Shown here: in pieces, positions 1 to 64,000 of the stretch
Layout of the letters: every line of letters begins with the position of its first letter
Numbering within the stretch: position 1 is the first letter of the stretch
NCBI RefSeq assembly: GCF_008710285.1
Contig: NZ_VYQF01000015.1
Span: 1-64,000, forward strand
DNA length: 64,000 nucleotides
Direction: 5' to 3'
Source of the DNA: Ginsengibacter hankyongi
GTDB taxonomy: Bacteria > Bacteroidota > Bacteroidia > Chitinophagales > Chitinophagaceae
Position numbers and translations under genes: made by a program
The notes under the pieces: generated by a model
What the model saw: the letters and a program-made list of their open reading frames with translations, nothing else
Told to the model about the DNA's origin: nothing
Database searches by the model: none

Positions 1-78
1 AAGAAAAATGAAAATTATCCTGTAAACCTATTGCAGAATTTATCTTTTAACCTGTAAACTTTTTTTAGGACGAGTCAT
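1..78 (+). repeat. Dispersed 78-bp repeat, copy A
   Basis: This stretch is nearly identical (two differences noted by eye) to positions 45115-45192 in the same orientation. Both contain two CCTGTAAAC blocks followed by a T-run and then AGGACGAGTCAT. The similarity stops abruptly after the final CAT in both copies. It lies upstream of a small lipoprotein gene here. The left boundary is cut by the window edge, so the element may be longer. Confidence 0.85.
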
Positions 79-149
79 ATTATCTTAGAAAAATATGTTG
101 GACCTTTTAAATATCTCGCCTCATTCCTGCGCAATGAATGGGTTACTTT

Positions 150-187
150 TTAGGTATTCAGGTATTAAGAGGGTAATTAATACCTAA
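150..187 (+). promoter_or_regulatory. Inverted repeat in the leader of the small lipoprotein gene
   Basis: TTAGGTATT (150-158) and AATACCTAA (179-187) form a perfect 9-bp inverted repeat with a 20-base loop. The loop carries a second GGTATT. It ends 17 bases before the ATG at 205, and an A-rich run separates them. It could be an operator or a 5'UTR hairpin. Only the symmetry is seen; the function is inference. Confidence 0.4.
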
Positions 188-204
188 AAAATAAAAAAAA
201 TAAA

Positions 205-414
205 ATGAAAAAAGCATTATTAGCAATTTCAATTGTAACTATTTCTTTCGCAGCTTGTTCAAGTGGCAATGATAAAGATAAAACTAATGAAGTTACAACA
301 AGTGACACTTCAAACATAGTTACTAAAGACACTATGCAGGTTATTAAAGATTCTACCGTAAAAACAACTGTTACAGTAGATACTACTAAAGTAGATACTT
401 CAAAAAAGAAATAA
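205..414 (+). CDS. Small Ser/Thr/Lys-rich lipoprotein
   Basis: This is a 69-residue protein with a lipoprotein signal: a Lys-Lys start, a short hydrophobic stretch and the lipobox SFAAC, so Cys18 would be lipidated. The mature part is low-complexity, rich in Thr, Asp, Val and Lys, with a repeated D(T/S)T/VDT pattern and a KKK end. No enzymatic domain is visible. Such short lipoproteins are common in Bacteroidota and are probably tethered in the periplasm or outer membrane. It is monocistronic, has an inverted repeat in its leader and is followed by a hairpin terminator at 438-468. Function unknown. Confidence 0.8.
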   Translation: MKKALLAISIVTISFAACSSGNDKDKTNEVTTSDTSNIVTKDTMQVIKDSTVKTTVTVDTTKVDTSKKK

Positions 415-437
415 TAAGTTGACGGTAATCCAATTTG

Positions 438-468
438 AATAAGCGCCTCTTTTTTTGAGGCTCTTATT
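438..468 (+). terminator. Rho-independent terminator of the small lipoprotein gene
   Basis: AATAAG.GCCTC pairs with GAGGC.CTTATT around a T-rich loop. A further T-run follows at about 478-484. It lies 24 bases after the stop codon at 414. Confidence 0.7.
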
Positions 469-609
469 TAAAAGTCCTTTTTTTGGCGTGAGTGTTCGCG
501 CAGTGTCATTTAATTAAGGAGTCTTGAGTTTATTTTCATTCGCAGATGCCCATCAGCGGAGAAAAAGCCTATCCAGGTTTTTACATTCCGCATGCGGAAG
601 ATACTTAGA

Positions 610-633
610 TTTTCGCCCCGAAAGGGGCGAAAA
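610..633 (-). terminator. Palindromic terminator of the 645-2784 operon
   Basis: TTTTCGCCCC, a GAAA loop and GGGGCGAAAA form a perfect 10-bp stem with A/T tails on both sides. It sits 11 bases beyond the minus-strand stop at 645 and can act in both directions. No plus-strand gene is credible between 469 and 644. Confidence 0.8.
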
Positions 634-644
634 TAGTTTTTATA

Positions 645-1256
645 CTATAAACGGAACATTAAACCTGCTGAAGGATTTAATACAGTTTTATTATAATCCA
701 GGCCGTAGTTGAAATTACAGTTCAATGTGAGTGCTACAGCGCCTACATTAAAATTAAATCCAACTGTTGTTGAATTATATTTAAGCGAGGTAGCATTTAA
801 ATTAACTACGCCTGAAGAAGAAATAACCTGTTTATCAAAAATTTGCCGCCCTACACCGGTGCTTATACGGAAGATTTCTGAAATAAGAACTCCTCCTTCC
901 AACTGGTAAAAATTATTAGATGAGTTTTGATTGGTAGCTAATGTAATATAATTTTGGTCATCAAATATCTGGACCATCGTTTTAGCATTATTAATACCAA
1001 AACTCCCAAAACCACCTAACATTGTTCTCCGATCATTTTTATCACGTGCTATTGTTAATCCTAACATGCCGTTTAATTGCCCGTTAATACGGTCGTTATC
1101 AAATTTGCCGAAATTACGGTCGCCGGGACCATAATAATAATTCACTGCTGCTCCAATAGAACCGGCAATTCCACTACGACCATTATTGTTTTGTGCATTT
1201 ACGGAAAAAGCAGATACCGTAAATGCTAAAAAAGCTATTAAAGTTTTCATATCCAT
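645..1256 (-). CDS. Secreted beta-strand-rich protein, probable outer-membrane barrel
   Basis: A protein of 203 residues with a signal peptide ending SVNAQ. The alternative start two codons in (Met3, 1250) fits the signal peptide better. The mature part has Gly/Asn-rich turns and alternating polar/hydrophobic segments, and ends in an aromatic-rich strand finishing GLMFRL, as in outer-membrane barrels. No family was recognised. It is the last gene of a three-gene minus-strand operon, 20 bases behind the 1277-2197 gene, with a strong terminator just downstream. The barrel assignment is inference from composition. Confidence 0.75.
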   Translation of the reverse strand: MDMKTLIAFLAFTVSAFSVNAQNNNGRSGIAGSIGAAVNYYYGPGDRNFGKFDNDRINGQLNGMLGLTIARDKNDRRTMLGGFGSFGINNAKTMVQIFDDQNYITLATNQNSSNNFYQLEGGVLISEIFRISTGVGRQIFDKQVISSSGVVNLNATSLKYNSTTVGFNFNVGAVALTLNCNFNYGLDYNKTVLNPSAGLMFRL

Positions 1257-1276
1257 TTTTTTAAAGGTTAGAAAAA

Positions 1277-2197
1277 TTATTTTAAAGACACTGCCAAACC
1301 AAAATTTATAACAGATGTACCCACACCGGCATCTAAAAACAATTGAAGCAGATCACTTAAATAATATGCTGCACCTACTCTTGCTATTACCCCTAAGCCA
1401 ACTGAACTTGCCCCGGATTTTACAAGTAAAACCTGGCTGTTACTGTTAGTGAAACTTATAATGTTTTCTGAACGTATATGTGATGTGTTGATACCTAAAC
1501 CTGCAATAATATAAGGCCTCAACCTGGAGGAATCGTGCGTTACGCTATATTTTGCATAAACATACAATGCGAAAATGTTCTCCTTTAAAGTGATGTTGTT
1601 TTGAGTGCTGTCGTAAGTACTATACTCCTGTTTGGAAAATTTATTGGAAGCAAAATCTACTTGCAAACCTAAACGCACCTTGCTCTTAAAGTTTACATCA
1701 TAGCCAATATTTACAGCAGGAAAAGACCTTGAAGAAGAATAGTTTTTTGCACCATCTACCTTTGTAAAACTCCTGATAAATCCAACAGCTAAACGGAAAC
1801 TACCCTTTTCAAAAAGAGGGTTACGTTTATAGTCTATTTTAGGAGTAAGACCTGGCTCATTTATTAACGGGTAACCATTATCGAGTGGTGGGTTAAAATA
1901 TTCCTTTACCTGATTTCGGTAACTTATGGCATATACATCAGTGCGAAGCATGGTATAAATTGGTCCGTCAGGAATGTCGGTGCGTTGGTATGAAATAAGG
2001 TAAAGCCCTACTTCTTTTACAAGGCCATAAACTATCTCGCCGTTTGTTTTTATAATAACATCAAACCCCGCATTGTACTGAACAGGCTGAGGTGGAGTCA
2101 TAAATTTTTTTACTGTATCGGCCTGTCCATAAGTATTGCTAATTACAAATAATAAAATGAAAAATGTAAAGCGAGTAATTTTTAATCTTTTTTTCAT
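1277..2197 (-). CDS. Outer-membrane beta-barrel family protein
   Basis: A protein of 306 residues with an N-terminal signal peptide ending TYGQA. Residues about 40-110 resemble a small N-terminal domain with a DVIIKTNGEIVYG stretch of the kind that precedes barrels in Bacteroidota. Residues about 130-306 are amphipathic strands typical of an outer-membrane beta-barrel (for example FRLAVGFIRS, NIGYDVNFKS, RPYIIAGLGINTS), ending NFGLAVSLK. It is the middle gene of the operon, 26 bases behind the 2224 lipoprotein gene. The ligand or partner is unknown; the lipoprotein upstream is a plausible partner. Confidence 0.8.
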   Translation of the reverse strand: MKKRLKITRFTFFILLFVISNTYGQADTVKKFMTPPQPVQYNAGFDVIIKTNGEIVYGLVKEVGLYLISYQRTDIPDGPIYTMLRTDVYAISYRNQVKEYFNPPLDNGYPLINEPGLTPKIDYKRNPLFEKGSFRLAVGFIRSFTKVDGAKNYSSSRSFPAVNIGYDVNFKSKVRLGLQVDFASNKFSKQEYSTYDSTQNNITLKENIFALYVYAKYSVTHDSSRLRPYIIAGLGINTSHIRSENIISFTNSNSQVLLVKSGASSVGLGVIARVGAAYYLSDLLQLFLDAGVGTSVINFGLAVSLK

Positions 2198-2223
2198 AAA
2201 AATATAATATGGGTTGCCGTTAT

Positions 2224-2784
2224 TTAATAATGAATATCCGTGAGTGTGCCATTGATAATGTTTATTTTCTTTGTTGAATCCCGGGCATCACATAAAGTCA
2301 TTTGAAACACGCCCTTAATAAGCTGTTCCGTTATATCTTGCTTTTGTATTTGAAATGTGGCATTACTAATATTGAAATCGCAGAGGTTATAAGCTGATAA
2401 ATCGTTACTGTTTGTAAGATTAAACAACCTGACATCAGCCAATCCCCTTTCTGTTGAATATACAGGACTGTAAATACCAATTAAATGTGATACGTCTACA
2501 GCGTCAAAATTTATAATTAATTGTAAATGATTGCCTGTGTTATCTCTGCCCAAAGCCTGTAGCGTTAAGCGGTTATATAGTCTGCCAGGTTTGGTTGTGT
2601 CATTAGGATATACCACAACTTTTGATACATCTGCAAATGAATAACTATCCGATTTCCAGGAAGAGGTTGAATTAAAATCAAATTTTATTAAAGGATTTCG
2701 TATAACCTGAACGGTAGCTACATCTTGTGAGCAACTAAAAAAGAAAGCAGTAAAAATCAAGAAAAGTAAAATTGTTGTTTTCAT
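2224..2784 (-). CDS. Hypothetical lipoprotein, first gene of an envelope operon
   Basis: A protein of 186 residues with a signal sequence and the lipobox FFFSC (Cys18). The mature region looks like a beta-sandwich of about 165 residues with no recognisable catalytic motif. It is encoded first in a tight three-gene minus-strand cluster with two probable outer-membrane barrel genes. That suggests the lipoprotein and barrels act at the same membrane site, which is inference from position. No close family was recognised. Confidence 0.75.
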   Translation of the reverse strand: MKTTILLFLIFTAFFFSCSQDVATVQVIRNPLIKFDFNSTSSWKSDSYSFADVSKVVVYPNDTTKPGRLYNRLTLQALGRDNTGNHLQLIINFDAVDVSHLIGIYSPVYSTERGLADVRLFNLTNSNDLSAYNLCDFNISNATFQIQKQDITEQLIKGVFQMTLCDARDSTKKINIINGTLTDIHY

Positions 2785-2853
2785 TTTGTAAAAGGTTAGT
2801 TGTTATTGAAATTAATTTGGCATAACACGAACCCCTACTTTAATCGTGGAGAA

Positions 2854-2888
2854 AACTACCGCCAGGTGATGAAGACCTGGCAGTAGTT
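2854..2888 (-). terminator. Hairpin terminator behind the CsbD-like gene
   Basis: AACTAC.GCCAGGT pairs with ACCTGGC.GTAGTT. On the minus strand the hairpin is followed by TTTTC. It lies 19 bases past the stop at 2908. Confidence 0.7.
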
Positions 2889-2907
2889 CTTTACTGGAAA
2901 GGGACAG

Positions 2908-3099
2908 TTATAAATCCATGATTTTTTTCAGCTCTTCTTTGCTCTTACCCAATTTTATTTGAAGTTTTCCTAACATTTCGTCTTTCTTGCCTTCTTCATA
3001 CATCAGGTCGTTGTCAGTTAACGTTGCAAATTTTTGTTTGAGCTTTCCTTTCTGTTCATTCCAGTTTCCTTTTACTTTTAAATCTGTAGGGTTTGACAT
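2908..3099 (-). CDS. CsbD-like general stress protein
   Basis: A protein of 63 residues, highly charged and without a signal peptide. The stretch VKGNWNEQKGKLKQKFATLT matches the start of the CsbD family (K.NW.Q.KGK.K...G.LT.D), and the rest keeps the GK..E...K pattern. CsbD proteins are small cytosolic proteins induced under general stress; their molecular role is unknown. It is monocistronic with its own terminator. The histidine kinase, YtxH-like and DUF2383-like genes nearby support a stress-response setting. Confidence 0.85.
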   Translation of the reverse strand: MSNPTDLKVKGNWNEQKGKLKQKFATLTDNDLMYEEGKKDEMLGKLQIKLGKSKEELKKIMDL

Positions 3100-3428
3100 T
3101 TTATTTAGTTTTTATGGGTGATAAATAGCGAATCATTTTCCCTGGTAAGGTAGGTCAAATAGAAGCCAGCACATATGATGAGGGATATACAAACGTATGA
3201 TATTAGTCACTAAAGACAATTAGGTGAATTGATGTTTCAGCGGGGTTTTCATTTCCATCCTAAATAAGGCTAACGGTTACGGATAGCCGGAAATGAATTT
3301 TCGCGGCAGGAATTTAGTTATAGTGAGGGGTGTCATTAAAAACTATGATAGGAATCAGGACGATTAATCTTTTTTTAAGCGGATATTATGGTAGCTTATG
3401 ACATTATTTAACAATTAAAATTTACTGT
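3100..3428. other. Intergenic region, nothing firm
   Basis: An AT-rich spacer of 329 bases between the divergent CsbD-like gene and the candidate micro-operon at 3429. It must hold the promoter of the CsbD-like gene, but no clear -33/-7 pair could be assigned. Confidence 0.5.
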
Positions 3429-3521
3429 ATGTCAGAAAGAAGAATGTACCCGCCTCTCTATCTGGTGGTAATATTTTGCGCACTTGCAGTTGTAACTTTA
3501 ATATTTTTATTGTTGATATGA
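3429..3521 (+). CDS. 30-residue single-pass membrane peptide
   Basis: ATG at 3429 opens a 30-codon frame starting MSERRMYPPLY and continuing as one uninterrupted hydrophobic helix of about 20 residues to the end. The charge pattern (E, R, R then hydrophobic) fits an N-in membrane peptide. Its stop overlaps the start of the next ORF as ATGA (3518-3521), a usual sign of translational coupling. It is too short for standard gene finding. Coding status is inference from the ideal membrane segment and the overlap. Confidence 0.5.
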   Translation: MSERRMYPPLYLVVIFCALAVVTLIFLLLI

Positions 3522-3691
3522 AGACTTTATATGCCCGCGATGATTTATTAATAGGTGCAATAAAGCGAACGAGAGTTACAAAGCAAATGGACGAGACATT
3601 AATGGATTGTCACGAAAGAGAGCTTATTTTGCTCTGTACAAATGCAAGGCCGGTAATTAGCGACCAACTATTATTTTTTATACAACATTAA
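3518..3691 (+). CDS. 57-residue hypothetical protein coupled to the membrane peptide
   Basis: Starting at the ATG of the ATGA overlap, the frame codes for 57 residues beginning MKTLYARDD. The protein is soluble-looking, with basic and acidic residues spread along it and two cysteines (MDCHERE, LLCTNAR). No family was recognised. An upstream in-frame start at 3476 would lie inside the 30-residue ORF and is less likely. It lies 67 bases before the convergent kinase stop at 3759. Coding status is moderate to low. Confidence 0.4.
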   Translation: MKTLYARDDLLIGAIKRTRVTKQMDETLMDCHERELILLCTNARPVISDQLLFFIQH

Positions 3692-3758
3692 GAAACTACC
3701 GGTTCATTTAAGTCACGACACACTAAACCAAGGGGAAGGAGAGATTTTAATATTTCAT

Positions 3759-6410
3759 TTACTGAAATATGACAGATACGGTACATCCATTACCCGGTGA
3801 AGAGCGAATGCTGACTTCACCATTATAAATCTCTGCCCGGTGCTGAATATTTTTTAGCCCTATGCCGTTTCGGTTGGCGTTTGTATCAAAGCCTTTACCA
3901 TTATCTTCTATAGCAAGGCTAATGCGGCCATTTTCATATTTTAAATCGATGGCTATCTCCGTAGCCTCAGCATGTTTTAGTATATTATTTAATTGCTCCT
4001 GGATTATGCGATAGATCACTAATTTTAGCCCATCGTCTGAAACTGGTTCACAGTAAGAATCATGGGCAAATCTTATTTTTATTTCCCCCACGCGTAAAAT
4101 ATCCGTTACGAGGTCCTTGATGGAAACGATGAGGTCCATCTCCTTGGCTTTCGAGGGGCCTACCAGTGCTTTTGTTAACTTCCTTATCTCTTCTATAGCG
4201 GTTAACACATACTCCTGGCTGTTAATTATAAATGGCTTGTATCCCTCGGCAAGGTGTAGTGAATGGCCGAGAAATAGATTGGCTGTTGCCAATAGCTGGT
4301 TTACATTATCGTGCAATTCTGCTCCTATTTCCCGCCTTTCCTTTTCCTGGCCACTTATAGCGGCCTTCGCTATTTCTTTTTGGTTATTTATTTTTTCGTC
4401 AAGCAATTGCTTTTCCAGTACGATCCGTTCGGTAATATCTGTCACCATTGCCAGGGCTCCCTTATACCTATTGTCCTCGTTAAACAGTGGATTGGCAGAA
4501 AGAGTCGTCCAGATCTCTTTGCCTGACTTGGCTATATATTTAAAGTTTTTTTGGCCCGACTGCCCTTCTTGTTTTTCTACCATCATTGTGGCTGCAAGCT
4601 CCTTACCATCTTCGTCCATAAAATCGTAGATCTCCCTTCCCATCATTTCTTCTTCACTGTATTCTAATATTTCGCATAATTTTTTATTTACAAAAGTTGT
4701 AATGTTATTTTCATCGATCAGCCATATCCCTTCCTGTGCAGTTTCTACTATCTGTCTATATCGCTTTGCACTTTCCTCTATTTTTTTACGGGATAGCACC
4801 TGTTCAGTTACATCTATAGCAAAGAAAAATATACCGTCAATTTTATTTTCAATATCCCGATGAGCCTGGTAAATAAAGTTCAGGTAAGTATCAACCAGCT
4901 GCCCATCTCCGTGAAAATCAAATTTCACCAGCATTTCACTTGCTGAAAAAGTTTCTCCTGTATTATAAACGCCATCCAATAACTCAAAGATCCCCTGGGA
5001 TTCCAGTTCCGGCAATACTTCTTTTACGGTTTTACCAATGATATCCTTCTTATCAATTAACTGCAAATAAAGCGGGTTAGCCAATTCATATACGTAGGTA
5101 GGCCCTTTGATTACTCCCATGCAGGATGGAGCCTGTGCGTACAGATCAAGAAAGCGTTGTCGTTCAAGTTCAACAGCTTTTTCAAGAACTTTTTTCTCTG
5201 TAACATCTTTGGCTATGCAATAAGTGACTTTATCATTGTCATCCCAGGCTGCTGACCATAGCAGTGGCACGATGCTACCATTTTTATGAATGTACCGGTT
5301 TTCAAATATCGTAACTGATTGTCCATTTCTTATTTTTACATCCTCTTTTAACGTGATTTCTACATCTTCTTTCAGTACGAGGTCAATAAAAGAGGTGTTG
5401 GTTAATTCATCGGGCTTATAGCCCAAAATGCGTTCTGCTGCAGAACTAACTGTAACAAATCTTCCTTCTTCATTTACAGAACAAATCATATCCAAAGAAG
5501 AGTCCAATATCTTATTCAGGCCATTCACTGCCTGCTGCAAAGCGCAAGATGTGGCAATAAGATTTTTTTCAGCGTTCCGGCTTTCAGACAGATCCCGTAT
5601 CACCATGGAAGTTCTGTTTTCTCCGCTGGCGTTTACAAATATAACAGAGGTAATCTCCCCGGGAAAAGTTGTTCCATCTTTGCGTATGCACGTAACTTCT
5701 CCCTTTGCCCAGCCATTGCGGGCACGTTCGGCTATAAGGGGTTGTAACCTTGGGTCCGAAAGATCTACAAGGCCCAATCTGCCGGCACGGCAAATTTCCT
5801 CTTCAGTCATTTGAAAAATTTCAGAGGCAGCCGGGTTAGCGGCGAGGATATTACCGTCAGTTACTGTAAGCAGCAAGGCATCCTGAATATTTTCATAAAA
5901 TGTCCTAAACTTTGCTTCGCTTTCCCGCAAAGCATATCCAGCCTCTTTTTGGGAAGTGATATTTTGGCTACTGCCAACTAAAGAGATGGGTTTCCCACTT
6001 ACATCCCATTGAAAAACTGCATTTAACTTAATATAATGTAAGGATCCATCGTCCCAGGTAATTCTGTATTCAAAGGCTAAATCAGCCCGATCATTTAATG
6101 CCTTCTTATACTCTTCGGCGACCCGTTTTTTATCATCAGGATGAACATAGTCCCATAAGATCTCGTAATTGCCGGAATAGCCGGGAACAGTTTTCCCAAA
6201 ATGAGACATGAGGACATCGTCAGCTATTAGCCTCTTTTGCTCAAACACATATTCCCATATTCCAATACTTGCGGCTCTCGTAGCAAGCAAAACCCTCGAT
6301 AAATGGGCTGACGTTTCGTTAGATGTTGCATCATTTTTAAAATCTGTGGAACTATATTGCGACGACATATCTCTGCCCGGTGTTTCAACATTATAATATT
6401 TCTTTCTCAT
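3759..6410 (-). CDS. Cytoplasmic five-PAS sensor histidine kinase (HisKA_3 type)
   Basis: About 883 residues from the Met at 6410. The frame stays open to 6482, but those 24 extra residues look unlike a domain and the PAS region begins later. There is no signal peptide or membrane helix. Five PAS/PAC units follow in order (about 60-175, 190-305, 315-435, 445-565 and 580-695 in the longer frame). Next come a HisKA_3 dimerisation helix with phospho-acceptor motif GAELHDNVNQLL and an HATPase_c domain with N box QEQLNNILKHAEA, DNGKGFD and GIGLKNI. This is the NarX/DesK-like kinase class, which normally pairs with a LuxR-type regulator; none is adjacent. The stacked PAS domains suggest sensing of redox, light or small molecules in the cytoplasm. 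Confidence 0.92.
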   Translation of the reverse strand: MRKKYYNVETPGRDMSSQYSSTDFKNDATSNETSAHLSRVLLATRAASIGIWEYVFEQKRLIADDVLMSHFGKTVPGYSGNYEILWDYVHPDDKKRVAEEYKKALNDRADLAFEYRITWDDGSLHYIKLNAVFQWDVSGKPISLVGSSQNITSQKEAGYALRESEAKFRTFYENIQDALLLTVTDGNILAANPAASEIFQMTEEEICRAGRLGLVDLSDPRLQPLIAERARNGWAKGEVTCIRKDGTTFPGEITSVIFVNASGENRTSMVIRDLSESRNAEKNLIATSCALQQAVNGLNKILDSSLDMICSVNEEGRFVTVSSAAERILGYKPDELTNTSFIDLVLKEDVEITLKEDVKIRNGQSVTIFENRYIHKNGSIVPLLWSAAWDDNDKVTYCIAKDVTEKKVLEKAVELERQRFLDLYAQAPSCMGVIKGPTYVYELANPLYLQLIDKKDIIGKTVKEVLPELESQGIFELLDGVYNTGETFSASEMLVKFDFHGDGQLVDTYLNFIYQAHRDIENKIDGIFFFAIDVTEQVLSRKKIEESAKRYRQIVETAQEGIWLIDENNITTFVNKKLCEILEYSEEEMMGREIYDFMDEDGKELAATMMVEKQEGQSGQKNFKYIAKSGKEIWTTLSANPLFNEDNRYKGALAMVTDITERIVLEKQLLDEKINNQKEIAKAAISGQEKERREIGAELHDNVNQLLATANLFLGHSLHLAEGYKPFIINSQEYVLTAIEEIRKLTKALVGPSKAKEMDLIVSIKDLVTDILRVGEIKIRFAHDSYCEPVSDDGLKLVIYRIIQEQLNNILKHAEATEIAIDLKYENGRISLAIEDNGKGFDTNANRNGIGLKNIQHRAEIYNGEVSIRSSPGNGCTVSVIFQ

Positions 6411-6874
6411 ATTAAAATTATGTTTATGAAAACAAAGTCGGTTAGCGTGGTTGCTGTACAAATTATCCAGGCCTGGCAACATTTTACTATTTCCATGCCA
6501 ACATGCGATAATGTAATCTCATTAGATGATGAAAAACGGTTAATATTTATTCGGGCAGGTCTGTAGTTTTTTGGCCACGGATGGTTTTACCCTTGGTAAT
6601 GTTGGGCGGAATACCAACATACGTTTTAATAGAAGGATAATATTTGTATTAATTGGCGATTACATTCACTTAATGCTTATCAGCTACCTCGGAATTTGCA
6701 TCCTTGCCGGAAGAATATAAATGGTCTGGTGAGCATTTATTTCAACAAAGGAGTGGGATATCATAAATCACCCTTTTTAAAAATCAGAGCTAAGTGCCCG
6801 GTAATAGTTTTTGGCACGATTTTACACGCTGTTTGCAAAGGTTGACCTTTTATTTAATTTTAAAACATAACATC
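6411..6874. other. Intergenic region between divergent kinase and YtxH-like genes
   Basis: Spacer of about 460 bases. Small frames are present, but none has a credible protein. It should carry both divergent promoters; no clear consensus or palindrome was found. Confidence 0.5.
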
Positions 6875-7075
6875 ATGATCAGAACATTAAAAGTCTTTGT
6901 CGCAGGAGTTGTATTCGGGGTTTTGTTTGCTCCTAATAAGGGCACCAAGACAAGAAGAAAGCTTGCAAAGGTATTTTCTAACTGTAAAGAAGATGCTAAG
7001 GATTACCTGGTGGACACAGCCAACAACGTTGAATCAAAGATGGAAGCCGCCAAAGAAGCTATTAACAAAATCTAA
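6875..7075 (+). CDS. YtxH-like small membrane-anchored stress protein
   Basis: From the ATG at 6875 the product is 66 residues: a short hydrophobic N-terminus (FVAGVVFGVLFAP) followed by NKGTKTRRKLAK and a charged amphipathic helix ending MEAAKEAINKI. This is the YtxH pattern, G...G.L.AP..G...R. The longer frame from 6794 adds 27 residues with no homologous look and would hide the membrane segment, so 6875 is preferred. YtxH proteins are general-stress membrane proteins of unknown mechanism. Confidence 0.8.
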   Translation: MIRTLKVFVAGVVFGVLFAPNKGTKTRRKLAKVFSNCKEDAKDYLVDTANNVESKMEAAKEAINKI

Positions 7076-7166
7076 CCCCGTCTATACAGGGACGAACAAT
7101 TTGAAAGGCGGTGGAATCGTGTGCCGGAGTGGATGGGATAAAATTTATAAGAAGTAAAAAAGAATG

Positions 7167-7205
7167 GGGCTGTTCAACTAACCTGCATGGTTAACCGAAC
7201 AGCCC
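7167..7205 (-). terminator. Long hairpin terminator between convergent stress genes
   Basis: GGGCTGTTC pairs with GAACAGCCC, and an inner TAACC/GGTTA pair extends the stem. On the minus strand it is followed by ATTCTTTTTT, so it best serves the 7275-7736 gene. It may also stop transcription arriving from the YtxH-like gene. Confidence 0.75.
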
Positions 7206-7274
7206 TTCTCCATCAATCGTAGGTATTTTTCATGGGTGCGGTGTTACCGCCGTTACTTATAACGTAGTAACATG

Positions 7275-7736
7275 TTAGCTATTTTCTTCCTGCATTGCAA
7301 GTGCCTTTATTTCGTCATGCGATTCCCGGATCGTTTTCAGTTGCTTTTCTATCATTTCTCTCAGGTAGGCAGGCAGGTGCTCAGCTTTTAATGCTGTTTC
7401 ATAAGCTTTTCGGGCCGCATCTTCACCAGCATGGCAGTTTTCTAACACTGCGTGCCGGCTGTGCCCGGTAAATACCGCCTTTAAATCCATCCACGCACGG
7501 TAAATTTTGCCGCTTGCTGTAGTGCCTTTATCCACGTTTTTACCCATCACCTGTACTTCTTCGGCAAGTGCCATCTTTGCCCTGTGGCTTTGAGCAATCA
7601 TTGTTGCAAATAAAACTTTAAGATCTTCATCTTCGTTGTCTAATTCTTTAATAGCACGCTCGTACCCGGTGATACGGTCATTATTTATTTGAACAAGGTC
7701 CTGGAGAATTTCAATTGTTTCCTTTGTTGTTTCCAT
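7275..7736 (-). CDS. PA2169/DUF2383-type four-helix-bundle protein
   Basis: A protein of 153 residues, all-helical and soluble. The opening (TIEILQDLVQINNDRITGYERAI) and the central HRAKMALAEEV and LENCHAGEDAARKAYETAL segments match the DUF2383 ferritin-like family. These proteins form four-helix bundles and are often found beside CsbD and YtxH-like genes. It carries the Glu/His positions (ENCHAGED) of the ferritin-like fold, but metal binding is not proven. Convergent with the YtxH-like gene. Confidence 0.85.
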   Translation of the reverse strand: METTKETIEILQDLVQINNDRITGYERAIKELDNEDEDLKVLFATMIAQSHRAKMALAEEVQVMGKNVDKGTTASGKIYRAWMDLKAVFTGHSRHAVLENCHAGEDAARKAYETALKAEHLPAYLREMIEKQLKTIRESHDEIKALAMQEENS

Positions 7737-8194
7737 ATGTTTTTTTAGCTAAACGTATAAAATTTCATGCCAAAACTAAAAAGTCTGGATAAATAAAAAG
7801 CTGCAACCAGCAAGGCAGGGGAGGGCAATATGTTTGCATAGCTGGCTCAATTTTCTTTTTTTTGTCTTCAGCCGTTTATATAACGTGGAAGTGTGTACGT
7901 AAATATGAGGTCATTTTTTTTGTAAAGGTTCATGGGTTAATTTGGATATAACGATGCAGCCTATGCGCTTTTAAAGCAGTAAGGGAGGTGGACTGAATCT
8001 TTTTATTCCGGGAATTGCTATAGGAGTATTTATTACCATTTTCAAATCCATGCCCCGGCGTTGAAACTCTTGCGTATATGCAAGAATGTTATGATTAATT
8101 TTCCTTTTCCATTGGTTGAACCATACAAATAAAAAAGGTCCCGGATGGGACTATTCCGGAACCTTTTTGTAAGAAGATAACTATTAAAAAAAAA
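7737..8194. other. Intergenic region
   Basis: 458 bases upstream of the minus-strand DUF2383-like gene and downstream of the minus-strand lipoprotein gene. Apart from the terminator at 8132-8167 nothing is recognisable. Confidence 0.5.
8132..8167 (-). terminator. Terminator of the DUF5602-like lipoprotein gene
   Basis: AAAAAGGT.CCGGA pairs with TCCGG.ACCTTTTT with one mismatch. Both arms give U-tracts, so it is potentially bidirectional. It lies 27 bases beyond the stop at 8195. Confidence 0.8.
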
Positions 8195-9019
8195 TTAGCG
8201 CCACATAAACCCGGAAAGGCTTACATAGAAATTTCCGTTTGAGGTATTCCTGTAAACGCTATATTGAGTAGGATAATACGTGTTGGCAGGGACAAAATGC
8301 ATGGGCTGCCTGATAGGGCTGGTGCTGTACGAAGTGGCTTCCATAAATGCTTTCGTAACCATTGGCTCATAGAAAGTAACGGCTCCATTGTACGACCCAT
8401 AGATGAATGTTTTAGTGAAATGCCCGCCATTAAATTCCGGGGCGAGTACATCCAGCCAGTGAAGTCCCATTTGGGGCACACCGAAAGGCCCGGCCACATA
8501 CCCTGCGGGTATGTAACCTGCCGGAGGATAATTGGCAAACAGGTGATGTGTAGTGGCATCATCTGCTGGGATGGCCATTTGCGCCGCAAGACTGATTTTA
8601 TAAAAATGAAAATCAAAATGGGGGAACGAATAGATGCCTGGAGGCGGATGCCCCTGCGGATTCCAGTCTAGTTCAAGATGGTCAAAAGGTGTTACAGTTC
8701 CGGCCTTCTGGTGCAAGGGTATAATGTAGCTGTTTTCACCGCTGGCAGGCAGGCCCGTCATTACGGATTCGGTTAGCTCAAAACCTATCTCCACGGGAAC
8801 GCCGCTGTGAGATATCGTAATAAACGAACGCACTTTGCCATCTCCTACATGCACCTCCGGGCCTTTGAAAGTGTTGCTGATTTGCGTTCGGTCCACAGCG
8901 GAATTAGCTGCAATTGCATTGACGCCCTGTGGCTGTGATTGATTCATTTCCTTTTGACAGGAAATCACCAGCATTGATGAAATAATTATCAATGCCGGGT
9001 AAGATAAAATTTGCTTCAT
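8195..9019 (-). CDS. DUF5602/TTHB210-like lipoprotein
   Basis: A protein of 274 residues with a lipobox LVISC (Cys21) and an exported beta-rich body. Residues about 110-150 hold a histidine-rich run HLELDWNPQGH..., then HFDFHFY, characteristic of proteins annotated as DUF5602 (TTHB210-like) and possibly a metal site. A second His pair is in ATTHHLF. The C-terminus is rich in Tyr/Pro/His (MHFVPANTYYPTQY). The family's function is unknown. It stands alone with its own terminator. The family assignment is from memory of the motif. Confidence 0.65.
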   Translation of the reverse strand: MKQILSYPALIIISSMLVISCQKEMNQSQPQGVNAIAANSAVDRTQISNTFKGPEVHVGDGKVRSFITISHSGVPVEIGFELTESVMTGLPASGENSYIIPLHQKAGTVTPFDHLELDWNPQGHPPPGIYSFPHFDFHFYKISLAAQMAIPADDATTHHLFANYPPAGYIPAGYVAGPFGVPQMGLHWLDVLAPEFNGGHFTKTFIYGSYNGAVTFYEPMVTKAFMEATSYSTSPIRQPMHFVPANTYYPTQYSVYRNTSNGNFYVSLSGFMWR

Positions 9020-9578
9020 ACTATTTAATTTTCGGTTAAAAAATTTTCTACAAATATCTTTTTTTTCATCGTTAAAAATAACAACAAAAAAAAAGTTGTA
9101 TTAAAAATTGAGACGAACGTCATGTGTTAATTTCATAACTTATCTAACTCTCATCCCTGCCTGAAAAAATTATTTTATACAATCTTAATATATTATGCAG
9201 CGGCTTTTAAATAAAGCGTTGGCTGACTGGAATAAAACAAAGTTGATTTGACATCAGCAAATACAGGAGGTTTTATATAACTTATTTGTTAATCGACAAG
9301 ATTCATTAATCAACATTACCGAGGGCATCAGCAGGATTGTTGTTGATAATTTTTTTCACTGGGTGGATATTATATCCTAACTTTAGCGCTGTTAATTAAC
9401 TGCTTATTAAGTAACTAACTCGCTAATCTACATTCAATCACTCCTAAGAATAAAGGATATATTGATTATCGGATAATTTGATAACCATTGTCGCCTTTTA
9501 AGTTGTTTACCTATTGCATTTACTTAAGGAAAGGTATGTAACCCCATAACTTTTATTCACGATTAATTAGAAAAATCT
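9020..9578. other. AT-rich divergent intergenic region
   Basis: 559 bases between the divergent lipoprotein and subtilase genes. It contains A/T runs and several near-matches to the Bacteroidota -7 box, none with convincing -33 spacing. No ORF, hairpin terminator or RNA gene was recognised. Confidence 0.5.
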
Positions 9579-12500
9579 ATGTTTGACTGCAAATTATTTA
9601 CCCACTTTTATAAGTGGACGTTGGTATGTTTTACCTTGCTGATTTTGTCCCCCGCTTTTGTTAAAGCGCAGCAACTAAAAGCGAGCGATTTTGTTTTGTT
9701 TGGAGGATCTTCTTCGGTAGAAATATCATCATCAACAAATATACAGGGGGGATCAATCGGAAGTTATAATCTCGTTACAACGACCGGAAATTCCACCCTT
9801 AATTCTAACATCTACAGTGGTGGAACGATTCTGCTTAATAATAGCAATGTTATTAGTGGTAACATCACTGCGGCAAATTCGTCAGGAATAAAAGGCATTG
9901 CCCTTTCTGTCGGGTCGTCTGCGAATATTGGAGGCAACATTGACGTGAATGGAAGCATAGTTATTGGTGGTGGAACGGTCTCAGGAAAGGTTACTCACCC
10001 GGATAGTACCACTTATACCGGACCTTTGCCGGCAAAGGGCGAATTTGTGGCAGCACCTAATCTGCCCGTTTTTTCGGGTTTACCTGCTGTTACGAATTTT
10101 GATTCTGCCGGGACGAAAGATATTACCTCAACGCAAACAATATTACCGGGAGCCTATCGTAACATAATTTTGACAGGGAAACAGGCAATAACATTCTCTG
10201 GTTCTGGGACGTATATTTTTAAGTCAATAAAAAACTCAGGGAATCCCAATAGCTTCATCTTCGACTTTGCGAAATCATCAGCTGGTACCTTCAGGATTTA
10301 CATTTACAATGACGCAGACCTCGATAATATTAGCGCCAGTATACAGAATGGTGGAGATGCTTCCAGGATATTTACTGAAGTTCACGGAACCGGAGCCAGT
10401 ACTTCTTCCGGAAGCGCATTTGTTATTGCCAATGGATCGTCCAGGAATGCTTCCAAATGGTTTGGTACCGTGTGGGCGCCTAATGGGGGCATAAATATTG
10501 GTTCCGGTACAGGGTCGAGCAATCTTACCGGGGCACTGCTGAGTGCTACAAAAGTGACCGTGCAAAGTGGTGTGACGATTAACTATTCGGCTTATTCCGA
10601 TGGGACGGTGATCTTTCCTTATTATCCTTCCACCGGTAAAGTGAACGACCTGTTGGGATCAGAACTGAATTCACTGTATGCGAATGCAGCCACATTAAAA
10701 GACACGGCAAGAAATATTTTCATTATAAGCAACGACTCCGTAATGATTGAAGTGATTGCCAAAGCCGGTAAAGTTGCCGAGCTTTCAGCGTTGTTACAAA
10801 CTTCTGAATATGGTATGACCAATCTTATCGATAATGGTTCCAATTCATTAATTGTTTCCGGTAAATATCCCATTGCTAATCTTTTAAAACTGGACCTGCT
10901 GCCGGATTTTATTGATTATTGCCGCCCGTTATTTCCGCCACTCAGCAATATTGGTGTAACCACATCTAATGGAGATATTGCCATGCATTCGGATTTTGTT
11001 CGTAATGGTTATAACGTTTCCGGAGAAGGTGTGAAGGTGGGAATTATTTCAGATAGCTATAATACAATCCCCGGTAATCCGGCAAACACCGATGTTATTA
11101 ACGGAGATCTCCCGGGAGTTGGAAATCCCGATGGAAATACTACTCCTGTGCAGGTTTTGCAGGACTATCCTTTCGGCAGGAGATCGGATGAAGGACGGGC
11201 GATGTTACAAATTGTTCATGATATTGCTCCAAAGGCCCAATTAGGTTTCAGAACGGGTTTCATCAGTGCAACAGATTTTGCCCAGGGCATCAGGCAATTT
11301 AAACAGAATAATTACAATGTAATAGCAGATGATGTTACTTATATTACGGAACCTTTTTTTACAGACGGGGTAGTGGCCCAGGCAGTTAATGAAGTAACTG
11401 CACAAGGCGTATCATACTTTGCTGCTGCGGGCAATTACGGAAATACTTCATATCAAAGTTCATTCAACAGTGCGCCGGCTCCTGCAGGATTTACAGGTAC
11501 GGCTCATAACTTCAACAATACCGGCGGTACTGATATTTACCAGGGTGTTTCTCTTGCGCCGGGAACTTATACCATTGTATTGCAATGGCAGGATAACGTC
11601 TACTCGCTGGGGCAATCCTCCGGAACGGTGAACGATCTCGATATTTACCTGGTGAAACCCGATGGGTCAACCATTGGTTTCAACAGGAATAATATAGGAG
11701 GTGATCCGATAGAAATACTTCCATTCACAGTTACAGCAAGCACGCCCGCAAGTCTGATGATAATAAGAGCATCGGGCACAACACCTGTGAATTTTAAATA
11801 CGTTGTTTTCCGCGGAGACTTAACCATCAATGAATACAACACAGGCCAGTCTACTATTGTGGGCCAGGCCAATTCAGCCGGTGCAATAACGGTAGGTGCG
11901 ATCAGGTATAATAAGACGCCTGCCTTTGGAGGTACTTCTCCGTATACAACGGAGACTTTTTCATCGCTTGGCGGAACACCCGTAAATGGCGTTGTGCGAA
12001 ACAAGCCTGATTTTACTGCGCCGGATGGGGTTAATACGACCGTCAATTTTAGCTCGCTAAATATTGAAGGAGATGCGTTTCCAAACTTCTTCGGAACGTC
12101 TGCTGCTGCACCGCATGCAGCGGGCGTCGCTGCCCTTTTGATAGAATCCAAATTGAAGTTTTCTAACCAGGTAATTACTCCAAATGGAATAAGAAGTTTG
12201 TTGCAATCGACAGCGCTGGATATCAATTCACCCGGATTTGATTTTTCAAGCGGAGCCGGCCTCATACAGGCCCAAACTGCATTAGCAACATTTGCTGCGC
12301 CTACGCCGATAGCTACATCGCTTACAGTTCCTGCGAATACAGTTCCCGGAACAACGAACTTTACTGTAACTGTAGAAGGTAATTATTTCAGTGATTCAAC
12401 CAAAGTACTCTTCAGGTCCGATACACTTTCAACCACGGTTCTTAGCTCTACGGAGGTGACGGCTACTATACCAGCCTTTACCGGCAACCCGTCGATCCGG

Positions 12501-14420
12501 GTTTCTACTAAACCAAAATCTATAACCGGAATTGATGGCGGTGTTTCGCAGTCATTGTTTTTCTTTACCATAGCAAAAAAGAAAATTATTATCACCGCTG
12601 ATAATAAGAGCAAAAAGTACGGCGAAAAAATTCCGGCCTTTACAGCAACTATAACGGTAAATGGTGTTCCTCTTGCCAATTCAGGATTAACCTTAAAGGA
12701 CATAGGTCTTGATCAGATGACATTTACTTCGCCCGCCACTGACTTTAGTAATGTAGGTAAATATTTTATTAAAGCTTCCCGGACATTTGATACCGCAAAT
12801 TCGGTAGATGCGGGACTTATCGAATTGTATGATTACACTTTTAACGACGGATTGCTAACGATCGTAAAGATGCCACTGAAAATTACGCCCCAGGATAAAG
12901 TGGTTACCTATGGTGATAAAATCAATGGTATTACTTTCAATTATGGATACAATGATGCCAATATTGATGTTGCTAACAGGGCGAATTTCCTGGATAGCAT
13001 AAAGACGGATCATCTTGCAAATCTGGTCGATACCGCGATAGCATTTGTAAACGGCAAGGCTATTGTTGCGGGGCGCACTTTAACCGCCGGTGACCTGCAA
13101 AATATGAGCTTCCTGGCGAGCGGAAAAGCAATTGTGGCCGGCAAGGCAATAGTGGCCGGCAGTCTTGTAACAGATATGAAAGTAATTGAAGTTGGTCTTT
13201 CATCTATATTCGATTACGAGCTTAACGATTCCACGGTAGGAAACCTCGTCAACGGAAAAGCGATTGTTGCCGGTAAGGCTCTTGTGGCGGGTAAGGCTAT
13301 TGTTGCCGGTAAAGCTATTGTTGCAGGCACGCAAATTGTAAACAGTGCCAATATTAATGACACGAGCAATAATAATGTAGTGGTAATAGTTGATTCCGCC
13401 GACGTTTATTCAACGGACGGAGAAACACTCAATGAACTTAAATCAATCAACCTCATCACTGGTATCCATGCCGGCGAATCGTTTATTGTTCCCGGTGCCT
13501 TCCTTTCGGAAAACTTTGAAGTTAGCTATGGCCTGGGTAAGTTAACGATCCTGCCTTCGGCATTAACTGTTGCAGCCCGCGATACCTTTATCTTCCAGGG
13601 GTCGCCGTTGCCGGCATTCCCATCAACCATAAGCGGATTTGTTTACCACGAGTATACCGTGACCGGCGGGCCGCAATTCACGTTATCGCCTACTTATACG
13701 GGTAACGCCGGCGTATATACGCTAACGCCGGATTCAGTAGTGTTGAGTAACCCGGCTGATTATTTCATTAATTATGTGCCGGCAAACTTTTACGTAAACC
13801 CTGACGGGGGTGGCACTAAAAATGTGAAGCCAAAACTGGAATGCGTGGATACATTAATAAATGATCCATCCGGGTTTAATTACGTGGCGCATTATTCTTA
13901 TCAAAATGCCAATGCAACGCCTGTATATGTGCCGATAGGCCCTGATAATAGCATAATTGCGACAGGGAGTTACAGTGGTGTTCAGCCACAAGTGTTCCTG
14001 CCGTCAGGCGGATCATTCGATATTTATTTCGATGGTAATAAAATGACATGGTTACTGGTAACTTACAACGGAAATCAAAAATCATCCAGTGGCAGCGTTG
14101 CGAGCTCAACATCATCGAAATGTAGCCCGGCATATTCTTTCAGCGGCGCCGGTACCAGTATCAGTTTAGCGGGCACTAACGTAACAGCGTACCCTAATCC
14201 CGTTACCAGTAAGGTCAGGATAAATATTGCAGCTGCTTCAACCGTTGGCAAGGATATTCTTTTGCTGGACGTGCCTGGCAGGACCTATATACCAAAATCC
14301 TATCAGCGAATTTCAGCCAACAGTTTCGAACTCGATGTCAGTAACCTTAACCCGGGAGTATATTTTATTAAAATGGAAATAGATAATGCTTATAAAATCT
14401 TTAAGATCTTAAAATTATAA
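9579..14420 (+). CDS. Giant T9SS-exported subtilase with MBG domains and GKAIVA hexapeptide repeats
   Basis: A protein of 1613 residues with a signal peptide ending FVKAQ. Order: a beta-helix-like Gly/Ser/Asn repeat region (about 30-340); an S8 peptidase domain (about 480-910) with Asp492 in GIISDSY, a DEGRAM motif (Asp537-Glu538) where HGT is usual, and Ser841 in FGTSAAAPH; an IPT/TIG-like domain (about 920-995); MBG-like domains (about 1000-1110 and 1110-1380, with YGEKIPAF and YGDKINGI signatures); another beta domain; and a T9SS type A sorting domain (about 1530-1613, TAYPNPV to the end). Within the second MBG region lie GKAIVA hexapeptides at about 1159, 1182-1194 and 1226-1250. Probably a cell-surface or secreted protease or adhesin. 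A terminator follows at 14441. Confidence 0.9.
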   Translation: MFDCKLFTHFYKWTLVCFTLLILSPAFVKAQQLKASDFVLFGGSSSVEISSSTNIQGGSIGSYNLVTTTGNSTLNSNIYSGGTILLNNSNVISGNITAANSSGIKGIALSVGSSANIGGNIDVNGSIVIGGGTVSGKVTHPDSTTYTGPLPAKGEFVAAPNLPVFSGLPAVTNFDSAGTKDITSTQTILPGAYRNIILTGKQAITFSGSGTYIFKSIKNSGNPNSFIFDFAKSSAGTFRIYIYNDADLDNISASIQNGGDASRIFTEVHGTGASTSSGSAFVIANGSSRNASKWFGTVWAPNGGINIGSGTGSSNLTGALLSATKVTVQSGVTINYSAYSDGTVIFPYYPSTGKVNDLLGSELNSLYANAATLKDTARNIFIISNDSVMIEVIAKAGKVAELSALLQTSEYGMTNLIDNGSNSLIVSGKYPIANLLKLDLLPDFIDYCRPLFPPLSNIGVTTSNGDIAMHSDFVRNGYNVSGEGVKVGIISDSYNTIPGNPANTDVINGDLPGVGNPDGNTTPVQVLQDYPFGRRSDEGRAMLQIVHDIAPKAQLGFRTGFISATDFAQGIRQFKQNNYNVIADDVTYITEPFFTDGVVAQAVNEVTAQGVSYFAAAGNYGNTSYQSSFNSAPAPAGFTGTAHNFNNTGGTDIYQGVSLAPGTYTIVLQWQDNVYSLGQSSGTVNDLDIYLVKPDGSTIGFNRNNIGGDPIEILPFTVTASTPASLMIIRASGTTPVNFKYVVFRGDLTINEYNTGQSTIVGQANSAGAITVGAIRYNKTPAFGGTSPYTTETFSSLGGTPVNGVVRNKPDFTAPDGVNTTVNFSSLNIEGDAFPNFFGTSAAAPHAAGVAALLIESKLKFSNQVITPNGIRSLLQSTALDINSPGFDFSSGAGLIQAQTALATFAAPTPIATSLTVPANTVPGTTNFTVTVEGNYFSDSTKVLFRSDTLSTTVLSSTEVTATIPAFTGNPSIRVSTKPKSITGIDGGVSQSLFFFTIAKKKIIITADNKSKKYGEKIPAFTATITVNGVPLANSGLTLKDIGLDQMTFTSPATDFSNVGKYFIKASRTFDTANSVDAGLIELYDYTFNDGLLTIVKMPLKITPQDKVVTYGDKINGITFNYGYNDANIDVANRANFLDSIKTDHLANLVDTAIAFVNGKAIVAGRTLTAGDLQNMSFLASGKAIVAGKAIVAGSLVTDMKVIEVGLSSIFDYELNDSTVGNLVNGKAIVAGKALVAGKAIVAGKAIVAGTQIVNSANINDTSNNNVVVIVDSADVYSTDGETLNELKSINLITGIHAGESFIVPGAFLSENFEVSYGLGKLTILPSALTVAARDTFIFQGSPLPAFPSTISGFVYHEYTVTGGPQFTLSPTYTGNAGVYTLTPDSVVLSNPADYFINYVPANFYVNPDGGGTKNVKPKLECVDTLINDPSGFNYVAHYSYQNANATPVYVPIGPDNSIIATGSYSGVQPQVFLPSGGSFDIYFDGNKMTWLLVTYNGNQKSSSGSVASSTSSKCSPAYSFSGAGTSISLAGTNVTAYPNPVTSKVRINIAAASTVGKDILLLDVPGRTYIPKSYQRISANSFELDVSNLNPGVYFIKMEIDNAYKIFKILKL

Positions 14421-14440
14421 CCTGGTAAAATATATCTGCA

Positions 14441-14483
14441 ATAATAAAAATGAGCGGTTCCGCGAACGGCTCATTTTTATTAT
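14441..14483 (+). terminator. Perfect palindromic terminator after the subtilase gene
   Basis: ATAATAAAAATGAGC and its exact complement enclose a GTTC/GAAC inner stem. The A/T arms give U-tracts in either direction. It lies 20 bases after the stop at 14420. Confidence 0.85.
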
Positions 14484-14551
14484 AATACATTCCGGGGCAT
14501 CTGGTTTTCGAAATAAAAGAAGGTGTAAATTTATTCAAGTAACTTTCGCAA

Positions 14552-16654
14552 ATGAATAGACAGAAAATATTTTTGAGCATATTTTTTATCGGTCTTTCTG
14601 CGTGCTGCATGGCTCAAAAAGGTAAAATTGATAGCTTACAAAACATAATTAGCCAGGGTAAAAATGATACCAGCAAGGTTAAAAATTTACTTTTATTAAG
14701 TACAGAGTACATGAGTTCTTCTCCGGCAGATGCTATCAGGTATAGTGATGAAGCCATGAAGCTTGCAGAGAAACTCGGTTATTCAACGGGTATTGCCTTC
14801 GCCCATAAGAATATTGGAATGGTTTACTATAACCAGACAAAATATCCCGAAACAATTGAGCATTGGAGTCAATCTTACCTGCTTTTCGATTCAATAGGCG
14901 ATAAGGTAAACGAAGCATTGCTTCTTAATAATATCGGGTCGGTATATATGAACCAGGGCGACGATCCGAAAGCACTGGAGTATTATTTTAAATCCCTGGA
15001 AATTGCTGAACAAACCAAAGATGATCACAAAATAGCCATCGCGATGGGTAATATTGGAACTATTTATTCCAATAACAAATTTACCTATAACAAGGCCATC
15101 GGTTACTATCTAAAGGCACTGGATCTTAGTAAGAAGCTCAAAGATCAAAATATTATGGGCGGGCTCATGGTGAATATCGGTGAGACCTATATGAATCGAA
15201 ATGAAGATGACTCAGCACTCTATTATTTTAACCAGTCGCTGGACGCCTACAGTAATACGGAAAATATTCCTTACTCTTTAAACGATATAGGTAAGATATA
15301 TACCCGGAAGAAAAATTTTACACTTGCCAGCCAATACCATACCCAGGCACTGTCATTTGCAAAGAAATTTGATTTGAAGTTGGATATTGCACAATCGTAC
15401 CTTGGCCTTGGAAATACCAATTATAATAAAGGCGATTATGCAAATGCATTGGTTGCTTATAAAAATGCGCAGGTTGTGGCCGATAGTGCAAGCCTGAAAA
15501 GGGAATTGAGAGATGCATACAAGGGCCTGGCTTTAGCCTATGCCGGACTTAAGAATTTTAATGACGCTTACAAATATCAAACGCTCTACACCAATATTAA
15601 AGACACATTATTTAACCTGGATATCGCCCAAAAGGTGAACAATCTTCAAACAAATTTCGAAATACAGAAAAAGCAAACGCAGATTGATAATCTTACCAAA
15701 GACAAAGCCCTCCAGAAGCTGGACCTGCAAAGGCAGAAATTTGCCAGGAATACTTTGGCAGTGAGCCTGGTTTGCGTTTTTATAGTTGTTTTTGTATTGC
15801 TAAAATTATATCGAAAAGTCAACCGACGTACGCTCCAGCTAAGGAGATCACTCGAAGAATTAAAATCCACCCAGGCCCAGCTGATTCAATCAGAAAAAAT
15901 GGCCTCATTAGGATTGCTCACCGCCGGCATAGGGCATGAAATACAAAACCCCCTGAATTTTGTAAATAACTTTTCTGAAGTTAACGTGGAACTATTGCAT
16001 GATTTGAAAGATGGTCCAATTAAGAAATTAAACAGTGCAGACCAGCTGGAGGCCGATGAAATTTTGACGGATCTTACCCAAAATATGGAAAGGATCATTC
16101 ATCATGGAAAGCGTGCCGATATAATTATTAAAGGAATGCTACAACATTCGCGGGTAAGCACGGGAGCTAAGGAACTAACGGACCTGAACAGCCTGGCTGA
16201 TGAATACCTTCGGTTAAGCTATCATGGTTTCAGGGCAAAAAATAAAATACACATTGGCAACCTGGTAACTGATTTCGATAGCAAAATCGGTGAAATAAAA
16301 ATTGTGCCCCAGGACGTTGGAAGCGTATTGCTAAACTTATATAACAACGCATTTTATTCGGTTAATGAGAAAAAGAAAAAGCTTGGAGATGCATATGAAC
16401 CAAAGGTAGTAGTAACTACCAAAATGGTAAATGGTAAAGTAGAGATCAGGGTACGCGACAATGGTATGGGTATTCCCAAAAAAGCTTTAGATAAAATATT
16501 TCAACCATTCTTTACCACCAAGCCAACGGGTGAAGGCACAGGGTTAGGCTTGTCGTTAAGTTATGATATTGTTACCCAGGAACACGGAGGCACCATACGG
16601 GCAGAAACAACAGAAGGTGAGGGGGCCGAGTTTATAATTCAATTACCTGCCTGA
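14552..16654 (+). CDS. TPR-repeat sensor histidine kinase
   Basis: A protein of 700 residues. A signal peptide (ending CCMAQ) leads to a periplasmic array of tetratricopeptide repeats (about 35-350, for example ALLLNNIGSVYMNQGDDPKALEYY). A coiled coil (about 360-395), one membrane helix (about 399-420), a cytoplasmic coiled coil with LKSTQAQLIQSEKMASLG, a HisKA-like helix with His462 in GIGHEIQNPLNF, and an HATPase_c domain (DNGMGIP, GTGLGLSLSYDI) follow. The N-terminus senses, possibly by protein contact, and the C-terminus phosphorylates a regulator that is not encoded nearby. The kinase at 60238-62259 has the same architecture and near-identical H-box and ATP-binding motifs. Confidence 0.92.
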   Translation: MNRQKIFLSIFFIGLSACCMAQKGKIDSLQNIISQGKNDTSKVKNLLLLSTEYMSSSPADAIRYSDEAMKLAEKLGYSTGIAFAHKNIGMVYYNQTKYPETIEHWSQSYLLFDSIGDKVNEALLLNNIGSVYMNQGDDPKALEYYFKSLEIAEQTKDDHKIAIAMGNIGTIYSNNKFTYNKAIGYYLKALDLSKKLKDQNIMGGLMVNIGETYMNRNEDDSALYYFNQSLDAYSNTENIPYSLNDIGKIYTRKKNFTLASQYHTQALSFAKKFDLKLDIAQSYLGLGNTNYNKGDYANALVAYKNAQVVADSASLKRELRDAYKGLALAYAGLKNFNDAYKYQTLYTNIKDTLFNLDIAQKVNNLQTNFEIQKKQTQIDNLTKDKALQKLDLQRQKFARNTLAVSLVCVFIVVFVLLKLYRKVNRRTLQLRRSLEELKSTQAQLIQSEKMASLGLLTAGIGHEIQNPLNFVNNFSEVNVELLHDLKDGPIKKLNSADQLEADEILTDLTQNMERIIHHGKRADIIIKGMLQHSRVSTGAKELTDLNSLADEYLRLSYHGFRAKNKIHIGNLVTDFDSKIGEIKIVPQDVGSVLLNLYNNAFYSVNEKKKKLGDAYEPKVVVTTKMVNGKVEIRVRDNGMGIPKKALDKIFQPFFTTKPTGEGTGLGLSLSYDIVTQEHGGTIRAETTEGEGAEFIIQLPA

Positions 16655-16806
16655 TACCTGGGGCTACATGTACTTACACCTGTAAAACGAATAATATAGC
16701 TACAGAACACGCATTTTCCGTTTGACAATTCACGGTACAGTTAATATAAAATTGCAGAGCATCTTACAAGATTGAAACAATTAATATAGGTATAACCAAA
16801 CTTACC

Positions 16807-17703
16807 TTAATTCAGCATCCTGTACTCATTCGGCGAATGACCCACTCTCTGTTTAAACAAACGGGTAAAATGCTGCGGGTATTTAAAGCCAAGCCCGTAC
16901 GCAATTTCACTAACCGATTTGCTTTCGTCGAATATTCTCTCTTTCGCCACATCTATCACTTTCGATTGAATGTATTCCTGCGCTGTTCTTCCCGTTTCCT
17001 TCTTTACCAGGTCTCCAAAATAACCTGCAGATAAATTGAGCTCACCGGCACACCAAGCCACTGAAGGCAGGCCGATAGTTTGCGGCTTGTCTGTTTCAAA
17101 ATAACCATTCAGCAAATACTCAAACCTTTCTAAGATGCCTTTGTGTACATTGTCACGGGTAATAAACTGGCGATCGTAAAAACGGGTGCAATAGTTCAGG
17201 AAAAGTTCAATGTTAGAAACAATTAATTTTTTACTGTGCTTGTCGATGGCATGTTCTAATTCATATTCAATTTTTGAAAAACAATCCAGCACGATTTTTC
17301 TTTCACGCTCCGATAAGTGCAGCGCTTCATGAAATTGATAACTGAAAAAGGTATAGTCCTGTATGTGCTTTCCAAGTGGTGTGCCGTGGATTAAATCAGG
17401 ATGAAATAGCAGTGCATAACCTTTTGGCTGGTAGGTTTCCCCGTTACTATTCACACCTGCAACCTGCCCCGGCGCAATAAATACCAGGGTGCCTTCCTGG
17501 TAATCGTAAGTGTGCCGGCCATACACGAGGTCGCCGCATTTTATATCTTTTAAAAAAATTGTATAAAAGCCGAAATACATTTTTGAACCTTGCCGCGGTG
17601 AAGCCTTCGACAAGTCAACAACACTCACCAGTGGGTGCAGAGTTTCATTATTGTTAAATGAATTGTAATCGCTGATGGACTCAAATCTTATTATGTTATC
17701 CAT
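16807..17703 (-). CDS. AraC-family transcriptional regulator
   Basis: 298 residues from the Met at 17703; an upstream Met at 17766 would add 21 residues of no evident value. The N-terminal half is a cupin-like sensor domain (TLVFIAPGQVAGV, YALLFHPDLIHGTPL). The C-terminal about 100 residues are two helix-turn-helix motifs of the AraC type (LNLSAGYFGDLVKKETGRTAQEYI and SVSEIAYGLGFKYPQHFTRLFKQRVGHSPNEYR). It is transcribed divergently from the aldo/keto reductase at 17850 across about 146 bases. By position it most likely controls the 17850-21757 cluster; the effector is unknown. Confidence 0.9.
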   Translation of the reverse strand: MDNIIRFESISDYNSFNNNETLHPLVSVVDLSKASPRQGSKMYFGFYTIFLKDIKCGDLVYGRHTYDYQEGTLVFIAPGQVAGVNSNGETYQPKGYALLFHPDLIHGTPLGKHIQDYTFFSYQFHEALHLSERERKIVLDCFSKIEYELEHAIDKHSKKLIVSNIELFLNYCTRFYDRQFITRDNVHKGILERFEYLLNGYFETDKPQTIGLPSVAWCAGELNLSAGYFGDLVKKETGRTAQEYIQSKVIDVAKERIFDESKSVSEIAYGLGFKYPQHFTRLFKQRVGHSPNEYRMLN

Positions 17704-17849
17704 TTCTGTCGTGTTTTTTTGCTTAATCAAAATTAGCGCATTATTCATGGCCCGGTTAATGTGCATGCTTCAATCAGCAATATTGGTAAATAAATCCGCG
17801 ATCTGTATACTATGTGAGATGATAATTACCAGCACCTTTGTAAAACTAA

Positions 17850-18710
<861 letters not shown>

Positions 18711-18770
18711 CTTACTCAATAGACTGCAGGGGTAGTATTGATATTATGTAATTAAACAAAAAAAAATATT

Positions 18771-19169
18771 ATGAAAATTACAAGAATCGGTTCCGAGCCT
18801 TCTGCCAAAGGGCCGGAAGATTGGTTTACAGGAGCGGTGCGCATTGATGCGTTGTTTGAGCCAAATGAATCAAGACGTGCAGCCGCCGCCAGCGTTACAT
18901 TTGAGCCCGGAGCACGAACCGCATGGCATACTCATCCGTTAGGGCAAACATTAATTATTACAGCGGGTTGTGGCTGGGTGCAAAGAGTAGGGGGTGATGT
19001 GGAGGAAGTTCATCCCGGGGATATAGTTTGGTTTGAGGCAAATGAAAAGCATTGGCATGGCGCTACCTCCACTACCGGTATGACACATATAGCCATACAG
19101 GAAAATTTGAACGGCAAAGTGGTTGAGTGGATGGAGAAAGTTTCCGATGAACAGTATAATAAGAAATAA
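18771..19169 (+). CDS. Cupin of the hydroxynitrile-lyase (GtHNL) type
   Basis: A protein of 132 residues, one small cupin barrel. The metal site is His53, His55, Gln59 and His94, the same numbering as recalled for the Mn-dependent hydroxynitrile lyase of Granulicella tundricola. Ala40, Val42 and Gln110 around the active site also correspond. The motif [12 protein letters not shown] and the NEKHWHGA segment are diagnostic. The in vivo role of such cupins is unclear; members are commonly clustered with aldo/keto reductases and SDRs, as here. It is 60 bases after the AKR stop, so probably co-transcribed. Confidence 0.88.
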
Positions 19170-19180
19170 AATAAACGAAG

Positions 19181-20302
<1,122 letters not shown>

Positions 20303-20342
20303 GTTATAATATTAATGAAAGACATAGCAACATAAGAATAAT

Positions 20343-21167
20343 ATGAAAAACGTAATTGTTGTAATTGGTGCCGGTTCCATCGGCCAGGCCATCGCAAGAC
20401 GCGTTAGTGCAGGAAAGCATGTTTTGCTTGCTGATATACGACAGGAAAATGCGGACGCGGCTGCGCAAACATTGAGTGATGCAGGTTTTGAAGTTACTAC
20501 CACAACTGTTGATGTATCGTCAGGAAATTCTGTTCATGCTCTCGTTGAAAAAGCAACATCTTTAGGCGAAGTGTTTGGCGTTATTCATGCTGCTGGTGTT
20601 TCCCCTTCGCAGGCGTCGCCTGAAACAATTCTTAAGGTTGATTTGTATGGAACGGCATTAGTGCTGGAAGAATTCGGAAACGTTATAGCGCAGGGCGGGT
20701 CTTGCGTTGTCATCGCTTCCCAATCGGGGCATCGATTGCCACCGCTATCAATAGAACAAAACAAAGCTCTTGCAACTACGCCGGTTGAAGAACTATTGAA
20801 ACTTTCGTTTCTTCAGCCTGGCCAGGTAAAGGATTCTCTACATGCTTATCAACTTTCAAAGCGTGGTAATTCTTTGCGTGTGATGGCTGAAGCTGTTCGC
20901 TGGGGCAAACGTGGCGCAAGGGTTAATACCATTAGTCCCGGCATCATTATTACACCGCTTGCAAACGATGAGTTGAAAGGCCCGCGTGGCGAAGGTTACA
21001 GGAGAATGATAGACGTATCTGCAGCAAAACGCGCCGGTACACCTGACGAAGTTGGAACAGTCGGCGCATTGTTAATGGGCAATGATGGTGCATTTATTAC
21101 CGGCAGTGATTTTCTGATGGATGGCGGAGTAACTGCCGCTTATTGGTATGGGGAACTTGCTCCATAA
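20343..21167 (+). CDS. Short-chain dehydrogenase/reductase
   Basis: A protein of 274 residues with a Rossmann nucleotide-binding start (VIGAGSIGQAIARR, residues about 8-21), an acidic Asp31 after beta-2 that suggests NAD preference, HAAG (82-85), Ser126/Ser128 (IASQSGH) and YQLSK (Tyr169, Lys173). The gap between the serine and tyrosine is about 15 residues longer than usual, an insertion near the substrate pocket. The C-terminus ends TGSDFLMDGGVTAAY. The substrate is unknown. It follows the second AKR by 40 bases. Confidence 0.92.
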   Translation: MKNVIVVIGAGSIGQAIARRVSAGKHVLLADIRQENADAAAQTLSDAGFEVTTTTVDVSSGNSVHALVEKATSLGEVFGVIHAAGVSPSQASPETILKVDLYGTALVLEEFGNVIAQGGSCVVIASQSGHRLPPLSIEQNKALATTPVEELLKLSFLQPGQVKDSLHAYQLSKRGNSLRVMAEAVRWGKRGARVNTISPGIIITPLANDELKGPRGEGYRRMIDVSAAKRAGTPDEVGTVGALLMGNDGAFITGSDFLMDGGVTAAYWYGELAP

Positions 21168-21253
21168 TCAGGCGTAACAATAATGAAATATTCGGATTCT
21201 ATAAAAATAACTTTCAAAATTCTCGATTGTAAAAACATAAAAATCAACAACAC

Positions 21254-21757
21254 ATGAAAGCAAAAATTCTCGGGCTGTTTCTATTAATAATGGGTGCGCA
21301 ATCGTCGTTCGCACAGCAGCCGCCAACGGAAACAATTAAGACTTCCGCAAATAATACACCTGAACAACAGGAAATCATCAACCTTTCCAAACAGAAATGG
21401 GATTGGATGGCGAGCAAAAACGTAGATTCTTTAAATATGCTGTTTGATGATAAATCCATGTTCGTTCATATGGGAGGAAGCTGGGGGAAAACCCAGGAAC
21501 TGGTAACCATTAAAAGTGGCGGTATCTGGTATAAGCAAGCAGAGGTTTACGCAGTTATAGTAAACATGTTTGGTAACACAGCCATCTTATTAAACGACAT
21601 CGACCTGGTGGCAGAAGTAGGTGGCCGTGAAGTCACCAATCCTTTTATGGTAACTGAAGTGTATATCAAAGAACACGGCAAATGGAAAATGGGTTCATTA
21701 ACTTTCTCGCACCTGATGAGGCCCGTTAAAATGAATAACAATAACCAGCAGCACTAA
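21254..21757 (+). CDS. Secreted NTF2-like (DUF4440/SnoaL-type) protein
   Basis: A protein of 167 residues with a signal peptide ending SSFAQ. The mature body (about 40-155) has the NTF2-like cone fold pattern: an initial helix EIINLSKQKWDWMASKNVDSLNMLF, DDKSMFVHMGG, and the strands VYAVIVNMFGNTAILLNDIDL and PFMVTEVYIKEHGKWKMGSLTFSHLM. Members bind small hydrophobic ligands or act as accessory enzymes. It is the last gene of the AraC-linked cluster, 86 bases after the SDR, and the only exported product there. Confidence 0.85.
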   Translation: MKAKILGLFLLIMGAQSSFAQQPPTETIKTSANNTPEQQEIINLSKQKWDWMASKNVDSLNMLFDDKSMFVHMGGSWGKTQELVTIKSGGIWYKQAEVYAVIVNMFGNTAILLNDIDLVAEVGGREVTNPFMVTEVYIKEHGKWKMGSLTFSHLMRPVKMNNNNQQH

Positions 21758-21858
21758 CGTCACTTTCAAAAGTTGTAACCCGACCTAACTTCCTGTAAAC
21801 GCAACGGAGACGGCAGCAGTAATGGGTTTTATTATAAACGAAACCATTTCCCTGGGCT

Positions 21859-22845
21859 CTATAACAGTCCAAGTATCTTTCTACGAAAGTTATTAAAACG
21901 ATAACCAACTGTAAGTGAAAAATTGGTATTTACCTGGTTCATGTCTTTGATAAGAAGGTCAGTCTGCAGGTTATTCCACCAGGCATGAAAGTAAAAATAA
22001 AATGTAGGACCATTATAACCCGCATTCAGCCATGCCTGCATGTTGGTAACTGCATGCAGGCTTTTGTCAGCAGTATTGATCTCTCTTAATAAACCGGCGC
22101 CGGTTAAGATGGCGGGTGCAATAATCCACTTGCCTTTATCGATTACAAAATTGTATGTATAGCCGATGCGGCCAATAAATGAAATCCATTCCGGGTGCTG
22201 TGATAGAAGACTGTATGTTGTGGAATCTTTTACCAAATTCCTTGAAGGTTTCTTCCAATTGATCTTTTGCCAGGAAGGTGTAGCCATTACAAAAACGGAG
22301 CCTGCACTTTTAGCCTGCTTTAAAGAAAAACTTTTTGCCGCATTAAATGAAAATAGTTTTGTGTTGCTGAAAAAATAATAATCGAACCCTGCTGTGGTAA
22401 ACTGTATTCCCTGGAAAATATAATACCTGCGTTTAACTTTCTCCACGGGTATCAACAGCCCGTTATATGATTCATAATAGGGACGAAAACGCATTTGCTT
22501 TCCGCCAAGATTTAATCCCAGGGAAGTATACTGCAGTTTTACATGCCTGTCGAGTTCGGTACCCGGCATAGCCCACGAATAACTCAACGATAGCCATTTA
22601 TAATTCAGGTTGGTACTGATGTGCGCATTGCTGTTGGCAACAAGGCTATAATTATTTTTTCGCTCGTGGCGACTGTAGAAATTAAATCGTGTACTGTATA
22701 TGTCGGGGTATATTTCTATAATATTTGTTTTTTCAAATGGCTGGATATAATTTGAATCAACAGCAGACTTTTGAGCAAATGACACGGAATAGCTAAGAAT
22801 GCCCGTTAGCAAAAAGACGATATTGCTCAGAGTAAAATGCTTCAT
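21859..22845 (-). CDS. DUF4421-like outer-membrane protein
   Basis: About 328 residues from the Met at 22845, which begins a signal peptide ending VSFAQ; the upstream Met at 22896 adds a hydrophobic stretch that would spoil it. The body is rich in aromatic amphipathic strands (NFYSRHERKNNYSL, LNLGGKQMRFRPYYESYNG, FYFYFHAWWNNLQTD) and ends with the barrel-like FSLTVGYRFNNF. This matches the DUF4421 family of Bacteroidota surface proteins, whose function is unknown. It stands alone. Confidence 0.8.
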   Translation of the reverse strand: MKHFTLSNIVFLLTGILSYSVSFAQKSAVDSNYIQPFEKTNIIEIYPDIYSTRFNFYSRHERKNNYSLVANSNAHISTNLNYKWLSLSYSWAMPGTELDRHVKLQYTSLGLNLGGKQMRFRPYYESYNGLLIPVEKVKRRYYIFQGIQFTTAGFDYYFFSNTKLFSFNAAKSFSLKQAKSAGSVFVMATPSWQKINWKKPSRNLVKDSTTYSLLSQHPEWISFIGRIGYTYNFVIDKGKWIIAPAILTGAGLLREINTADKSLHAVTNMQAWLNAGYNGPTFYFYFHAWWNNLQTDLLIKDMNQVNTNFSLTVGYRFNNFRRKILGLL

Positions 22846-23033
22846 TAAAATGCCAGGGGTTAATAGTACGCGTTGCAAATAAACGAAAAGAACCAAAGCC
22901 CCGTAGTTAAGAATAATATAATACCACTTCTGTTTTTCGTTTCTGATATGATTTACTAACGGTGCCTGCTATTTGTAAATAGCTTTCGATTCATGTTAAA
23001 CCTGGCTTTTTGTTTGGAAGCATTAATATAAAA

Positions 23034-23059
23034 AAAGCGCCCGGAATTTCGGGCGCTTT
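23034..23059 (-). terminator. Terminator of the first T9SS paralogue
   Basis: AAAGCGCCCG and CGGGCGCTTT surround a short loop; on the minus strand a T7 run follows. It is nearly the same hairpin as at 25570-25596, so it was copied with the gene. Confidence 0.9.
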
Positions 23060-23095
23060 CGTTTAGGATAATCAATTGATGTCTCCGGTTAACTG

Positions 23096-24967
23096 TTATT
23101 GGTTTAGTTGAATTAACTTACCAGTTACAACCTTATTATCTAATATAAACCTGTAAATCAGGTTGGCATTTTTCTGGCCTGGTAAATTCATGTCAAAATT
23201 ATTGACACCTGCAGCCACATGTCCATGATAAACAGTTTTTACTTTTTGTCCAACAATATTAAATATTTCCAATGTTCCATTTCCTGCATGCGCTGCATTC
23301 ACCACAAACTTTACCTGGGTATTAAAAGGATTGGGATACGCCTTTACCGTTGTTTGGTCTGAAGCGATCTTGATGGATTGAGTTGGAGCTACTACGCCTA
23401 TGGCAGGAGGAGCGCAGTTAGACGTTATGTCATTACAACTAACGGGAGCAGAAATACAGCCATCGGAATTTTTAACCTGGATACTGCTTACCGATCCGGA
23501 ACCAAGGTTGTTAAAAATTCCTGTGTTATTGGTAAAGTCTGTTCCATCAATGCTATAGCTAAACCCACTTCCTCCGGAAGCACTGATTGTTACGCTTCCA
23601 CTATTTGCACAAAGAGTAGGCTGAACCAGACATACTGTAAATGTAGGTGATGCGGGCGGGGCGTTAACCGTTATATCGCTCCCTGCACTGGAACAAGTAC
23701 CGTTAGAAGCGTTCAACCCATAAGTGCCCGTTGCTACCGAGCTGAAAGTGCCATCAGAAGCTGCCGTGTATTTTACCACACCAGATTGGGTAAGAGTATA
23801 GGTGATTCCGCTTACGGGAGATGTTACAGTGACTGTCGCTGTACTTACCGTACAGGTTGGTTGAGTTACACTTGCTGAAGGTGCTGCCGGCGTTGAAGGC
23901 TGTGCATTAACAGTTACATTGCTTCCGTTACTTGAACAAGAACCGTTAGTAGCAGTTAATCCATAAGTGCCTGTTGCTACTGAGCTGAAAGTGCCGTCAG
24001 AAGCTGCTGTGTATTTTACCACACCAGATTGGGTAAGAGTATAGGTGACTCCGCTTACGGGAGATGTTACAGTGACAGTCGCTGTACTTACCGTGCAGGT
24101 TGGCTGAGTTACGGTTGCTGCCGGTGTTGCCACTGAACCTGTTGCGACGATCGTCCTGGTTCTTACGACAGGATTAGGGCAATTATTCGCATCAGTAAGA
24201 TTAATGGTATATGTACCTGGAGCAAGATTTGAAAAGGTTATTGAGTCACCTGCAGCAACGGAAACAGGCGTATTATTTCCTAATGCCACTTTGTAAGGTG
24301 CTGTACCACCAAATGGTTTCACCTTGATAGAACCCAAAGTAGTACATGTAGCATTTACAGTATCGATATTGGCATCTACACCTGCAATAATATTAAGTAA
24401 AGGATTTGTTCCACATTTAGGATTAATGGTGGAAGTATTTGCCAGGAGAATAGGGCACGTGGACCCCGGAGAAGCATCCGTCCATGCTTCCCATATATTG
24501 GTCAGCTCCAAGGATTGCCCGCATTTATAACCAAGTTTTTTTGGGTATGGGAAATTAGTAGTAGTGTTTTTTGGTATGGGACCAAAACAGCCTTGTATGG
24601 GTGTTGTTGACGCAGTTGTTCCATCAGAATTAAGGATTGTTAGGGTTGCCCAGAAAGCAAAAGATGTCCTTGTTGAACCTGTTTTGTTGTTGATACCTAC
24701 AGTTAAATTATGAAATACAGAGTCACCTTGCGTACAATTTTCGCATTTTACAACATCAAGCGTTGCACTTACCAGGGACAAATCTTTAGATGTGCATGAA
24801 CTTGCCGACGGGAAAGTTTGCGCAAATGAATTTGATGAAATAAAAAACAGTAATGTAAAGAATAAGATTTTTAAAGGGCTGAATAAATAATCTGCCCATT
24901 TTTTGTCTTTAGAAAGGTTGGCAGGTCTCAAATTTTGAAATTGCCCGGATGTGAAAATTGATTTCAT
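23096..24967 (-). CDS. T9SS-exported repeat protein, paralogue A
   Basis: A protein of 623 residues. An unusually long N-terminus of about 30 residues precedes a signal sequence ending SNSFAQ. Residues about 55-190 form a Cys-rich domain (SSCTSKDL...SPGSTCP...PKCGTNP). A SprB-like domain (about 195-275) follows, then two nearly identical repeats of about 81 residues that start VTQPTCTVSTATVTV, another SprB-like segment, and a T9SS type A sorting domain (about 540-623, KAYPNPFNTQVKF). It is likely secreted or displayed on the surface. The first about 190 and last about 85 residues match the neighbour at 25644-27983. Confidence 0.9.
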   Translation of the reverse strand: MKSIFTSGQFQNLRPANLSKDKKWADYLFSPLKILFFTLLFFISSNSFAQTFPSASSCTSKDLSLVSATLDVVKCENCTQGDSVFHNLTVGINNKTGSTRTSFAFWATLTILNSDGTTASTTPIQGCFGPIPKNTTTNFPYPKKLGYKCGQSLELTNIWEAWTDASPGSTCPILLANTSTINPKCGTNPLLNIIAGVDANIDTVNATCTTLGSIKVKPFGGTAPYKVALGNNTPVSVAAGDSITFSNLAPGTYTINLTDANNCPNPVVRTRTIVATGSVATPAATVTQPTCTVSTATVTVTSPVSGVTYTLTQSGVVKYTAASDGTFSSVATGTYGLTATNGSCSSNGSNVTVNAQPSTPAAPSASVTQPTCTVSTATVTVTSPVSGITYTLTQSGVVKYTAASDGTFSSVATGTYGLNASNGTCSSAGSDITVNAPPASPTFTVCLVQPTLCANSGSVTISASGGSGFSYSIDGTDFTNNTGIFNNLGSGSVSSIQVKNSDGCISAPVSCNDITSNCAPPAIGVVAPTQSIKIASDQTTVKAYPNPFNTQVKFVVNAAHAGNGTLEIFNIVGQKVKTVYHGHVAAGVNNFDMNLPGQKNANLIYRFILDNKVVTGKLIQLNQ

Positions 24968-25569
24968 GATTAATTGTTTTACTAATTAAAAAATTGATGT
25001 GATTATTTTTCATGCAGAAGAAGAGGCGAGCACATTTGGTTTATCGAATGGATGGATGGACTCACACATAATATTTCGATTGATATTATGTATGGTAAAA
25101 GAAGTAATGTAAATGTTTAACTCTGATGCTTCTTGCAACTCAGGGGCAAACTAAGCCGGCTCTTGATAAATGATGAATGGACTGTTTAGAATCTTTTCAG
25201 AAGTAAAGATTATTCAACAGAAAAGGAATGATAATTAGCTTTCTAGCGAGACTATTGGATTTTACGATAAAAATCCTGGTGATAAAAATTCGAGTGGTAA
25301 CTGGAAGAAGCGGGGTTTATAGAATTGAATTGGCTACAAAGTAGCACAAACTCTGTCACATTTCCAAGTAAAAATCGAAGTTTTTTTCAATGAAGTTTAC
25401 CCCCTAATTTAAAACAATGTGCTTGTTGCTGAACAACCGTTAATTGCAATTGCACAACACACTTTTTGTTGCGGTTGCCGAAACTATTAATTTCAATTCG
25501 GCCTTGCTTATTGATTCAGGATAGAACATAGCATGTGAGATTTTATTTATTTTAAACATTGATATAACA
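24968..25569. other. Intergenic region upstream of paralogue A
   Basis: About 600 bases. The first part resembles the leader upstream of paralogue B (ATGATTAATTGTTTTA and A-rich continuation), so part of the 5' region was duplicated with the gene. An 8-bp inverted repeat CATAATAT/ATATTATG lies at 25067-25090. No ORF. Confidence 0.6.
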
Positions 25570-25596
25570 AAAGCGCCCGGGAATTCCGGGCGCTTT
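25570..25596 (-). terminator. Terminator of the second T9SS paralogue
   Basis: A perfect palindrome of AAAGCGCCCGG, GAATT and CCGGGCGCTTT, followed on the minus strand by a T-rich tail. It is 47 bases beyond the stop at 25644. Confidence 0.9.
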
Positions 25597-25643
25597 AGAC
25601 AGTAGATTATTTTTATCTCTTTTTGCTCTGGGATATTTAACTG

Positions 25644-27983
25644 CTATTGGTTCAACTGGATTAACTTTCCGGTTACAAGTTTATTATCCAAAATGAATCT
25701 GTAAATCAGGTTGGCGTTCTTCTGGCCTGGTAAATTCAGGTCGAAATTATTGACACCTGCGGGAACATATCCGTGGTAAACAGTTTTCACTTTTTGTCCC
25801 AGTACATTAAATACTTCCAATGTTCCATTTCCTGCATGACCAGCATTTACAACAAATCTTACCTGGTTATTGAATGGATTAGGATAAGCCTTTACGGTTG
25901 TTTGGTCTGATGAAATTTTCGTAGAAGGCTGTGTCATAGAGAGCGGAGTTTGCGGGCTTGAACAATCTGAAGCATCGCAGCTAACCGCTGAAGAAACGCA
26001 ACCTGTGCTGGTTTGCTTAACTTTTATTCCTGTAACTGAACCGGCAGCGAGACCTGTGAAATTAGTACTTGATTGCCATGTGGTTCCGTTATCTATGCTA
26101 TACGAATAATCTGTACCTAGTGGACTCTTAATAGTTACACTACCAGTTGTTGGCCCGCACAAAGACGGTTGCGTTACACAGATTGCTGGTGCAGATGGGG
26201 GTGTAGTTGACACCGTGACTGTCACATCATCTGTAGCTGTACATCCGTTACTCCCTGTAACTGTCACTGTGTATGTAGTTGTGGACGTTGGCGTCGCTGT
26301 CGGATTAGCGATATTCGTTGCACTCAGGCCGGTTGCAGGTGACCAGGAGTACGAAACGCCACCCGAAGCACCAAGGGTTGTGCTGCCGGTGGTACAGTTT
26401 AGCGTCACATCGTTGCCTGCGTTTGCAGTCGGCTTTGTATTATCAACCGTTACTTTTACGTTATCGGTAGCTGTACACCCATTAGCCCCTGTCACTGTCA
26501 CGGTGTAGGTAGTAGTGGACGTAGGCGTCGCTGTGGGATTAGCAATATTGGTTGCACTCAATCCTGCGGATGGTGACCATGAATAGGAAACACCACCTGA
26601 AGCTCCGAGAGTAGTACTGGTCGTTGTACAATTTAATGTCGCGTCGCTGCCTGCGTTTGCAGTTGGCTGTGTATTATCTACTGTAACAACTACATCATCT
26701 GAAGCTGTACATCCATTACTCCCTGTAACTGTTACTGTGTAGGTAGTTGTGGACGTTGAAGTCGCTGTCGGATTAGCGATATTCGTTGCACTCAGTCCGG
26801 CAGATGGTGACCATGAATAGGAAATACCACCTGAAGCTCCAAGAGTCGTACTCTTCGTGGTACAATTTAATGTCACATCGCTGCCTGCATTTGCAGTCGG
26901 TGGTGTCGTGTTAACGGTTACCGTTACTGCATCAGTACCGGAACAACCTGTAGAAGTGCTGGTTTTTGTTACAGTATATGTGGTTGTGGAGGAAGGATTG
27001 GCTGTCGGGTTAGCGGCAGTTGCATCACTTAACCCCGCTGTTGGAGACCATGAATAGGTAAATCCACTCACCGCTGTTTCGCCAATTTGAGCGCCATTTG
27101 GATTGGTGCTGCAGGTCTTTGTAAAATCATTGCCTGCATTGGCTGTTACAGCAGCGGCAGAATTAATAGTTCTTGTATGTGAATTGTTAGTGCAATGAGT
27201 TGGAAGGGTTGCGTCAGTTATAGAAATTGTATAAGGAGTGGTTGAGGCCGGAAGATTGCTGAAGGTTGCTGTCCCGCCAGCAGAAACTGTTTTAGTGACA
27301 CTATTCACCGTAACACTATAAGGAGCTGTGCCGCCATAGGGGCTTACAGAAATTGTTCCTCCCGAAGTACAGGTTGCATTAGTAGTATCAATGTCTGCAT
27401 TTAAACCAGCCACTACCGTTATTGAAGGCAAAGTTCCGCACTTAGGATTAATAGTAGCAGAATTTAAAGGACATACAGATCCTGGTGATGCATCAGTCCA
27501 GGCTAAGTACAAATTGATAATCTTAAGGGATTGACCGCATGTATATCTTACCGTGTCGAAATCGATACCCGTTATATTATTTTTTGGAATCGGGCCGGCA
27601 CATCTGGTTATTGAACGAGTATGTATAGTGCCATCAGGGTCCGTTAATACAAGAGTGCCCCAAAATGCAAAAGATGTTCTTGTTGAGCCTGTCTTGTTAT
27701 TAATATAGCCGATTAAATGTCTATTAGTGATTTGAGTGCCAGGTGTACATGAGCCACATATATCACCATTATTCAATTCGGCGCTAACCAATATCAAATC
27801 TTTTGATGTGCAGGAACTTGCCGGCGGGAAAGTTTGCGCGAATGAATTAGATGAAATAAAAAGCAGCAACACAAAGAGCAAACTTTTTAAAGGGAGGAAT
27901 AAATAATCTGCCCATTTTGAACGTTCAGAAATGCTGACAGATCTCAATTTTTGAAATTGTCGGAAAGTGAAAATTGATTTCAT
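25644..27983 (-). CDS. T9SS-exported repeat protein, paralogue B, with PKD/Ig-like repeats
   Basis: A protein of 779 residues. The N-terminus (signal ending SNSFAQ) and Cys-rich domain (about 55-190) closely match paralogue A. Residues about 195-280 are SprB-like. The centre then differs: one diverged unit followed by three highly similar units of 78 residues (NAG.D.TLNCTT.STTLGASGG.SYSWSP...), typical PKD/Ig-like surface stalk repeats. The sorting domain (about 695-779) again matches paralogue A. The 234-bp DNA repeats invite recombination and copy-number change. Probably a surface adhesin or secreted structural protein. Confidence 0.9.
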   Translation of the reverse strand: MKSIFTFRQFQKLRSVSISERSKWADYLFLPLKSLLFVLLLFISSNSFAQTFPPASSCTSKDLILVSAELNNGDICGSCTPGTQITNRHLIGYINNKTGSTRTSFAFWGTLVLTDPDGTIHTRSITRCAGPIPKNNITGIDFDTVRYTCGQSLKIINLYLAWTDASPGSVCPLNSATINPKCGTLPSITVVAGLNADIDTTNATCTSGGTISVSPYGGTAPYSVTVNSVTKTVSAGGTATFSNLPASTTPYTISITDATLPTHCTNNSHTRTINSAAAVTANAGNDFTKTCSTNPNGAQIGETAVSGFTYSWSPTAGLSDATAANPTANPSSTTTYTVTKTSTSTGCSGTDAVTVTVNTTPPTANAGSDVTLNCTTKSTTLGASGGISYSWSPSAGLSATNIANPTATSTSTTTYTVTVTGSNGCTASDDVVVTVDNTQPTANAGSDATLNCTTTSTTLGASGGVSYSWSPSAGLSATNIANPTATPTSTTTYTVTVTGANGCTATDNVKVTVDNTKPTANAGNDVTLNCTTGSTTLGASGGVSYSWSPATGLSATNIANPTATPTSTTTYTVTVTGSNGCTATDDVTVTVSTTPPSAPAICVTQPSLCGPTTGSVTIKSPLGTDYSYSIDNGTTWQSSTNFTGLAAGSVTGIKVKQTSTGCVSSAVSCDASDCSSPQTPLSMTQPSTKISSDQTTVKAYPNPFNNQVRFVVNAGHAGNGTLEVFNVLGQKVKTVYHGYVPAGVNNFDLNLPGQKNANLIYRFILDNKLVTGKLIQLNQ

Positions 27984-28632
27984 GATTAATTGTTTTAATG
28001 ATAAAAAAATTCTTTTGAATTTTTCATAACGAATGCATGGATGAATGCAGTTAAAAGATTAATCGAAAGGATACCCGGACGGTATTATTAATAATTCGGT
28101 GGTAATATTTCAGAAGTAATAGAATGCGTTATAGTTTGTCTCGCAACAAAATAAGGCATTGGTTCTGCAGTATGGATAAAGGACCTGATGTACCAGGAGT
28201 ACTAGTGTGTGTAGAAAATAATTTAAGGATTGAAATGAAAACAGGTGTGCAGGAAATAGCGAAAGGATTTTTACAAAGGATAATCGTCTTTAAAGTAAAT
28301 AATTCAATATCTATAACAACCTAACGTTATAACGATCTGATCAGAAGTAATCTGGAGTATTCGCAGAATAGTCTGGACTTTAAATATAACCGTTAGTGTG
28401 TTAATGATAGATTGTTGGAGTGAGGAGTAGGTTTTGATAAGAATTGAGTCGGGTGTAAATAGAATTAATTTTTTTCATATTTGCAAGTGTTGGAAAAAAT
28501 ATTTTTAATTACGGATAAAAAAAGGAGCAATCGTTGAATTTATAATCGCCAAATATCCCGGACCCCGGGCTGTGCGGTTGAGCATTAATTAATTTAGACC
28601 GTTAGTTCTAATTGAGTAGTTAGCAAGACGGA
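27984..28632. other. Intergenic region between paralogue B and dnaE2
   Basis: About 650 AT-rich bases. Its left end shares the leader sequence of the paralogue pair. A plus-strand frame at 28124-28324 has no recognisable protein. No terminator hairpin was recognised for dnaE2. Confidence 0.5.
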
Positions 28633-31600
28633 TCATTTAAAATTCCTCGCCTGCGGAAAAATTTTCTCCTCTTCACCAGGCCCTGCCTGCGATCTTTTAT
28701 TTTGTAAATATGCGGGAATAGATTTTTCATCTGCACGGGACAGGGTAAGCACCGGTAAATCTTCTTTGTGGGCTTCGGTAAGATGGCGCAACAATTTTGA
28801 AATATTATAGCAACGTTTCACAATCACATGAATCACTTCTCCTTCTATTTGTAATTTGCCTTCCGCCATTATCAGCCGCGATAGTAAAATTTCTTTCCGG
28901 AACGTTTCAAACAGGCTTTCAAAAATAACGAGGTTGGCTACTCCTGTTTCATCTTCAATGGTCATAAAGCAAATACCACCTGCAGTACCGGGCCTTTGCC
29001 TTACCAAAACAAGCCCCGCAACTTTTACAAAAGCCCCGTCTTTTAACTTCGGTAACTGGCTGGCCGATATTATATGAAGCTGCTCCAGCTTTTCTCTTAT
29101 GAAACTTACAGGATGCGCCTTTAACGATAAGGAGGTGGCAGCATAATCATGCACAACATGCTCAGAAGTTGACATAACGGGGATGGTTATACGCTCATAT
29201 TTAGCATCTGCTGACTGCTGCCCCGAGAACATTTCTACGGGCCGGTCTTTTGTAGATACTTCCCATAACGATTCACGGCGGTCAAGCCCCACAGACCTGA
29301 ATGCATCTGCATCTGCTAATTTCTGCAATGCAGCTTCAGGCAATAATATATTCCGCAATTCATTAATAGTGCTGTAAGGTTTTTTCCTGTTATTTATAAG
29401 CAGTTCCATATCCTCCTGCCTCAACCCTTTTACCTGCCTGAATCCAAGACGAAGGGCACAATACTTACCTGATTTTTCTTCCAGCGTATTATCCCACATG
29501 GAATAATTAATATCAACAGGCTTTACTTCCACGCCGTGTTTTCTTGCATCTATAATAATCTGTGCAGGCTGGTAAAATCCCATAGGCATACTATTGAGCA
29601 AAGCGCAGGCAAATACATCGGGGTAGTAGCATTTTATCCAGGAAGAAACATATACCAGCAGTGCGAAGCTTGCTGCATGGCTCTCCGGAAAACCATAACT
29701 GCCAAAGCCTTCCAGTTGTTTAAATACCCGCAGTGCATATTCCTGCGAATATCCATTTTTAATCATGCCGTTAGTTAGCTTTTCTCTAAACTTAGAAACG
29801 AGTCCATTTGCTTTAAATGTTGCCATGCTGCGGCGCAGTTCATCTGCTTCGGTGGGGGTAAATCCTGCTGCTACTATCGCTATCTTCATCGCCTGCTCCT
29901 GGAACAAGGGAACACCCAACGTTCTGCCTAAAATATCTTCCAGTTCTTTGGAAGGATATTCAACAGGTTCTTCTTTATTGCGGCGGCGTAAATAAGGATG
30001 CACCATATCTCCCTGTATAGGCCCGGGCCTTACAATAGCTACTTCAATAACGAGATCATAAAAACATATTGGCTTTAGCCGGGGCAACATGCTTTGCTGG
30101 GCACGGCTTTCAATTTGAAAAACACCGATGGTATCTGCGTGGCAAATCATTTCATATACTTTCGGGTCATCCTGGAGAATGTTGGCTAGTGTAAGGTCAA
30201 GACCGTAATGTTCTTTTGCTTTATCAAAAGCTTTGCGGATGCAGGTAAGCATGCCAAGGGCCAGCACATCTATTTTCATAAAACCTAATGCATCAATATC
30301 GTCTTTGTTCCATTCAATACAGGTCCTGTCTTCCATACGGGCATTCATAATGGGAACGAGGTCAGATAACTTACCACGGGTAATAACAAAGCCTCCTGTA
30401 TGTTGGCCCAACTGGCGCGGAAAGCCCATGAACTCTTTTGTAAGTTGTAATACCTTGCGAAGATGCTGATCAGCAGGGTTAAGCCCTTGTTCCGTTAGCC
30501 GGTTTCCTTCAAACCATTCATCTGTAAATTCCCAGATGGAACCTGATAAGCGATTGATGGTATCAACAGACAATCCCATTGCTTTACCTACATCTCTTAT
30601 CGCACCTTTTTGATGTTGCTGTGTAACAGTAGCAATGATAGCGGCACGCTCACGCCCATATTTTTGATAGATGTATTGAATTACTTCTTCACGCCGCTCG
30701 TGTTCAAAATCTACATCAATATCAGGTGGCTCATTGCGTGCCGAAGAAATAAACCGCTCAAATAAAAGATCGAATTTTGCAGGGTCAACAGAAGTAATAC
30801 CCAGGCAATAACAAACCGTTGAATTAGCAGCGGATCCGCGTCCCTGGCAAAGAATTTTTTGCTGCCTTGCATACCGTACAATATCATATACGGTAAGAAA
30901 ATAAGCAGCATAATTCATTTGCTCAATAAAATGTAACTCATGTTTTATTGCAGCAATCGTTTTTGCAGGAACCAGTTCTCCATACCGTTCTTTTGCTCCC
31001 TGCCACGCAAGGAACGTAAGCTCTTCCTGGGGTGTACGTCCTTCAGTAGTGATCTCTTCGGGATATTCATATTTTAATTCATCTAATGAAAACTTACAGG
31101 CCGATGCAATTTCCTGTGTATGTTCTATCGCCTCCGGGTATTGACGGAATAGCCGGAGCATTTCTTCCGGGGGCTTCAAATATTTTTCAGCATTCTGGTG
31201 CAAACGGAAGCCTGCATTATAGATAGTACATTTTTCACGAACACAGGTAACAATATCCTGCAATTGCCTGCGGGCCGGATGATGGTAATGCACATCATTT
31301 GTTGCAACGAGAGGAATATGTATTTGAGATGAAAGCTGTGCAAGGCGGTATAAATATTTGCTGTCATCGCCCTGGTAGCGGCGGGAAGCACCGAGATAAA
31401 GATCACTGCCAAAAGCATTGCGATATTCCTGCAATGCAATGGCAAAGGATGCATCAAATTCAAATCGTTCATTTAATCCGCCCGGAGGCAGTACAATAAA
31501 TTTTATATCCCCGGCATATTGATATACATCTGCTTTATATAAATGGCATTCTCCTTTTTCTGCACGCCGGTTACCCATTGTAAGCAGGTTACACATTTGC

Positions 31601-31857
31601 GAATATGCTTTTGCGTTAGCAGGGTAGGCGAGAAGGCTTATGCCATCCAACAGGTCGAGCCGGCAGCCAATAATAATGCGGATGCCTGATTTTCTTGCAG
31701 CAGCATGAGCACGAACCACGCCCGCAAAACTATTGCGGTCTGTTATAGCGATTTCAGTATATCCTAAGGCAGCAGCCTGTTCTGCAAACTCTTCAGGATG
31801 AGAGGCGCCACGCAGAAAACTAAAATTAGTTGTTACCTGTAATTCTGTATAACTCAT
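28633..31857 (-). CDS. dnaE2: Error-prone DNA polymerase DnaE2 (ImuC)
   Basis: 1074 residues from the Met at 31857 ([20 protein letters not shown]); 13 upstream codons to 31896 look spurious. It has an N-terminal PHP domain (about 1-210, including [14 protein letters not shown]), the C-family polymerase core with catalytic [15 protein letters not shown] (about 385) and [10 protein letters not shown] (about 535), an HhH region and a C-terminal OB fold ([29 protein letters not shown]). The length and sequence fit DnaE2 rather than the replicative DnaE. It acts with ImuA and ImuB in SOS mutagenic translesion synthesis. It lies 11 bases behind imuB. Confidence 0.95.
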   Translation of the reverse strand: [1074 protein letters not shown]

Positions 31858-31868
31858 TACCAAAATTG

Positions 31869-33368
31869 TTAAGCAAAAAATCCATGAATAAACCATTGAT
31901 AAGAAGCCTCCGCATCATAATGCCCCGACCTGAAGAGCCAATACCGGCGGCCTTCTTCATCTTCCACACTATAATAATCCCTGTGCTGGCCTTGTTGCAG
32001 CCACCATTCCTGTTCTATGCGTTCGGGGCCATCTGCTCTTATCACTTTATGCAGCTTTCCTTTGTAACGAAAAAGCATAGGCGGGTAATCAGGAACAGGA
32101 GCAGTTACTTCTATCATTTCCGGTTTGTATAAAATTTGTAAGGGCCTTGGCTTATTTACCTGCCAGTTGGTTTGCAATTTCTCATCCAGGTCAAGCGCTT
32201 TTTTAAAGGAACGCTCAGGCCAGTAATGTTCATCAGGCATAAAGCGGTAGATGCAATCATTACCGAGCTTTCCACCAATGCGGTCGAGTAATTCAGACAA
32301 AGCCATATCATCCAATTTTTCTTTGCCATTCCATAGGGTTTCCTGCACGGTTGAAAGCGCCTCAACTTTTAAAGCATTCAGTGTAAAGAGTTCTATGCCG
32401 GCAGCGGGTTCAATAGTTTCAATTTTAATTTCAAATAATTTAAACAGATGCTTACTGTTACAGGAAGGGCGGTTAGTTCCAATGCTAATGCTTTCAATTT
32501 TACCATCTACGCGATAGCCTTTGAACACGGCCATACGCAGGCCTTTTTGCTCTTGCTGTAACCGGTGGCATAAAGTGTTCAGCAATTGTTGTAATGCCAT
32601 TTCAATTCCTGTTGCTGTTCCTATGGCTTCAAGGCAGGGCAATCTTTCCTGGTAGGGTTCTATAGGTTGCACTGGTATTATACCTTCTTCTTCATAACCT
32701 AACGCCTGGCCTAAACGCAGGAGCAGGTTTGTGCCGAAGCGTCTTCTTAATGCACTCTTTGGCATATTCATAAAATCCTTAACATGCCTCAGTCCCAGTT
32801 TTTCCAGCAGCTCTGTTGTTGCAGCTTCCACCCGAAGTGCTGCAGGTGGTAATAATTGCAGTGCTCCCTGATGTGTATTGCTTTCAATAATAAGCTCGTG
32901 TCCATAGCGGGTAACAGCCCATGCCGCCCCGATTGTATCAGCAATAGCAGCCCTTATATGATACCCGAAATTTTTAATTCGTTTAATGATGTCCGTTAGG
33001 TATTGTCTTTCGCTGCCCCACAAATGTGTGCAGCCGGTTACATCAAGTATTAACCCATCAGGAGGATCAATAGCCACAACGGGTGTATAGCGGATGCACC
33101 ATTCAGCAATGCCTTTTAATAATTTTCCCGGCAGTTCCGGCTGATCATCCAACACTTCCAGGGATAAAATAATAGCTCTTGCATCTGCTACCACCATGCC
33201 TTTATAAATGCCCTGCGTTTGTGCGGGTACGTTAGCTGCTGTTACCACCATGCGTCCATGATCGGGCGCAGCTAACACAAAAGGTATTTCCTTTAATCGT
33301 GACTGGCGACGGATGAACCAATCCGTTGTAAGATGAGGGAACCATATCGTTGCAAAACGCTTCTGCAC
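31869..33368 (-). CDS. imuB: ImuB, catalytically dead Y-family polymerase-like protein
   Basis: A protein of 499 residues starting at GTG (33366-33368); no upstream in-frame ATG exists and the start MQKRFATIWFPHLTTDWF matches the family. It has the Y-family fold (palm, finger and little-finger regions), but the first catalytic acidic position is replaced in ATIWFPHLTTDWF and the usual Asp-Glu pair reads LDVTGC, as in known ImuB proteins that act as scaffolds. ImuB recruits DnaE2 and the beta clamp. The GTG is one base after the imuA stop (TAA A GTG), implying translational coupling. Confidence 0.93.
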   Translation of the reverse strand: MQKRFATIWFPHLTTDWFIRRQSRLKEIPFVLAAPDHGRMVVTAANVPAQTQGIYKGMVVADARAIILSLEVLDDQPELPGKLLKGIAEWCIRYTPVVAIDPPDGLILDVTGCTHLWGSERQYLTDIIKRIKNFGYHIRAAIADTIGAAWAVTRYGHELIIESNTHQGALQLLPPAALRVEAATTELLEKLGLRHVKDFMNMPKSALRRRFGTNLLLRLGQALGYEEEGIIPVQPIEPYQERLPCLEAIGTATGIEMALQQLLNTLCHRLQQEQKGLRMAVFKGYRVDGKIESISIGTNRPSCNSKHLFKLFEIKIETIEPAAGIELFTLNALKVEALSTVQETLWNGKEKLDDMALSELLDRIGGKLGNDCIYRFMPDEHYWPERSFKKALDLDEKLQTNWQVNKPRPLQILYKPEMIEVTAPVPDYPPMLFRYKGKLHKVIRADGPERIEQEWWLQQGQHRDYYSVEDEEGRRYWLFRSGHYDAEASYQWFIHGFFA

Positions 33369-33369
33369 T

Positions 33370-34098
33370 TTATCCTGTTTTCTTCTGCTGCTCCAGCGGA
33401 ATTGCTGTAATTACCGGGATATACCGGAAGTTGCCTCCAAAAAATTCTATCTGCCATTTGCCGGGCTTTCCATTTCGTACTTTTAATAACTCTACGTTCC
33501 AGCGCGGAAATCCAATACCCGGCATATCCGTTAACCCGCTTAAAGAAGAAGTAATCTTCCAACGCGTGATGCATGCGGTTGTATTTAAATTACGTGGATT
33601 GCGGCGAAATACAAAACCCGTGACATGGCTTTGTTCCACAGCCAGCTGCAGGCGTCTTGAAGCAGTAAAACTTAATTCCTGCATCTCCCCGATAACGGCA
33701 GCTACACCACTGCATTTTAGGGCTTCTTCCATTGACCAGAGAATTTCTTTTTCTTTTTTTAATTGAATAAAAATGATTTTATCAGGAGCAATACCAAATG
33801 ATTGTAACGCAGGTGGGAAAACACTTTTGGAACTACTGATCCAGATGGATACGCCGGCATTATGCATAAGAGGAGCCAGTATACCGCTAATAAATCCAAC
33901 GGTTGTAGCCAGGTCTTCTGCTTCTGAAAAAATAAATTCATGTATGGCGCCCAAAGGAAATGAAGCATTGGGAAAAGCATTTTTTATAGGCCCGAGATTA
34001 GCATCTACAGCCGTATTCTTCAAGGCAGTTTTAAAGCCTTGTAGGGGAAGAATATCCTTTCGCAATTGAGTGATAATATCTGCTTTTGTTGCTGCCAT
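33370..34098 (-). CDS. imuA: ImuA, RecA-like mutasome protein
   Basis: A protein of 242 residues. The region about 40-170 (FPLGAIHEFIFSEAEDLATTVGFISGI, VSIWISSSKSVFPPALQSFGI, KIIFIQLKKEKEILWSMEEAL) is the RecA-like core of ImuA/SulA-type proteins. No complete Walker A motif is visible, so it may not hydrolyse ATP. It is the first gene of imuA-imuB-dnaE2 and interacts with ImuB in known systems. A 13-bp palindrome 48 bases upstream is a candidate operator. Confidence 0.9.
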   Translation of the reverse strand: MAATKADIITQLRKDILPLQGFKTALKNTAVDANLGPIKNAFPNASFPLGAIHEFIFSEAEDLATTVGFISGILAPLMHNAGVSIWISSSKSVFPPALQSFGIAPDKIIFIQLKKEKEILWSMEEALKCSGVAAVIGEMQELSFTASRRLQLAVEQSHVTGFVFRRNPRNLNTTACITRWKITSSLSGLTDMPGIGFPRWNVELLKVRNGKPGKWQIEFFGGNFRYIPVITAIPLEQQKKTG

Positions 34099-34145
34099 TT
34101 AAATAAATACTATTAAGACTTGCTTTTAATCTTCACACAAAAATA

Positions 34146-34158
34146 CTAAATAATTTAG
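34146..34158. promoter_or_regulatory. Candidate operator upstream of the imu cassette
   Basis: CTAAATAATTTAG is a perfect odd palindrome (6-1-6) located 48 bases before the imuA start. The cassette is normally SOS- or repressor-controlled, so a symmetric site here is a reasonable operator candidate. The match to any known LexA box of this group was not established. Confidence 0.4.
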
Positions 34159-34257
34159 CATTTATCCCTTTCGACTTTTCCTTTATTCAATTAAAGGGAT
34201 GTTCAAATCATTTTATCTTATTAACCGAATTTTTATCTTTTTTTCAATATTCTGTAG

Positions 34258-34504
34258 CTAATAGACAAACTGCATGTGTATGTAGGCGATGAAGATAATT
34301 TTTACCTGAACCTTGCAGTGCACGACTTCCAGGATTTTTTGAAGCATACCGAGAACCCGCATTACGAAGGCACATTGAATACGGCGCTCGATGAAGGGCC
34401 ACGGCTGGCAGCCCGTACCCACTAGCAAACTGCTGCAAATGATGGCGGACCATATTACGGAACATGCACCGAAGGGGGTGGATACTGGGGCGTGGAAGTA
34501 TTGA
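34258..34504 (+). pseudogene. Frameshifted C-terminal remnant of an esterase-like gene
   Basis: One frame (34258-34425) reads KLHVYVGDEDNFYLNLAVHD, continuing to ENPHYEGT. It then degrades, and a second frame (34394-34504) continues as KGHGWQPVPTSKLLQMMADH to GAWKY and a stop. The two halves read as one protein end broken by a frameshift around 34380-34395. No start or N-terminal part exists. The motif style recalls the end of secreted alpha/beta-hydrolase esterases, but the family is uncertain. Confidence 0.6.
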
Positions 34505-34526
34505 TGAACAAGATCAAAGTGCTTAC

Positions 34527-34561
34527 AAGACCTAACAGGTTTTCAAAACCTGTTAGGTCTT
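34527..34561. repeat. 35-bp perfect palindrome (REP-like hairpin)
   Basis: AAGACCTAACAGGTTTT and its exact complement flank a single central C. Hairpins of the form AGACCT...CAGGTTTT are recurrent intergenic elements in Bacteroidota genomes (from memory). It could end transcription in both directions, but no intact gene uses it directly. Confidence 0.8.
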
Positions 34562-34565
34562 ACAC

Positions 34566-34583
34566 CACCTGCGCCAGAACTGG
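34566..34583. repeat. Solo terminus of the ~210-bp MITE-like element
   Basis: ACCTGCGCCAGAACTG matches the right end of the element copy at 41524-41733. The rest of the element is absent. It sits 5 bases from the 35-bp palindrome. Confidence 0.5.
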
Positions 34584-34630
34584 TAAGCACATGTTGGGAC
34601 AAATATGTTAAAATAAAGATTTAGTTCCCA

Positions 34631-35119
34631 CTAAAACCCTATCTTAATTGTTTGAGGAATTCTATCTAATCCAATAATTAAAAAGATTATCAATGCAGTC
34701 GGAAGAACATATACTACTTCAGGCGACCAAATGCCAAGAAACGTATTTATATAAGCATCTCCCTTAAGAGCAGGATCGTAGATAACCTGCACAGTATCTC
34801 CGGCATAATAAGCATCTCTCAGGTATTTATTTCCATAAAATTCATACGTATTATTATTAACCTTAAAATCAACAAGTGGGAGCTGATCATATTTAATTCG
34901 ACCCTGGGAGTAATATTTTTGCTGGTCAAAATATTTTATGATTCCGGTGGTTTTCTTATAGACGATTGTATGATACAGCTTGGGTATAACTGAATAGCCT
35001 AAAAGTAAAGCCATAAGCAACCAATATATTATGTATTTATTGAAGGTTAATTCTTTTGTTTGATTATTAAAGCCCATGATAGCGAAACGTAATTCTTTAT
35101 ATAAATAGTCTATCAGCAT
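34631..35119 (-). CDS. DUF3592-like membrane protein
   Basis: A protein of up to 162 residues (a start at 35077 gives 148 and begins MGFNNQTKELTF). Two membrane helices (about 30-48 and 132-152) flank an extracytoplasmic region with DFKVNNNTYEFYGNKY, then YYAGDTVQVIYDPALKGDAYIN, the V.YDP..P..A.I signature of DUF3592. The family's function is unknown. It sits between the palindrome/solo terminus and the first MITE-like element, so its promoter region abuts mobile-type DNA. Confidence 0.8.
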   Translation of the reverse strand: MLIDYLYKELRFAIMGFNNQTKELTFNKYIIYWLLMALLLGYSVIPKLYHTIVYKKTTGIIKYFDQQKYYSQGRIKYDQLPLVDFKVNNNTYEFYGNKYLRDAYYAGDTVQVIYDPALKGDAYINTFLGIWSPEVVYVLPTALIIFLIIGLDRIPQTIKIGF

Positions 35120-35152
35120 GTAAAATATGAAATGTTTTAAATTTTCAAAACC

Positions 35153-35363
35153 CAGACTGGCGCAAATCTCCAGACCTGTGACTGTTCGTTACTAAATCTT
35201 TATTGAAGGATAAATTCGCAATTTAAAGAAAGGGCCGTCACGGTAGTTCATTGTTTAGTTTTAGATTAAAGATTGGCATAAGATTCATTTTGTATGAAAT
35301 ATGTTGTAATAAGAGATGCTAAGTAACGTCAGTGCACAGGTCAGGAGATTTGCGCCAGAACAG
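35153..35363. mobile_element. MITE-like element, copy 1 (211 bp)
   Basis: Ends are imperfect inverted repeats of about 25 bases (left CTGGCGCAAATCTCC, right complement identical over those 15 bases and continuing similarly). The interior is AT-rich and non-coding, and about 85-90% alike by eye to the copy at 41524-41733. No transposase is present and no clear target-site duplication was seen. The left end lies 33 bases upstream of the DUF3592-like gene. Confidence 0.75.
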
Positions 35364-35406
35364 GAGTCGATTTTGTTTCTTCGATTTTGGCAATAATCCC
35401 GCATTC

Positions 35407-35700
35407 AATAGCCATTGTATCGTGCATTATTGCTAAAATGTAGGACTCAATAGCCATTGTATCGTGTATTATTGCTAAAATGTAGGACTCAATAGCCATT
35501 GTATCGTGTATTATTGCTAAAATGTAGGACTCAATAGCCATTGTATCGTGTATTATTGCTAAAATGTAGGACTCAATAGCCATTGTATCGTGTATTATTG
35601 CTAAAATGTAGGACTCAATAGCCATTGTATCGTGTATTATTGCTAAAATGTAGGACTCAATAGCCATTGTATCGTGTATTATTGCTAAAATGTAGGACTC
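35407..35700. repeat. Minisatellite, 7 x 42 bp
   Basis: Seven tandem 42-bp units beginning AATAGCCATTGTATCG start at 35407, 35449, 35491, 35533, 35575, 35617 and 35659. Units 2-7 are identical and unit 1 has one difference. The near-perfect identity indicates recent expansion. Because 42 is a multiple of three, the minus strand reads as an open frame of 14-residue repeats, but no credible gene is attached. Confidence 0.97.
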
Positions 35701-35860
35701 AAAGGACGTTGTTCCCTTGTATGTGTGCCAATAAATCAATGAGCAAAATATTGCAAAGCAATTGCTTATATTCGCGAAGGGGAGCAAGTCTAAGGCCAGG
35801 CGGAGACTACAGCAAGGGAATAATAATATAAAATATAAACAAAATTTAAAATTCAAAATC

Positions 35861-36673
35861 ATGAAAAATTTAGGATGTATAGTAGCTTTTTTTTTCGCTG
35901 GAAGTGCATTAGTTGTTAATGCTCAAACTCCTGATGCCCTAAAGTCTGCCACTGCTCAAAAATCTCATCAAAAAGGCAATCCCGCTGACACGGAAGTATG
36001 GGGACCCCTGCCGGAAGTAGTTACACCCGGAAAAGATTTCAGAGATCCTCCATCTGATGCTATCATTCTATTTGATGGAAAGAATCTGGATCAATGGGTA
36101 TCTTCAAAAGATGGCTCTGCGGCAAAATGGATTGTTTCTGATGGGGTTTTTACAGTTAACAAGGTTGCTGGTGATATCCAGACAAAGAGAAGTTTTACTA
36201 ACTATCAACTTCATATAGAGTTTCTTATACCCTCAAATATTACCGGCTCGGGACAGGGACGGGGCAATAGTGGAGTATTTCTGGCTGCAACAAATGGAAA
36301 AGCCGGGGGATATGAGATCCAGGTACTTGATGGGTACAATAATGAAAATAAAACTTATGTCAACGGAATGGTAGGCAGTGCCTATAAAGAATCCATCCCG
36401 TTAGTAAACCCGGCACGCAAAGCTGGCGAATGGAATGTTTATGATATAGTTTGGAAAGCGCCAACGTTTAATATAGATTCTACAGTGAAGACCCGTGCTA
36501 AGGTGACTGTTTTTTTTAACGGGGTGCTGGTCCAAAATGATTATGAATTATTAGGGGAGACTGCCTATCTTGGCAAGCATGAGTATGTATATCATGGACC
36601 TGAACCGATCAAATTGCAAGATCATGGTGATCCTGTAAGCTATCGTAATATTTGGGTGCGGGAATTGAAATAA
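35861..36673 (+). CDS. DUF1080 (3-keto-disaccharide hydrolase-type) secreted protein
   Basis: 270 residues from the ATG at 35861, which begins a signal peptide ending VVNAQ; the open frame back to 35762 lacks one. The mature domain has DUF1080 hallmarks: AIILFDGKNLDQWV, AAKWIVSDGVFTV, IQTKRSFTNYQLHIEF, GRGNSGVFL, GGYEIQVLDGYNN and the end DHGDPVSYRNIWVREL. This concanavalin-like fold is associated with glycoside (3-keto-glucoside) hydrolysis. It is exported to the periplasm or surface. The minisatellite ends 160 bases upstream. Confidence 0.93.
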   Translation: MKNLGCIVAFFFAGSALVVNAQTPDALKSATAQKSHQKGNPADTEVWGPLPEVVTPGKDFRDPPSDAIILFDGKNLDQWVSSKDGSAAKWIVSDGVFTVNKVAGDIQTKRSFTNYQLHIEFLIPSNITGSGQGRGNSGVFLAATNGKAGGYEIQVLDGYNNENKTYVNGMVGSAYKESIPLVNPARKAGEWNVYDIVWKAPTFNIDSTVKTRAKVTVFFNGVLVQNDYELLGETAYLGKHEYVYHGPEPIKLQDHGDPVSYRNIWVRELK

Positions 36674-37163
36674 TATAATGTATCACCTTTAGTTGATTGA
36701 ATTAAGAATGGGAGATACTCTATATTGACACGGTGACCTTACTGTCTCAGCGGGGTTTCCCACTAACAAATCCTTTAAAATAAAGCAGTTTCCGTGAAAC
36801 CCGCTGCCGGGAGAATTTGCACACGTTCGAAGCCTAAGCTTCCTATCATTCGAAGTTCGTTTATGCGTCGGGGTTACACGGGAGGTCATAGAGGTTTAAG
36901 ACTCTCTGCTGTGTAGCCACGCCGGGACAATAAAATTTGGAGTAAGGGAAGACTATTGTTTCGAGTACCGAAGCGCAACACACCGCGATTTAAAAACCGT
37001 TGAACTACCGAATTATTGTTTCAAAAGTTAATTGGTATTATATTAGCCAATCAGATGCTCACTATGATATTAAAGAACTATTTATTTTAAATTTAAATTA
37101 CATTTATTAAGACATCGTTCTGTGGATGCCGACCTATATGGAATTCCTATTAAACTGATACTT
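36674..37163. other. Intergenic region with dispersed repeat R1
   Basis: About 490 bases, including repeat R1 (36734-36798 plus a diverged continuation to about 36870). A small frame on the minus strand reflects the repeat and is not credible. Confidence 0.5.
36734..36798. repeat. Dispersed repeat R1, copy 1
   Basis: Begins TGACCTTACTGTCTCAGCGG and runs 65 bases to CCGTGAA. It matches 38187-38251 with about four differences. The following 75 bases (CGAAGTTCGTTTATGCGTCG region) resemble 38790-38836 more weakly. Confidence 0.85.
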
Positions 37164-38189
37164 ATGTTGCCGAAAAATATACCTCTTAAACTCGCAGTAG
37201 CTTTATGCCTTATGAGTGCAGCCATCCCATTATCCTGTAAGAAGAACGGCTCTAACAAAACAATCCCGGGTTCTTCACACAATGTTTATATCGCGGGCTA
37301 TACGATCAGTCAAACGGGTAGCTATACAGCAACATATTGGAAGAATGATTCACCGGTAAATCTCCCAAATAGTCAGGGATCGGGAGCATACCCCCAAGCT
37401 AATGCTATATTCACTAATGGAAGTGATATATATGTGGCTGGCTCTAATAGGGGTAACGGTCTGTTTTGGAAAAACCAGGCACTTCAACCCATACTAAATG
37501 CAGTAAATCTCAATCCTAAATCAATATTTATAACTGGCGGCGATGTGTACGTAGCGGGGGATAGTGTACATGACTATCCAAGCAATCTTAACAGTTATGG
37601 CACCTTTTGGAAAAATAATGTTCCCGTTTATTTGCCCACTTGCAATCTTTCAACAGGCATCACTGTATCGGGAAATGATGTTTATATATCCGGATCAGGT
37701 GCTGGTAAAGCTGCCTACTGGAAAAATGGCAATCCCGTTTATTTAACCGCTTTAGGAGCTAATACTGGCTATGCTTTCGGAATTGCCGTTTCGGGGCAAG
37801 ATGTATATGTTACCGGGGATACAGCCACTTCTTACACCGGTTTGGAGAGTGTTTACTGGAAAAACGGGATCGCAATGCATTTAGAAAATGGAATTCATGC
37901 CTCCGGAATAGCTATTGCCGAAAACGGCGATGTATATGTTAGCGGACAAAGCACCGTAAATTTTAATTCAAGAGCAACATATTGGAAAAATGGTAAATCG
38001 ATCATTTTATCAAATGCACCTTCTGATGCAAAGGCTATTGCATTATCAGGAGAGGATGTGTATGTAGTTGGAGACACAGTTGCGCCATTTCAGATACCAA
38101 CTGCGGTTTATTGGAAGAATGGAGTAATGAAAGCCTTAACCCAAGGCACCGTTTCTTCAAGCGCTACTTCCATTTTTATTGAAAACTGA
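37164..38189 (+). CDS. Beta-propeller-like lipoprotein with YWKNG repeats
   Basis: 341 residues from the ATG at 37164; the GTG at 37122 would precede a poor signal. The signal has a lipobox IPLSC (Cys25 in this frame). The rest is about six to seven repeats of about 45-50 residues, each with DVYVAG(D/S) and YWKNG...L, the rhythm of a beta-propeller. No catalytic motif. The stop TGA at 38187 is exactly the first three bases of dispersed repeat copy 2, so the end may have been set by repeat insertion. Function unknown. Confidence 0.8.
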   Translation: MLPKNIPLKLAVALCLMSAAIPLSCKKNGSNKTIPGSSHNVYIAGYTISQTGSYTATYWKNDSPVNLPNSQGSGAYPQANAIFTNGSDIYVAGSNRGNGLFWKNQALQPILNAVNLNPKSIFITGGDVYVAGDSVHDYPSNLNSYGTFWKNNVPVYLPTCNLSTGITVSGNDVYISGSGAGKAAYWKNGNPVYLTALGANTGYAFGIAVSGQDVYVTGDTATSYTGLESVYWKNGIAMHLENGIHASGIAIAENGDVYVSGQSTVNFNSRATYWKNGKSIILSNAPSDAKAIALSGEDVYVVGDTVAPFQIPTAVYWKNGVMKALTQGTVSSSATSIFIEN

Positions 38190-38251
38190 CCTTACTGTCT
38201 CAGCGGGGTTTCCCACTAACAAGTCTTTTAAAATAAAGCAGTTTCCCCGAA
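38187..38251. repeat. Dispersed repeat R1, copy 2 (supplies a stop codon)
   Basis: 65 bases nearly identical to 36734-36798. Its opening TGA is the stop codon of the 37164 gene. Confidence 0.85.
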
Positions 38252-38280
38252 CGCCATGGAAGGGATGCAACAGCCGTAGT

Positions 38281-38658
38281 TTATTTTTTTATTTTCCTTC
38301 TTGCATACACATAATCAATAAGGAGTACAACAATTAAAATAACAAGTCCAAAAAATTCCCGTGTTTCTTCTACCCAGGGCGTTTCAGCTTTCATGGTATT
38401 TGCAATATCCTGGGCATGGTGTTTCGTGATCCAATCTATTAAACCATTTGTGTCAAACACTTTATATAATGCATATACTGCATAAACTGCAACACCTGTT
38501 AAATAGGCACCGGGAAAAAATTTATTCCTATATGCAAGCCAGCACAACGCCGCAGTATACAAATATATTGGCATCCATACGTAAGGATCCGGATCATTGT
38601 ATTGAAGCGCAGCAAACACTATAAACACAACGCAAAAGAAGATGTTGAAGATTTTCAT
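38281..38658 (-). CDS. TMEM220-like membrane protein
   Basis: 125 residues from the Met at 38658 (MKIFNIFFCVVFIVFAALQY); the Met at 38700 adds 14 doubtful residues. Four hydrophobic helices are visible. The motif AALQYNDPDPYVWMPIYLYTA is characteristic of the TMEM220 family of small integral membrane proteins, whose function is unknown. The C-terminal tail is basic (ARRKIKK), probably cytoplasmic. Convergent with the propeller lipoprotein gene, with a repeat between them. Confidence 0.85.
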   Translation of the reverse strand: MKIFNIFFCVVFIVFAALQYNDPDPYVWMPIYLYTAALCWLAYRNKFFPGAYLTGVAVYAVYALYKVFDTNGLIDWITKHHAQDIANTMKAETPWVEETREFFGLVILIVVLLIDYVYARRKIKK

Positions 38659-39054
38659 GATGCAAATAATTAGCGGTGCATAAATATCAGGATTTTCCAA
38701 CTAATATAAAAGCGCTGCTGAAAAACGCAGCGTAATTATTGTCTCAGCGGGCAATGTCATTAAGTTAGCACAAACCAGGAAGTTTCTATTCGAGGTCTGG
38801 ATCTCCTTTCATTGGAAGTTCGTCTATGCATCGCCGCACTAGTCCAGGCATATATCAAATTTCCCAGGTGTAAGTTTGGAAGCGTTCTTCCCGGTCACCC
38901 TAAAGACAACGGCAAGGAAAACGGCATTTTGAATAAAAATATCATAAATTGACTTCGATTTAAATAAAACGGTTAACGGATTCTGCGATTTTTATTAAAT
39001 CAACAGTTTTTCAAATGAATTTTTTGATGTCCTCTTAAATTTAAACAAGAAAAT
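38659..39054. other. Intergenic region with diverged repeat
   Basis: About 400 bases. GTCTCAGCGGG at about 38742 and TGGAAGTTCGTCTATGCATCG at about 38811-38831 recall the dispersed repeat at 36734-36870, with many transitions. The rest is AT-rich. Confidence 0.45.
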
Positions 39055-41433
39055 ATGAATACCTGCAAAATTTACCCACACAGATTTCTGATTCTCTTCT
39101 CAACTTTAATTCTTTTTTCTCTGAATCTCAGCTCACAGGTAAAAAGTCCATTATTAAGCGGAAAGGAGAAGGATGCCCTTTTCAGGAATCAGACTCAGAT
39201 GCTTGAAACATCGCCTTATAAGAATGATAAATGGCAATTTATAGGGCCGACAAATATAAGTGGCCGATGTACCGACGTAGAAGCAGTTTCACCGCGGGGA
39301 AAAAATTATACCATTTGGGTCGGTTCCGCTGTTGGTGGATTATGGAAATCGACTAATGAAGGAACTACATTCCAACCTGTTTTTGAAGGGATGCCAACGG
39401 CTTCAATAGGAGACATTGCTATAGATCCCGTAAACCCGGATGTGGTCTGGGCAGGCACAGGCGAAGCAAATATTCTCAGAAGCTCTAATGCGGGTTGCGG
39501 TGTGTTTAAGACAACTGACGGAGGAAAGAGCTGGAGTTTAATGGGCCTTGAAAATACTTTTACTATCGGACGCATAAGAATAAATCCGCAAAACACTAAT
39601 ATTGTTTATGTTGCAGCAACCGGACATGAATGGACACCAAATGAGGACCGTGGATTATTTAAGACCACCGATGGAGGTAAATCCTGGACAAAAATTCTCT
39701 ATATCAATTCAAATACGGGCGTTTATGATCTCGTACTGGACCCTAAAGATCCGGATGTTATTTATTGTACCACATGGGAACGCATGCGTCAAAAATGGAG
39801 TGACCCGAGGACCTATGAAACCACCACGAACGATGGCATTTGGAAATCAACGGACGGCGGGAAAACATGGAAAAAAATAAATGAGGGTTTACCCGATGCC
39901 AATAAAAGGGGTCGCATAGGTATAGATATTGCTCAATCGAATCCTAAAGTACTATATGCTTATGTTGATAACTATGAGGTTGCCGTAAAAGCCAACCCCG
40001 GGGAATTAGATGCATACGGGCGGGAGAAATCAACAGGTATTATTAAGGGAGCCACAGTTTACAGGACAGATGATGCCGGAACCACATGGAAACAGGTCAG
40101 CGGTTTAACCCCTGATCAAAAGAAATTTATGCAGAAACATTCAGGAACTTATGGATGGGTTTTCGGACAAATAAGAGTGGACCCCCAGGATGAAAATACG
40201 GTATATACAATGGGTTTGAGCCTAAACCAGTCAACAGATGGAGGGAAGACCTTTAAGTCGCTGGAGGGGCCTCATTCAGATCACCATGGGCTATGGATTG
40301 ATCCTGCCAATTCTAATTATCTTTTAGATGTAGATGATGGCGGGCTTGCCATGTCGTACGATAAAGGCATTACCTGGAAATTACCAATTGATGTTTTACC
40401 CCTTGGACAGTTCTTTAACCTGGCGTACGACATGAGTGTTCCCTTCAGGGTGTTTGGCTCCGTGCAGGACTATGGAAGCTATTATGGAACGGTGGATCTT
40501 GGAAAAGGGAGAGACAAAATATCCCCTGTTGAATTCAAGAGTACGCTCGGAGGTGAAGGCAGTTCTCATGCAGTCAATCCGGTAGATAATAATACTATTT
40601 ACGCAAGTGGGTTTTACGGGAAGCTTAGACGTGCTACAATCAGCACCTTCCCGCAAAATATTAAAGACCTGTTGCCAAAAATGATGCCCGGAGAAGCGCC
40701 TCTTCGTGGTCAGTGGGTTGCCCCAACACTCATTTCTCCTCATAATCCTGATATTATTTATCATGGAATGCAATATGTTATGAAGTCTATAGACCGGGGA
40801 GATACCTGGGAATTTATTAGTCCTGATCTTTCATACAACAATCCTAAGAAAAGAGGAGACATCAGCTATCAAACGATTTCTGCACTCGATGAATCACCTT
40901 TGCGTTCGGGTTTGCTTTACGCCGGAACTGATGACGGAAGAATCTGGAGGACAAAAGATGGCGGGAAAACCTGGGGTGAAATAAGGAACGGTCCTGTACC
41001 TGTAAAGTTTGTTTCAAGGATCGTTGCATCAAAGTATGACATCGGAACCGTCTACATGACCCAAACAGGAAAAAGAGATGATGACTTTCAGGTATATATA
41101 TGGAAATCGACAGATTTTGGTGATACATGGCAGGATATCTCCGGCAATATCCCGATTGGAGGAGTAAACGTTATAAGAGAAGACCCGGCAAATAAGGACA
41201 TATTATATGCAGGAACTGATGGAGGTGTTTTTGTTACAAAAGATGGCGGAAAAAAGTGGGAAGTACTTGGAAATCTTCCATTTTCATATGTTCTCGACCT
41301 TGCCATTCATCCCCGGGATAACATGATCATTATTTCAACGCATGGACGGGGTATCTGGGTGATGGATGCGAACCCGGTAAATGAAAAAGATAAAATCAAA
41401 AAGCCCGATGATGATGATGCCGATGTTCAATAA
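39055..41433 (+). CDS. Secreted BNR/Asp-box (sortilin-like) propeller protein
   Basis: A protein of 792 residues with a signal peptide ending LNLSSQ. It contains many Asp-box motifs ((S/T)xDGGKxW), for example TTDGGKSW (twice), STDGGKTW, KDGGKTW and KDGGKKW, spread through the protein. This indicates a large beta-propeller of the VPS10/sortilin or xyloglucanase-like type. The tail is acidic (KKPDDDDADVQ) and has no T9SS sorting domain. The family is widespread in Bacteroidota and often annotated as glycosyl hydrolase, but catalytic residues are not evident. Likely periplasmic or secreted. Confidence 0.9.
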   Translation: MNTCKIYPHRFLILFSTLILFSLNLSSQVKSPLLSGKEKDALFRNQTQMLETSPYKNDKWQFIGPTNISGRCTDVEAVSPRGKNYTIWVGSAVGGLWKSTNEGTTFQPVFEGMPTASIGDIAIDPVNPDVVWAGTGEANILRSSNAGCGVFKTTDGGKSWSLMGLENTFTIGRIRINPQNTNIVYVAATGHEWTPNEDRGLFKTTDGGKSWTKILYINSNTGVYDLVLDPKDPDVIYCTTWERMRQKWSDPRTYETTTNDGIWKSTDGGKTWKKINEGLPDANKRGRIGIDIAQSNPKVLYAYVDNYEVAVKANPGELDAYGREKSTGIIKGATVYRTDDAGTTWKQVSGLTPDQKKFMQKHSGTYGWVFGQIRVDPQDENTVYTMGLSLNQSTDGGKTFKSLEGPHSDHHGLWIDPANSNYLLDVDDGGLAMSYDKGITWKLPIDVLPLGQFFNLAYDMSVPFRVFGSVQDYGSYYGTVDLGKGRDKISPVEFKSTLGGEGSSHAVNPVDNNTIYASGFYGKLRRATISTFPQNIKDLLPKMMPGEAPLRGQWVAPTLISPHNPDIIYHGMQYVMKSIDRGDTWEFISPDLSYNNPKKRGDISYQTISALDESPLRSGLLYAGTDDGRIWRTKDGGKTWGEIRNGPVPVKFVSRIVASKYDIGTVYMTQTGKRDDDFQVYIWKSTDFGDTWQDISGNIPIGGVNVIREDPANKDILYAGTDGGVFVTKDGGKKWEVLGNLPFSYVLDLAIHPRDNMIIISTHGRGIWVMDANPVNEKDKIKKPDDDDADVQ

Positions 41434-41780
41434 TTGAAAAATGTAGAGGAATATGCTTTTGTGCATATGACAAATTAATTCCCCTGTTATGCATTCCGGT
41501 TTTCATTATCCGCAGGAAAGTCCCAGACTGGCGCAGGTCTACAGATCTGTGACTATTCGTTACTAATCTTTATTGAAGGATAAATTCGCAATTTAAAGAA
41601 AGGGTAGTCACGGTAGTTCATTGTTTAGTTTTACATTGAAGATTGTAATAAGAGCTATTTTGTATGAAATATGTTATAATAGGAGATGCTAAGTAACGCT
41701 TGTGCACGGGTCTGAAGACCTGCGCCAGAACTGAGTAATTAAGCGCAGCAATACCTGCAATAAATAATAAATGATACAAA
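41434..41780. other. Intergenic region dominated by the MITE-like element
   Basis: About 350 bases, of which 210 are the second element copy. No gene. Confidence 0.6.
41524..41733. mobile_element. MITE-like element, copy 2 (210 bp)
   Basis: Left end CTGGCGCAGGTCTACAGA and right end complement CTGGCGCAGGTCTTCAGA form inverted repeats. The interior aligns with copy 1 (for example AAGGATAAATTCGCAATTTA in both). It is non-coding. It ends 47 bases before the YncE/phosphoesterase start, so it may affect that gene's promoter. Confidence 0.75.
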
Positions 41781-44348
41781 ATGAATTATCTCAAATTTAA
41801 TACTGCCCGTTTTATCATCATCTTAATTTCCCTCTCCGTTTTCTCGTCTGTTTCGGTGGCTCAGAAAAAAAATACATTTGGAAATAAGCAAGTAGGCCCG
41901 CAACCCGATGGTAGTATCCTCGTTCCTTCCAATCAACTCATTCGTCCTGCAGGCTTGCAGGTTAATATACATGGCAGGCCTGTTGATCTGGCGCTTTCGC
42001 CGGATGGCAAATTATTGTTTGTAAAAAACATGTCTTCCCTCGATCTCGTAAGAGTAGACGACAAAACCATTCTGCAATCGTTACCCTATAAACATAGCGG
42101 CGCTTCCTTTACAGGCATTTGTCTTTCAACTAACGGTCGCCGCGTATTCGTAACAAATGCAACGAATCGAATAGACATTGCCACCGTGGATGATAACAAT
42201 AGTATGCATTGGAGCGATTCCATCATGCTGCCCAAACCTGCCATTGGCGGGTATCCTGTTCCCGGCGGAATTGCTTTTGATGAAACAGCAAACAAAATTT
42301 ATGTCACGCTTTCAAGAAGCAATTCGCTGGCAGTTGTTACTGCAAATGACCCGAAAGAAATTATTCAAATACCTGTAGGCATAGCTCCTTACGGTGTAAT
42401 ACTGGTAACTCCGCATAAAGCCTACGTAAGCAACTGGGGCGGCCGCCGGCCTCACAAAGCTGAATCTACTTATAATACTTCCGGCTCGCAGGTGTTGGTA
42501 GATCCAAAAACAGGAATCGCAAATGACGGTACCATTTCCGTTATTGACCTGGACAGGAACACAGAAGAAAAATCTATTGAAGTAGGTTTGCATCCGGCCG
42601 GAATGGTACTGAGTCCTTCTCATGATAAATTGTATGTTGCCTGTGCAAACAGTGACCTCATTTCGGTAATCGATACAAAAAGTGACCTTATTATTGATAC
42701 GATATCCGTGCATTTTCAAAAGGACATTCCTTTTGGCAGTGCGCCAAATGCTTTAACTATTTCGCCCGACGGGAAATATCTTTTTGTAGCTAACGGAACT
42801 GAAAATGCATTGTGTGTTATACAAACCGGAAGCCCGGCACGCATTCTCGGGTTGATACCAACTGCCTGGTACCCGGGGTCTGTATTGATGGATAGCACCG
42901 GCAGCACGCTATATGTTGCCAACGTAAAAGGGATCGGGTCGAGGAACCAAAAAACAAACAGCAGCGGTTTCAATTCACATGACCATGAAGGAACGATCTC
43001 TATCATTCCTGTACCGGGTAAGAAAGCGCTTGCTGACATGACGCAAATCGTACATCGGAATAATTCTTATGTTCAGATGTTAGCCAAAACGAAACTTCGT
43101 ACTAACGGTGCCAGGGTGAAAGTGCCTGTGCCGGTAAGCCCCAATCAAACTTCGGTATTTAAACATGTTGTTTATATCATAAAGGAAAACCGCACTTACG
43201 ACCAGGTATTGGGTGATATGCCTCGGGCTAACGGAGATAGTTCTTTGGTAGAATTCGGCAAGCATATTTCGCCCAATCATCATAGCCTGGCAGCTTCGTT
43301 TGTATTGATGGACAATTTTAATTGCAGTGGTGTTTTAAGCGCCGACGGGCACCAATGGACGGATGAAGCGTACGTGACGGATTACCTCGAAAAATCTTTT
43401 GGTGATTTTACACGCAGTTATCCTTATGATGGCGATGATGCTTTGGCTTACGCAAGCTCTGGTTTTATCTGGGATAATGTGCTGGCACATGGTTTGACCT
43501 TCCGCGATTATGGCGAATTTGTAAAGACCATCATCGAACCTGAGGGCGCTACATTTCCTGCTATTTATAAAGACCTGCAAAGCGGGCAAAATAAAATCAG
43601 GATCCATGCTAAAGCAAATCTTGAACAACTGGATCCGTATATCTGCCCTGACTACGCAGGATTTACTACTACGGTACCCGACGCTTCGCGGGTAAAGGCA
43701 TTTCTTAAAGAATTGAAAGGGTATGAAAAGAATAATGATCTCCCGAATTTTATCATCATGGAATTACCCAACGACCATACCTCAGGAACAAGGCCGGGTT
43801 GGCCCACACCCCAGGCAGCTGTGGCTGATAACGACCTTGCCCTTGGCCGGATTGTAGATGCCATTTCGCATAGCAAGTTCTGGAAAGAGACCTGCATTTT
43901 TGTAACCGAAGACGATCCGCAGGCGGGCCTTGATCACGTAGATGGCCACCGGACGGTAGACTTTGTTATCAGTCCGTACACAAAGCGCAGGAAAGTTCTT
44001 TCAACGTACTACTCACAAATAAATATGGTGCGGACGATGGAGAATATCCTTGGCCTTCCGCCAATGAATCAACTCGATCTTACGGCGGAACCCATGCTGG
44101 ATTGTTTTACCAGCCAACCGGATTTTACTCCCTATAATTTTGTAAAGAATAATATTCCGCTTGACCGACTGAATCCTTCATTAGATAATTTATTGGGCGC
44201 TCAATTGTATTGGGCCAAAAAATCGCTGGAGCAGGACCTTGATGATGCAGACCGGATAGACGATGATGTTTTTAATCGTATCATCTGGCATGCGGTAAAA
44301 GGATATGATAGGCCGTACCCGGTAATTAAAGGCCGAGAGGAGAAATGA
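41781..44348 (+). CDS. YncE-like propeller fused to phosphoesterase/alkaline-phosphatase-type domain
   Basis: A protein of 855 residues with a signal peptide ending SVSVAQ. Residues about 50-400 form a YncE/YVTN beta-propeller (PVDLALSPDGKLLFVKN, HPAGMVLSPSHDKLYVAC, ALTISPDGKYLFVANG). Residues about 455-820 are a phosphoesterase-family domain: VYIIKENRTYDQVLGD (about 460), then EDDPQAGLDHVDGHR (about 710), with DH and HR as likely metal ligands. This matches proteins annotated as bifunctional YncE/alkaline phosphatase. It is probably a periplasmic phosphomonoesterase or phospholipase-like enzyme. Confidence 0.92.
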   Translation: MNYLKFNTARFIIILISLSVFSSVSVAQKKNTFGNKQVGPQPDGSILVPSNQLIRPAGLQVNIHGRPVDLALSPDGKLLFVKNMSSLDLVRVDDKTILQSLPYKHSGASFTGICLSTNGRRVFVTNATNRIDIATVDDNNSMHWSDSIMLPKPAIGGYPVPGGIAFDETANKIYVTLSRSNSLAVVTANDPKEIIQIPVGIAPYGVILVTPHKAYVSNWGGRRPHKAESTYNTSGSQVLVDPKTGIANDGTISVIDLDRNTEEKSIEVGLHPAGMVLSPSHDKLYVACANSDLISVIDTKSDLIIDTISVHFQKDIPFGSAPNALTISPDGKYLFVANGTENALCVIQTGSPARILGLIPTAWYPGSVLMDSTGSTLYVANVKGIGSRNQKTNSSGFNSHDHEGTISIIPVPGKKALADMTQIVHRNNSYVQMLAKTKLRTNGARVKVPVPVSPNQTSVFKHVVYIIKENRTYDQVLGDMPRANGDSSLVEFGKHISPNHHSLAASFVLMDNFNCSGVLSADGHQWTDEAYVTDYLEKSFGDFTRSYPYDGDDALAYASSGFIWDNVLAHGLTFRDYGEFVKTIIEPEGATFPAIYKDLQSGQNKIRIHAKANLEQLDPYICPDYAGFTTTVPDASRVKAFLKELKGYEKNNDLPNFIIMELPNDHTSGTRPGWPTPQAAVADNDLALGRIVDAISHSKFWKETCIFVTEDDPQAGLDHVDGHRTVDFVISPYTKRRKVLSTYYSQINMVRTMENILGLPPMNQLDLTAEPMLDCFTSQPDFTPYNFVKNNIPLDRLNPSLDNLLGAQLYWAKKSLEQDLDDADRIDDDVFNRIIWHAVKGYDRPYPVIKGREEK

Positions 44349-44483
44349 TGATTTTTATGTAATCCTTGTTGCTTAGGTCCTAAGTACATTTTATGTAATA
44401 TATTTTTAGAGGTACCAGAAATATTTATCACGGCAAGCGCAACTAACGGTCACAAGCACACTAAGGATTGCAGCAGTTGAAAT

Positions 44484-45032
44484 CTAAGCAAAATAATGCT
44501 GGTTAGTAATTTTTTCATTATCGATAAAAAAAAGAGTTTTCAATCTTGTGCCAGCTTCATTCGTGTATTGAATTTGAAGTATAGAATTTTTTAAACTTAT
44601 TGGAATAATTGGTTGAGCGTCGGCATCAACGCCAGAAACGGAATGATAGCTTTGAATAATATTTACATCGAGCGTAATAGATTCGTTAGGGGCTAAACTA
44701 GTCAATGGTTTTAATTTTGCGCAATAGGTAAATACCTCTGGGTTTAGTATTTGAAGATTATATGCAAAATACTTTGAGTTGTTTTTTAAAGTCAAACCGA
44801 AAAAGCCTTTAATTTCCCAAATATTTATCATATCCTTTGCGTCAAAGTAATTTTCACCTTCTGGAAGATGCATTGCTCCAGGTCTAACATAACTGCCTGT
44901 GCTATGCCTACTACGTTTAATATAATGCAAGGCCGCAACTACTTTAGCTCCTTTAAAATAGTAAAGGAATAGATCAAAAAAATTATTCTTGATAAATATT
45001 GGTATTACCATTCCACAAGTTACAAAAAACAT
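44484..45032 (-). CDS. Hypothetical protein
   Basis: A protein of 182 residues with no recognised family. The N-terminus is hydrophobic and aromatic (IPIFIKNNFFDLFLYYFKGAKVV), which could be an imperfect export signal or buried helix. The rest looks like a beta-sandwich of about 130 residues with strands such as GFFGLTLKNNSKYFAYNLQI and a STTLDVN-like middle. A start at the eighth codon (Met) is possible. A dispersed 78-bp repeat lies 83 bases upstream. Confidence 0.6.
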   Translation of the reverse strand: MFFVTCGMVIPIFIKNNFFDLFLYYFKGAKVVAALHYIKRSRHSTGSYVRPGAMHLPEGENYFDAKDMINIWEIKGFFGLTLKNNSKYFAYNLQILNPEVFTYCAKLKPLTSLAPNESITLDVNIIQSYHSVSGVDADAQPIIPISLKNSILQIQYTNEAGTRLKTLFFIDNEKITNQHYFA

Positions 45033-45114
45033 CGAGGTAGCTTTTGAGTTTGGTTCCTGCTAACCTTAGCAAGCTTCAAATTGAAAGATAGTGCTGTCCG
45101 TATGTGCTTTTGAA

Positions 45115-45192
45115 AAGAAAAATGAAAATCATCCTGTAAACCTATTGCAGGATTTATCTTTTAACCTGTAAACTTTTTTTAGGACGAGTCAT
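45115..45192 (+). repeat. Dispersed 78-bp repeat, copy B
   Basis: Same orientation and nearly the same sequence as 1-78. It lies between two minus-strand genes. Here the CCTG/CAGG pair (CCTGTAAACCTATTGCAGG) is intact and could fold a small hairpin; copy A has lost one pairing base. Confidence 0.85.
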
Positions 45193-45308
45193 CCTTATTT
45201 AGTTAATCGAAATTATTTCTTATCTGTATGTTGAAACGATACTGATGCATCTTGACTATTTTTTTTAAATAATAATTGTACATCGGTCACCTTTTATTTG
45301 CAGCCTGT

Positions 45309-46040
45309 TTATTTCTTTGTCACATTTATTAAATATCCTTCATAGGGTTTCCCGGCGACTGGCCGAAAGTAGATGACAACGCTGTGATCCTGGTCGGAAG
45401 AAATATCGCCGGTGAGTGCGGTCATATATTTCGTTATGTACAATTTTAAATCAGGAGCATTTTTTACTCCCACTGTGAGAAAGCTTTCATTCCTGCTTTT
45501 AATATCAAAATCCTTCAGTTCAATTATAGCTTGTCCCTTTATGTTTTCGTCGTTATAGGATTTTATATGCCATGATAATTTTTCTGTGAGATTAATAAGC
45601 TGGTTCACCACTTCAGTAATTCCCTGTTTGTAAAGCGATTGCCGGAAGTATTGCTGTAGGTCACGAACAACCAATTCGGATAAGCCGGCATCGATAATAA
45701 ACTGCAGCCCGTATCCCGGCTGGAAAATGATTTGCCTGTTCTGCAGCGCAATGAAAATGATTGCGTCGTTATCGAGCTGGGTCTTCTCCAATCCCAGCTC
45801 TTTGGCGATATTTTTTGTGTAAGAACCTGCATCTTCCCCTTCGGGTAACATTTTTATACTGTATAAATATATGGAACAGGTTGTTTTTTTGTGATACGAG
45901 GAAAGCAAATTTTCCAGGCCAGCCCGTGTTTTTGAATCCAGGATACCGGCATCGTCCACCACAAAATGGTGCGTTTTGCAGGCACTCAACAGCACCGGCA
46001 ATATCACCACGAAAATGAATTTTAAATAGCGTTTAGGCAT
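45309..46040 (-). CDS. TPM-domain lipoprotein
   Basis: 243 residues from the Met at 46040 (MPKRYLKFIFVVILPVLLSAC, lipobox LLSAC); the open frame to 46121 lacks a signal. Residues about 27-150 form a TPM domain: VVDDAGILDSKTRAGLENLL, CSIYLYSIKMLPEGE, DNDAIIFIALQNRQI, QPGYGLQFIIDAGLSELVV. TPM proteins include thylakoid acid phosphatase and photosystem repair factors; in bacteria they are membrane-anchored and of unknown role. The C-terminal about 80 residues are an extra domain without known relatives. Confidence 0.85.
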   Translation of the reverse strand: MPKRYLKFIFVVILPVLLSACKTHHFVVDDAGILDSKTRAGLENLLSSYHKKTTCSIYLYSIKMLPEGEDAGSYTKNIAKELGLEKTQLDNDAIIFIALQNRQIIFQPGYGLQFIIDAGLSELVVRDLQQYFRQSLYKQGITEVVNQLINLTEKLSWHIKSYNDENIKGQAIIELKDFDIKSRNESFLTVGVKNAPDLKLYITKYMTALTGDISSDQDHSVVIYFRPVAGKPYEGYLINVTKK

Positions 46041-46555
46041 AATTGTTATGTTGAAATAATTTTGGATGACGGGCAACTCTTTTTGGTTTCTTTCATATTC
46101 GTGATATTCAGTTACTTTCAAATGATATGTACCCGGGTCCTGGCTTCAACATCTTTTACAATTGTTCTTGGGTCGATTTTTGTCATTATGATTTGTCTTT
46201 TACAAACTATCGGCATAGGTAAATTCATTTCTATATTTATATTTTGACCTATCAATCTTGCCTGACTATAATTTTCTAAATATACACACTCTTTTGCACC
46301 AAAAAGTTTAGTTCATAATACAATATTCCGACAGTTATAGATGGTAGTGGCTAAGATTTTCCATCCCTCCGAATTGGCGTAGTGCTTATATGCCAATTAC
46401 CATGACCAGCCCCATTTCCGGTGGCCGGTTTTGTTGGTATCTGTTTGTTGCGGGGAATTCATTTAAATTAAATAGAATGGCCGTTAACAGCCAATTTAGT
46501 GTACAGTACATTGCGTCAATAGATTGAAGCCATTACGTCCATTATGAATAATGCC
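46041..46555. other. Intergenic region
   Basis: About 515 bases between two minus-strand genes. The only structure noticed is a 7-bp inverted repeat AATTGGC/GCCAATT at 46372-46398. No convincing terminator or ORF. Confidence 0.5.
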
Positions 46556-47452
46556 TTATTTTGTTTTTATATAAACAGCAGTTTGCATCGCTCCCTTCTC
46601 ATCTGAGAAAGTTGAAGTGTATTTAATACCACCACCGGCAGACATTTCAAAAAGTAACGTACCAACCATACCTGCTGGCAGGCCCGGGTAATGAAATAAA
46701 TTATTGCCAACATATTCGAGGTCCTCACCAAACACACTATTCTTAATCCATAATAATTTATCTTTTACAAATAGTTCACTGATATCTTTTGAATCTTTTT
46801 CATTGGCGTAAGTGCCTGCCAGCTTATCTATTGCTGCTGGTTCAACAGCCAGTTTAACAGCCATACTAACGTCAAAGGATACTCGTTTTGATCCGTCTGG
46901 TTTCGTTTGCACATCCAGAATTCTTCTCTTTGAGTTGGGAGAAGCTGCATAAGGGTCACCGGAAATATGAGTGTCGCCTGAAAAATATAATTGTGTTACC
47001 AAAGGTTGGTAACCTTCGGCAGTAATCATTAAATGGAAATGTGCAGGCCGCCAATAATCAGGAGCAGCGAGGTAGGGCACCGGAAGAATGGTATTGAAAG
47101 AATAATTTCCCTTATCATCTGTGAAGGTCGTGCCGCGGTAGCGGTATTCATCGGATGTATTATCATATTCACCCGAACCGCTGCAATGCCATAACTCCAC
47201 TTTTGCTTTTTTGTAAGGCGTTGTGCAGTCATCGTGTTTTATGATACCACTTAATTCTACCGGGGTACCCTTTTCACCTTTTATAATAAAGTTATTGCGG
47301 ATGGGACTATTGGGGCGATAATAGGGTCCCAGTATATCTGAGGTAGTTTCACAATCACCCACATATTGTTTACCGTTAAAAAATATAAAACCCGACGTGC
47401 TTACTGCTATTGCGCCAAGGGTTGTGTTCCTGATGAAAGATCTGCGTTGCAT
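46556..47452 (-). CDS. Exported intradiol ring-cleavage dioxygenase with C-terminal extension
   Basis: A protein of 298 residues. The N-terminus MQRRSFIRN followed by a hydrophobic run is Tat-like. The dioxygenase domain (about 30-200) has the non-haem Fe(III) ligands by pattern: Tyr96 (GEYDN), Tyr127 (PVPYLA), His138 and His140 (WRPAHFH). These enzymes split catechol-type rings between the hydroxyls. About 90 C-terminal residues (from AAIDKLAGTY) resemble a small lipocalin-like domain. It stands alone, away from any aromatic pathway genes, so an exported role on lignin- or humic-type aromatics is possible. Confidence 0.88.
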   Translation of the reverse strand: MQRRSFIRNTTLGAIAVSTSGFIFFNGKQYVGDCETTSDILGPYYRPNSPIRNNFIIKGEKGTPVELSGIIKHDDCTTPYKKAKVELWHCSGSGEYDNTSDEYRYRGTTFTDDKGNYSFNTILPVPYLAAPDYWRPAHFHLMITAEGYQPLVTQLYFSGDTHISGDPYAASPNSKRRILDVQTKPDGSKRVSFDVSMAVKLAVEPAAIDKLAGTYANEKDSKDISELFVKDKLLWIKNSVFGEDLEYVGNNLFHYPGLPAGMVGTLLFEMSAGGGIKYTSTFSDEKGAMQTAVYIKTK

Positions 47453-47693
47453 AAGATTAAATTAGTTGTAAAGAAAATTATGGTTCCTATAAATGTTAAT
47501 TCATTCTTAGCAATAATACAAGATACGTTGTTTATTGAATTTTGCAAAGTAGGAATTGTTGCTCAGGCAATGTCTCAATTCAGACCCCGTCCAGGTGCAG
47601 CATGCTTATTATCATGGCCAGCGACATGCTTATCATGGATTTTATTACCAAAGCTATTTTCGATAAAAATTGGCCTATATTTAGTCAAACTAT

Positions 47694-49172
47694 TTGCTAG
47701 TGCAAGGCACCGGTATTTTTAAACATCTTCCTTCTTCACTGTTTGTGTCGACATTAATCTTCATGGTTCTTACTTGGCCGGCACAGGCGCAATTATGTAA
47801 TGGAAGCTTTGGAGACCCTGTAGTGAATATAACGTTCGGCACTGCAGCAGGCAGCAGCCTCTATGTGCCGTCAGGCAGTTATACTTATACACCCTCCAAC
47901 TGCCCTAATGATGGATATTATACTATTACAAAAACAACTTCTGGTTGCTTCAATGGGGTTTGGCATACTGTGTTAACTGATCATACGGGCAACGGAGCTT
48001 TCATGCTGGTAAACGCATCCTACACGCCCGGTGATTTCTTTTTAACAACGGTCACTAACCTCTGTCCGAATACCACGTACGAATTTTCCGCATGGATTAT
48101 GAACGTTATGAAGTCCCTTGCTACCATTCTTCCCGAGTTGGTCTTCACTGTTGAAACACCGGGTGGAATCGTCCTGCAGTCCTTTGACACGGGGGACATC
48201 CATGTAACTGACACGCCGGAATGGAAGGAATATGGTTTCTCTTTTACAACTCCGCCGGATAATCCTGTTATCGTGTTGCGCATTACCAATAAAGCGCCGG
48301 GCGGAATAGGCAATGACCTTGCGCTTGATGATATTACATTTCGCCCTTGTGGCGCCAGGATTTCAGCAAGCATTGTGGGGTCGGTCAATGACACGATTAA
48401 TGTTTGTGAAACGGATACTAACAGTTACGAATACACGCTTTCAGCAGTTACTCCTTCGGGCTATATTTCTCCAATATATCAATGGCAGTTGAGTACAGAT
48501 ACAGGCGCCACATGGGAGAATATTCCCGGAGCCAGGTCGCTAACGTACCGGACGCAGCCGGTGTATGCCGCCGGAAATTATTGGTACAGGCTGTCGGTGA
48601 TAGAAGCCGGTGTGGCTAACATCAGTTCGTGCCTGATAGCTTCTGATGTACTGATGATAAATGTGCACGCTAAACCTTTTGTGAGTGCGGGCCCCGACAG
48701 AATTATGCTTGTTAATACCTCTTGTACGCTGTCCGGTAAAGCTGAAGGAGACCAAATAAAGTATATATGGTCTCCGGCTCAATACATAAATGATGTGACG
48801 CAACTAAACCCCGTTGTTTCTCCACCTGCAGATTTTACTTACATATTGTCGGCTCAATCTTTGACGGGCTGCACTAACGCCGAGAGCGTAAACGTAAAAG
48901 TAGTTACCGGTATATATGTGCCGACTGCGTTTACGCCGAATGGAGACGGCAAAAATGACCGGTGGGAAATTCCTTTCCTGGATCGTTCCCTTGGCGCAAC
49001 AGTTAGCGTGTTCAATCGCTGGGGCGGTTTGATGTATCGGGTTTCATCAGAAACGGTTTCGTGGGATGGAAGCATCAATGGAATTCCACAGCCTGGTGGA
49101 ATTTATGCTTACATAATCACCTTCAGGAATAGCAATAAAGTATTAAAGGGAACGGTAACGCTTATACGCTGA
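47694..49172 (+). CDS. T9SS type B (gliding-motility-associated C-terminal) secreted protein
   Basis: A protein of 492 residues with a non-ATG start: TTG at 47694 or GTG at 47700; the first in-frame ATG lies inside the signal peptide (ending PAQAQ). Residues about 25-220 look like a carbohydrate-binding-like beta-sandwich (PNTTYEFSAWIMN, GNDLALDDITFRPC). Next come two Ig-like segments (about 225-400), then the type B sorting domain (GIYVPTAFTPNGDGKNDRW, WDGSINGIPQPGGIYAYIITF) to the end. Secreted through the T9SS. It lacks catalytic signs. Confidence 0.88.
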   Translation: MLVQGTGIFKHLPSSLFVSTLIFMVLTWPAQAQLCNGSFGDPVVNITFGTAAGSSLYVPSGSYTYTPSNCPNDGYYTITKTTSGCFNGVWHTVLTDHTGNGAFMLVNASYTPGDFFLTTVTNLCPNTTYEFSAWIMNVMKSLATILPELVFTVETPGGIVLQSFDTGDIHVTDTPEWKEYGFSFTTPPDNPVIVLRITNKAPGGIGNDLALDDITFRPCGARISASIVGSVNDTINVCETDTNSYEYTLSAVTPSGYISPIYQWQLSTDTGATWENIPGARSLTYRTQPVYAAGNYWYRLSVIEAGVANISSCLIASDVLMINVHAKPFVSAGPDRIMLVNTSCTLSGKAEGDQIKYIWSPAQYINDVTQLNPVVSPPADFTYILSAQSLTGCTNAESVNVKVVTGIYVPTAFTPNGDGKNDRWEIPFLDRSLGATVSVFNRWGGLMYRVSSETVSWDGSINGIPQPGGIYAYIITFRNSNKVLKGTVTLIR

Positions 49173-49181
49173 AATAATTTT

Positions 49182-49922
49182 TCAGAAGAATTTCAGCAAA
49201 GAATCTTTGCGGCTACGGGAAACACTGATACTGGAATTATTGCTCATAACAAGGTAGCCCCCTTCACCACGAACATATTTTGTGACTTCATTTAAATTAA
49301 CCATAAAAGAATTATGTACACGGACGAAGAATTTAAAATCCATCAATTGTTCTTCAATTTCTTTTAGTGTACGACAGGCAATTATTTTGGTCTTATTTTT
49401 CAGGTAAAAATGAGTGTAATTATCATTGGCTTCACAATACAGTACCTGGTCAGAGGAAATCAGTTCAAAGCCTTCGGCAGTTGGAACAGCTACTTTGTTA
49501 AACCCGGTCGTGTTTCCATGTATTTGTTTAAGCAGCATCTGAAACTGTTCAGCGTCGGGCAGATGGCGATTCTCCTGCACCCTGGTTACTGCCCTGATCA
49601 ATTCATTTGGCTCAATTGGTTTTAATAAATAATCGAGTGCACTGAAACGAATTGCCTTAATAGCATATTGATCGTAACTGGTGGTAAAAATAATGGCGAA
49701 GGAAATTTCGTTAAACTGCTCCAGCATTTCAAAAGCATTCATTACCGGCATTTCAATATCAAGAAACACCATCTGGGGATTCAGCTTGTTTATGGCTTCC
49801 AATCCTTGTTTGGCAGAACGGCATTGCTGTAGCACCTGCACCTGCGGGCAATATTCCTTTAACAACAGGGTGAGTGTTTCCTGGCAATGTAGTTCATCAT
49901 CAATAATTACAGATTTAATCAT
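49182..49922 (-). CDS. LytTR-family response regulator
   Basis: A protein of 246 residues. The receiver domain (about 1-120) has acidic residues Asp8/Asp9, the phospho-acceptor Asp55 (VFLDIEMP), Thr (TTSYDQ) and Lys (LLKPIE). The LytTR DNA-binding domain (about 140-246) shows EANDNYTHFYLKNKTKI and RVHNSFMVNLNEV. Its start overlaps the end of the sensor kinase by 8 bases, so the two are translationally coupled and form a cognate pair. It probably activates the susC-susD operon that precedes it, by analogy with LytS/LytTR pairs. Confidence 0.93.
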   Translation of the reverse strand: MIKSVIIDDELHCQETLTLLLKEYCPQVQVLQQCRSAKQGLEAINKLNPQMVFLDIEMPVMNAFEMLEQFNEISFAIIFTTSYDQYAIKAIRFSALDYLLKPIEPNELIRAVTRVQENRHLPDAEQFQMLLKQIHGNTTGFNKVAVPTAEGFELISSDQVLYCEANDNYTHFYLKNKTKIIACRTLKEIEEQLMDFKFFVRVHNSFMVNLNEVTKYVRGEGGYLVMSNNSSISVSRSRKDSLLKFF

Positions 49923-52900
49923 ATATCAAAGGAATTTTTAGCGTTACCTCGGTCCCACCCGGCGTTCCATCTGGTAGAACAAGGTCCCTGATTATTACAG
50001 CGGAACCTTCTGTCTTACCTCGCATCATTTCAATTCTTTTAGCTGTTGTTTGCATACCCATAGATTTGTGAGTGGAAGCCTGTTTGCTTTTAAGTTCACC
50101 GGCTTTCTTTCTTCCAACGCCGTCGTCCGTTATTTTGCAATACAGTAAATCACCTTTATCATACAACTCAATTACCAGGTTTCCTTTGCTTTCTTTATGC
50201 ATCAGTCCGTGCCAGATGGCATTCTCTGCATAGGGCTGAATGATAAGTGGTGGTATTTTTATAACAGCAACATCCAGGTCTTTATCAACCTTTATTTGAT
50301 AATCAAAATGATAATCAAACCGGAGGGCTTCTAATTCAAGATAAAGGGCTAGTGCCTCTATCTCATCTTCAAGCGGAATCAGCGGAAAGCTGGAATTCTG
50401 CAATATCAATCTTACCAGCCTTGAAAATTTGGTCAGGAATTCCGATGCGTGCGCTTTATTATTCTGAAGTATGAACCGATTAATAGCATTAAGCGAGTTA
50501 AAAATAAAATGAGGATTCATTTGGGCGCGGAGGGCCTTCATTTCCAATTCCGTTGCTTTCTGATTTAATTCTGCTAATTGCTTTTCTTTTTCGGAGCGCT
50601 CAATCTGTAATTTGAATTTCCGGCTAAGCCACCACCTTATGACCAAATAGATAACAGCTGCCAGCAGAACAATGGCAGAAATCCTGAACCACCAGGTTTG
50701 CCACCATGGAGGATTAACAATAATAATTATGGTTTTTTCAGCTTGTTCCCCGTCTTTATCAAAAGCTTTTATGTGACATATAAACGTGCCTTGAGGCAGG
50801 TTAAAATACTGAAGCTTTTTTTCATCCAATACTTTTCTCCAGGTGTTATCATATCCTTCAAGCATAGTATAATAACTTATGCTTTCCGGATCACGATAGT
50901 CCATCGCCGAGAAATTAAAAGCTAAATTGTTTTGATTATACTTTAAGCTTAAATCATTTATCTCTTCAACTGGTTTTTGTATTGAGTTACTTATGCCCGG
51001 AACAATGGAAATGCTGTTGATAAAAAAATCTGTAAGAAAAATTTTAAAGTCTCGTTTTATTTCGAGTTCCTGCGGATAAAATATTGAAAACCCGTCGCCA
51101 TTACCAATACACAACTGGCCTTTTTTATTTTTGAAAGATTTTCCCCAAACAGCAAGGCTATTTTTGCCAATACCAAACTTTTCTCCATAGATAAAGCACT
51201 CTTTGGTTAATGGATTGACTTTTATAATTGAAGAAAAAGAAGTTAGCCAAAGATTATGATTATCATCTTCAATAATGCCGCCTATACCGAGGGTACTAAT
51301 ATCTGCAAATAGACTAAAGAAAGGAGAAAAGCTATCGCTCTTTTCGTTGTAGAGATATAGACCTTTTTCAGTGCCGGCCCAAATATTGTTTTTTGAATCC
51401 TGGTAAATTGACGGGATGAAAGTTTCAGGTAAGTAATTTTTAAACTTCCCTGTTTTACGATCCATCTTGCTTACACCGCCACCTCCAATAACCCACAACC
51501 TGCCTTGCCTGTCTTCTAAAAGATGATTTAAATTGTTTGAACTAATAGAAGCTGGATCTTTTGGATCTGGAAGAAATTGTTTAACCGAACCATCTTTAGG
51601 ATTATATCTTAATAAACCACCTCCCCACGTTGCAAACCAATTTACTCCCTTTTTATCTTCTAAAACACTTACAAAGCCATACTGTGATGAGTCTTTAAAA
51701 AAGTCGCTATTACTGCTAAACTTATAGAGTTTATTGGTATTCTCATCAATTATCCTGATGCCATTATAACTTGCCGACCAAATCTTATCTTCGTCAGATG
51801 CATCACTTATCATGGTATGATTTTCAGGCGGGCTTAAAGGATCCGATGGGCTGTGAATAAAATGGGCTATTACATTATTATGCTGATCAAATTTAAAGAC
51901 GCCGTTTCCTTCTGTGCCGACCCATAAATAGCCATTTTTATCTTCAACAAAACTGTTTGCAGTTTCCCCTGTGGGTATATGTGTAATTGATTTGCGAAAA
52001 GGATCAACACGATATAGCAGGTTGCTGGTTTCAGTGGCAATCCATAAAGTCCCATCGCGTGAAGTGAAAGCAGTCCAGGTGGTACTATCGGGAAAACCAC
52101 TAACGCTTGTTGTATCAGCAATAAAATGGGTTATCTTTTTTGTAAGCGGATCGTATCTTTCTATGCCTTCGTCATAAGTTCCAATCCAAATATTACCGGA
52201 AATATCTTCTTTAATGAATGTGATATGGTCCGATGAGTCTCCTTTTTTTACAGGTGGCCTGCTTAATTTTTCGGGATGTTTCGGGTCGTATGTAAGCCTT
52301 TCAAATGTTCCTGTTTTTCTATCCATTATATGCAGGCCGTCGCCCTGCGTGCCCACCCAAAAGGTACCGTGGCTATCCTCAAGAATAGCACGCACTTTAT
52401 CATTGATAAGCGTTTTAGGGTTGTTGGGATCGTGCGTGTAACGGACAAACTTGCCTGTAGTCCTATTAAACTTATTTAGCCCGCCATCTTTATCCGGAAC
52501 AAATGGAAAGCCATTGCCAGCCCATATTGTTCCTTCTTTATCTTCATATAACACTCTTACCGGGCCATTGCTTAATGTTGTTGAATCTTTATCACTATGA
52601 CTATAGTAAATGGCCTTACCAGTTTTAGGATCAAACTGGCAAAGTCCATCACTTCCACCTATCCAAATAACACCCAGGTGATCTACAATGATAGCATCGC
52701 CCCCCGCAATTTTTAGTTTATAATGTGTAACAATACCCGTGGCTGAATTTATTTTATCAACCTCCCCGGAAACGGGTAACCATACATTGCCCGAAGAATC
52801 TGCTGCAATATTCTCGAGGCCGAAAGAATGTATTGAATTGGTGTCAAAAGGATTATTTTTAAAAATTTTCATCCTGTAACCGTCATATCTTTCAACCTGA

Positions 52901-53085
52901 TTATTGCCTTGATCAACAAACCACATGTAGCCCCATTTATCCTGGGTAATTCCGGTTATTTTTCCAAGCGTTAGATCTTTACTACCCGTTACAAGATTAA
53001 AGGCAAAAGGCTTTTCCTGAGCTAATATTTCTTTTGAAAGCAAACAAAGAAATATTAATAAACATAATCGGAGTTGCCGTTGCAT
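49915..53085 (-). CDS. Reg_prop/Y_Y_Y sensor histidine kinase of the LytS type
   Basis: A protein of 1056 residues. A signal peptide (ending EILAQ) leads to about 14 Reg_prop propeller blades (about 30-690, for example GNVWLPVSGEVDKI, GTIWAGNG), a Y_Y_Y domain (about 715-790) and one membrane helix (about 797-817). A coiled coil and a His_kinase domain with the motif RAQMNPHFIFNSLNAINRF (about 855) and an HATPase_c end (ENAIWHGL, DDGVGRK) follow. The periplasmic part is like that of hybrid two-component systems, but the output is LytS-like with a separate regulator. Located 43 bases after susD. Confidence 0.95.
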   Translation of the reverse strand: MQRQLRLCLLIFLCLLSKEILAQEKPFAFNLVTGSKDLTLGKITGITQDKWGYMWFVDQGNNQVERYDGYRMKIFKNNPFDTNSIHSFGLENIAADSSGNVWLPVSGEVDKINSATGIVTHYKLKIAGGDAIIVDHLGVIWIGGSDGLCQFDPKTGKAIYYSHSDKDSTTLSNGPVRVLYEDKEGTIWAGNGFPFVPDKDGGLNKFNRTTGKFVRYTHDPNNPKTLINDKVRAILEDSHGTFWVGTQGDGLHIMDRKTGTFERLTYDPKHPEKLSRPPVKKGDSSDHITFIKEDISGNIWIGTYDEGIERYDPLTKKITHFIADTTSVSGFPDSTTWTAFTSRDGTLWIATETSNLLYRVDPFRKSITHIPTGETANSFVEDKNGYLWVGTEGNGVFKFDQHNNVIAHFIHSPSDPLSPPENHTMISDASDEDKIWSASYNGIRIIDENTNKLYKFSSNSDFFKDSSQYGFVSVLEDKKGVNWFATWGGGLLRYNPKDGSVKQFLPDPKDPASISSNNLNHLLEDRQGRLWVIGGGGVSKMDRKTGKFKNYLPETFIPSIYQDSKNNIWAGTEKGLYLYNEKSDSFSPFFSLFADISTLGIGGIIEDDNHNLWLTSFSSIIKVNPLTKECFIYGEKFGIGKNSLAVWGKSFKNKKGQLCIGNGDGFSIFYPQELEIKRDFKIFLTDFFINSISIVPGISNSIQKPVEEINDLSLKYNQNNLAFNFSAMDYRDPESISYYTMLEGYDNTWRKVLDEKKLQYFNLPQGTFICHIKAFDKDGEQAEKTIIIIVNPPWWQTWWFRISAIVLLAAVIYLVIRWWLSRKFKLQIERSEKEKQLAELNQKATELEMKALRAQMNPHFIFNSLNAINRFILQNNKAHASEFLTKFSRLVRLILQNSSFPLIPLEDEIEALALYLELEALRFDYHFDYQIKVDKDLDVAVIKIPPLIIQPYAENAIWHGLMHKESKGNLVIELYDKGDLLYCKITDDGVGRKKAGELKSKQASTHKSMGMQTTAKRIEMMRGKTEGSAVIIRDLVLPDGTPGGTEVTLKIPLIYD

Positions 53086-53128
53086 GCGAGTAAATAATTT
53101 GCTAAATATGAATTTATATAACTGTTAT

Positions 53129-54688
53129 TCAGTATCCCGGGTTTTGCACAAGGTTTGGATTAACTGCCAATTGCTCATCTGGAATGGGGAAAATTAAATA
53201 CTTTGGATCGCTTATATAATCCTTCTCCTGGAACGGCAAAAGAAATTTACCAAACCGGATCATATCCTGCCGCCTCCAGTTTTCCCACCACAGTTCTCTT
53301 CCACGTTCATCTAATAAGTCATTAGGACTTAGTGAAGTTAAAGCGCTTACCCCTCTTGATGGATTAGTGCGAATGGCATTAACAAGAGCAAGCGCTGTAT
53401 TCCCATAAATTCCTGCATTAGTTGGAATTCCTCCCCGTGAGATCGCTTCTGCCTTCATCAGCAAAACATCGCTCAATCGGAAATAAACAAAATTATTTGT
53501 TGCAGGGGAAGGGGGATAAAAATTCAAATAATCCGGGGCATATTTAATCGGCCTTATGCCGGGCATTTCCAGGTTTGAGCCCGTTTCAATATTCTGCACA
53601 TCAGCAGTATAAATAACGGGAAGGAGACCGGAATAAAGTGAATCATCTGTATTGAGATCATACTGCTGACCTATAAGAAATCCAACATTTACCCTGTTAC
53701 CAGGATTAGGGCGTGAATTAGGATAGGAATAAGCAGTGCCTCTTCGTTTATCTGCCGTGTCAAATTTGTTATAAAAATCCGGTAAAGTGCAAAAGCCGTT
53801 AAACCCACCTTGTGCATAATCCAAAGGAAACAGCCACGCAAAAGACACCAGGTAATTGCCATCAGGATTACTCTGTTGGGTAAAAATATTTTCTTTCCCA
53901 ATCAATGCGTTAGCGTTAATAGGGGAAAAATTATCAAAATAATTTCTACTGAATGAATATTGACCACTGTTTATTATTTCATCCGCCAGGCTAATCACAG
54001 TATCCATATCAGCCGCAACAAAAACAGGGTTTAACCTGTTAATATAAACTGCCTTATTGAGATAACATTTCATCAGCAATGTTTTTGCTGCATATTTATT
54101 CGCTTCACTTGCAGGGCCATCGGGTAAACTTGGTTCTACAGCATTTATTTCACTAATAATATAGTCCAATGCTTCCATTCCTTTTCGGACTCTGGCTGCC
54201 TTAACAACACTCTCTCCTGGTTCACGGTAGGGAACCTGGTCAAAAAGATCCACTTGCCAATACATGGCCCAGGCACGGAGAAATCTTGCTTCGGCTTGTT
54301 GCTGAGCCGTAGGATTATATTGAAGCAAATCCGTTGCAGCAAAAACAATCCCGCTCAGGCTATTGAAACAATCATGTATAATAGAACTAGTTGAATTCCA
54401 TTTTTGCTGATGAAGATCCCGCCATATACCATTGTCATCCCAATTGTTAGCCCTGGTAGGAACAATGGCTTCATCGGTTGATATATCTGCCAATGGAAAT
54501 ATTTGCAGATAACTTGTAAAAGGGTATTCCAGAGAATTATAAACACCCCGTAATAACACGGTAGCAGAGGAATCATTGGTTACCTGTACTGATGTAAGAT
54601 TTCCCCCGGCGGTTTCATGTAATTTGGTGCAACTATAGATTAGTATGGTTGAAAAAATCATAAATAAAATTAATCTTCCACCTTTCAT
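53129..54688 (-). CDS. susD: SusD/RagB-like outer-membrane lipoprotein
   Basis: A protein of 519 residues with a lipobox ILIYSC (Cys20). The sequence has SusD features: an N-terminal TPR-like helical core (QAEARFLRAWAMYWQVDLFDQVPYREP), KYAAKTLLMKCYLNKA, and the C-terminal RLSDVLLMKAEAISRGG...ALALVNAIRTNPSRG...LLDERGRELWWENWRRQDMIRFGKF. SusD binds the substrate at the surface and caps the SusC barrel. The start follows susC by 13 bases. The ligand is unknown; no hydrolase is adjacent. Confidence 0.96.
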   Translation of the reverse strand: MKGGRLILFMIFSTILIYSCTKLHETAGGNLTSVQVTNDSSATVLLRGVYNSLEYPFTSYLQIFPLADISTDEAIVPTRANNWDDNGIWRDLHQQKWNSTSSIIHDCFNSLSGIVFAATDLLQYNPTAQQQAEARFLRAWAMYWQVDLFDQVPYREPGESVVKAARVRKGMEALDYIISEINAVEPSLPDGPASEANKYAAKTLLMKCYLNKAVYINRLNPVFVAADMDTVISLADEIINSGQYSFSRNYFDNFSPINANALIGKENIFTQQSNPDGNYLVSFAWLFPLDYAQGGFNGFCTLPDFYNKFDTADKRRGTAYSYPNSRPNPGNRVNVGFLIGQQYDLNTDDSLYSGLLPVIYTADVQNIETGSNLEMPGIRPIKYAPDYLNFYPPSPATNNFVYFRLSDVLLMKAEAISRGGIPTNAGIYGNTALALVNAIRTNPSRGVSALTSLSPNDLLDERGRELWWENWRRQDMIRFGKFLLPFQEKDYISDPKYLIFPIPDEQLAVNPNLVQNPGY

Positions 54689-54701
54689 AACTTTTATTTA
54701 A

Positions 54702-57641
54702 TCATAAAGAAAAATTTATCCCAACAATGAAAGACGTGGAAGAAGGGTAACGGGCGAAATCGACTCCCAAACCCGGTACACCGGCAGGGTTTGTGTCCGC
54801 ATCCACATTCACTTCAGGATCAAATCCGGAATATCTTGTTATAATAAAAAGGTTCTGTGCAGTAATATACATATTGACTCCCTTAAAAGCCTTTGCCACA
54901 TCACCTATATTGTATGAAATCGTCAGGTTACTCATTTTCAGATAATTTCCTTTTTGGATAGGTCTTGAAGAAGGTGTCACGGGATTGGCTAAAGATTCTT
55001 TCACAGGGTTTTGGTACACTGATAAAGCGATATTTCCACCCTGGATACCGTCAACATTCAACAAAGCCATGAGTGTGTTGTTAAAAATATCCTGTCCATA
55101 ACTTCCATACATATTTGCTGTTAGCAAAAATTTTCCATAACGAAAGCTGGTACTTATCCCTAAGAGCATTTTTGGATTTGGGTCTCCTACATAATGCAAT
55201 GTGGTACCACTATCCTGGTATGTGGAAAATCCTGTTGACTTATCAAGCCCTAGAAATTTTCTTGTATAAAATGCCTCCATCGGAAGTCCGTTTCGTATGG
55301 TCTCAACCGGGCCGGAAAGAAAAGCGGTAGCTATTGGAGCTGGCATACCCGATACATTATTTTTTAGGAAAGTAGCATTCACAGATAAATTCCATTCGAA
55401 TTCTTTATTCTTTACAATATCTCCATTGACCAACACTTCAAACCCTTTATTATGAATCTGACCATCGAGGTTTATCCATCGAACGATTGAGCCGGGAGGG
55501 GCCGGTTGAATTGGTGCACTCGGGAACAATAAACTGGTTGTATTTTTATTAAAATAATCTGCGGTTCCCGAAACCCTGTTATTTAATATTGAAAAGTCAA
55601 TACCAATATTATATTGCTGGTCTGATTGCCATTTCAGATCAGGGTTAGGGTTATTTAATTGAACAACGGAGCCGCCGTTTTGTAAGGCGTATAACGCCTG
55701 TGCCGAACCCGGTGGAAATTCCTGGTTACCTGTTTTACCCCACCCACCGCGGATTTTAAGAGAGTTAATAATATCAACTTTAAAAAATTTCTCCTGGCTA
55801 ATATTCCAGGCCAAAGCAAAAGAAGGGAAATACCCGTATTTGTTATTTGAGCCGAACTTGGTAGAACCATCAGCCCGGAAAGTTGCCGTTAACAGGTACC
55901 TGTCTTTATAATTAAAGATAGTTCTGCCAAAAAAAGACTGCAATTCAGACAAAGGATCTATATAAGAAGCTATACTTCGGCTACCTGGGTCAGAATACTG
56001 AAGATAATTCGTGTAATTCAAACCAAAGTTTCCGAACCCAACTCCCTGGGCACCGTTACCACTAAGGCTATAACCCTGGTTAGTGAATTTCATATACTCA
56101 TATCCCACAATAGCATTCAAATGTAGATTTCGGGCAATTGCTTTATTATAAGTCAATGTATGAGTAAACTGTTCTGTTAAAAGCTCATAATTATTAATAC
56201 CGGCATTACCTCCTGGCGGATAAAAAGGGTATATGCCAAGCGCCTGGTCCATATAAGATCTTGAGATCCCGGAGCTATAACTAATGCTAAATAATATTTT
56301 ATATTCTAACCAATCCGAAAATTTGTAATAAGGTGAGAGGCTCCCCAAAACAGTAGTGACTTTTAAAGTTTGTCTTGCAAATTTTGACAATGCGACAGGA
56401 TTAACATTGTCTCCGCCTGCCATCTTTATTGATCCATCGGCGTTCCTCAATGAGTCTGTAGGATTCCACTGTAAAGCAGTTTGCATTATGCCAGCATTAC
56501 CATAGCTAAGATCAGCAGAACCATGCTGGAGATACTGGCTCGAATTCAGGTTGATATCCAATCCCAATTTTTTATTTTCAAGGAATTTTAGATTTGAGGT
56601 AATGCCTGCATTATACCTTTTAAATCCAGTATTGATAATGATCCCATCCTGGTTTAAATAGCCGGCTGAAAATCGGTATTTACTATTTTCGGTGCCCCCG
56701 CTCCCTGCGATAAAATAATTCTGTTGCCAGCTATCATGCAAAACTGCATTCATGCCATCTGCATTTCCACCTTTGTCGTAAGAAGGATCAATACCATAAT
56801 ATTTAATTGCATCCCTGTACTGTGAGGCATTTAATACTTTTATTTTTTTCAAAATGGAGGACACCCCTGCAGAAACAGCAACATCAAGTTTTGTTACGCC
56901 GGTTTGTGCCTTCTTAGTATTTATTATTACCACTCCGTATGCCGCCCTTGATCCATATATCGCCGTAGCCGATGCATCTTTTAATATATCTATTGACGCT
57001 ATGTCTGCAGGATTCAGAAAATTCAGCGGATCATTACCCGGCTGGAGAGATCTGCTATCCAGAGGAACTCCATCCACAACAAATAAAGGCTGGCCTGTAC
57101 CCACTAGTGCGGAATTTCCCCTGATCTTTATCGTCATAGCGCCTCCTGGTACCCCATTATTGCTGATCATCTGCACACCTGAAACTTTGCCTTGTATCAA
57201 TTGATCCGGCGAAGAAAAATTTCCTTTATTAAAATCTTTTTCTGATACCGAACCAACCGCCCCGGTAATGTCTTTTTTCTTTGAAGTGCCATATCCGATC
57301 ATAACAACTTCATCAAGGTTATGGGGAGCGACTGATAATGAAATATTCAATTCAGTCTCATTGCCGGGGATAATTCGCTGCTCACGGTAACCCACATACG
57401 AAATAATCATAACATTACCCGGGCCGGCTATTATTGAAAATCTTCCGAGCGTGTCCGTTAACGTCGATTTGCCGCCTCTGCCTATCGTCACTGTCGCCCC
57501 AACAAGCGGCTTACCCTCACTGCCGGTAACTTTCCCCCTGATTGTGTTTTGGCTGAAAAGGGAATTGCTAAGAAGAAAGAGAAGAAGGAGAGTTAAAAAA
57601 GATAACCTCGTAAGTAAAAAGCACAACGCACTCTTTCTCAT
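54702..57641 (-). CDS. susC: SusC/RagA-like TonB-linked outer-membrane transporter
   Basis: A protein of 979 residues with a signal peptide ending NSLFSQ. It has a carboxypeptidase-D regulatory-like domain (about 33-110, GKVTGSEGKPLVGATVTI), the linker DEVVMIGYGTSKKKDITGAV, a plug domain (about 115-230, QGKVSGVQMISNNG, FVVDGVPLD, SIDILKDASATAIYGSRAAYG) and a long TonB-dependent barrel to the end (SFIVGINFSL). It transports a large ligand, bound with SusD, across the outer membrane using TonB energy. It is first in the operon susC-susD-kinase-LytTR. Confidence 0.97.
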   Translation of the reverse strand: MRKSALCFLLTRLSFLTLLLLFLLSNSLFSQNTIRGKVTGSEGKPLVGATVTIGRGGKSTLTDTLGRFSIIAGPGNVMIISYVGYREQRIIPGNETELNISLSVAPHNLDEVVMIGYGTSKKKDITGAVGSVSEKDFNKGNFSSPDQLIQGKVSGVQMISNNGVPGGAMTIKIRGNSALVGTGQPLFVVDGVPLDSRSLQPGNDPLNFLNPADIASIDILKDASATAIYGSRAAYGVVIINTKKAQTGVTKLDVAVSAGVSSILKKIKVLNASQYRDAIKYYGIDPSYDKGGNADGMNAVLHDSWQQNYFIAGSGGTENSKYRFSAGYLNQDGIIINTGFKRYNAGITSNLKFLENKKLGLDINLNSSQYLQHGSADLSYGNAGIMQTALQWNPTDSLRNADGSIKMAGGDNVNPVALSKFARQTLKVTTVLGSLSPYYKFSDWLEYKILFSISYSSGISRSYMDQALGIYPFYPPGGNAGINNYELLTEQFTHTLTYNKAIARNLHLNAIVGYEYMKFTNQGYSLSGNGAQGVGFGNFGLNYTNYLQYSDPGSRSIASYIDPLSELQSFFGRTIFNYKDRYLLTATFRADGSTKFGSNNKYGYFPSFALAWNISQEKFFKVDIINSLKIRGGWGKTGNQEFPPGSAQALYALQNGGSVVQLNNPNPDLKWQSDQQYNIGIDFSILNNRVSGTADYFNKNTTSLLFPSAPIQPAPPGSIVRWINLDGQIHNKGFEVLVNGDIVKNKEFEWNLSVNATFLKNNVSGMPAPIATAFLSGPVETIRNGLPMEAFYTRKFLGLDKSTGFSTYQDSGTTLHYVGDPNPKMLLGISTSFRYGKFLLTANMYGSYGQDIFNNTLMALLNVDGIQGGNIALSVYQNPVKESLANPVTPSSRPIQKGNYLKMSNLTISYNIGDVAKAFKGVNMYITAQNLFIITRYSGFDPEVNVDADTNPAGVPGLGVDFARYPSSTSFIVGINFSL

Positions 57642-57997
57642 AAGAAGTAATTGAAATAGTAATTTAAGAAAATTATAAGAGCTTTCATAATTTCACGAGC
57701 CCTGTTTACGATTCATTCGGAAAATGATGTTTTGATCACGTACAATTATTTCAACAAGCTTTATTTAGTCAGGCCTCGCTCGAAGATTTGATATCTCCAT
57801 TCTGAAATATCTTTTCTTTTGCAAGTTTTGTATTTGCTTTGCATTGCCAATTTTAATAGCCCATGCATTTCTTAAAAGATGGCTAAAAAGGTTGCCTGGA
57901 AAGGCAACCACTTGATTATGACTTCGGGCCATAAACATTAACACGCTTATTATCTTGTTATAATTTGATAACATTAACCGGCCTATGATGCTGATAC
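57642..57997. other. Intergenic region upstream of susC
   Basis: 356 bases that should contain the susC promoter (minus strand). A terminator for the neighbouring gene is at 57890-57909. A 69-codon frame at 57765-57974 runs through this hairpin and is not credible. Confidence 0.5.
57890..57909 (-). terminator. Terminator of the PepSY-like gene
   Basis: GGTTGCC and GGCAACC flank TGGAAA. On the minus strand the hairpin is followed directly by CTTTTTAG (T5). It lies about 90 bases past the stop at 57998. Confidence 0.75.
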
Positions 57998-58513
57998 TTA
58001 ATTTCGCTTACTATCTGCTATCACTTCTATTTCACCATCGGCGATTTTTACTGTTTTTATTGATTTATCGTCATCCATCTTAACCACGTATACAGTGGAA
58101 TTTGAAAGCTGGTATTCATTGCAGAACTCAATTTCATAATGATAATAGTGGCTCCTTATTAATGACCTGACATCAGAAGGAAGGTTATCTTCAGCATAAG
58201 TAAGGAGCTTATACAACCGTTTGCCATTTTCATCATATTTAATCCGAAAATCAATACCCTTAGAAAGAAAATTTGCGATAACGCCGCCTGGTACTTTAAA
58301 CCATTTCTCATCTGAAACTTCATGAAATGATTTACTGAAATCCTTTAGCGCTTTTAGATTAACACTGGTCTTGTTAATTTTAGAAGTACTTGAATTCGAA
58401 AGGGTAACCATTCTTAAGTCATTAAAAGCAAGCGTATTTTCAGTTTGTCCCTGTGCATTTTTTGCTGTTGCAAATAATGCTAAGATTACGATTGAAGAAA
58501 GTAACTGTTTCAT
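57998..58513 (-). CDS. Secreted PepSY-like protein
   Basis: A protein of 171 residues with a signal peptide ending NAQGQ. The body has two PepSY-like halves: FSKSFHEVSDEKWFKVPGGVIANFLSKGI with IKYDENGKRLYKLLTYAED, then LPSDVRSLIRSHYYHYEI and a final VKIADGEIEVI. This pattern is frequent in small exported proteins of Chitinophagaceae annotated as PepSY-like or beta-lactamase-inhibitor-like. Probable periplasmic binding or inhibitor role. Monocistronic. Confidence 0.72.
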   Translation of the reverse strand: MKQLLSSIVILALFATAKNAQGQTENTLAFNDLRMVTLSNSSTSKINKTSVNLKALKDFSKSFHEVSDEKWFKVPGGVIANFLSKGIDFRIKYDENGKRLYKLLTYAEDNLPSDVRSLIRSHYYHYEIEFCNEYQLSNSTVYVVKMDDDKSIKTVKIADGEIEVIADSKRN

Positions 58514-59066
58514 TTTAGTATATTTTTATGGTTGATGTTTTTTGATGCCTGCATAAAAGTAAAACAGCAACCTCCTCCAGGTTAGTGTGAATGAGTATTT
58601 GAATGAATCTAAAGGGTAACCCGTGAAATCAGCAGGGTAATTATTTATGTTTGGGTTAATAAATAGCTGATTAAGACCTTGAGGAATATGATTATATTTT
58701 AAGAAGCTAAACGAATGGTGGCCACTCTGTTCTCAAACTCTTCACCGGTTTAGCAATCGCTGGCTTTAATCTCCAACTGAAGCTTCATACATGCGTCAAG
58801 CACGGGCTACAAAAAGGTACGGTAAATCTATGTTTTGCCACTGTACAAAATGTTATTTGGTGCAGGCTTTATCGTATAGGGCTGTACGTTAGAGAATCGT
58901 TGTTTCCTGGTTTCTCTGCCTCATTGTTCCCTGTTATTTACGTTTATTAATTTCTCAAAGTATTGCATTTTAAAAATGTTTGAATTACATTAGTATATCC
59001 TTCCTGGAAAAGTCTCCCGCTTAGTTACCACTTGAAGTTTTTTTTTAACCTCCAAAAACTTCTTTT
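58514..59066. other. Intergenic region with conserved leader element at its end
   Basis: 553 bases. A 33-codon frame at 58791-58892 (with CHCTKC) exists but has no support. The last part (58993-59031) is a leader element shared with 59650-59691. Confidence 0.5.
58993..59031 (+). promoter_or_regulatory. Conserved leader element, copy 1
   Basis: GTATATCCTTCCTGGAAAAG, then CCCGCTTA and TTACCAC. It aligns with 59650-59691 at roughly 80% over about 40 bases and sits 35 bases before the ATG at 59067. The position suggests a shared promoter or transcription-factor site. Confidence 0.55.
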
Positions 59067-59519
59067 ATGAATATCTACCGCATTGCTGGTTTACTCAGCC
59101 TGTATTTACTCAGCTCTATCATTTCATGTAAAACTACCACTTATGTTATCAACATAACGGCTGGAGACACAACCACGCAGAAGCTGACACTCCAGCAGAC
59201 AGACGGCAGTTCTGCTGATACGATTAAAGTTCATGAAGATGACAAAGTTCTGTGGAGAATCAAAACCGAAACAGTTCACAAAATCACCGATATTGATGAT
59301 AAGATCAGTATGGCTCAACCCACATTTATAACTGAACGTAAACCGCATAAGAGATTTTTTTCCAGAACATGGGTTGAAAAAGTAAACCGTGTTGTTAAGG
59401 CCCAGTTTAAGGACTCAGGTTACGTTAAGGAATTTTATTTCATCAAGTGGAAACCTAACGGGCCGGATAGTGCAAAAACTTATGACCCGCTGATGCAGAT
59501 ATACCCCAGAGGCTACTAA
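59067..59519 (+). CDS. Small secreted lipoprotein, family with 59731 gene (member 1)
   Basis: A protein of 150 residues with a lipobox SSIISC (Cys21). The body begins TYVINITAGD, continues LTLQQTDGSSADTIKVHEDDKVLWRI, and ends with EFYFIKWKPNG followed by TYDPLMQIYP. The next gene shares TY.INIT, L.L..Q.G..A, D.I.W and YFIKWK...YDPL..I.P, so the two are diverged paralogues. The family was not recognised; the strand pattern is compatible with a small Ig- or cupredoxin-like sandwich. It lacks obvious catalytic or metal ligands. Confidence 0.7.
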   Translation: MNIYRIAGLLSLYLLSSIISCKTTTYVINITAGDTTTQKLTLQQTDGSSADTIKVHEDDKVLWRIKTETVHKITDIDDKISMAQPTFITERKPHKRFFSRTWVEKVNRVVKAQFKDSGYVKEFYFIKWKPNGPDSAKTYDPLMQIYPRGY

Positions 59520-59649
59520 CAGACATTCCGAAAACCTGTCAACTATAAACAAGCTTTGGGTTATATGATGAATTCCGCAACAGAGTTTAATGCTTTAAAA
59601 TAAGTTCAATGTAAAGGGGTTGCATTTCAGTAATCTTTCAGCTATTTTC

Positions 59650-59691
59650 GTATATCCTTCCTCGAAAAACTTCCCGCTTATTTTCCACCAC
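59650..59691 (+). promoter_or_regulatory. Conserved leader element, copy 2
   Basis: GTATATCCTTCCTCGAAAAA, then TTCCCGCTTA and TTTTCCACCAC, 39 bases before the ATG at 59731. It aligns with the element at 58993-59031, while the rest of the spacers do not. Confidence 0.55.
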
Positions 59692-59730
59692 AGGAGTTTT
59701 CTCAATATTATTAACCCCTAAAACTGAATT

Positions 59731-60189
59731 ATGAAATCATTTCGAATTCCTGTATTGATTATCGTTTTTGCTATTTTTTCCGTTAGGGCATATTCTTATA
59801 TAAGCGATTTTATTATGCCCGATGATTCTATAATTATACCATCGACTTATACAATTAACATTACCGGGCGTGCCAGCAACAAGCTGATTTTAAAGAACCA
59901 GTCAGGTGACGACGCAAGTGAGTTTAATGCTGTAGATAATGATATTATCATTTGGAACAACGAGGATCCTGATATTACGATTCTAAAGATAAAACAGAAG
60001 TTTCTCAGGAAAAATCGCTTTCAAAAGAAGCCGGCTTTTCAATTGACTGCAGGCGGCTTCGAAGGCCAGCTTGAAAATTATAATCGTAAACCTCGTAAGC
60101 AACACTATTTTATTAAGTGGAAAGATAAAAGTGGCAAAAAACATAGATACGATCCATTAATAAGAATAAATCCTAACACCTTCGATTAA
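59731..60189 (+). CDS. Small secreted protein, paralogue of 59067 gene (member 2)
   Basis: A protein of 152 residues. The N-terminus MKSFRIPVLIIVFAIFSVRAYS is a signal peptide without a lipobox Cys, so unlike member 1 it is probably soluble or cleaved. The mature part has TYTINITGRASNKLILKNQSGDDA, an aromatic-acidic middle (DNDIIIWNN), a very basic segment (KIKQKFLRKNRFQKKPAFQ) and YFIKWKDKSGKKHRYDPLIRINP. It lies 48 bases upstream of the TPR kinase at 60238 and is probably co-transcribed with it. Confidence 0.7.
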   Translation: MKSFRIPVLIIVFAIFSVRAYSYISDFIMPDDSIIIPSTYTINITGRASNKLILKNQSGDDASEFNAVDNDIIIWNNEDPDITILKIKQKFLRKNRFQKKPAFQLTAGGFEGQLENYNRKPRKQHYFIKWKDKSGKKHRYDPLIRINPNTFD

Positions 60190-60237
60190 CAAAAACAACG
60201 GCCTCAATTTTACTTGCCCTCTTCTTAAACCCTTTTG

Positions 60238-62259
60238 ATGAAGCGCTTACATAAGTACATAATCACTTCCCGTCTGCTACTTTGCCTGTTGCTTGCGGCA
60301 ACCATCTGCATTGGGCAGGACCCGAAGATAGCCGACAGTCTTTCCAAAATTTATATAGAAACGGGAAATGAGCTTCCTGATACAGTGAGGCTGGAACTGC
60401 TGAGGCAGCTTTCTTTTAACGAAACCAACGATCCTAACCGTGCTTTAAAATATAACTATGAGCTCATAAACCTTGCCGGTAAACTGAATAATAATATCTA
60501 CCTGTATTTTGGTTATTTTCAATTGGGCAGTAAGAAAAGATCTTCTGGCGACTATCCCGGGGCACTTAACGATTACCTTACTTCGAGCAAACTGGCAAAG
60601 AGTCCGTTAGGTTCTGCCAATGCGTACATTGGTATGGCTGATGTATATAATGACCTTCGCAATTATGCGGATGCTAAATCCTATTATGAACAGGGAATTA
60701 AATTCTTAAGAAATCTGGATGATTCTATTGCACTGGCTTCCGCAATTCTCAATTTAGGCGAAGCATTCCGGCACAACGGGCAAAATGATTCAGCCATGAT
60801 GTGCGGTAAAGAAGCTGAAAGAATATTTGAGAAAAAAAATTATGACCTTGGTAAGGCTTATGCAACGGGCAATAAAGGATTGGTATATGCCAGCCTGGGA
60901 CAATTCGGCGTTGCCGAGAAAAACATCAGCGAGGCGATCGCAGTTATGGAAGAAAATAACCTTTACGATGCCGTTTGCGAATACCTGAGTGCCATGTCTG
61001 GTATTTACCTGCTAAAAGGTGACACAACTAACGCCGTAGCCTATGCGAAAAGAAGCGTTGACCTGGCTGAAAAGTATCAACTCAATAAGCAGGCATCTGA
61101 TGGCAGCAAGGTACTTTCTGAACTGTATGAAAAACTGCATGATCCCCTGCACGGGTTGCAGTACTATAAAACCTATATAGTATACAGGGACAAACTGAAC
61201 GACCTCTCCAAACAAAAGAGCGTCGACAGTCTCCAAAGGGTTTTTGAAGTATCCAGGCAACAGATAAAATTAAATGAGGTGAACCGGCAAAAGCAACAAC
61301 AAAAGAATTTATTGTTTGCATCATTAGCAGTGCTGGCGCTTATCGTGGGCCTGTTAATGGTACTGATACGCAACAACGGGCAAAAGCAAAAAGCGTATAT
61401 GCTTCTCAGTAAGGAGAAGAGCGTTACAGAAGAACAGCGGGACCTCGCCAACAAAACCCTGGCAGAGCTTAAACAAACGCAGGCACAATTGATACAGTCT
61501 GAAAAGATGGCATCGTTGGGACAACTTACTGCGGGCATTGCCCACGAAATACAAAACCCGCTTAACTTCATCAATAACTTTTCTGATCTTAATAAAGAAC
61601 TGGTAGATGATCTGTTGAGTGAAAAATCAAAAGCCCTTTCAGACCGAAATGAAAAGCTGGAAGAAGAATTACTAAAAAATATAAAGGACAATGAAGAAAA
61701 AATAAATCAACACGGCCGGCGGGCAGATGCTATTGTAAAAGGTATGTTGCAACATGCACGCCCCAGCTCCGGCGAAAAAGAATTAACCGATATTAATATG
61801 CTGGCGGGCGAGTTTTTAAAGCTGAGTTATCATGGGCTGCGGGCAAAAGATAAAAGCTTTAATGTTACAATAGTCACCGACTTTGACGAGGCAGTTGGCA
61901 AAATACAAATTGCACCGCAGGAAATAGGTAGGGTGCTGCTTAACTTATACAACAATGCATTTTATGCGGTTACAGAAAAAAAGAATCTCAAAATTGAAGG
62001 CTATGAGCCAACCGTTTCGGTGAGCACCAAAAGGCGGGATAAGTATATCGAAATAAAAATAAAAGATAATGGCACCGGTATCCCAAAAGACAAGCTGGAT
62101 AAAATTTTTCAGCCGTTTTATACCACAAAGCCCAGCGGGGAGGGTACAGGTCTTGGACTGTCCCTGAGTTACGATATAATGAAAGTTCACGAGGGGGAAA
62201 TTGCCGTACAATCACTGGAAGGCGACTATACTGAGTTTATAATTTCATTGCCGGTTTAA
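60238..62259 (+). CDS. TPR-repeat sensor histidine kinase, second copy
   Basis: 673 residues from the ATG at 60238 (a TTG one codon earlier is possible). The signal ends ICIGQ. TPR repeats fill about 25-320 (YAKRSVDLAEKYQLNKQASD and others). Then come a coiled coil, a membrane helix at about 357-377 (LFASLAVLALIVGLLMVLI), a cytoplasmic coiled coil with LKQTQAQLIQSEKMASLGQL, a HisKA-like helix with His436 (GIAHEIQNPLNF) and an HATPase_c domain (DNGTGIP, GTGLGLSLSYD). Same architecture as 14552-16654. The preceding small secreted protein could be its periplasmic signal, by position only. Confidence 0.92.
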   Translation: MKRLHKYIITSRLLLCLLLAATICIGQDPKIADSLSKIYIETGNELPDTVRLELLRQLSFNETNDPNRALKYNYELINLAGKLNNNIYLYFGYFQLGSKKRSSGDYPGALNDYLTSSKLAKSPLGSANAYIGMADVYNDLRNYADAKSYYEQGIKFLRNLDDSIALASAILNLGEAFRHNGQNDSAMMCGKEAERIFEKKNYDLGKAYATGNKGLVYASLGQFGVAEKNISEAIAVMEENNLYDAVCEYLSAMSGIYLLKGDTTNAVAYAKRSVDLAEKYQLNKQASDGSKVLSELYEKLHDPLHGLQYYKTYIVYRDKLNDLSKQKSVDSLQRVFEVSRQQIKLNEVNRQKQQQKNLLFASLAVLALIVGLLMVLIRNNGQKQKAYMLLSKEKSVTEEQRDLANKTLAELKQTQAQLIQSEKMASLGQLTAGIAHEIQNPLNFINNFSDLNKELVDDLLSEKSKALSDRNEKLEEELLKNIKDNEEKINQHGRRADAIVKGMLQHARPSSGEKELTDINMLAGEFLKLSYHGLRAKDKSFNVTIVTDFDEAVGKIQIAPQEIGRVLLNLYNNAFYAVTEKKNLKIEGYEPTVSVSTKRRDKYIEIKIKDNGTGIPKDKLDKIFQPFYTTKPSGEGTGLGLSLSYDIMKVHEGEIAVQSLEGDYTEFIISLPV

Positions 62260-62361
62260 GTGAGGATGGGGGCTAATATGCGATGGCATATCACTTCCTT
62301 TTTCAAAAGCAACCTCGTACCGCACAACTACTGAGAGTTGGCCCAATTTGTGGGTTAGCCA

Positions 62362-63189
62362 TTAAATCCTCATCACCCATGCATCTAACTCCGTTGATTT
62401 TCCTTTTAATGCGAGCTTGCGGTATTCAAGCTGTTCGGTTGACATTTCCGTTGCTTTGCGGGCAGCTTCGCTGATAATTATTTCCCCGGATGCTGCCTGC
62501 GACGTTAGCCGTGCAGCAACATTAACAGTATCGCCAAGAATTGAAATATCTGATGCGCCGCTGCTGGTCATTACGCTTCCTACATAAGCGGTACCGGCAT
62601 GAATACCAACGCCGGCCTGGATCCAGGGCTCCCCGATACCATTATAGCCAAGCGACTTCAGCGCTTGTCTGCCCGTTTTCACCGCCTTCGTTGCAAACCC
62701 TTTTCCGGCAAAACCCGGTACAAAAAAACCACCTACTTCGTCTCCCTGGAACTTCTGCACCCATCCATAGTTCCTGTAAAATATGGCCGTTACCGCCCGG
62801 TAAAACCGGTTCATCTTTTTGCTGAATTCTTCTGCCGACAGTTTCTCCGCCATCGGAGTTGAGTTGCGCACATCAATAAACATTACGGCTGTTTCAATTT
62901 CTACGCCGCCATGGTATTTGCCGGCAAACCGTTCGCACAGGTTACACATATGCGGGTTAAGTTTGGATGCCTCTACACCAAGAAACCTCCTCGTAAGATA
63001 GCCGCCGATTCCCTTAAAAGGCATATAACATATATCGCACCTGGGGCTCCTTGGTAGCCGCTTTATAATTGGCCGCATAGATTTATGCTCAAACCAGGAG
63101 GCCTGAACGTTTTCGGGCATATCGCCGGTAATAAGAAAAGTACGCCATGTATTCTTAATTTCTTCCTCGCTTATTTTTGATTCTTTCAT
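62362..63189 (-). CDS. Class III adenylate/guanylate cyclase with four-Cys N-terminal module
   Basis: 275 residues from the Met at 63189 (11 codons upstream to 63222 look spurious). An N-terminal region (about 1-95) carries CDIC and CNLC pairs separated by about 32 residues, a possible zinc or iron-sulphur site. The catalytic domain (about 100-275) has the metal aspartates in VMFIDVRNST and KFQGDEVGGFF, and the substrate/transition-state region ILGDTVNVAARL. It makes cyclic AMP or GMP from ATP or GTP; the substrate residue cannot be decided by eye. Soluble and convergent with the TPR kinase gene. Confidence 0.9.
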   Translation of the reverse strand: MKESKISEEEIKNTWRTFLITGDMPENVQASWFEHKSMRPIIKRLPRSPRCDICYMPFKGIGGYLTRRFLGVEASKLNPHMCNLCERFAGKYHGGVEIETAVMFIDVRNSTPMAEKLSAEEFSKKMNRFYRAVTAIFYRNYGWVQKFQGDEVGGFFVPGFAGKGFATKAVKTGRQALKSLGYNGIGEPWIQAGVGIHAGTAYVGSVMTSSGASDISILGDTVNVAARLTSQAASGEIIISEAARKATEMSTEQLEYRKLALKGKSTELDAWVMRI

Positions 63190-63687
63190 AGCAAGTAATT
63201 GCAGGTTAAATAATGAAATCAAAATTTAAGATGACTGGTCAGCCCACCCGAATTTTCACAGGATGAATTGAAGTTGTACCAAAGGAAGCGATTTAAACAC
63301 GTACTTTCAGTACGATTGATATTTCAAATCGTAAAATATTAAATCTTATCGTTATTTGCAAATGCTGAATAGTGCCATAAATTGCCGGCGAATGATGGTG
63401 GGGGAGAGGCCAAATAGAAGGCTGCTTTACCTGCGATAGGTGGGACATTCGAATATTCGGTTACCCGTAGCTGTTAGATATTTTAATTTTCCCGGGTTGC
63501 AAAATTAAAGCTGGCAGTATTTTGATAATTTATACATTTTACGGGTGATTCAGGCGGGCACAAGTATCTCTTTAGTAATATAAAAAGCAAGATAATTCCT
63601 AATAAAATCCAGATAGGTTACAGTTTAGGAATAAGCCTAAATCCGTATGAGGGTAAAAATGTTTAAGTAGTTTAAATTTCTAAAATT
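63190..63687. other. Intergenic region upstream of the cyclase gene
   Basis: About 500 AT-rich bases. No ORF, repeat or clear promoter was recognised. A short mirrored ACGTACTTTCAGTACG stretch lies at about 63300-63315. Confidence 0.45.
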
Positions 63688-63722
63688 AAAAAAACTCACA
63701 GTCCCAACCAGATCTGTGAGTT
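63688..63722 (-). terminator. Terminator of the partial gene at the window end
   Basis: AACTCACAG pairs with CTGTGAGTT; on the minus strand it is followed by a T7 run. It lies about 30 bases past the stop at 63751. Confidence 0.8.
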
Positions 63723-63750
63723 ACTGTATATTAAGGCGTTAAGTCTGCTG

Positions 63751-64000
63751 TTATCTAAGAGTAATACTGCCATCAAACGTTACGGTCCCGGTAGGATAGT
63801 TAATGTTTGCTATAGCGTGAGCTACAAAGTTGCCGGATGCATTGGCAAACCTTCCTGTACCCCCCGTAATGGTGTTATAATTTGTAATGAGGAGCACACC
63901 ATTATCATCAGGGCCGACAACAGAGCCGCTGTGCGTTGAAAATATTTGATCCCCGTTTGCCGTTGTTATAGTTGCCGTGCCAACCAGTAAAGGGAAATTA
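63751..64000 (-). CDS. 3' end of a hypothetical beta-barrel-like protein (partial)
   Basis: Minus-strand frame entering from the window edge with 82 residues and a stop at 63751. It includes GPDDNGVLLITNYNTITGGTGRFANASGNF and ends TVTFDGSITLR. The G(T)GRFANASG segment is typical of small allene-oxide-cyclase-like or lipocalin-like beta barrels found in secreted bacterial proteins. The N-terminus lies outside the window. A terminator follows. Confidence 0.7.
   Translation of the reverse strand, partial: NFPLLVGTATITTANGDQIFSTHSGSVVGPDDNGVLLITNYNTITGGTGRFANASGNFVAHAIANINYPTGTVTFDGSITLR

Follow-up and report, generated by a model that had tools for sequence, protein, structure and literature searches.

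The window, a 64,000-nucleotide stretch of the Ginsengibacter hankyongi genome, contains two elements of about 200 bp that share an interior and inverted ends, and a dinucleotide that differs between the elements is the same at both ends of each. We wondered what kind of element these copies represent, and whether the two ends of one element change together. A first-pass annotation had called them MITE-like, and had attributed the linked change either to selection for a paired hairpin, in DNA or RNA, or to homogenization of the ends during transposition.

Two inverted-repeat elements without collinear flanks

The two copies (Table 1) are 88% identical over 209 query bases (E = 3e-70), each element being ~202 bp, and a search of the source genome (5.5 Mb, 33 contigs), as the annotation had proposed, found them to be the only full-length copies. 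Their inverted ends proved longer than described there, at ~37 nt and reaching through GTTACT, and enclose a short, non-coding spacer. Within the 24-nt arm cores, left and right arms differ at one position in copy 1 and at three in copy 2. The tails follow the side instead: left resembles left and right resembles right between the copies. The AA of copy 1 and the GG of copy 2 are each indeed common to both ends.

Table 1. Coordinates of the two elements and their parts, in positions of the window
Feature	Position	Strand	Remark
Copy 1	35157..35358	+	Non-autonomous inverted-REP element (REPIN/BIME type)
Copy 1, left REP unit	35157..35193	+	CTGG outermost, GTTACT innermost; AA at 35165-35166 replaces family GG
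Copy 1, right REP unit	35322..35358	-	Inverted; AA mirrored at 35349-35350
Copy 1, interior	35202..35267	+	Similar to 5' leader of the G045 RAYT gene
Copy 2	41528..41728	+	Non-autonomous inverted-REP element
Copy 2, left REP unit	41528..41564	+	GG at 41536-41537
Copy 2, right REP unit	41692..41728	-	GG mirrored at 41719-41720
Copy 2, interior	41572..41637	+	Similar to 5' leader of the G045 RAYT gene

That the whole region was simply duplicated locally, an alternative raised earlier, is unlikely, judging by the flanks of the two copies. The right flanks align with a score of 12.5, against a shuffle mean of 12.0. The left flanks reach 20.5, a score attained by 1 of 500 shuffles; this match is gapped and A+T-rich, and as its distance is ~190 nt for copy 1 and ~15 nt for copy 2, it is not collinear. 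No empty site was found in the relatives G400 and G198: both have full-length relatives of the gene at 41781-44348, whereas a relative of the upstream gene was not found in the flanks examined there, leaving no site to be read. As the annotation had stated, no transposase lies nearby, none being detected by Pfam among ten ORFs of 31872-46121.

The ends are units of a dispersed hairpin repeat

Each element end corresponds to a single unit of a hairpin repeat with dispersed copies, CTGGCGCAGGTCTCCYGACCTGTG-N7-GTTACT. Extending the search to related Chitinophagaceae, we found the unit core, at up to two mismatches, in 30 of 394 genomes of the family, and a reversed-pattern control in none. The source genome holds about 7 units, and G096 gives 88 matches at up to three mismatches (control, 0), with at least one place matched on both strands. 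A scan that itself demanded a GTTACT-like box yielded 158 units, in which the box reads exactly GTTACT in 90 and lies 7 nt from the hairpin in 139. From the same scan came 55 inverted unit pairs, of which G096 contributed 21. Some units stand alone and others cluster, and spacings range from 64 to more than 700 nt. One exact gapped pattern had no match in viral contigs, and blastn gave none in plasmids.

The E. coli REPs, in the account given in PMC8266576, carry GTAG at the hairpin foot and a stem with a conserved irregularity. The present unit is likewise a hairpin repeat with a conserved stem irregularity, here a G-T pair; unlike the E. coli REPs, it lacks the canonical GT[AG]G foot and has instead the GTTACT-like box (AGTAAC on the other strand) 7 nt away from the hairpin.

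Inverted unit pairs flank a RAYT gene in relatives

Looking for a transposase with matching ends, we found that inverted unit pairs in relatives flank the gene of a REP-associated tyrosine transposase (RAYT); the unit adjoins such a gene, for example, in Niabella pedocola JCM 31011 and in a Filimonas MAG. Three of these proteins (L053, L063 and L051) all scored above the NCBIfam REP_Tyr_transpos cut-off, and Pfam Y1_Tnp matched two of the three. A profile of seven RAYT proteins had as its sole PDB relative at E <= 0.01 the E. coli-type TnpArep structure 4er8 (E = 4e-6, best stretch 44 residues), the only solved structure that it matched. The left arm of the RAYT element in L152 is identical to that of copy 1 over 38 nt, except for GG in place of AA.

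Units lie within the locus of 10 of the 14 RAYTs of this clade, counting best-scoring loci only, and at 0 of 16 loci of more distant RAYTs when a single dissimilar hit in L113 is disregarded (Fisher p = 3e-5), or at 1 of 16 when it is counted (p = 4e-4). Among the RAYT matches listed, the unit is present in 11 of 16 RAYT genomes versus 19 of 378 others (Fisher p = 2e-10); the corresponding figures are 9 of 13 versus 21 of 381 for intact RAYTs only (p = 1.5e-8), and 11 of 17 versus 19 of 377 (p = 7e-10) once a further broken clade piece in G198 (59% identity, two TGA, no unit) is added. Conversely, 19 of the 30 unit-bearing genomes had no RAYT of the clade among the matches listed, and five of the 16 RAYT genomes so listed lacked the unit at two mismatches, two of them, G255 and G080, having a variant unit.

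These RAYTs partly resemble TnpAREP subclass 2.6 of Bacteroidetes, for which Quentin et al. 2018 (PMC6006769) describe 'atypical' structures that recur in the genome and lack a GT[AG]G foot, the motifs NH[LIV]H, WQ, YIH[QN]NP and SS, and a median HuH-Y spacing of 82. All seven clade proteins compared have NHFH, WQ and Y[LIV]H[EQ]NP, six of the seven have SS in the extension, the HuH-to-Y spacing is 83 residues in the first of the seven sequences, and the flanking structures are recurrent and without a GT[AG]G foot; the HuH motif differs, with NHFH here against the reported NH[LIV]H.

In the source genome no cognate RAYT was found: a protein search of the whole genome gave distant RAYTs only, with a best hit of E = 1e-14 and identities of 24-31% (17 of 17 candidates scored). 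The genome has four Y1_Tnp hits, and three stretches of 6-7 kb around them contained no unit at up to 6 mismatches. The elements are orphans in their genome. The MITE-like label holds in so far as they are non-autonomous, although in relatives the enzyme encoded between matching ends is a single-strand HUH/Y1 RAYT, not a classical DDE transposase, and the ends are REP-like hairpins.

The interior resembles a RAYT leader

Within the elements, the interior resembles the 5' leader of the RAYT element in G045, a genome of the same genus. A score as high arose in 1 of 3,000 dinucleotide shuffles (0 of 500 in an earlier simple-shuffle test) and, for copy 2 only, in 0 of 3,882 real windows. Only G045 gave a strong match; among 11 further RAYT leaders compared, the highest scores were 18 and 17, with L152 at 9.5. 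Against the G045 gene body, 217 and 37 of 500 shuffles did equally well, and against its 3' tail 364 and 344 of 500, so that neither match exceeds chance. By this comparison, the elements are probably internal-deletion derivatives of a RAYT element, and the leader remnant favours a derivation of REPINs from RAYT elements. Weak, A+T-rich matches to the interior were also seen in G331, G224 and G208 (E 2e-4 to 5e-4), at loci without a RAYT; derivation from a RAYT element does not explain them.

Covariation lies within each end

That the two ends of an element covary was rejected as a rule of the family. The stem differs between the two ends in 28 of the 55 extracted pairs, and the 34 pairs outside G096 show 109 end differences against a mean of 108.8 after within-genome re-pairing (p = 0.56), a test whose power is low, as many genomes supply one or two pairs. 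Stems that are unlike at the two ends, each paired internally, occur in G045, in the near-identical elements of G379 and G358, and in those of G255 and G080, likewise near-identical. Since the two ends of an element are frequently unlike although each remains paired, other copies display the independent variation that the annotation had named as evidence against its reading. In G096, by contrast, the two ends carry the same stem variant in 20 of 21 tight pairs (permutation p = 3e-5), with distinct REPIN lineages of GGCC and GGGC types, and all 55 pairs pooled have 145 end differences, fewer than the 159.4 expected (p = 0.007). For re-pairing, part of the loci were assigned to genomes by hand, L098-L101 being among those left out. 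The linkage in G096 and the pooled result indicate that homogenization of ends, or inheritance of ends already alike, does occur; copy 1 fits this.

The feature that covaries across the family is the hairpin within each end. Columns 10 and 17 are paired in 157 of 169 units, with four Watson-Crick pair types, against a shuffle maximum of 113, a comparison that overstates significance because copies of one genome are related. These units were selected irrespective of stem columns 7-11 and 16-20 (positions 5, 21 and 22 lay within the search pattern), from loci mostly fetched by near-consensus patterns. In G096, searched with columns 10 and 17 left free, 76 of 78 units were Watson-Crick at this pair, in agreement (78 of the 88 matched rows were used, the 10 omitted rows all having 3 mismatches). 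Paired percentages in the scan of 158 units and 55 pairs are inflated, as it accepted only units with a box and with 5 or more of the 7 stem pairs. Compensatory pairs, which the annotation had proposed to look for, are found inside each end. In copy 1, AA weakens both end hairpins while end-to-end pairing is retained.

Origin of the elements

Overall, the unit family, its co-occurrence with a RAYT and the leader-like interior lead us to read the copies as REPIN/BIME-type miniature elements, most likely derived from a RAYT element by internal deletion and moved in trans by a RAYT, with a probability of about 0.9. What is observed is how the elements are built, the repeat family to which their ends belong and its association with a single RAYT clade, a compensated hairpin in each end and the leader-like interior. 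The ancestor would have carried a RAYT gene between the same ends, and internal deletion would have left the short non-coding spacer. The RAYT would have acted in trans, by analogy with its E. coli counterpart, which cuts and rejoins single-stranded REP hairpins, and may later have been lost from the source genome. Several observations weigh against this reading: the missing cognate RAYT, the small number of units (~7), the absence of a GT[AG]G foot and of an empty site, the AA-weakened hairpins of copy 1, the 19/30 unit genomes without a listed RAYT, the 5/16 RAYT genomes without the unit, Y1_Tnp matches in 2/3 proteins, and a strong leader match in G045 only.

Size (~200 bp), inverted ends and a non-coding interior would suit classical MITEs, that is, internally deleted DDE transposons with a palindrome in their terminal inverted repeats by chance. 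We regard this as very improbable: the gene seen between such ends in relatives is a RAYT, units also occur singly, in clusters and at widely varying spacings, and inspection by eye revealed no direct repeat beside either copy. Selection for one long end-to-end hairpin working in the cell as RNA or DNA, for instance at transcript ends, appears improbable too. The folds of both copies do surpass those of dinucleotide shuffles by a wide margin (z = -7.5 and -7.0), and copy 1 keeps its end-to-end pairing despite weakened end hairpins, yet good folding is expected of any inverted repeat. Relatives moreover have the unlike, internally paired ends described above, the window has no Rfam match at gathering scores, and copy 1 lies between divergent ORFs and so not at a transcript end.

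For the AA of copy 1, a single change copied from end to end fits best, although one case proves nothing; it may have arisen once and then been copied by routes such as quasipalindrome template switching or the repair of a single strand that had folded. The ancestor of copy 1 might instead have had AA at both ends already, by chance or inheritance and with no homogenization step, an account to which we give appreciable weight, short of even odds. The within-genome end test (p = 0.50, powerless with only two copies) and the distinct lineages in G096 are compatible with it. Among 158 units, however, AA occupies both positions in the two arms of copy 1 alone, GG being the family state and that of the near-identical L152 arm; and as tails match side by side between the copies, a common AA at the two ends of a single copy runs counter to this end-specific pattern. 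Tentatively, the two copies could capture a step that is seldom seen directly, the birth of REPINs by internal deletion of a RAYT element, with the leader retained. Copy 1 would then have been corrected end to end, weakening its end hairpins, much as though template switching or an intermediate of folded single-stranded DNA re-perfected the whole palindrome.

As described for Pseudomonas fluorescens SBW25 (Bertels & Rainey 2011, PMC3116915), REPINs are inverted REP doublets around a spacer, with a predicted long hairpin and a link to RAYTs. The present elements share these features; they differ in a longer spacer (~200-bp element), another unit sequence, the lack of a GTGG/GTAG-like foot, their number (two full elements only) and the lack of a cognate RAYT found in the genome. 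Earlier publications describe both compensatory changes in REPINs and atypical REPs in Bacteroidetes, and the elements are a further instance of an established mobile-element type. Literature searches found no paper on miniature inverted-repeat elements in Chitinophaga or on REP sequences in Bacteroidetes/Chitinophaga, and no related paper on RAYTs in Chitinophagaceae. Our data provide a concrete consensus and a partner-gene clade for a Bacteroidetes REP/RAYT system, where published repeats are called 'atypical', and tell apart covariation within an end from covariation between ends, two axes readily mistaken for each other in inverted-repeat elements.

Two inverted-end elements in the window

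The two window elements, copy 1 and copy 2, belong to an already known kind of element and are read as non-autonomous elements of the REPIN/BIME type. They are the only full-length copies in the 5.5-Mb genome of Ginsengibacter hankyongi (88% identity, E = 3e-70), and their inverted ends span ~37 nt. Reading both copies confirmed the first-pass annotation in its claim that a two-base difference is common to both ends of each copy, with AA in both arms of copy 1 and GG in both arms of copy 2. It had also reported no transposase nearby, and a Pfam search found none among ten neighbouring ORFs (31872-46121). A few bases beside the ends are alike, and the remaining flanks are without convincing kinship: similarity of the right flanks was at shuffle level, and the left flanks gave one A+T-rich, non-collinear match that was equalled by 1 of 500 shuffles. 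One locally duplicated block, the alternative that the annotation named, is therefore an unlikely source of the two copies. A tandem repeat of a 42-bp period (7.1 copies, 99% matching) starts ~45 bases right of copy 1.

Positions of elements, units and RAYT-like genes (RAYT, REP-associated tyrosine transposase)
Feature	Sequence	Position	Basis
Copy 1 element	window	35157-35358	sequence reading
Copy 2 element	window	41528-41728	sequence reading
42-bp tandem repeat	window	35405-35702	
Unit	own genome, contig C1	475964	
Inverted unit pair	own genome, contig C3	126460/126501	
RAYT-like genes	own genome, contig C1	2108745, 2109619	
RAYT-like genes	own genome, contig C4	119698, 120609	
RAYT-like gene	own genome, contig C6	65348	
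RAYT-like gene	own genome, contig C23	254717	
Unit variant	genome G526, contig C44	6497, 6591	
Second left-type unit	locus L152	~6469-6509	

The ends resolve into a REP-like unit

A DNA search of 394 Chitinophagaceae genomes with the window elements gave matches in 15, mostly to the ends. The interior gave a few weak, A+T-rich matches in three genomes (G331, G224 and G208; E 2e-4 to 5e-4), at loci where a RAYT is absent (L014, L023 (G224), L017, L024 (G208) and L013 (G331)). The ends resolve into a unit consisting of CTGGCGCAGGTCTCCYGACCTGTG, then 7 nt, then a GTTACT-like box. This spacing is kept in 139 of 158 units, and the box is exactly GTTACT in 90 and ATTACT in 30. The unit core is present in 30 of the 394 genomes (none for a reversed-pattern control), with 88 matches in genome G096 (control 0). 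Among 345 genomes of the class it occurs in two, the own genome and one genome of another family. About seven units were counted in the own genome, four of them inside the window; further candidates with three mismatches appear to be chance hits (forward control 3). In G526, from another family of the class, there is a compensated unit variant (stem A-T to G-C), with two copies in inverted orientation at a spacing of 94 bp, and further copies lie in loci L259 and L260. The compensated variant indicates that the unit system, or a look-alike of it, extends outside the family.

RAYT subclass 2.6, mostly Bacteroidetes, is described in Quentin et al. 2018 (PMC6006769) as having atypical, non-GT[AG]G structures, and CGTC-tagged repeats are listed for Bacteroidetes (PMC3733652). 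CGTC stands at the box in some units, for example in locus L051. The exact unit was not found in the literature searched, and the supplement of PMC6006769 may list it.

Constraint acts on the hairpin of each end

To examine the hairpin, we used 169 distinct units selected regardless of the main stem columns (reversed control 1 hit). Column 10-17 was paired in 157 of them, against a shuffle maximum of 113, by T-A, C-G, G-C and A-T pairs. Pairing exceeded all 1000 shuffles at columns 7-20, 8-19 and 11-16 and equalled the shuffle maximum at 9-18. The near-invariant columns 5-22 and 6-21 were not above shuffles; a G-T pair at 5-22 was retained in 157/169 units.

Covariation between the two ends of one element, as first proposed, is seen in G096 and fits copy 1 but is not supported as a family pattern: the stems differ in 28 of 55 extracted inverted pairs. 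Three separate cases, one from G045, one from the near-identical elements of G379 and G358 and one from those of G255 and G080, each have at least one element whose ends bear unlike stems, every stem being fully paired within itself. Upon re-pairing within genomes, the ends of the 55 pairs were too alike (145 differences versus a mean of 159.4, p = 0.007). This excess derives from G096 (36 versus 50.6, p = 0.002), where tight pairs have a stem variant common to both ends in 20/21 cases (p = 3e-5); the 34 other pairs showed none in a low-power test (109 versus 108.8, p = 0.56). The internal and between-end comparisons together therefore indicate that constraint acts on each end's hairpin, and that the two ends of a single element are sometimes alike, through common descent or end-to-end copying.

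The AA of copy 1 breaks two pairs per end hairpin on the top strand, which become G-T on the other, and its presence in both arms preserves end-to-end pairing. On DNA folding, the left arm of copy 1 formed no unit hairpin (top strand); the hairpin of its right arm was weakened, and that of the left arm of copy 2 was clear. That a change common to both ends opposes the end hairpins is of moderate interest. AA occurs in only 2 of 158 units, the two arms of copy 1. Since the tails are specific to the left or the right end in both copies, AA at both ends looks like a copied change, a single case that is compatible with inheritance too.

A RAYT gene accompanies the unit in relatives

In three genomes (G045, G028 and G379), an ORF of ~185 aa lies between inverted units 665-725 bp apart; in G344 this ORF is broken. 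All three intact proteins score above the NCBIfam cut-off for REP-associated tyrosine transposases, Pfam Y1_Tnp matches two of them, and the sole PDB match of the RAYT profile at E ≤ 0.01 is TnpArep (4er8; E = 4e-6, 44-residue stretch). The E. coli enzyme TnpAREP cleaves single-stranded REP at CT and requires a stem bulge, as described in PMC8266576. RAYTs of this clade (≥59% identity among the matches listed, fragments included) occur in 16 of 394 genomes, and the unit is found in 11 of these versus 19 of the 378 others (p = 2e-10), or in 11/17 versus 19/377 when a broken RAYT piece of G198 is added (p = 7e-10). Among fetched, best-scoring loci, 10 of 14 clade RAYT loci have the unit, as do 0 of 16 more distant RAYT loci excluding an unlike hit in L113, or 1/16 including it (p = 4e-4). 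The four clade loci without it have other inverted repeats (L098, L100, L101) or none (L099). From a named genome collection 28 loci were obtained, and a looser scan of 26 (L151-L176) found units in 19, among them a pair flanking the RAYT in a Filimonas MAG (L155), eight units in a Niabella MAG (L156) and one adjoining the RAYT in Niabella pedocola JCM 31011 (L158); a Ferruginibacter MAG (L164) had none.

The window copies may derive from a RAYT element

In L152 (JAFEAB010000094.1), the RAYT element has a left arm identical to that of copy 1 over 38 nt, save GG for AA. The interiors of the window copies, next to this arm, can be aligned in matching position and orientation with the leader of the RAYT gene in G045, with a score of 22 that was reached by 1 of 3000 dinucleotide shuffles and by none of 3882 real windows (best 21). 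Other RAYT leaders tried scored 18 (Niabella pedocola), 17 (L162) and only 9.5 (L152). The RAYT gene body and 3' tail left no recognisable trace in the window copies. The simplest reading of these sequences is that the copies derive from a RAYT element that lost its gene; the leader-like sequence kept in these gene-less copies is of moderate interest. All RAYTs found in the own genome are distant, which makes the window copies orphans. Its other RAYT-like genes are 24-30% identical to the clade RAYT, with two sets side by side, and the surroundings of those on C1 and C23 showed no copy of the unit. L152 has a second left-type unit ~0.8 kb past the RAYT element; over 41 nt it shares 95% identity with the left arm of copy 1.
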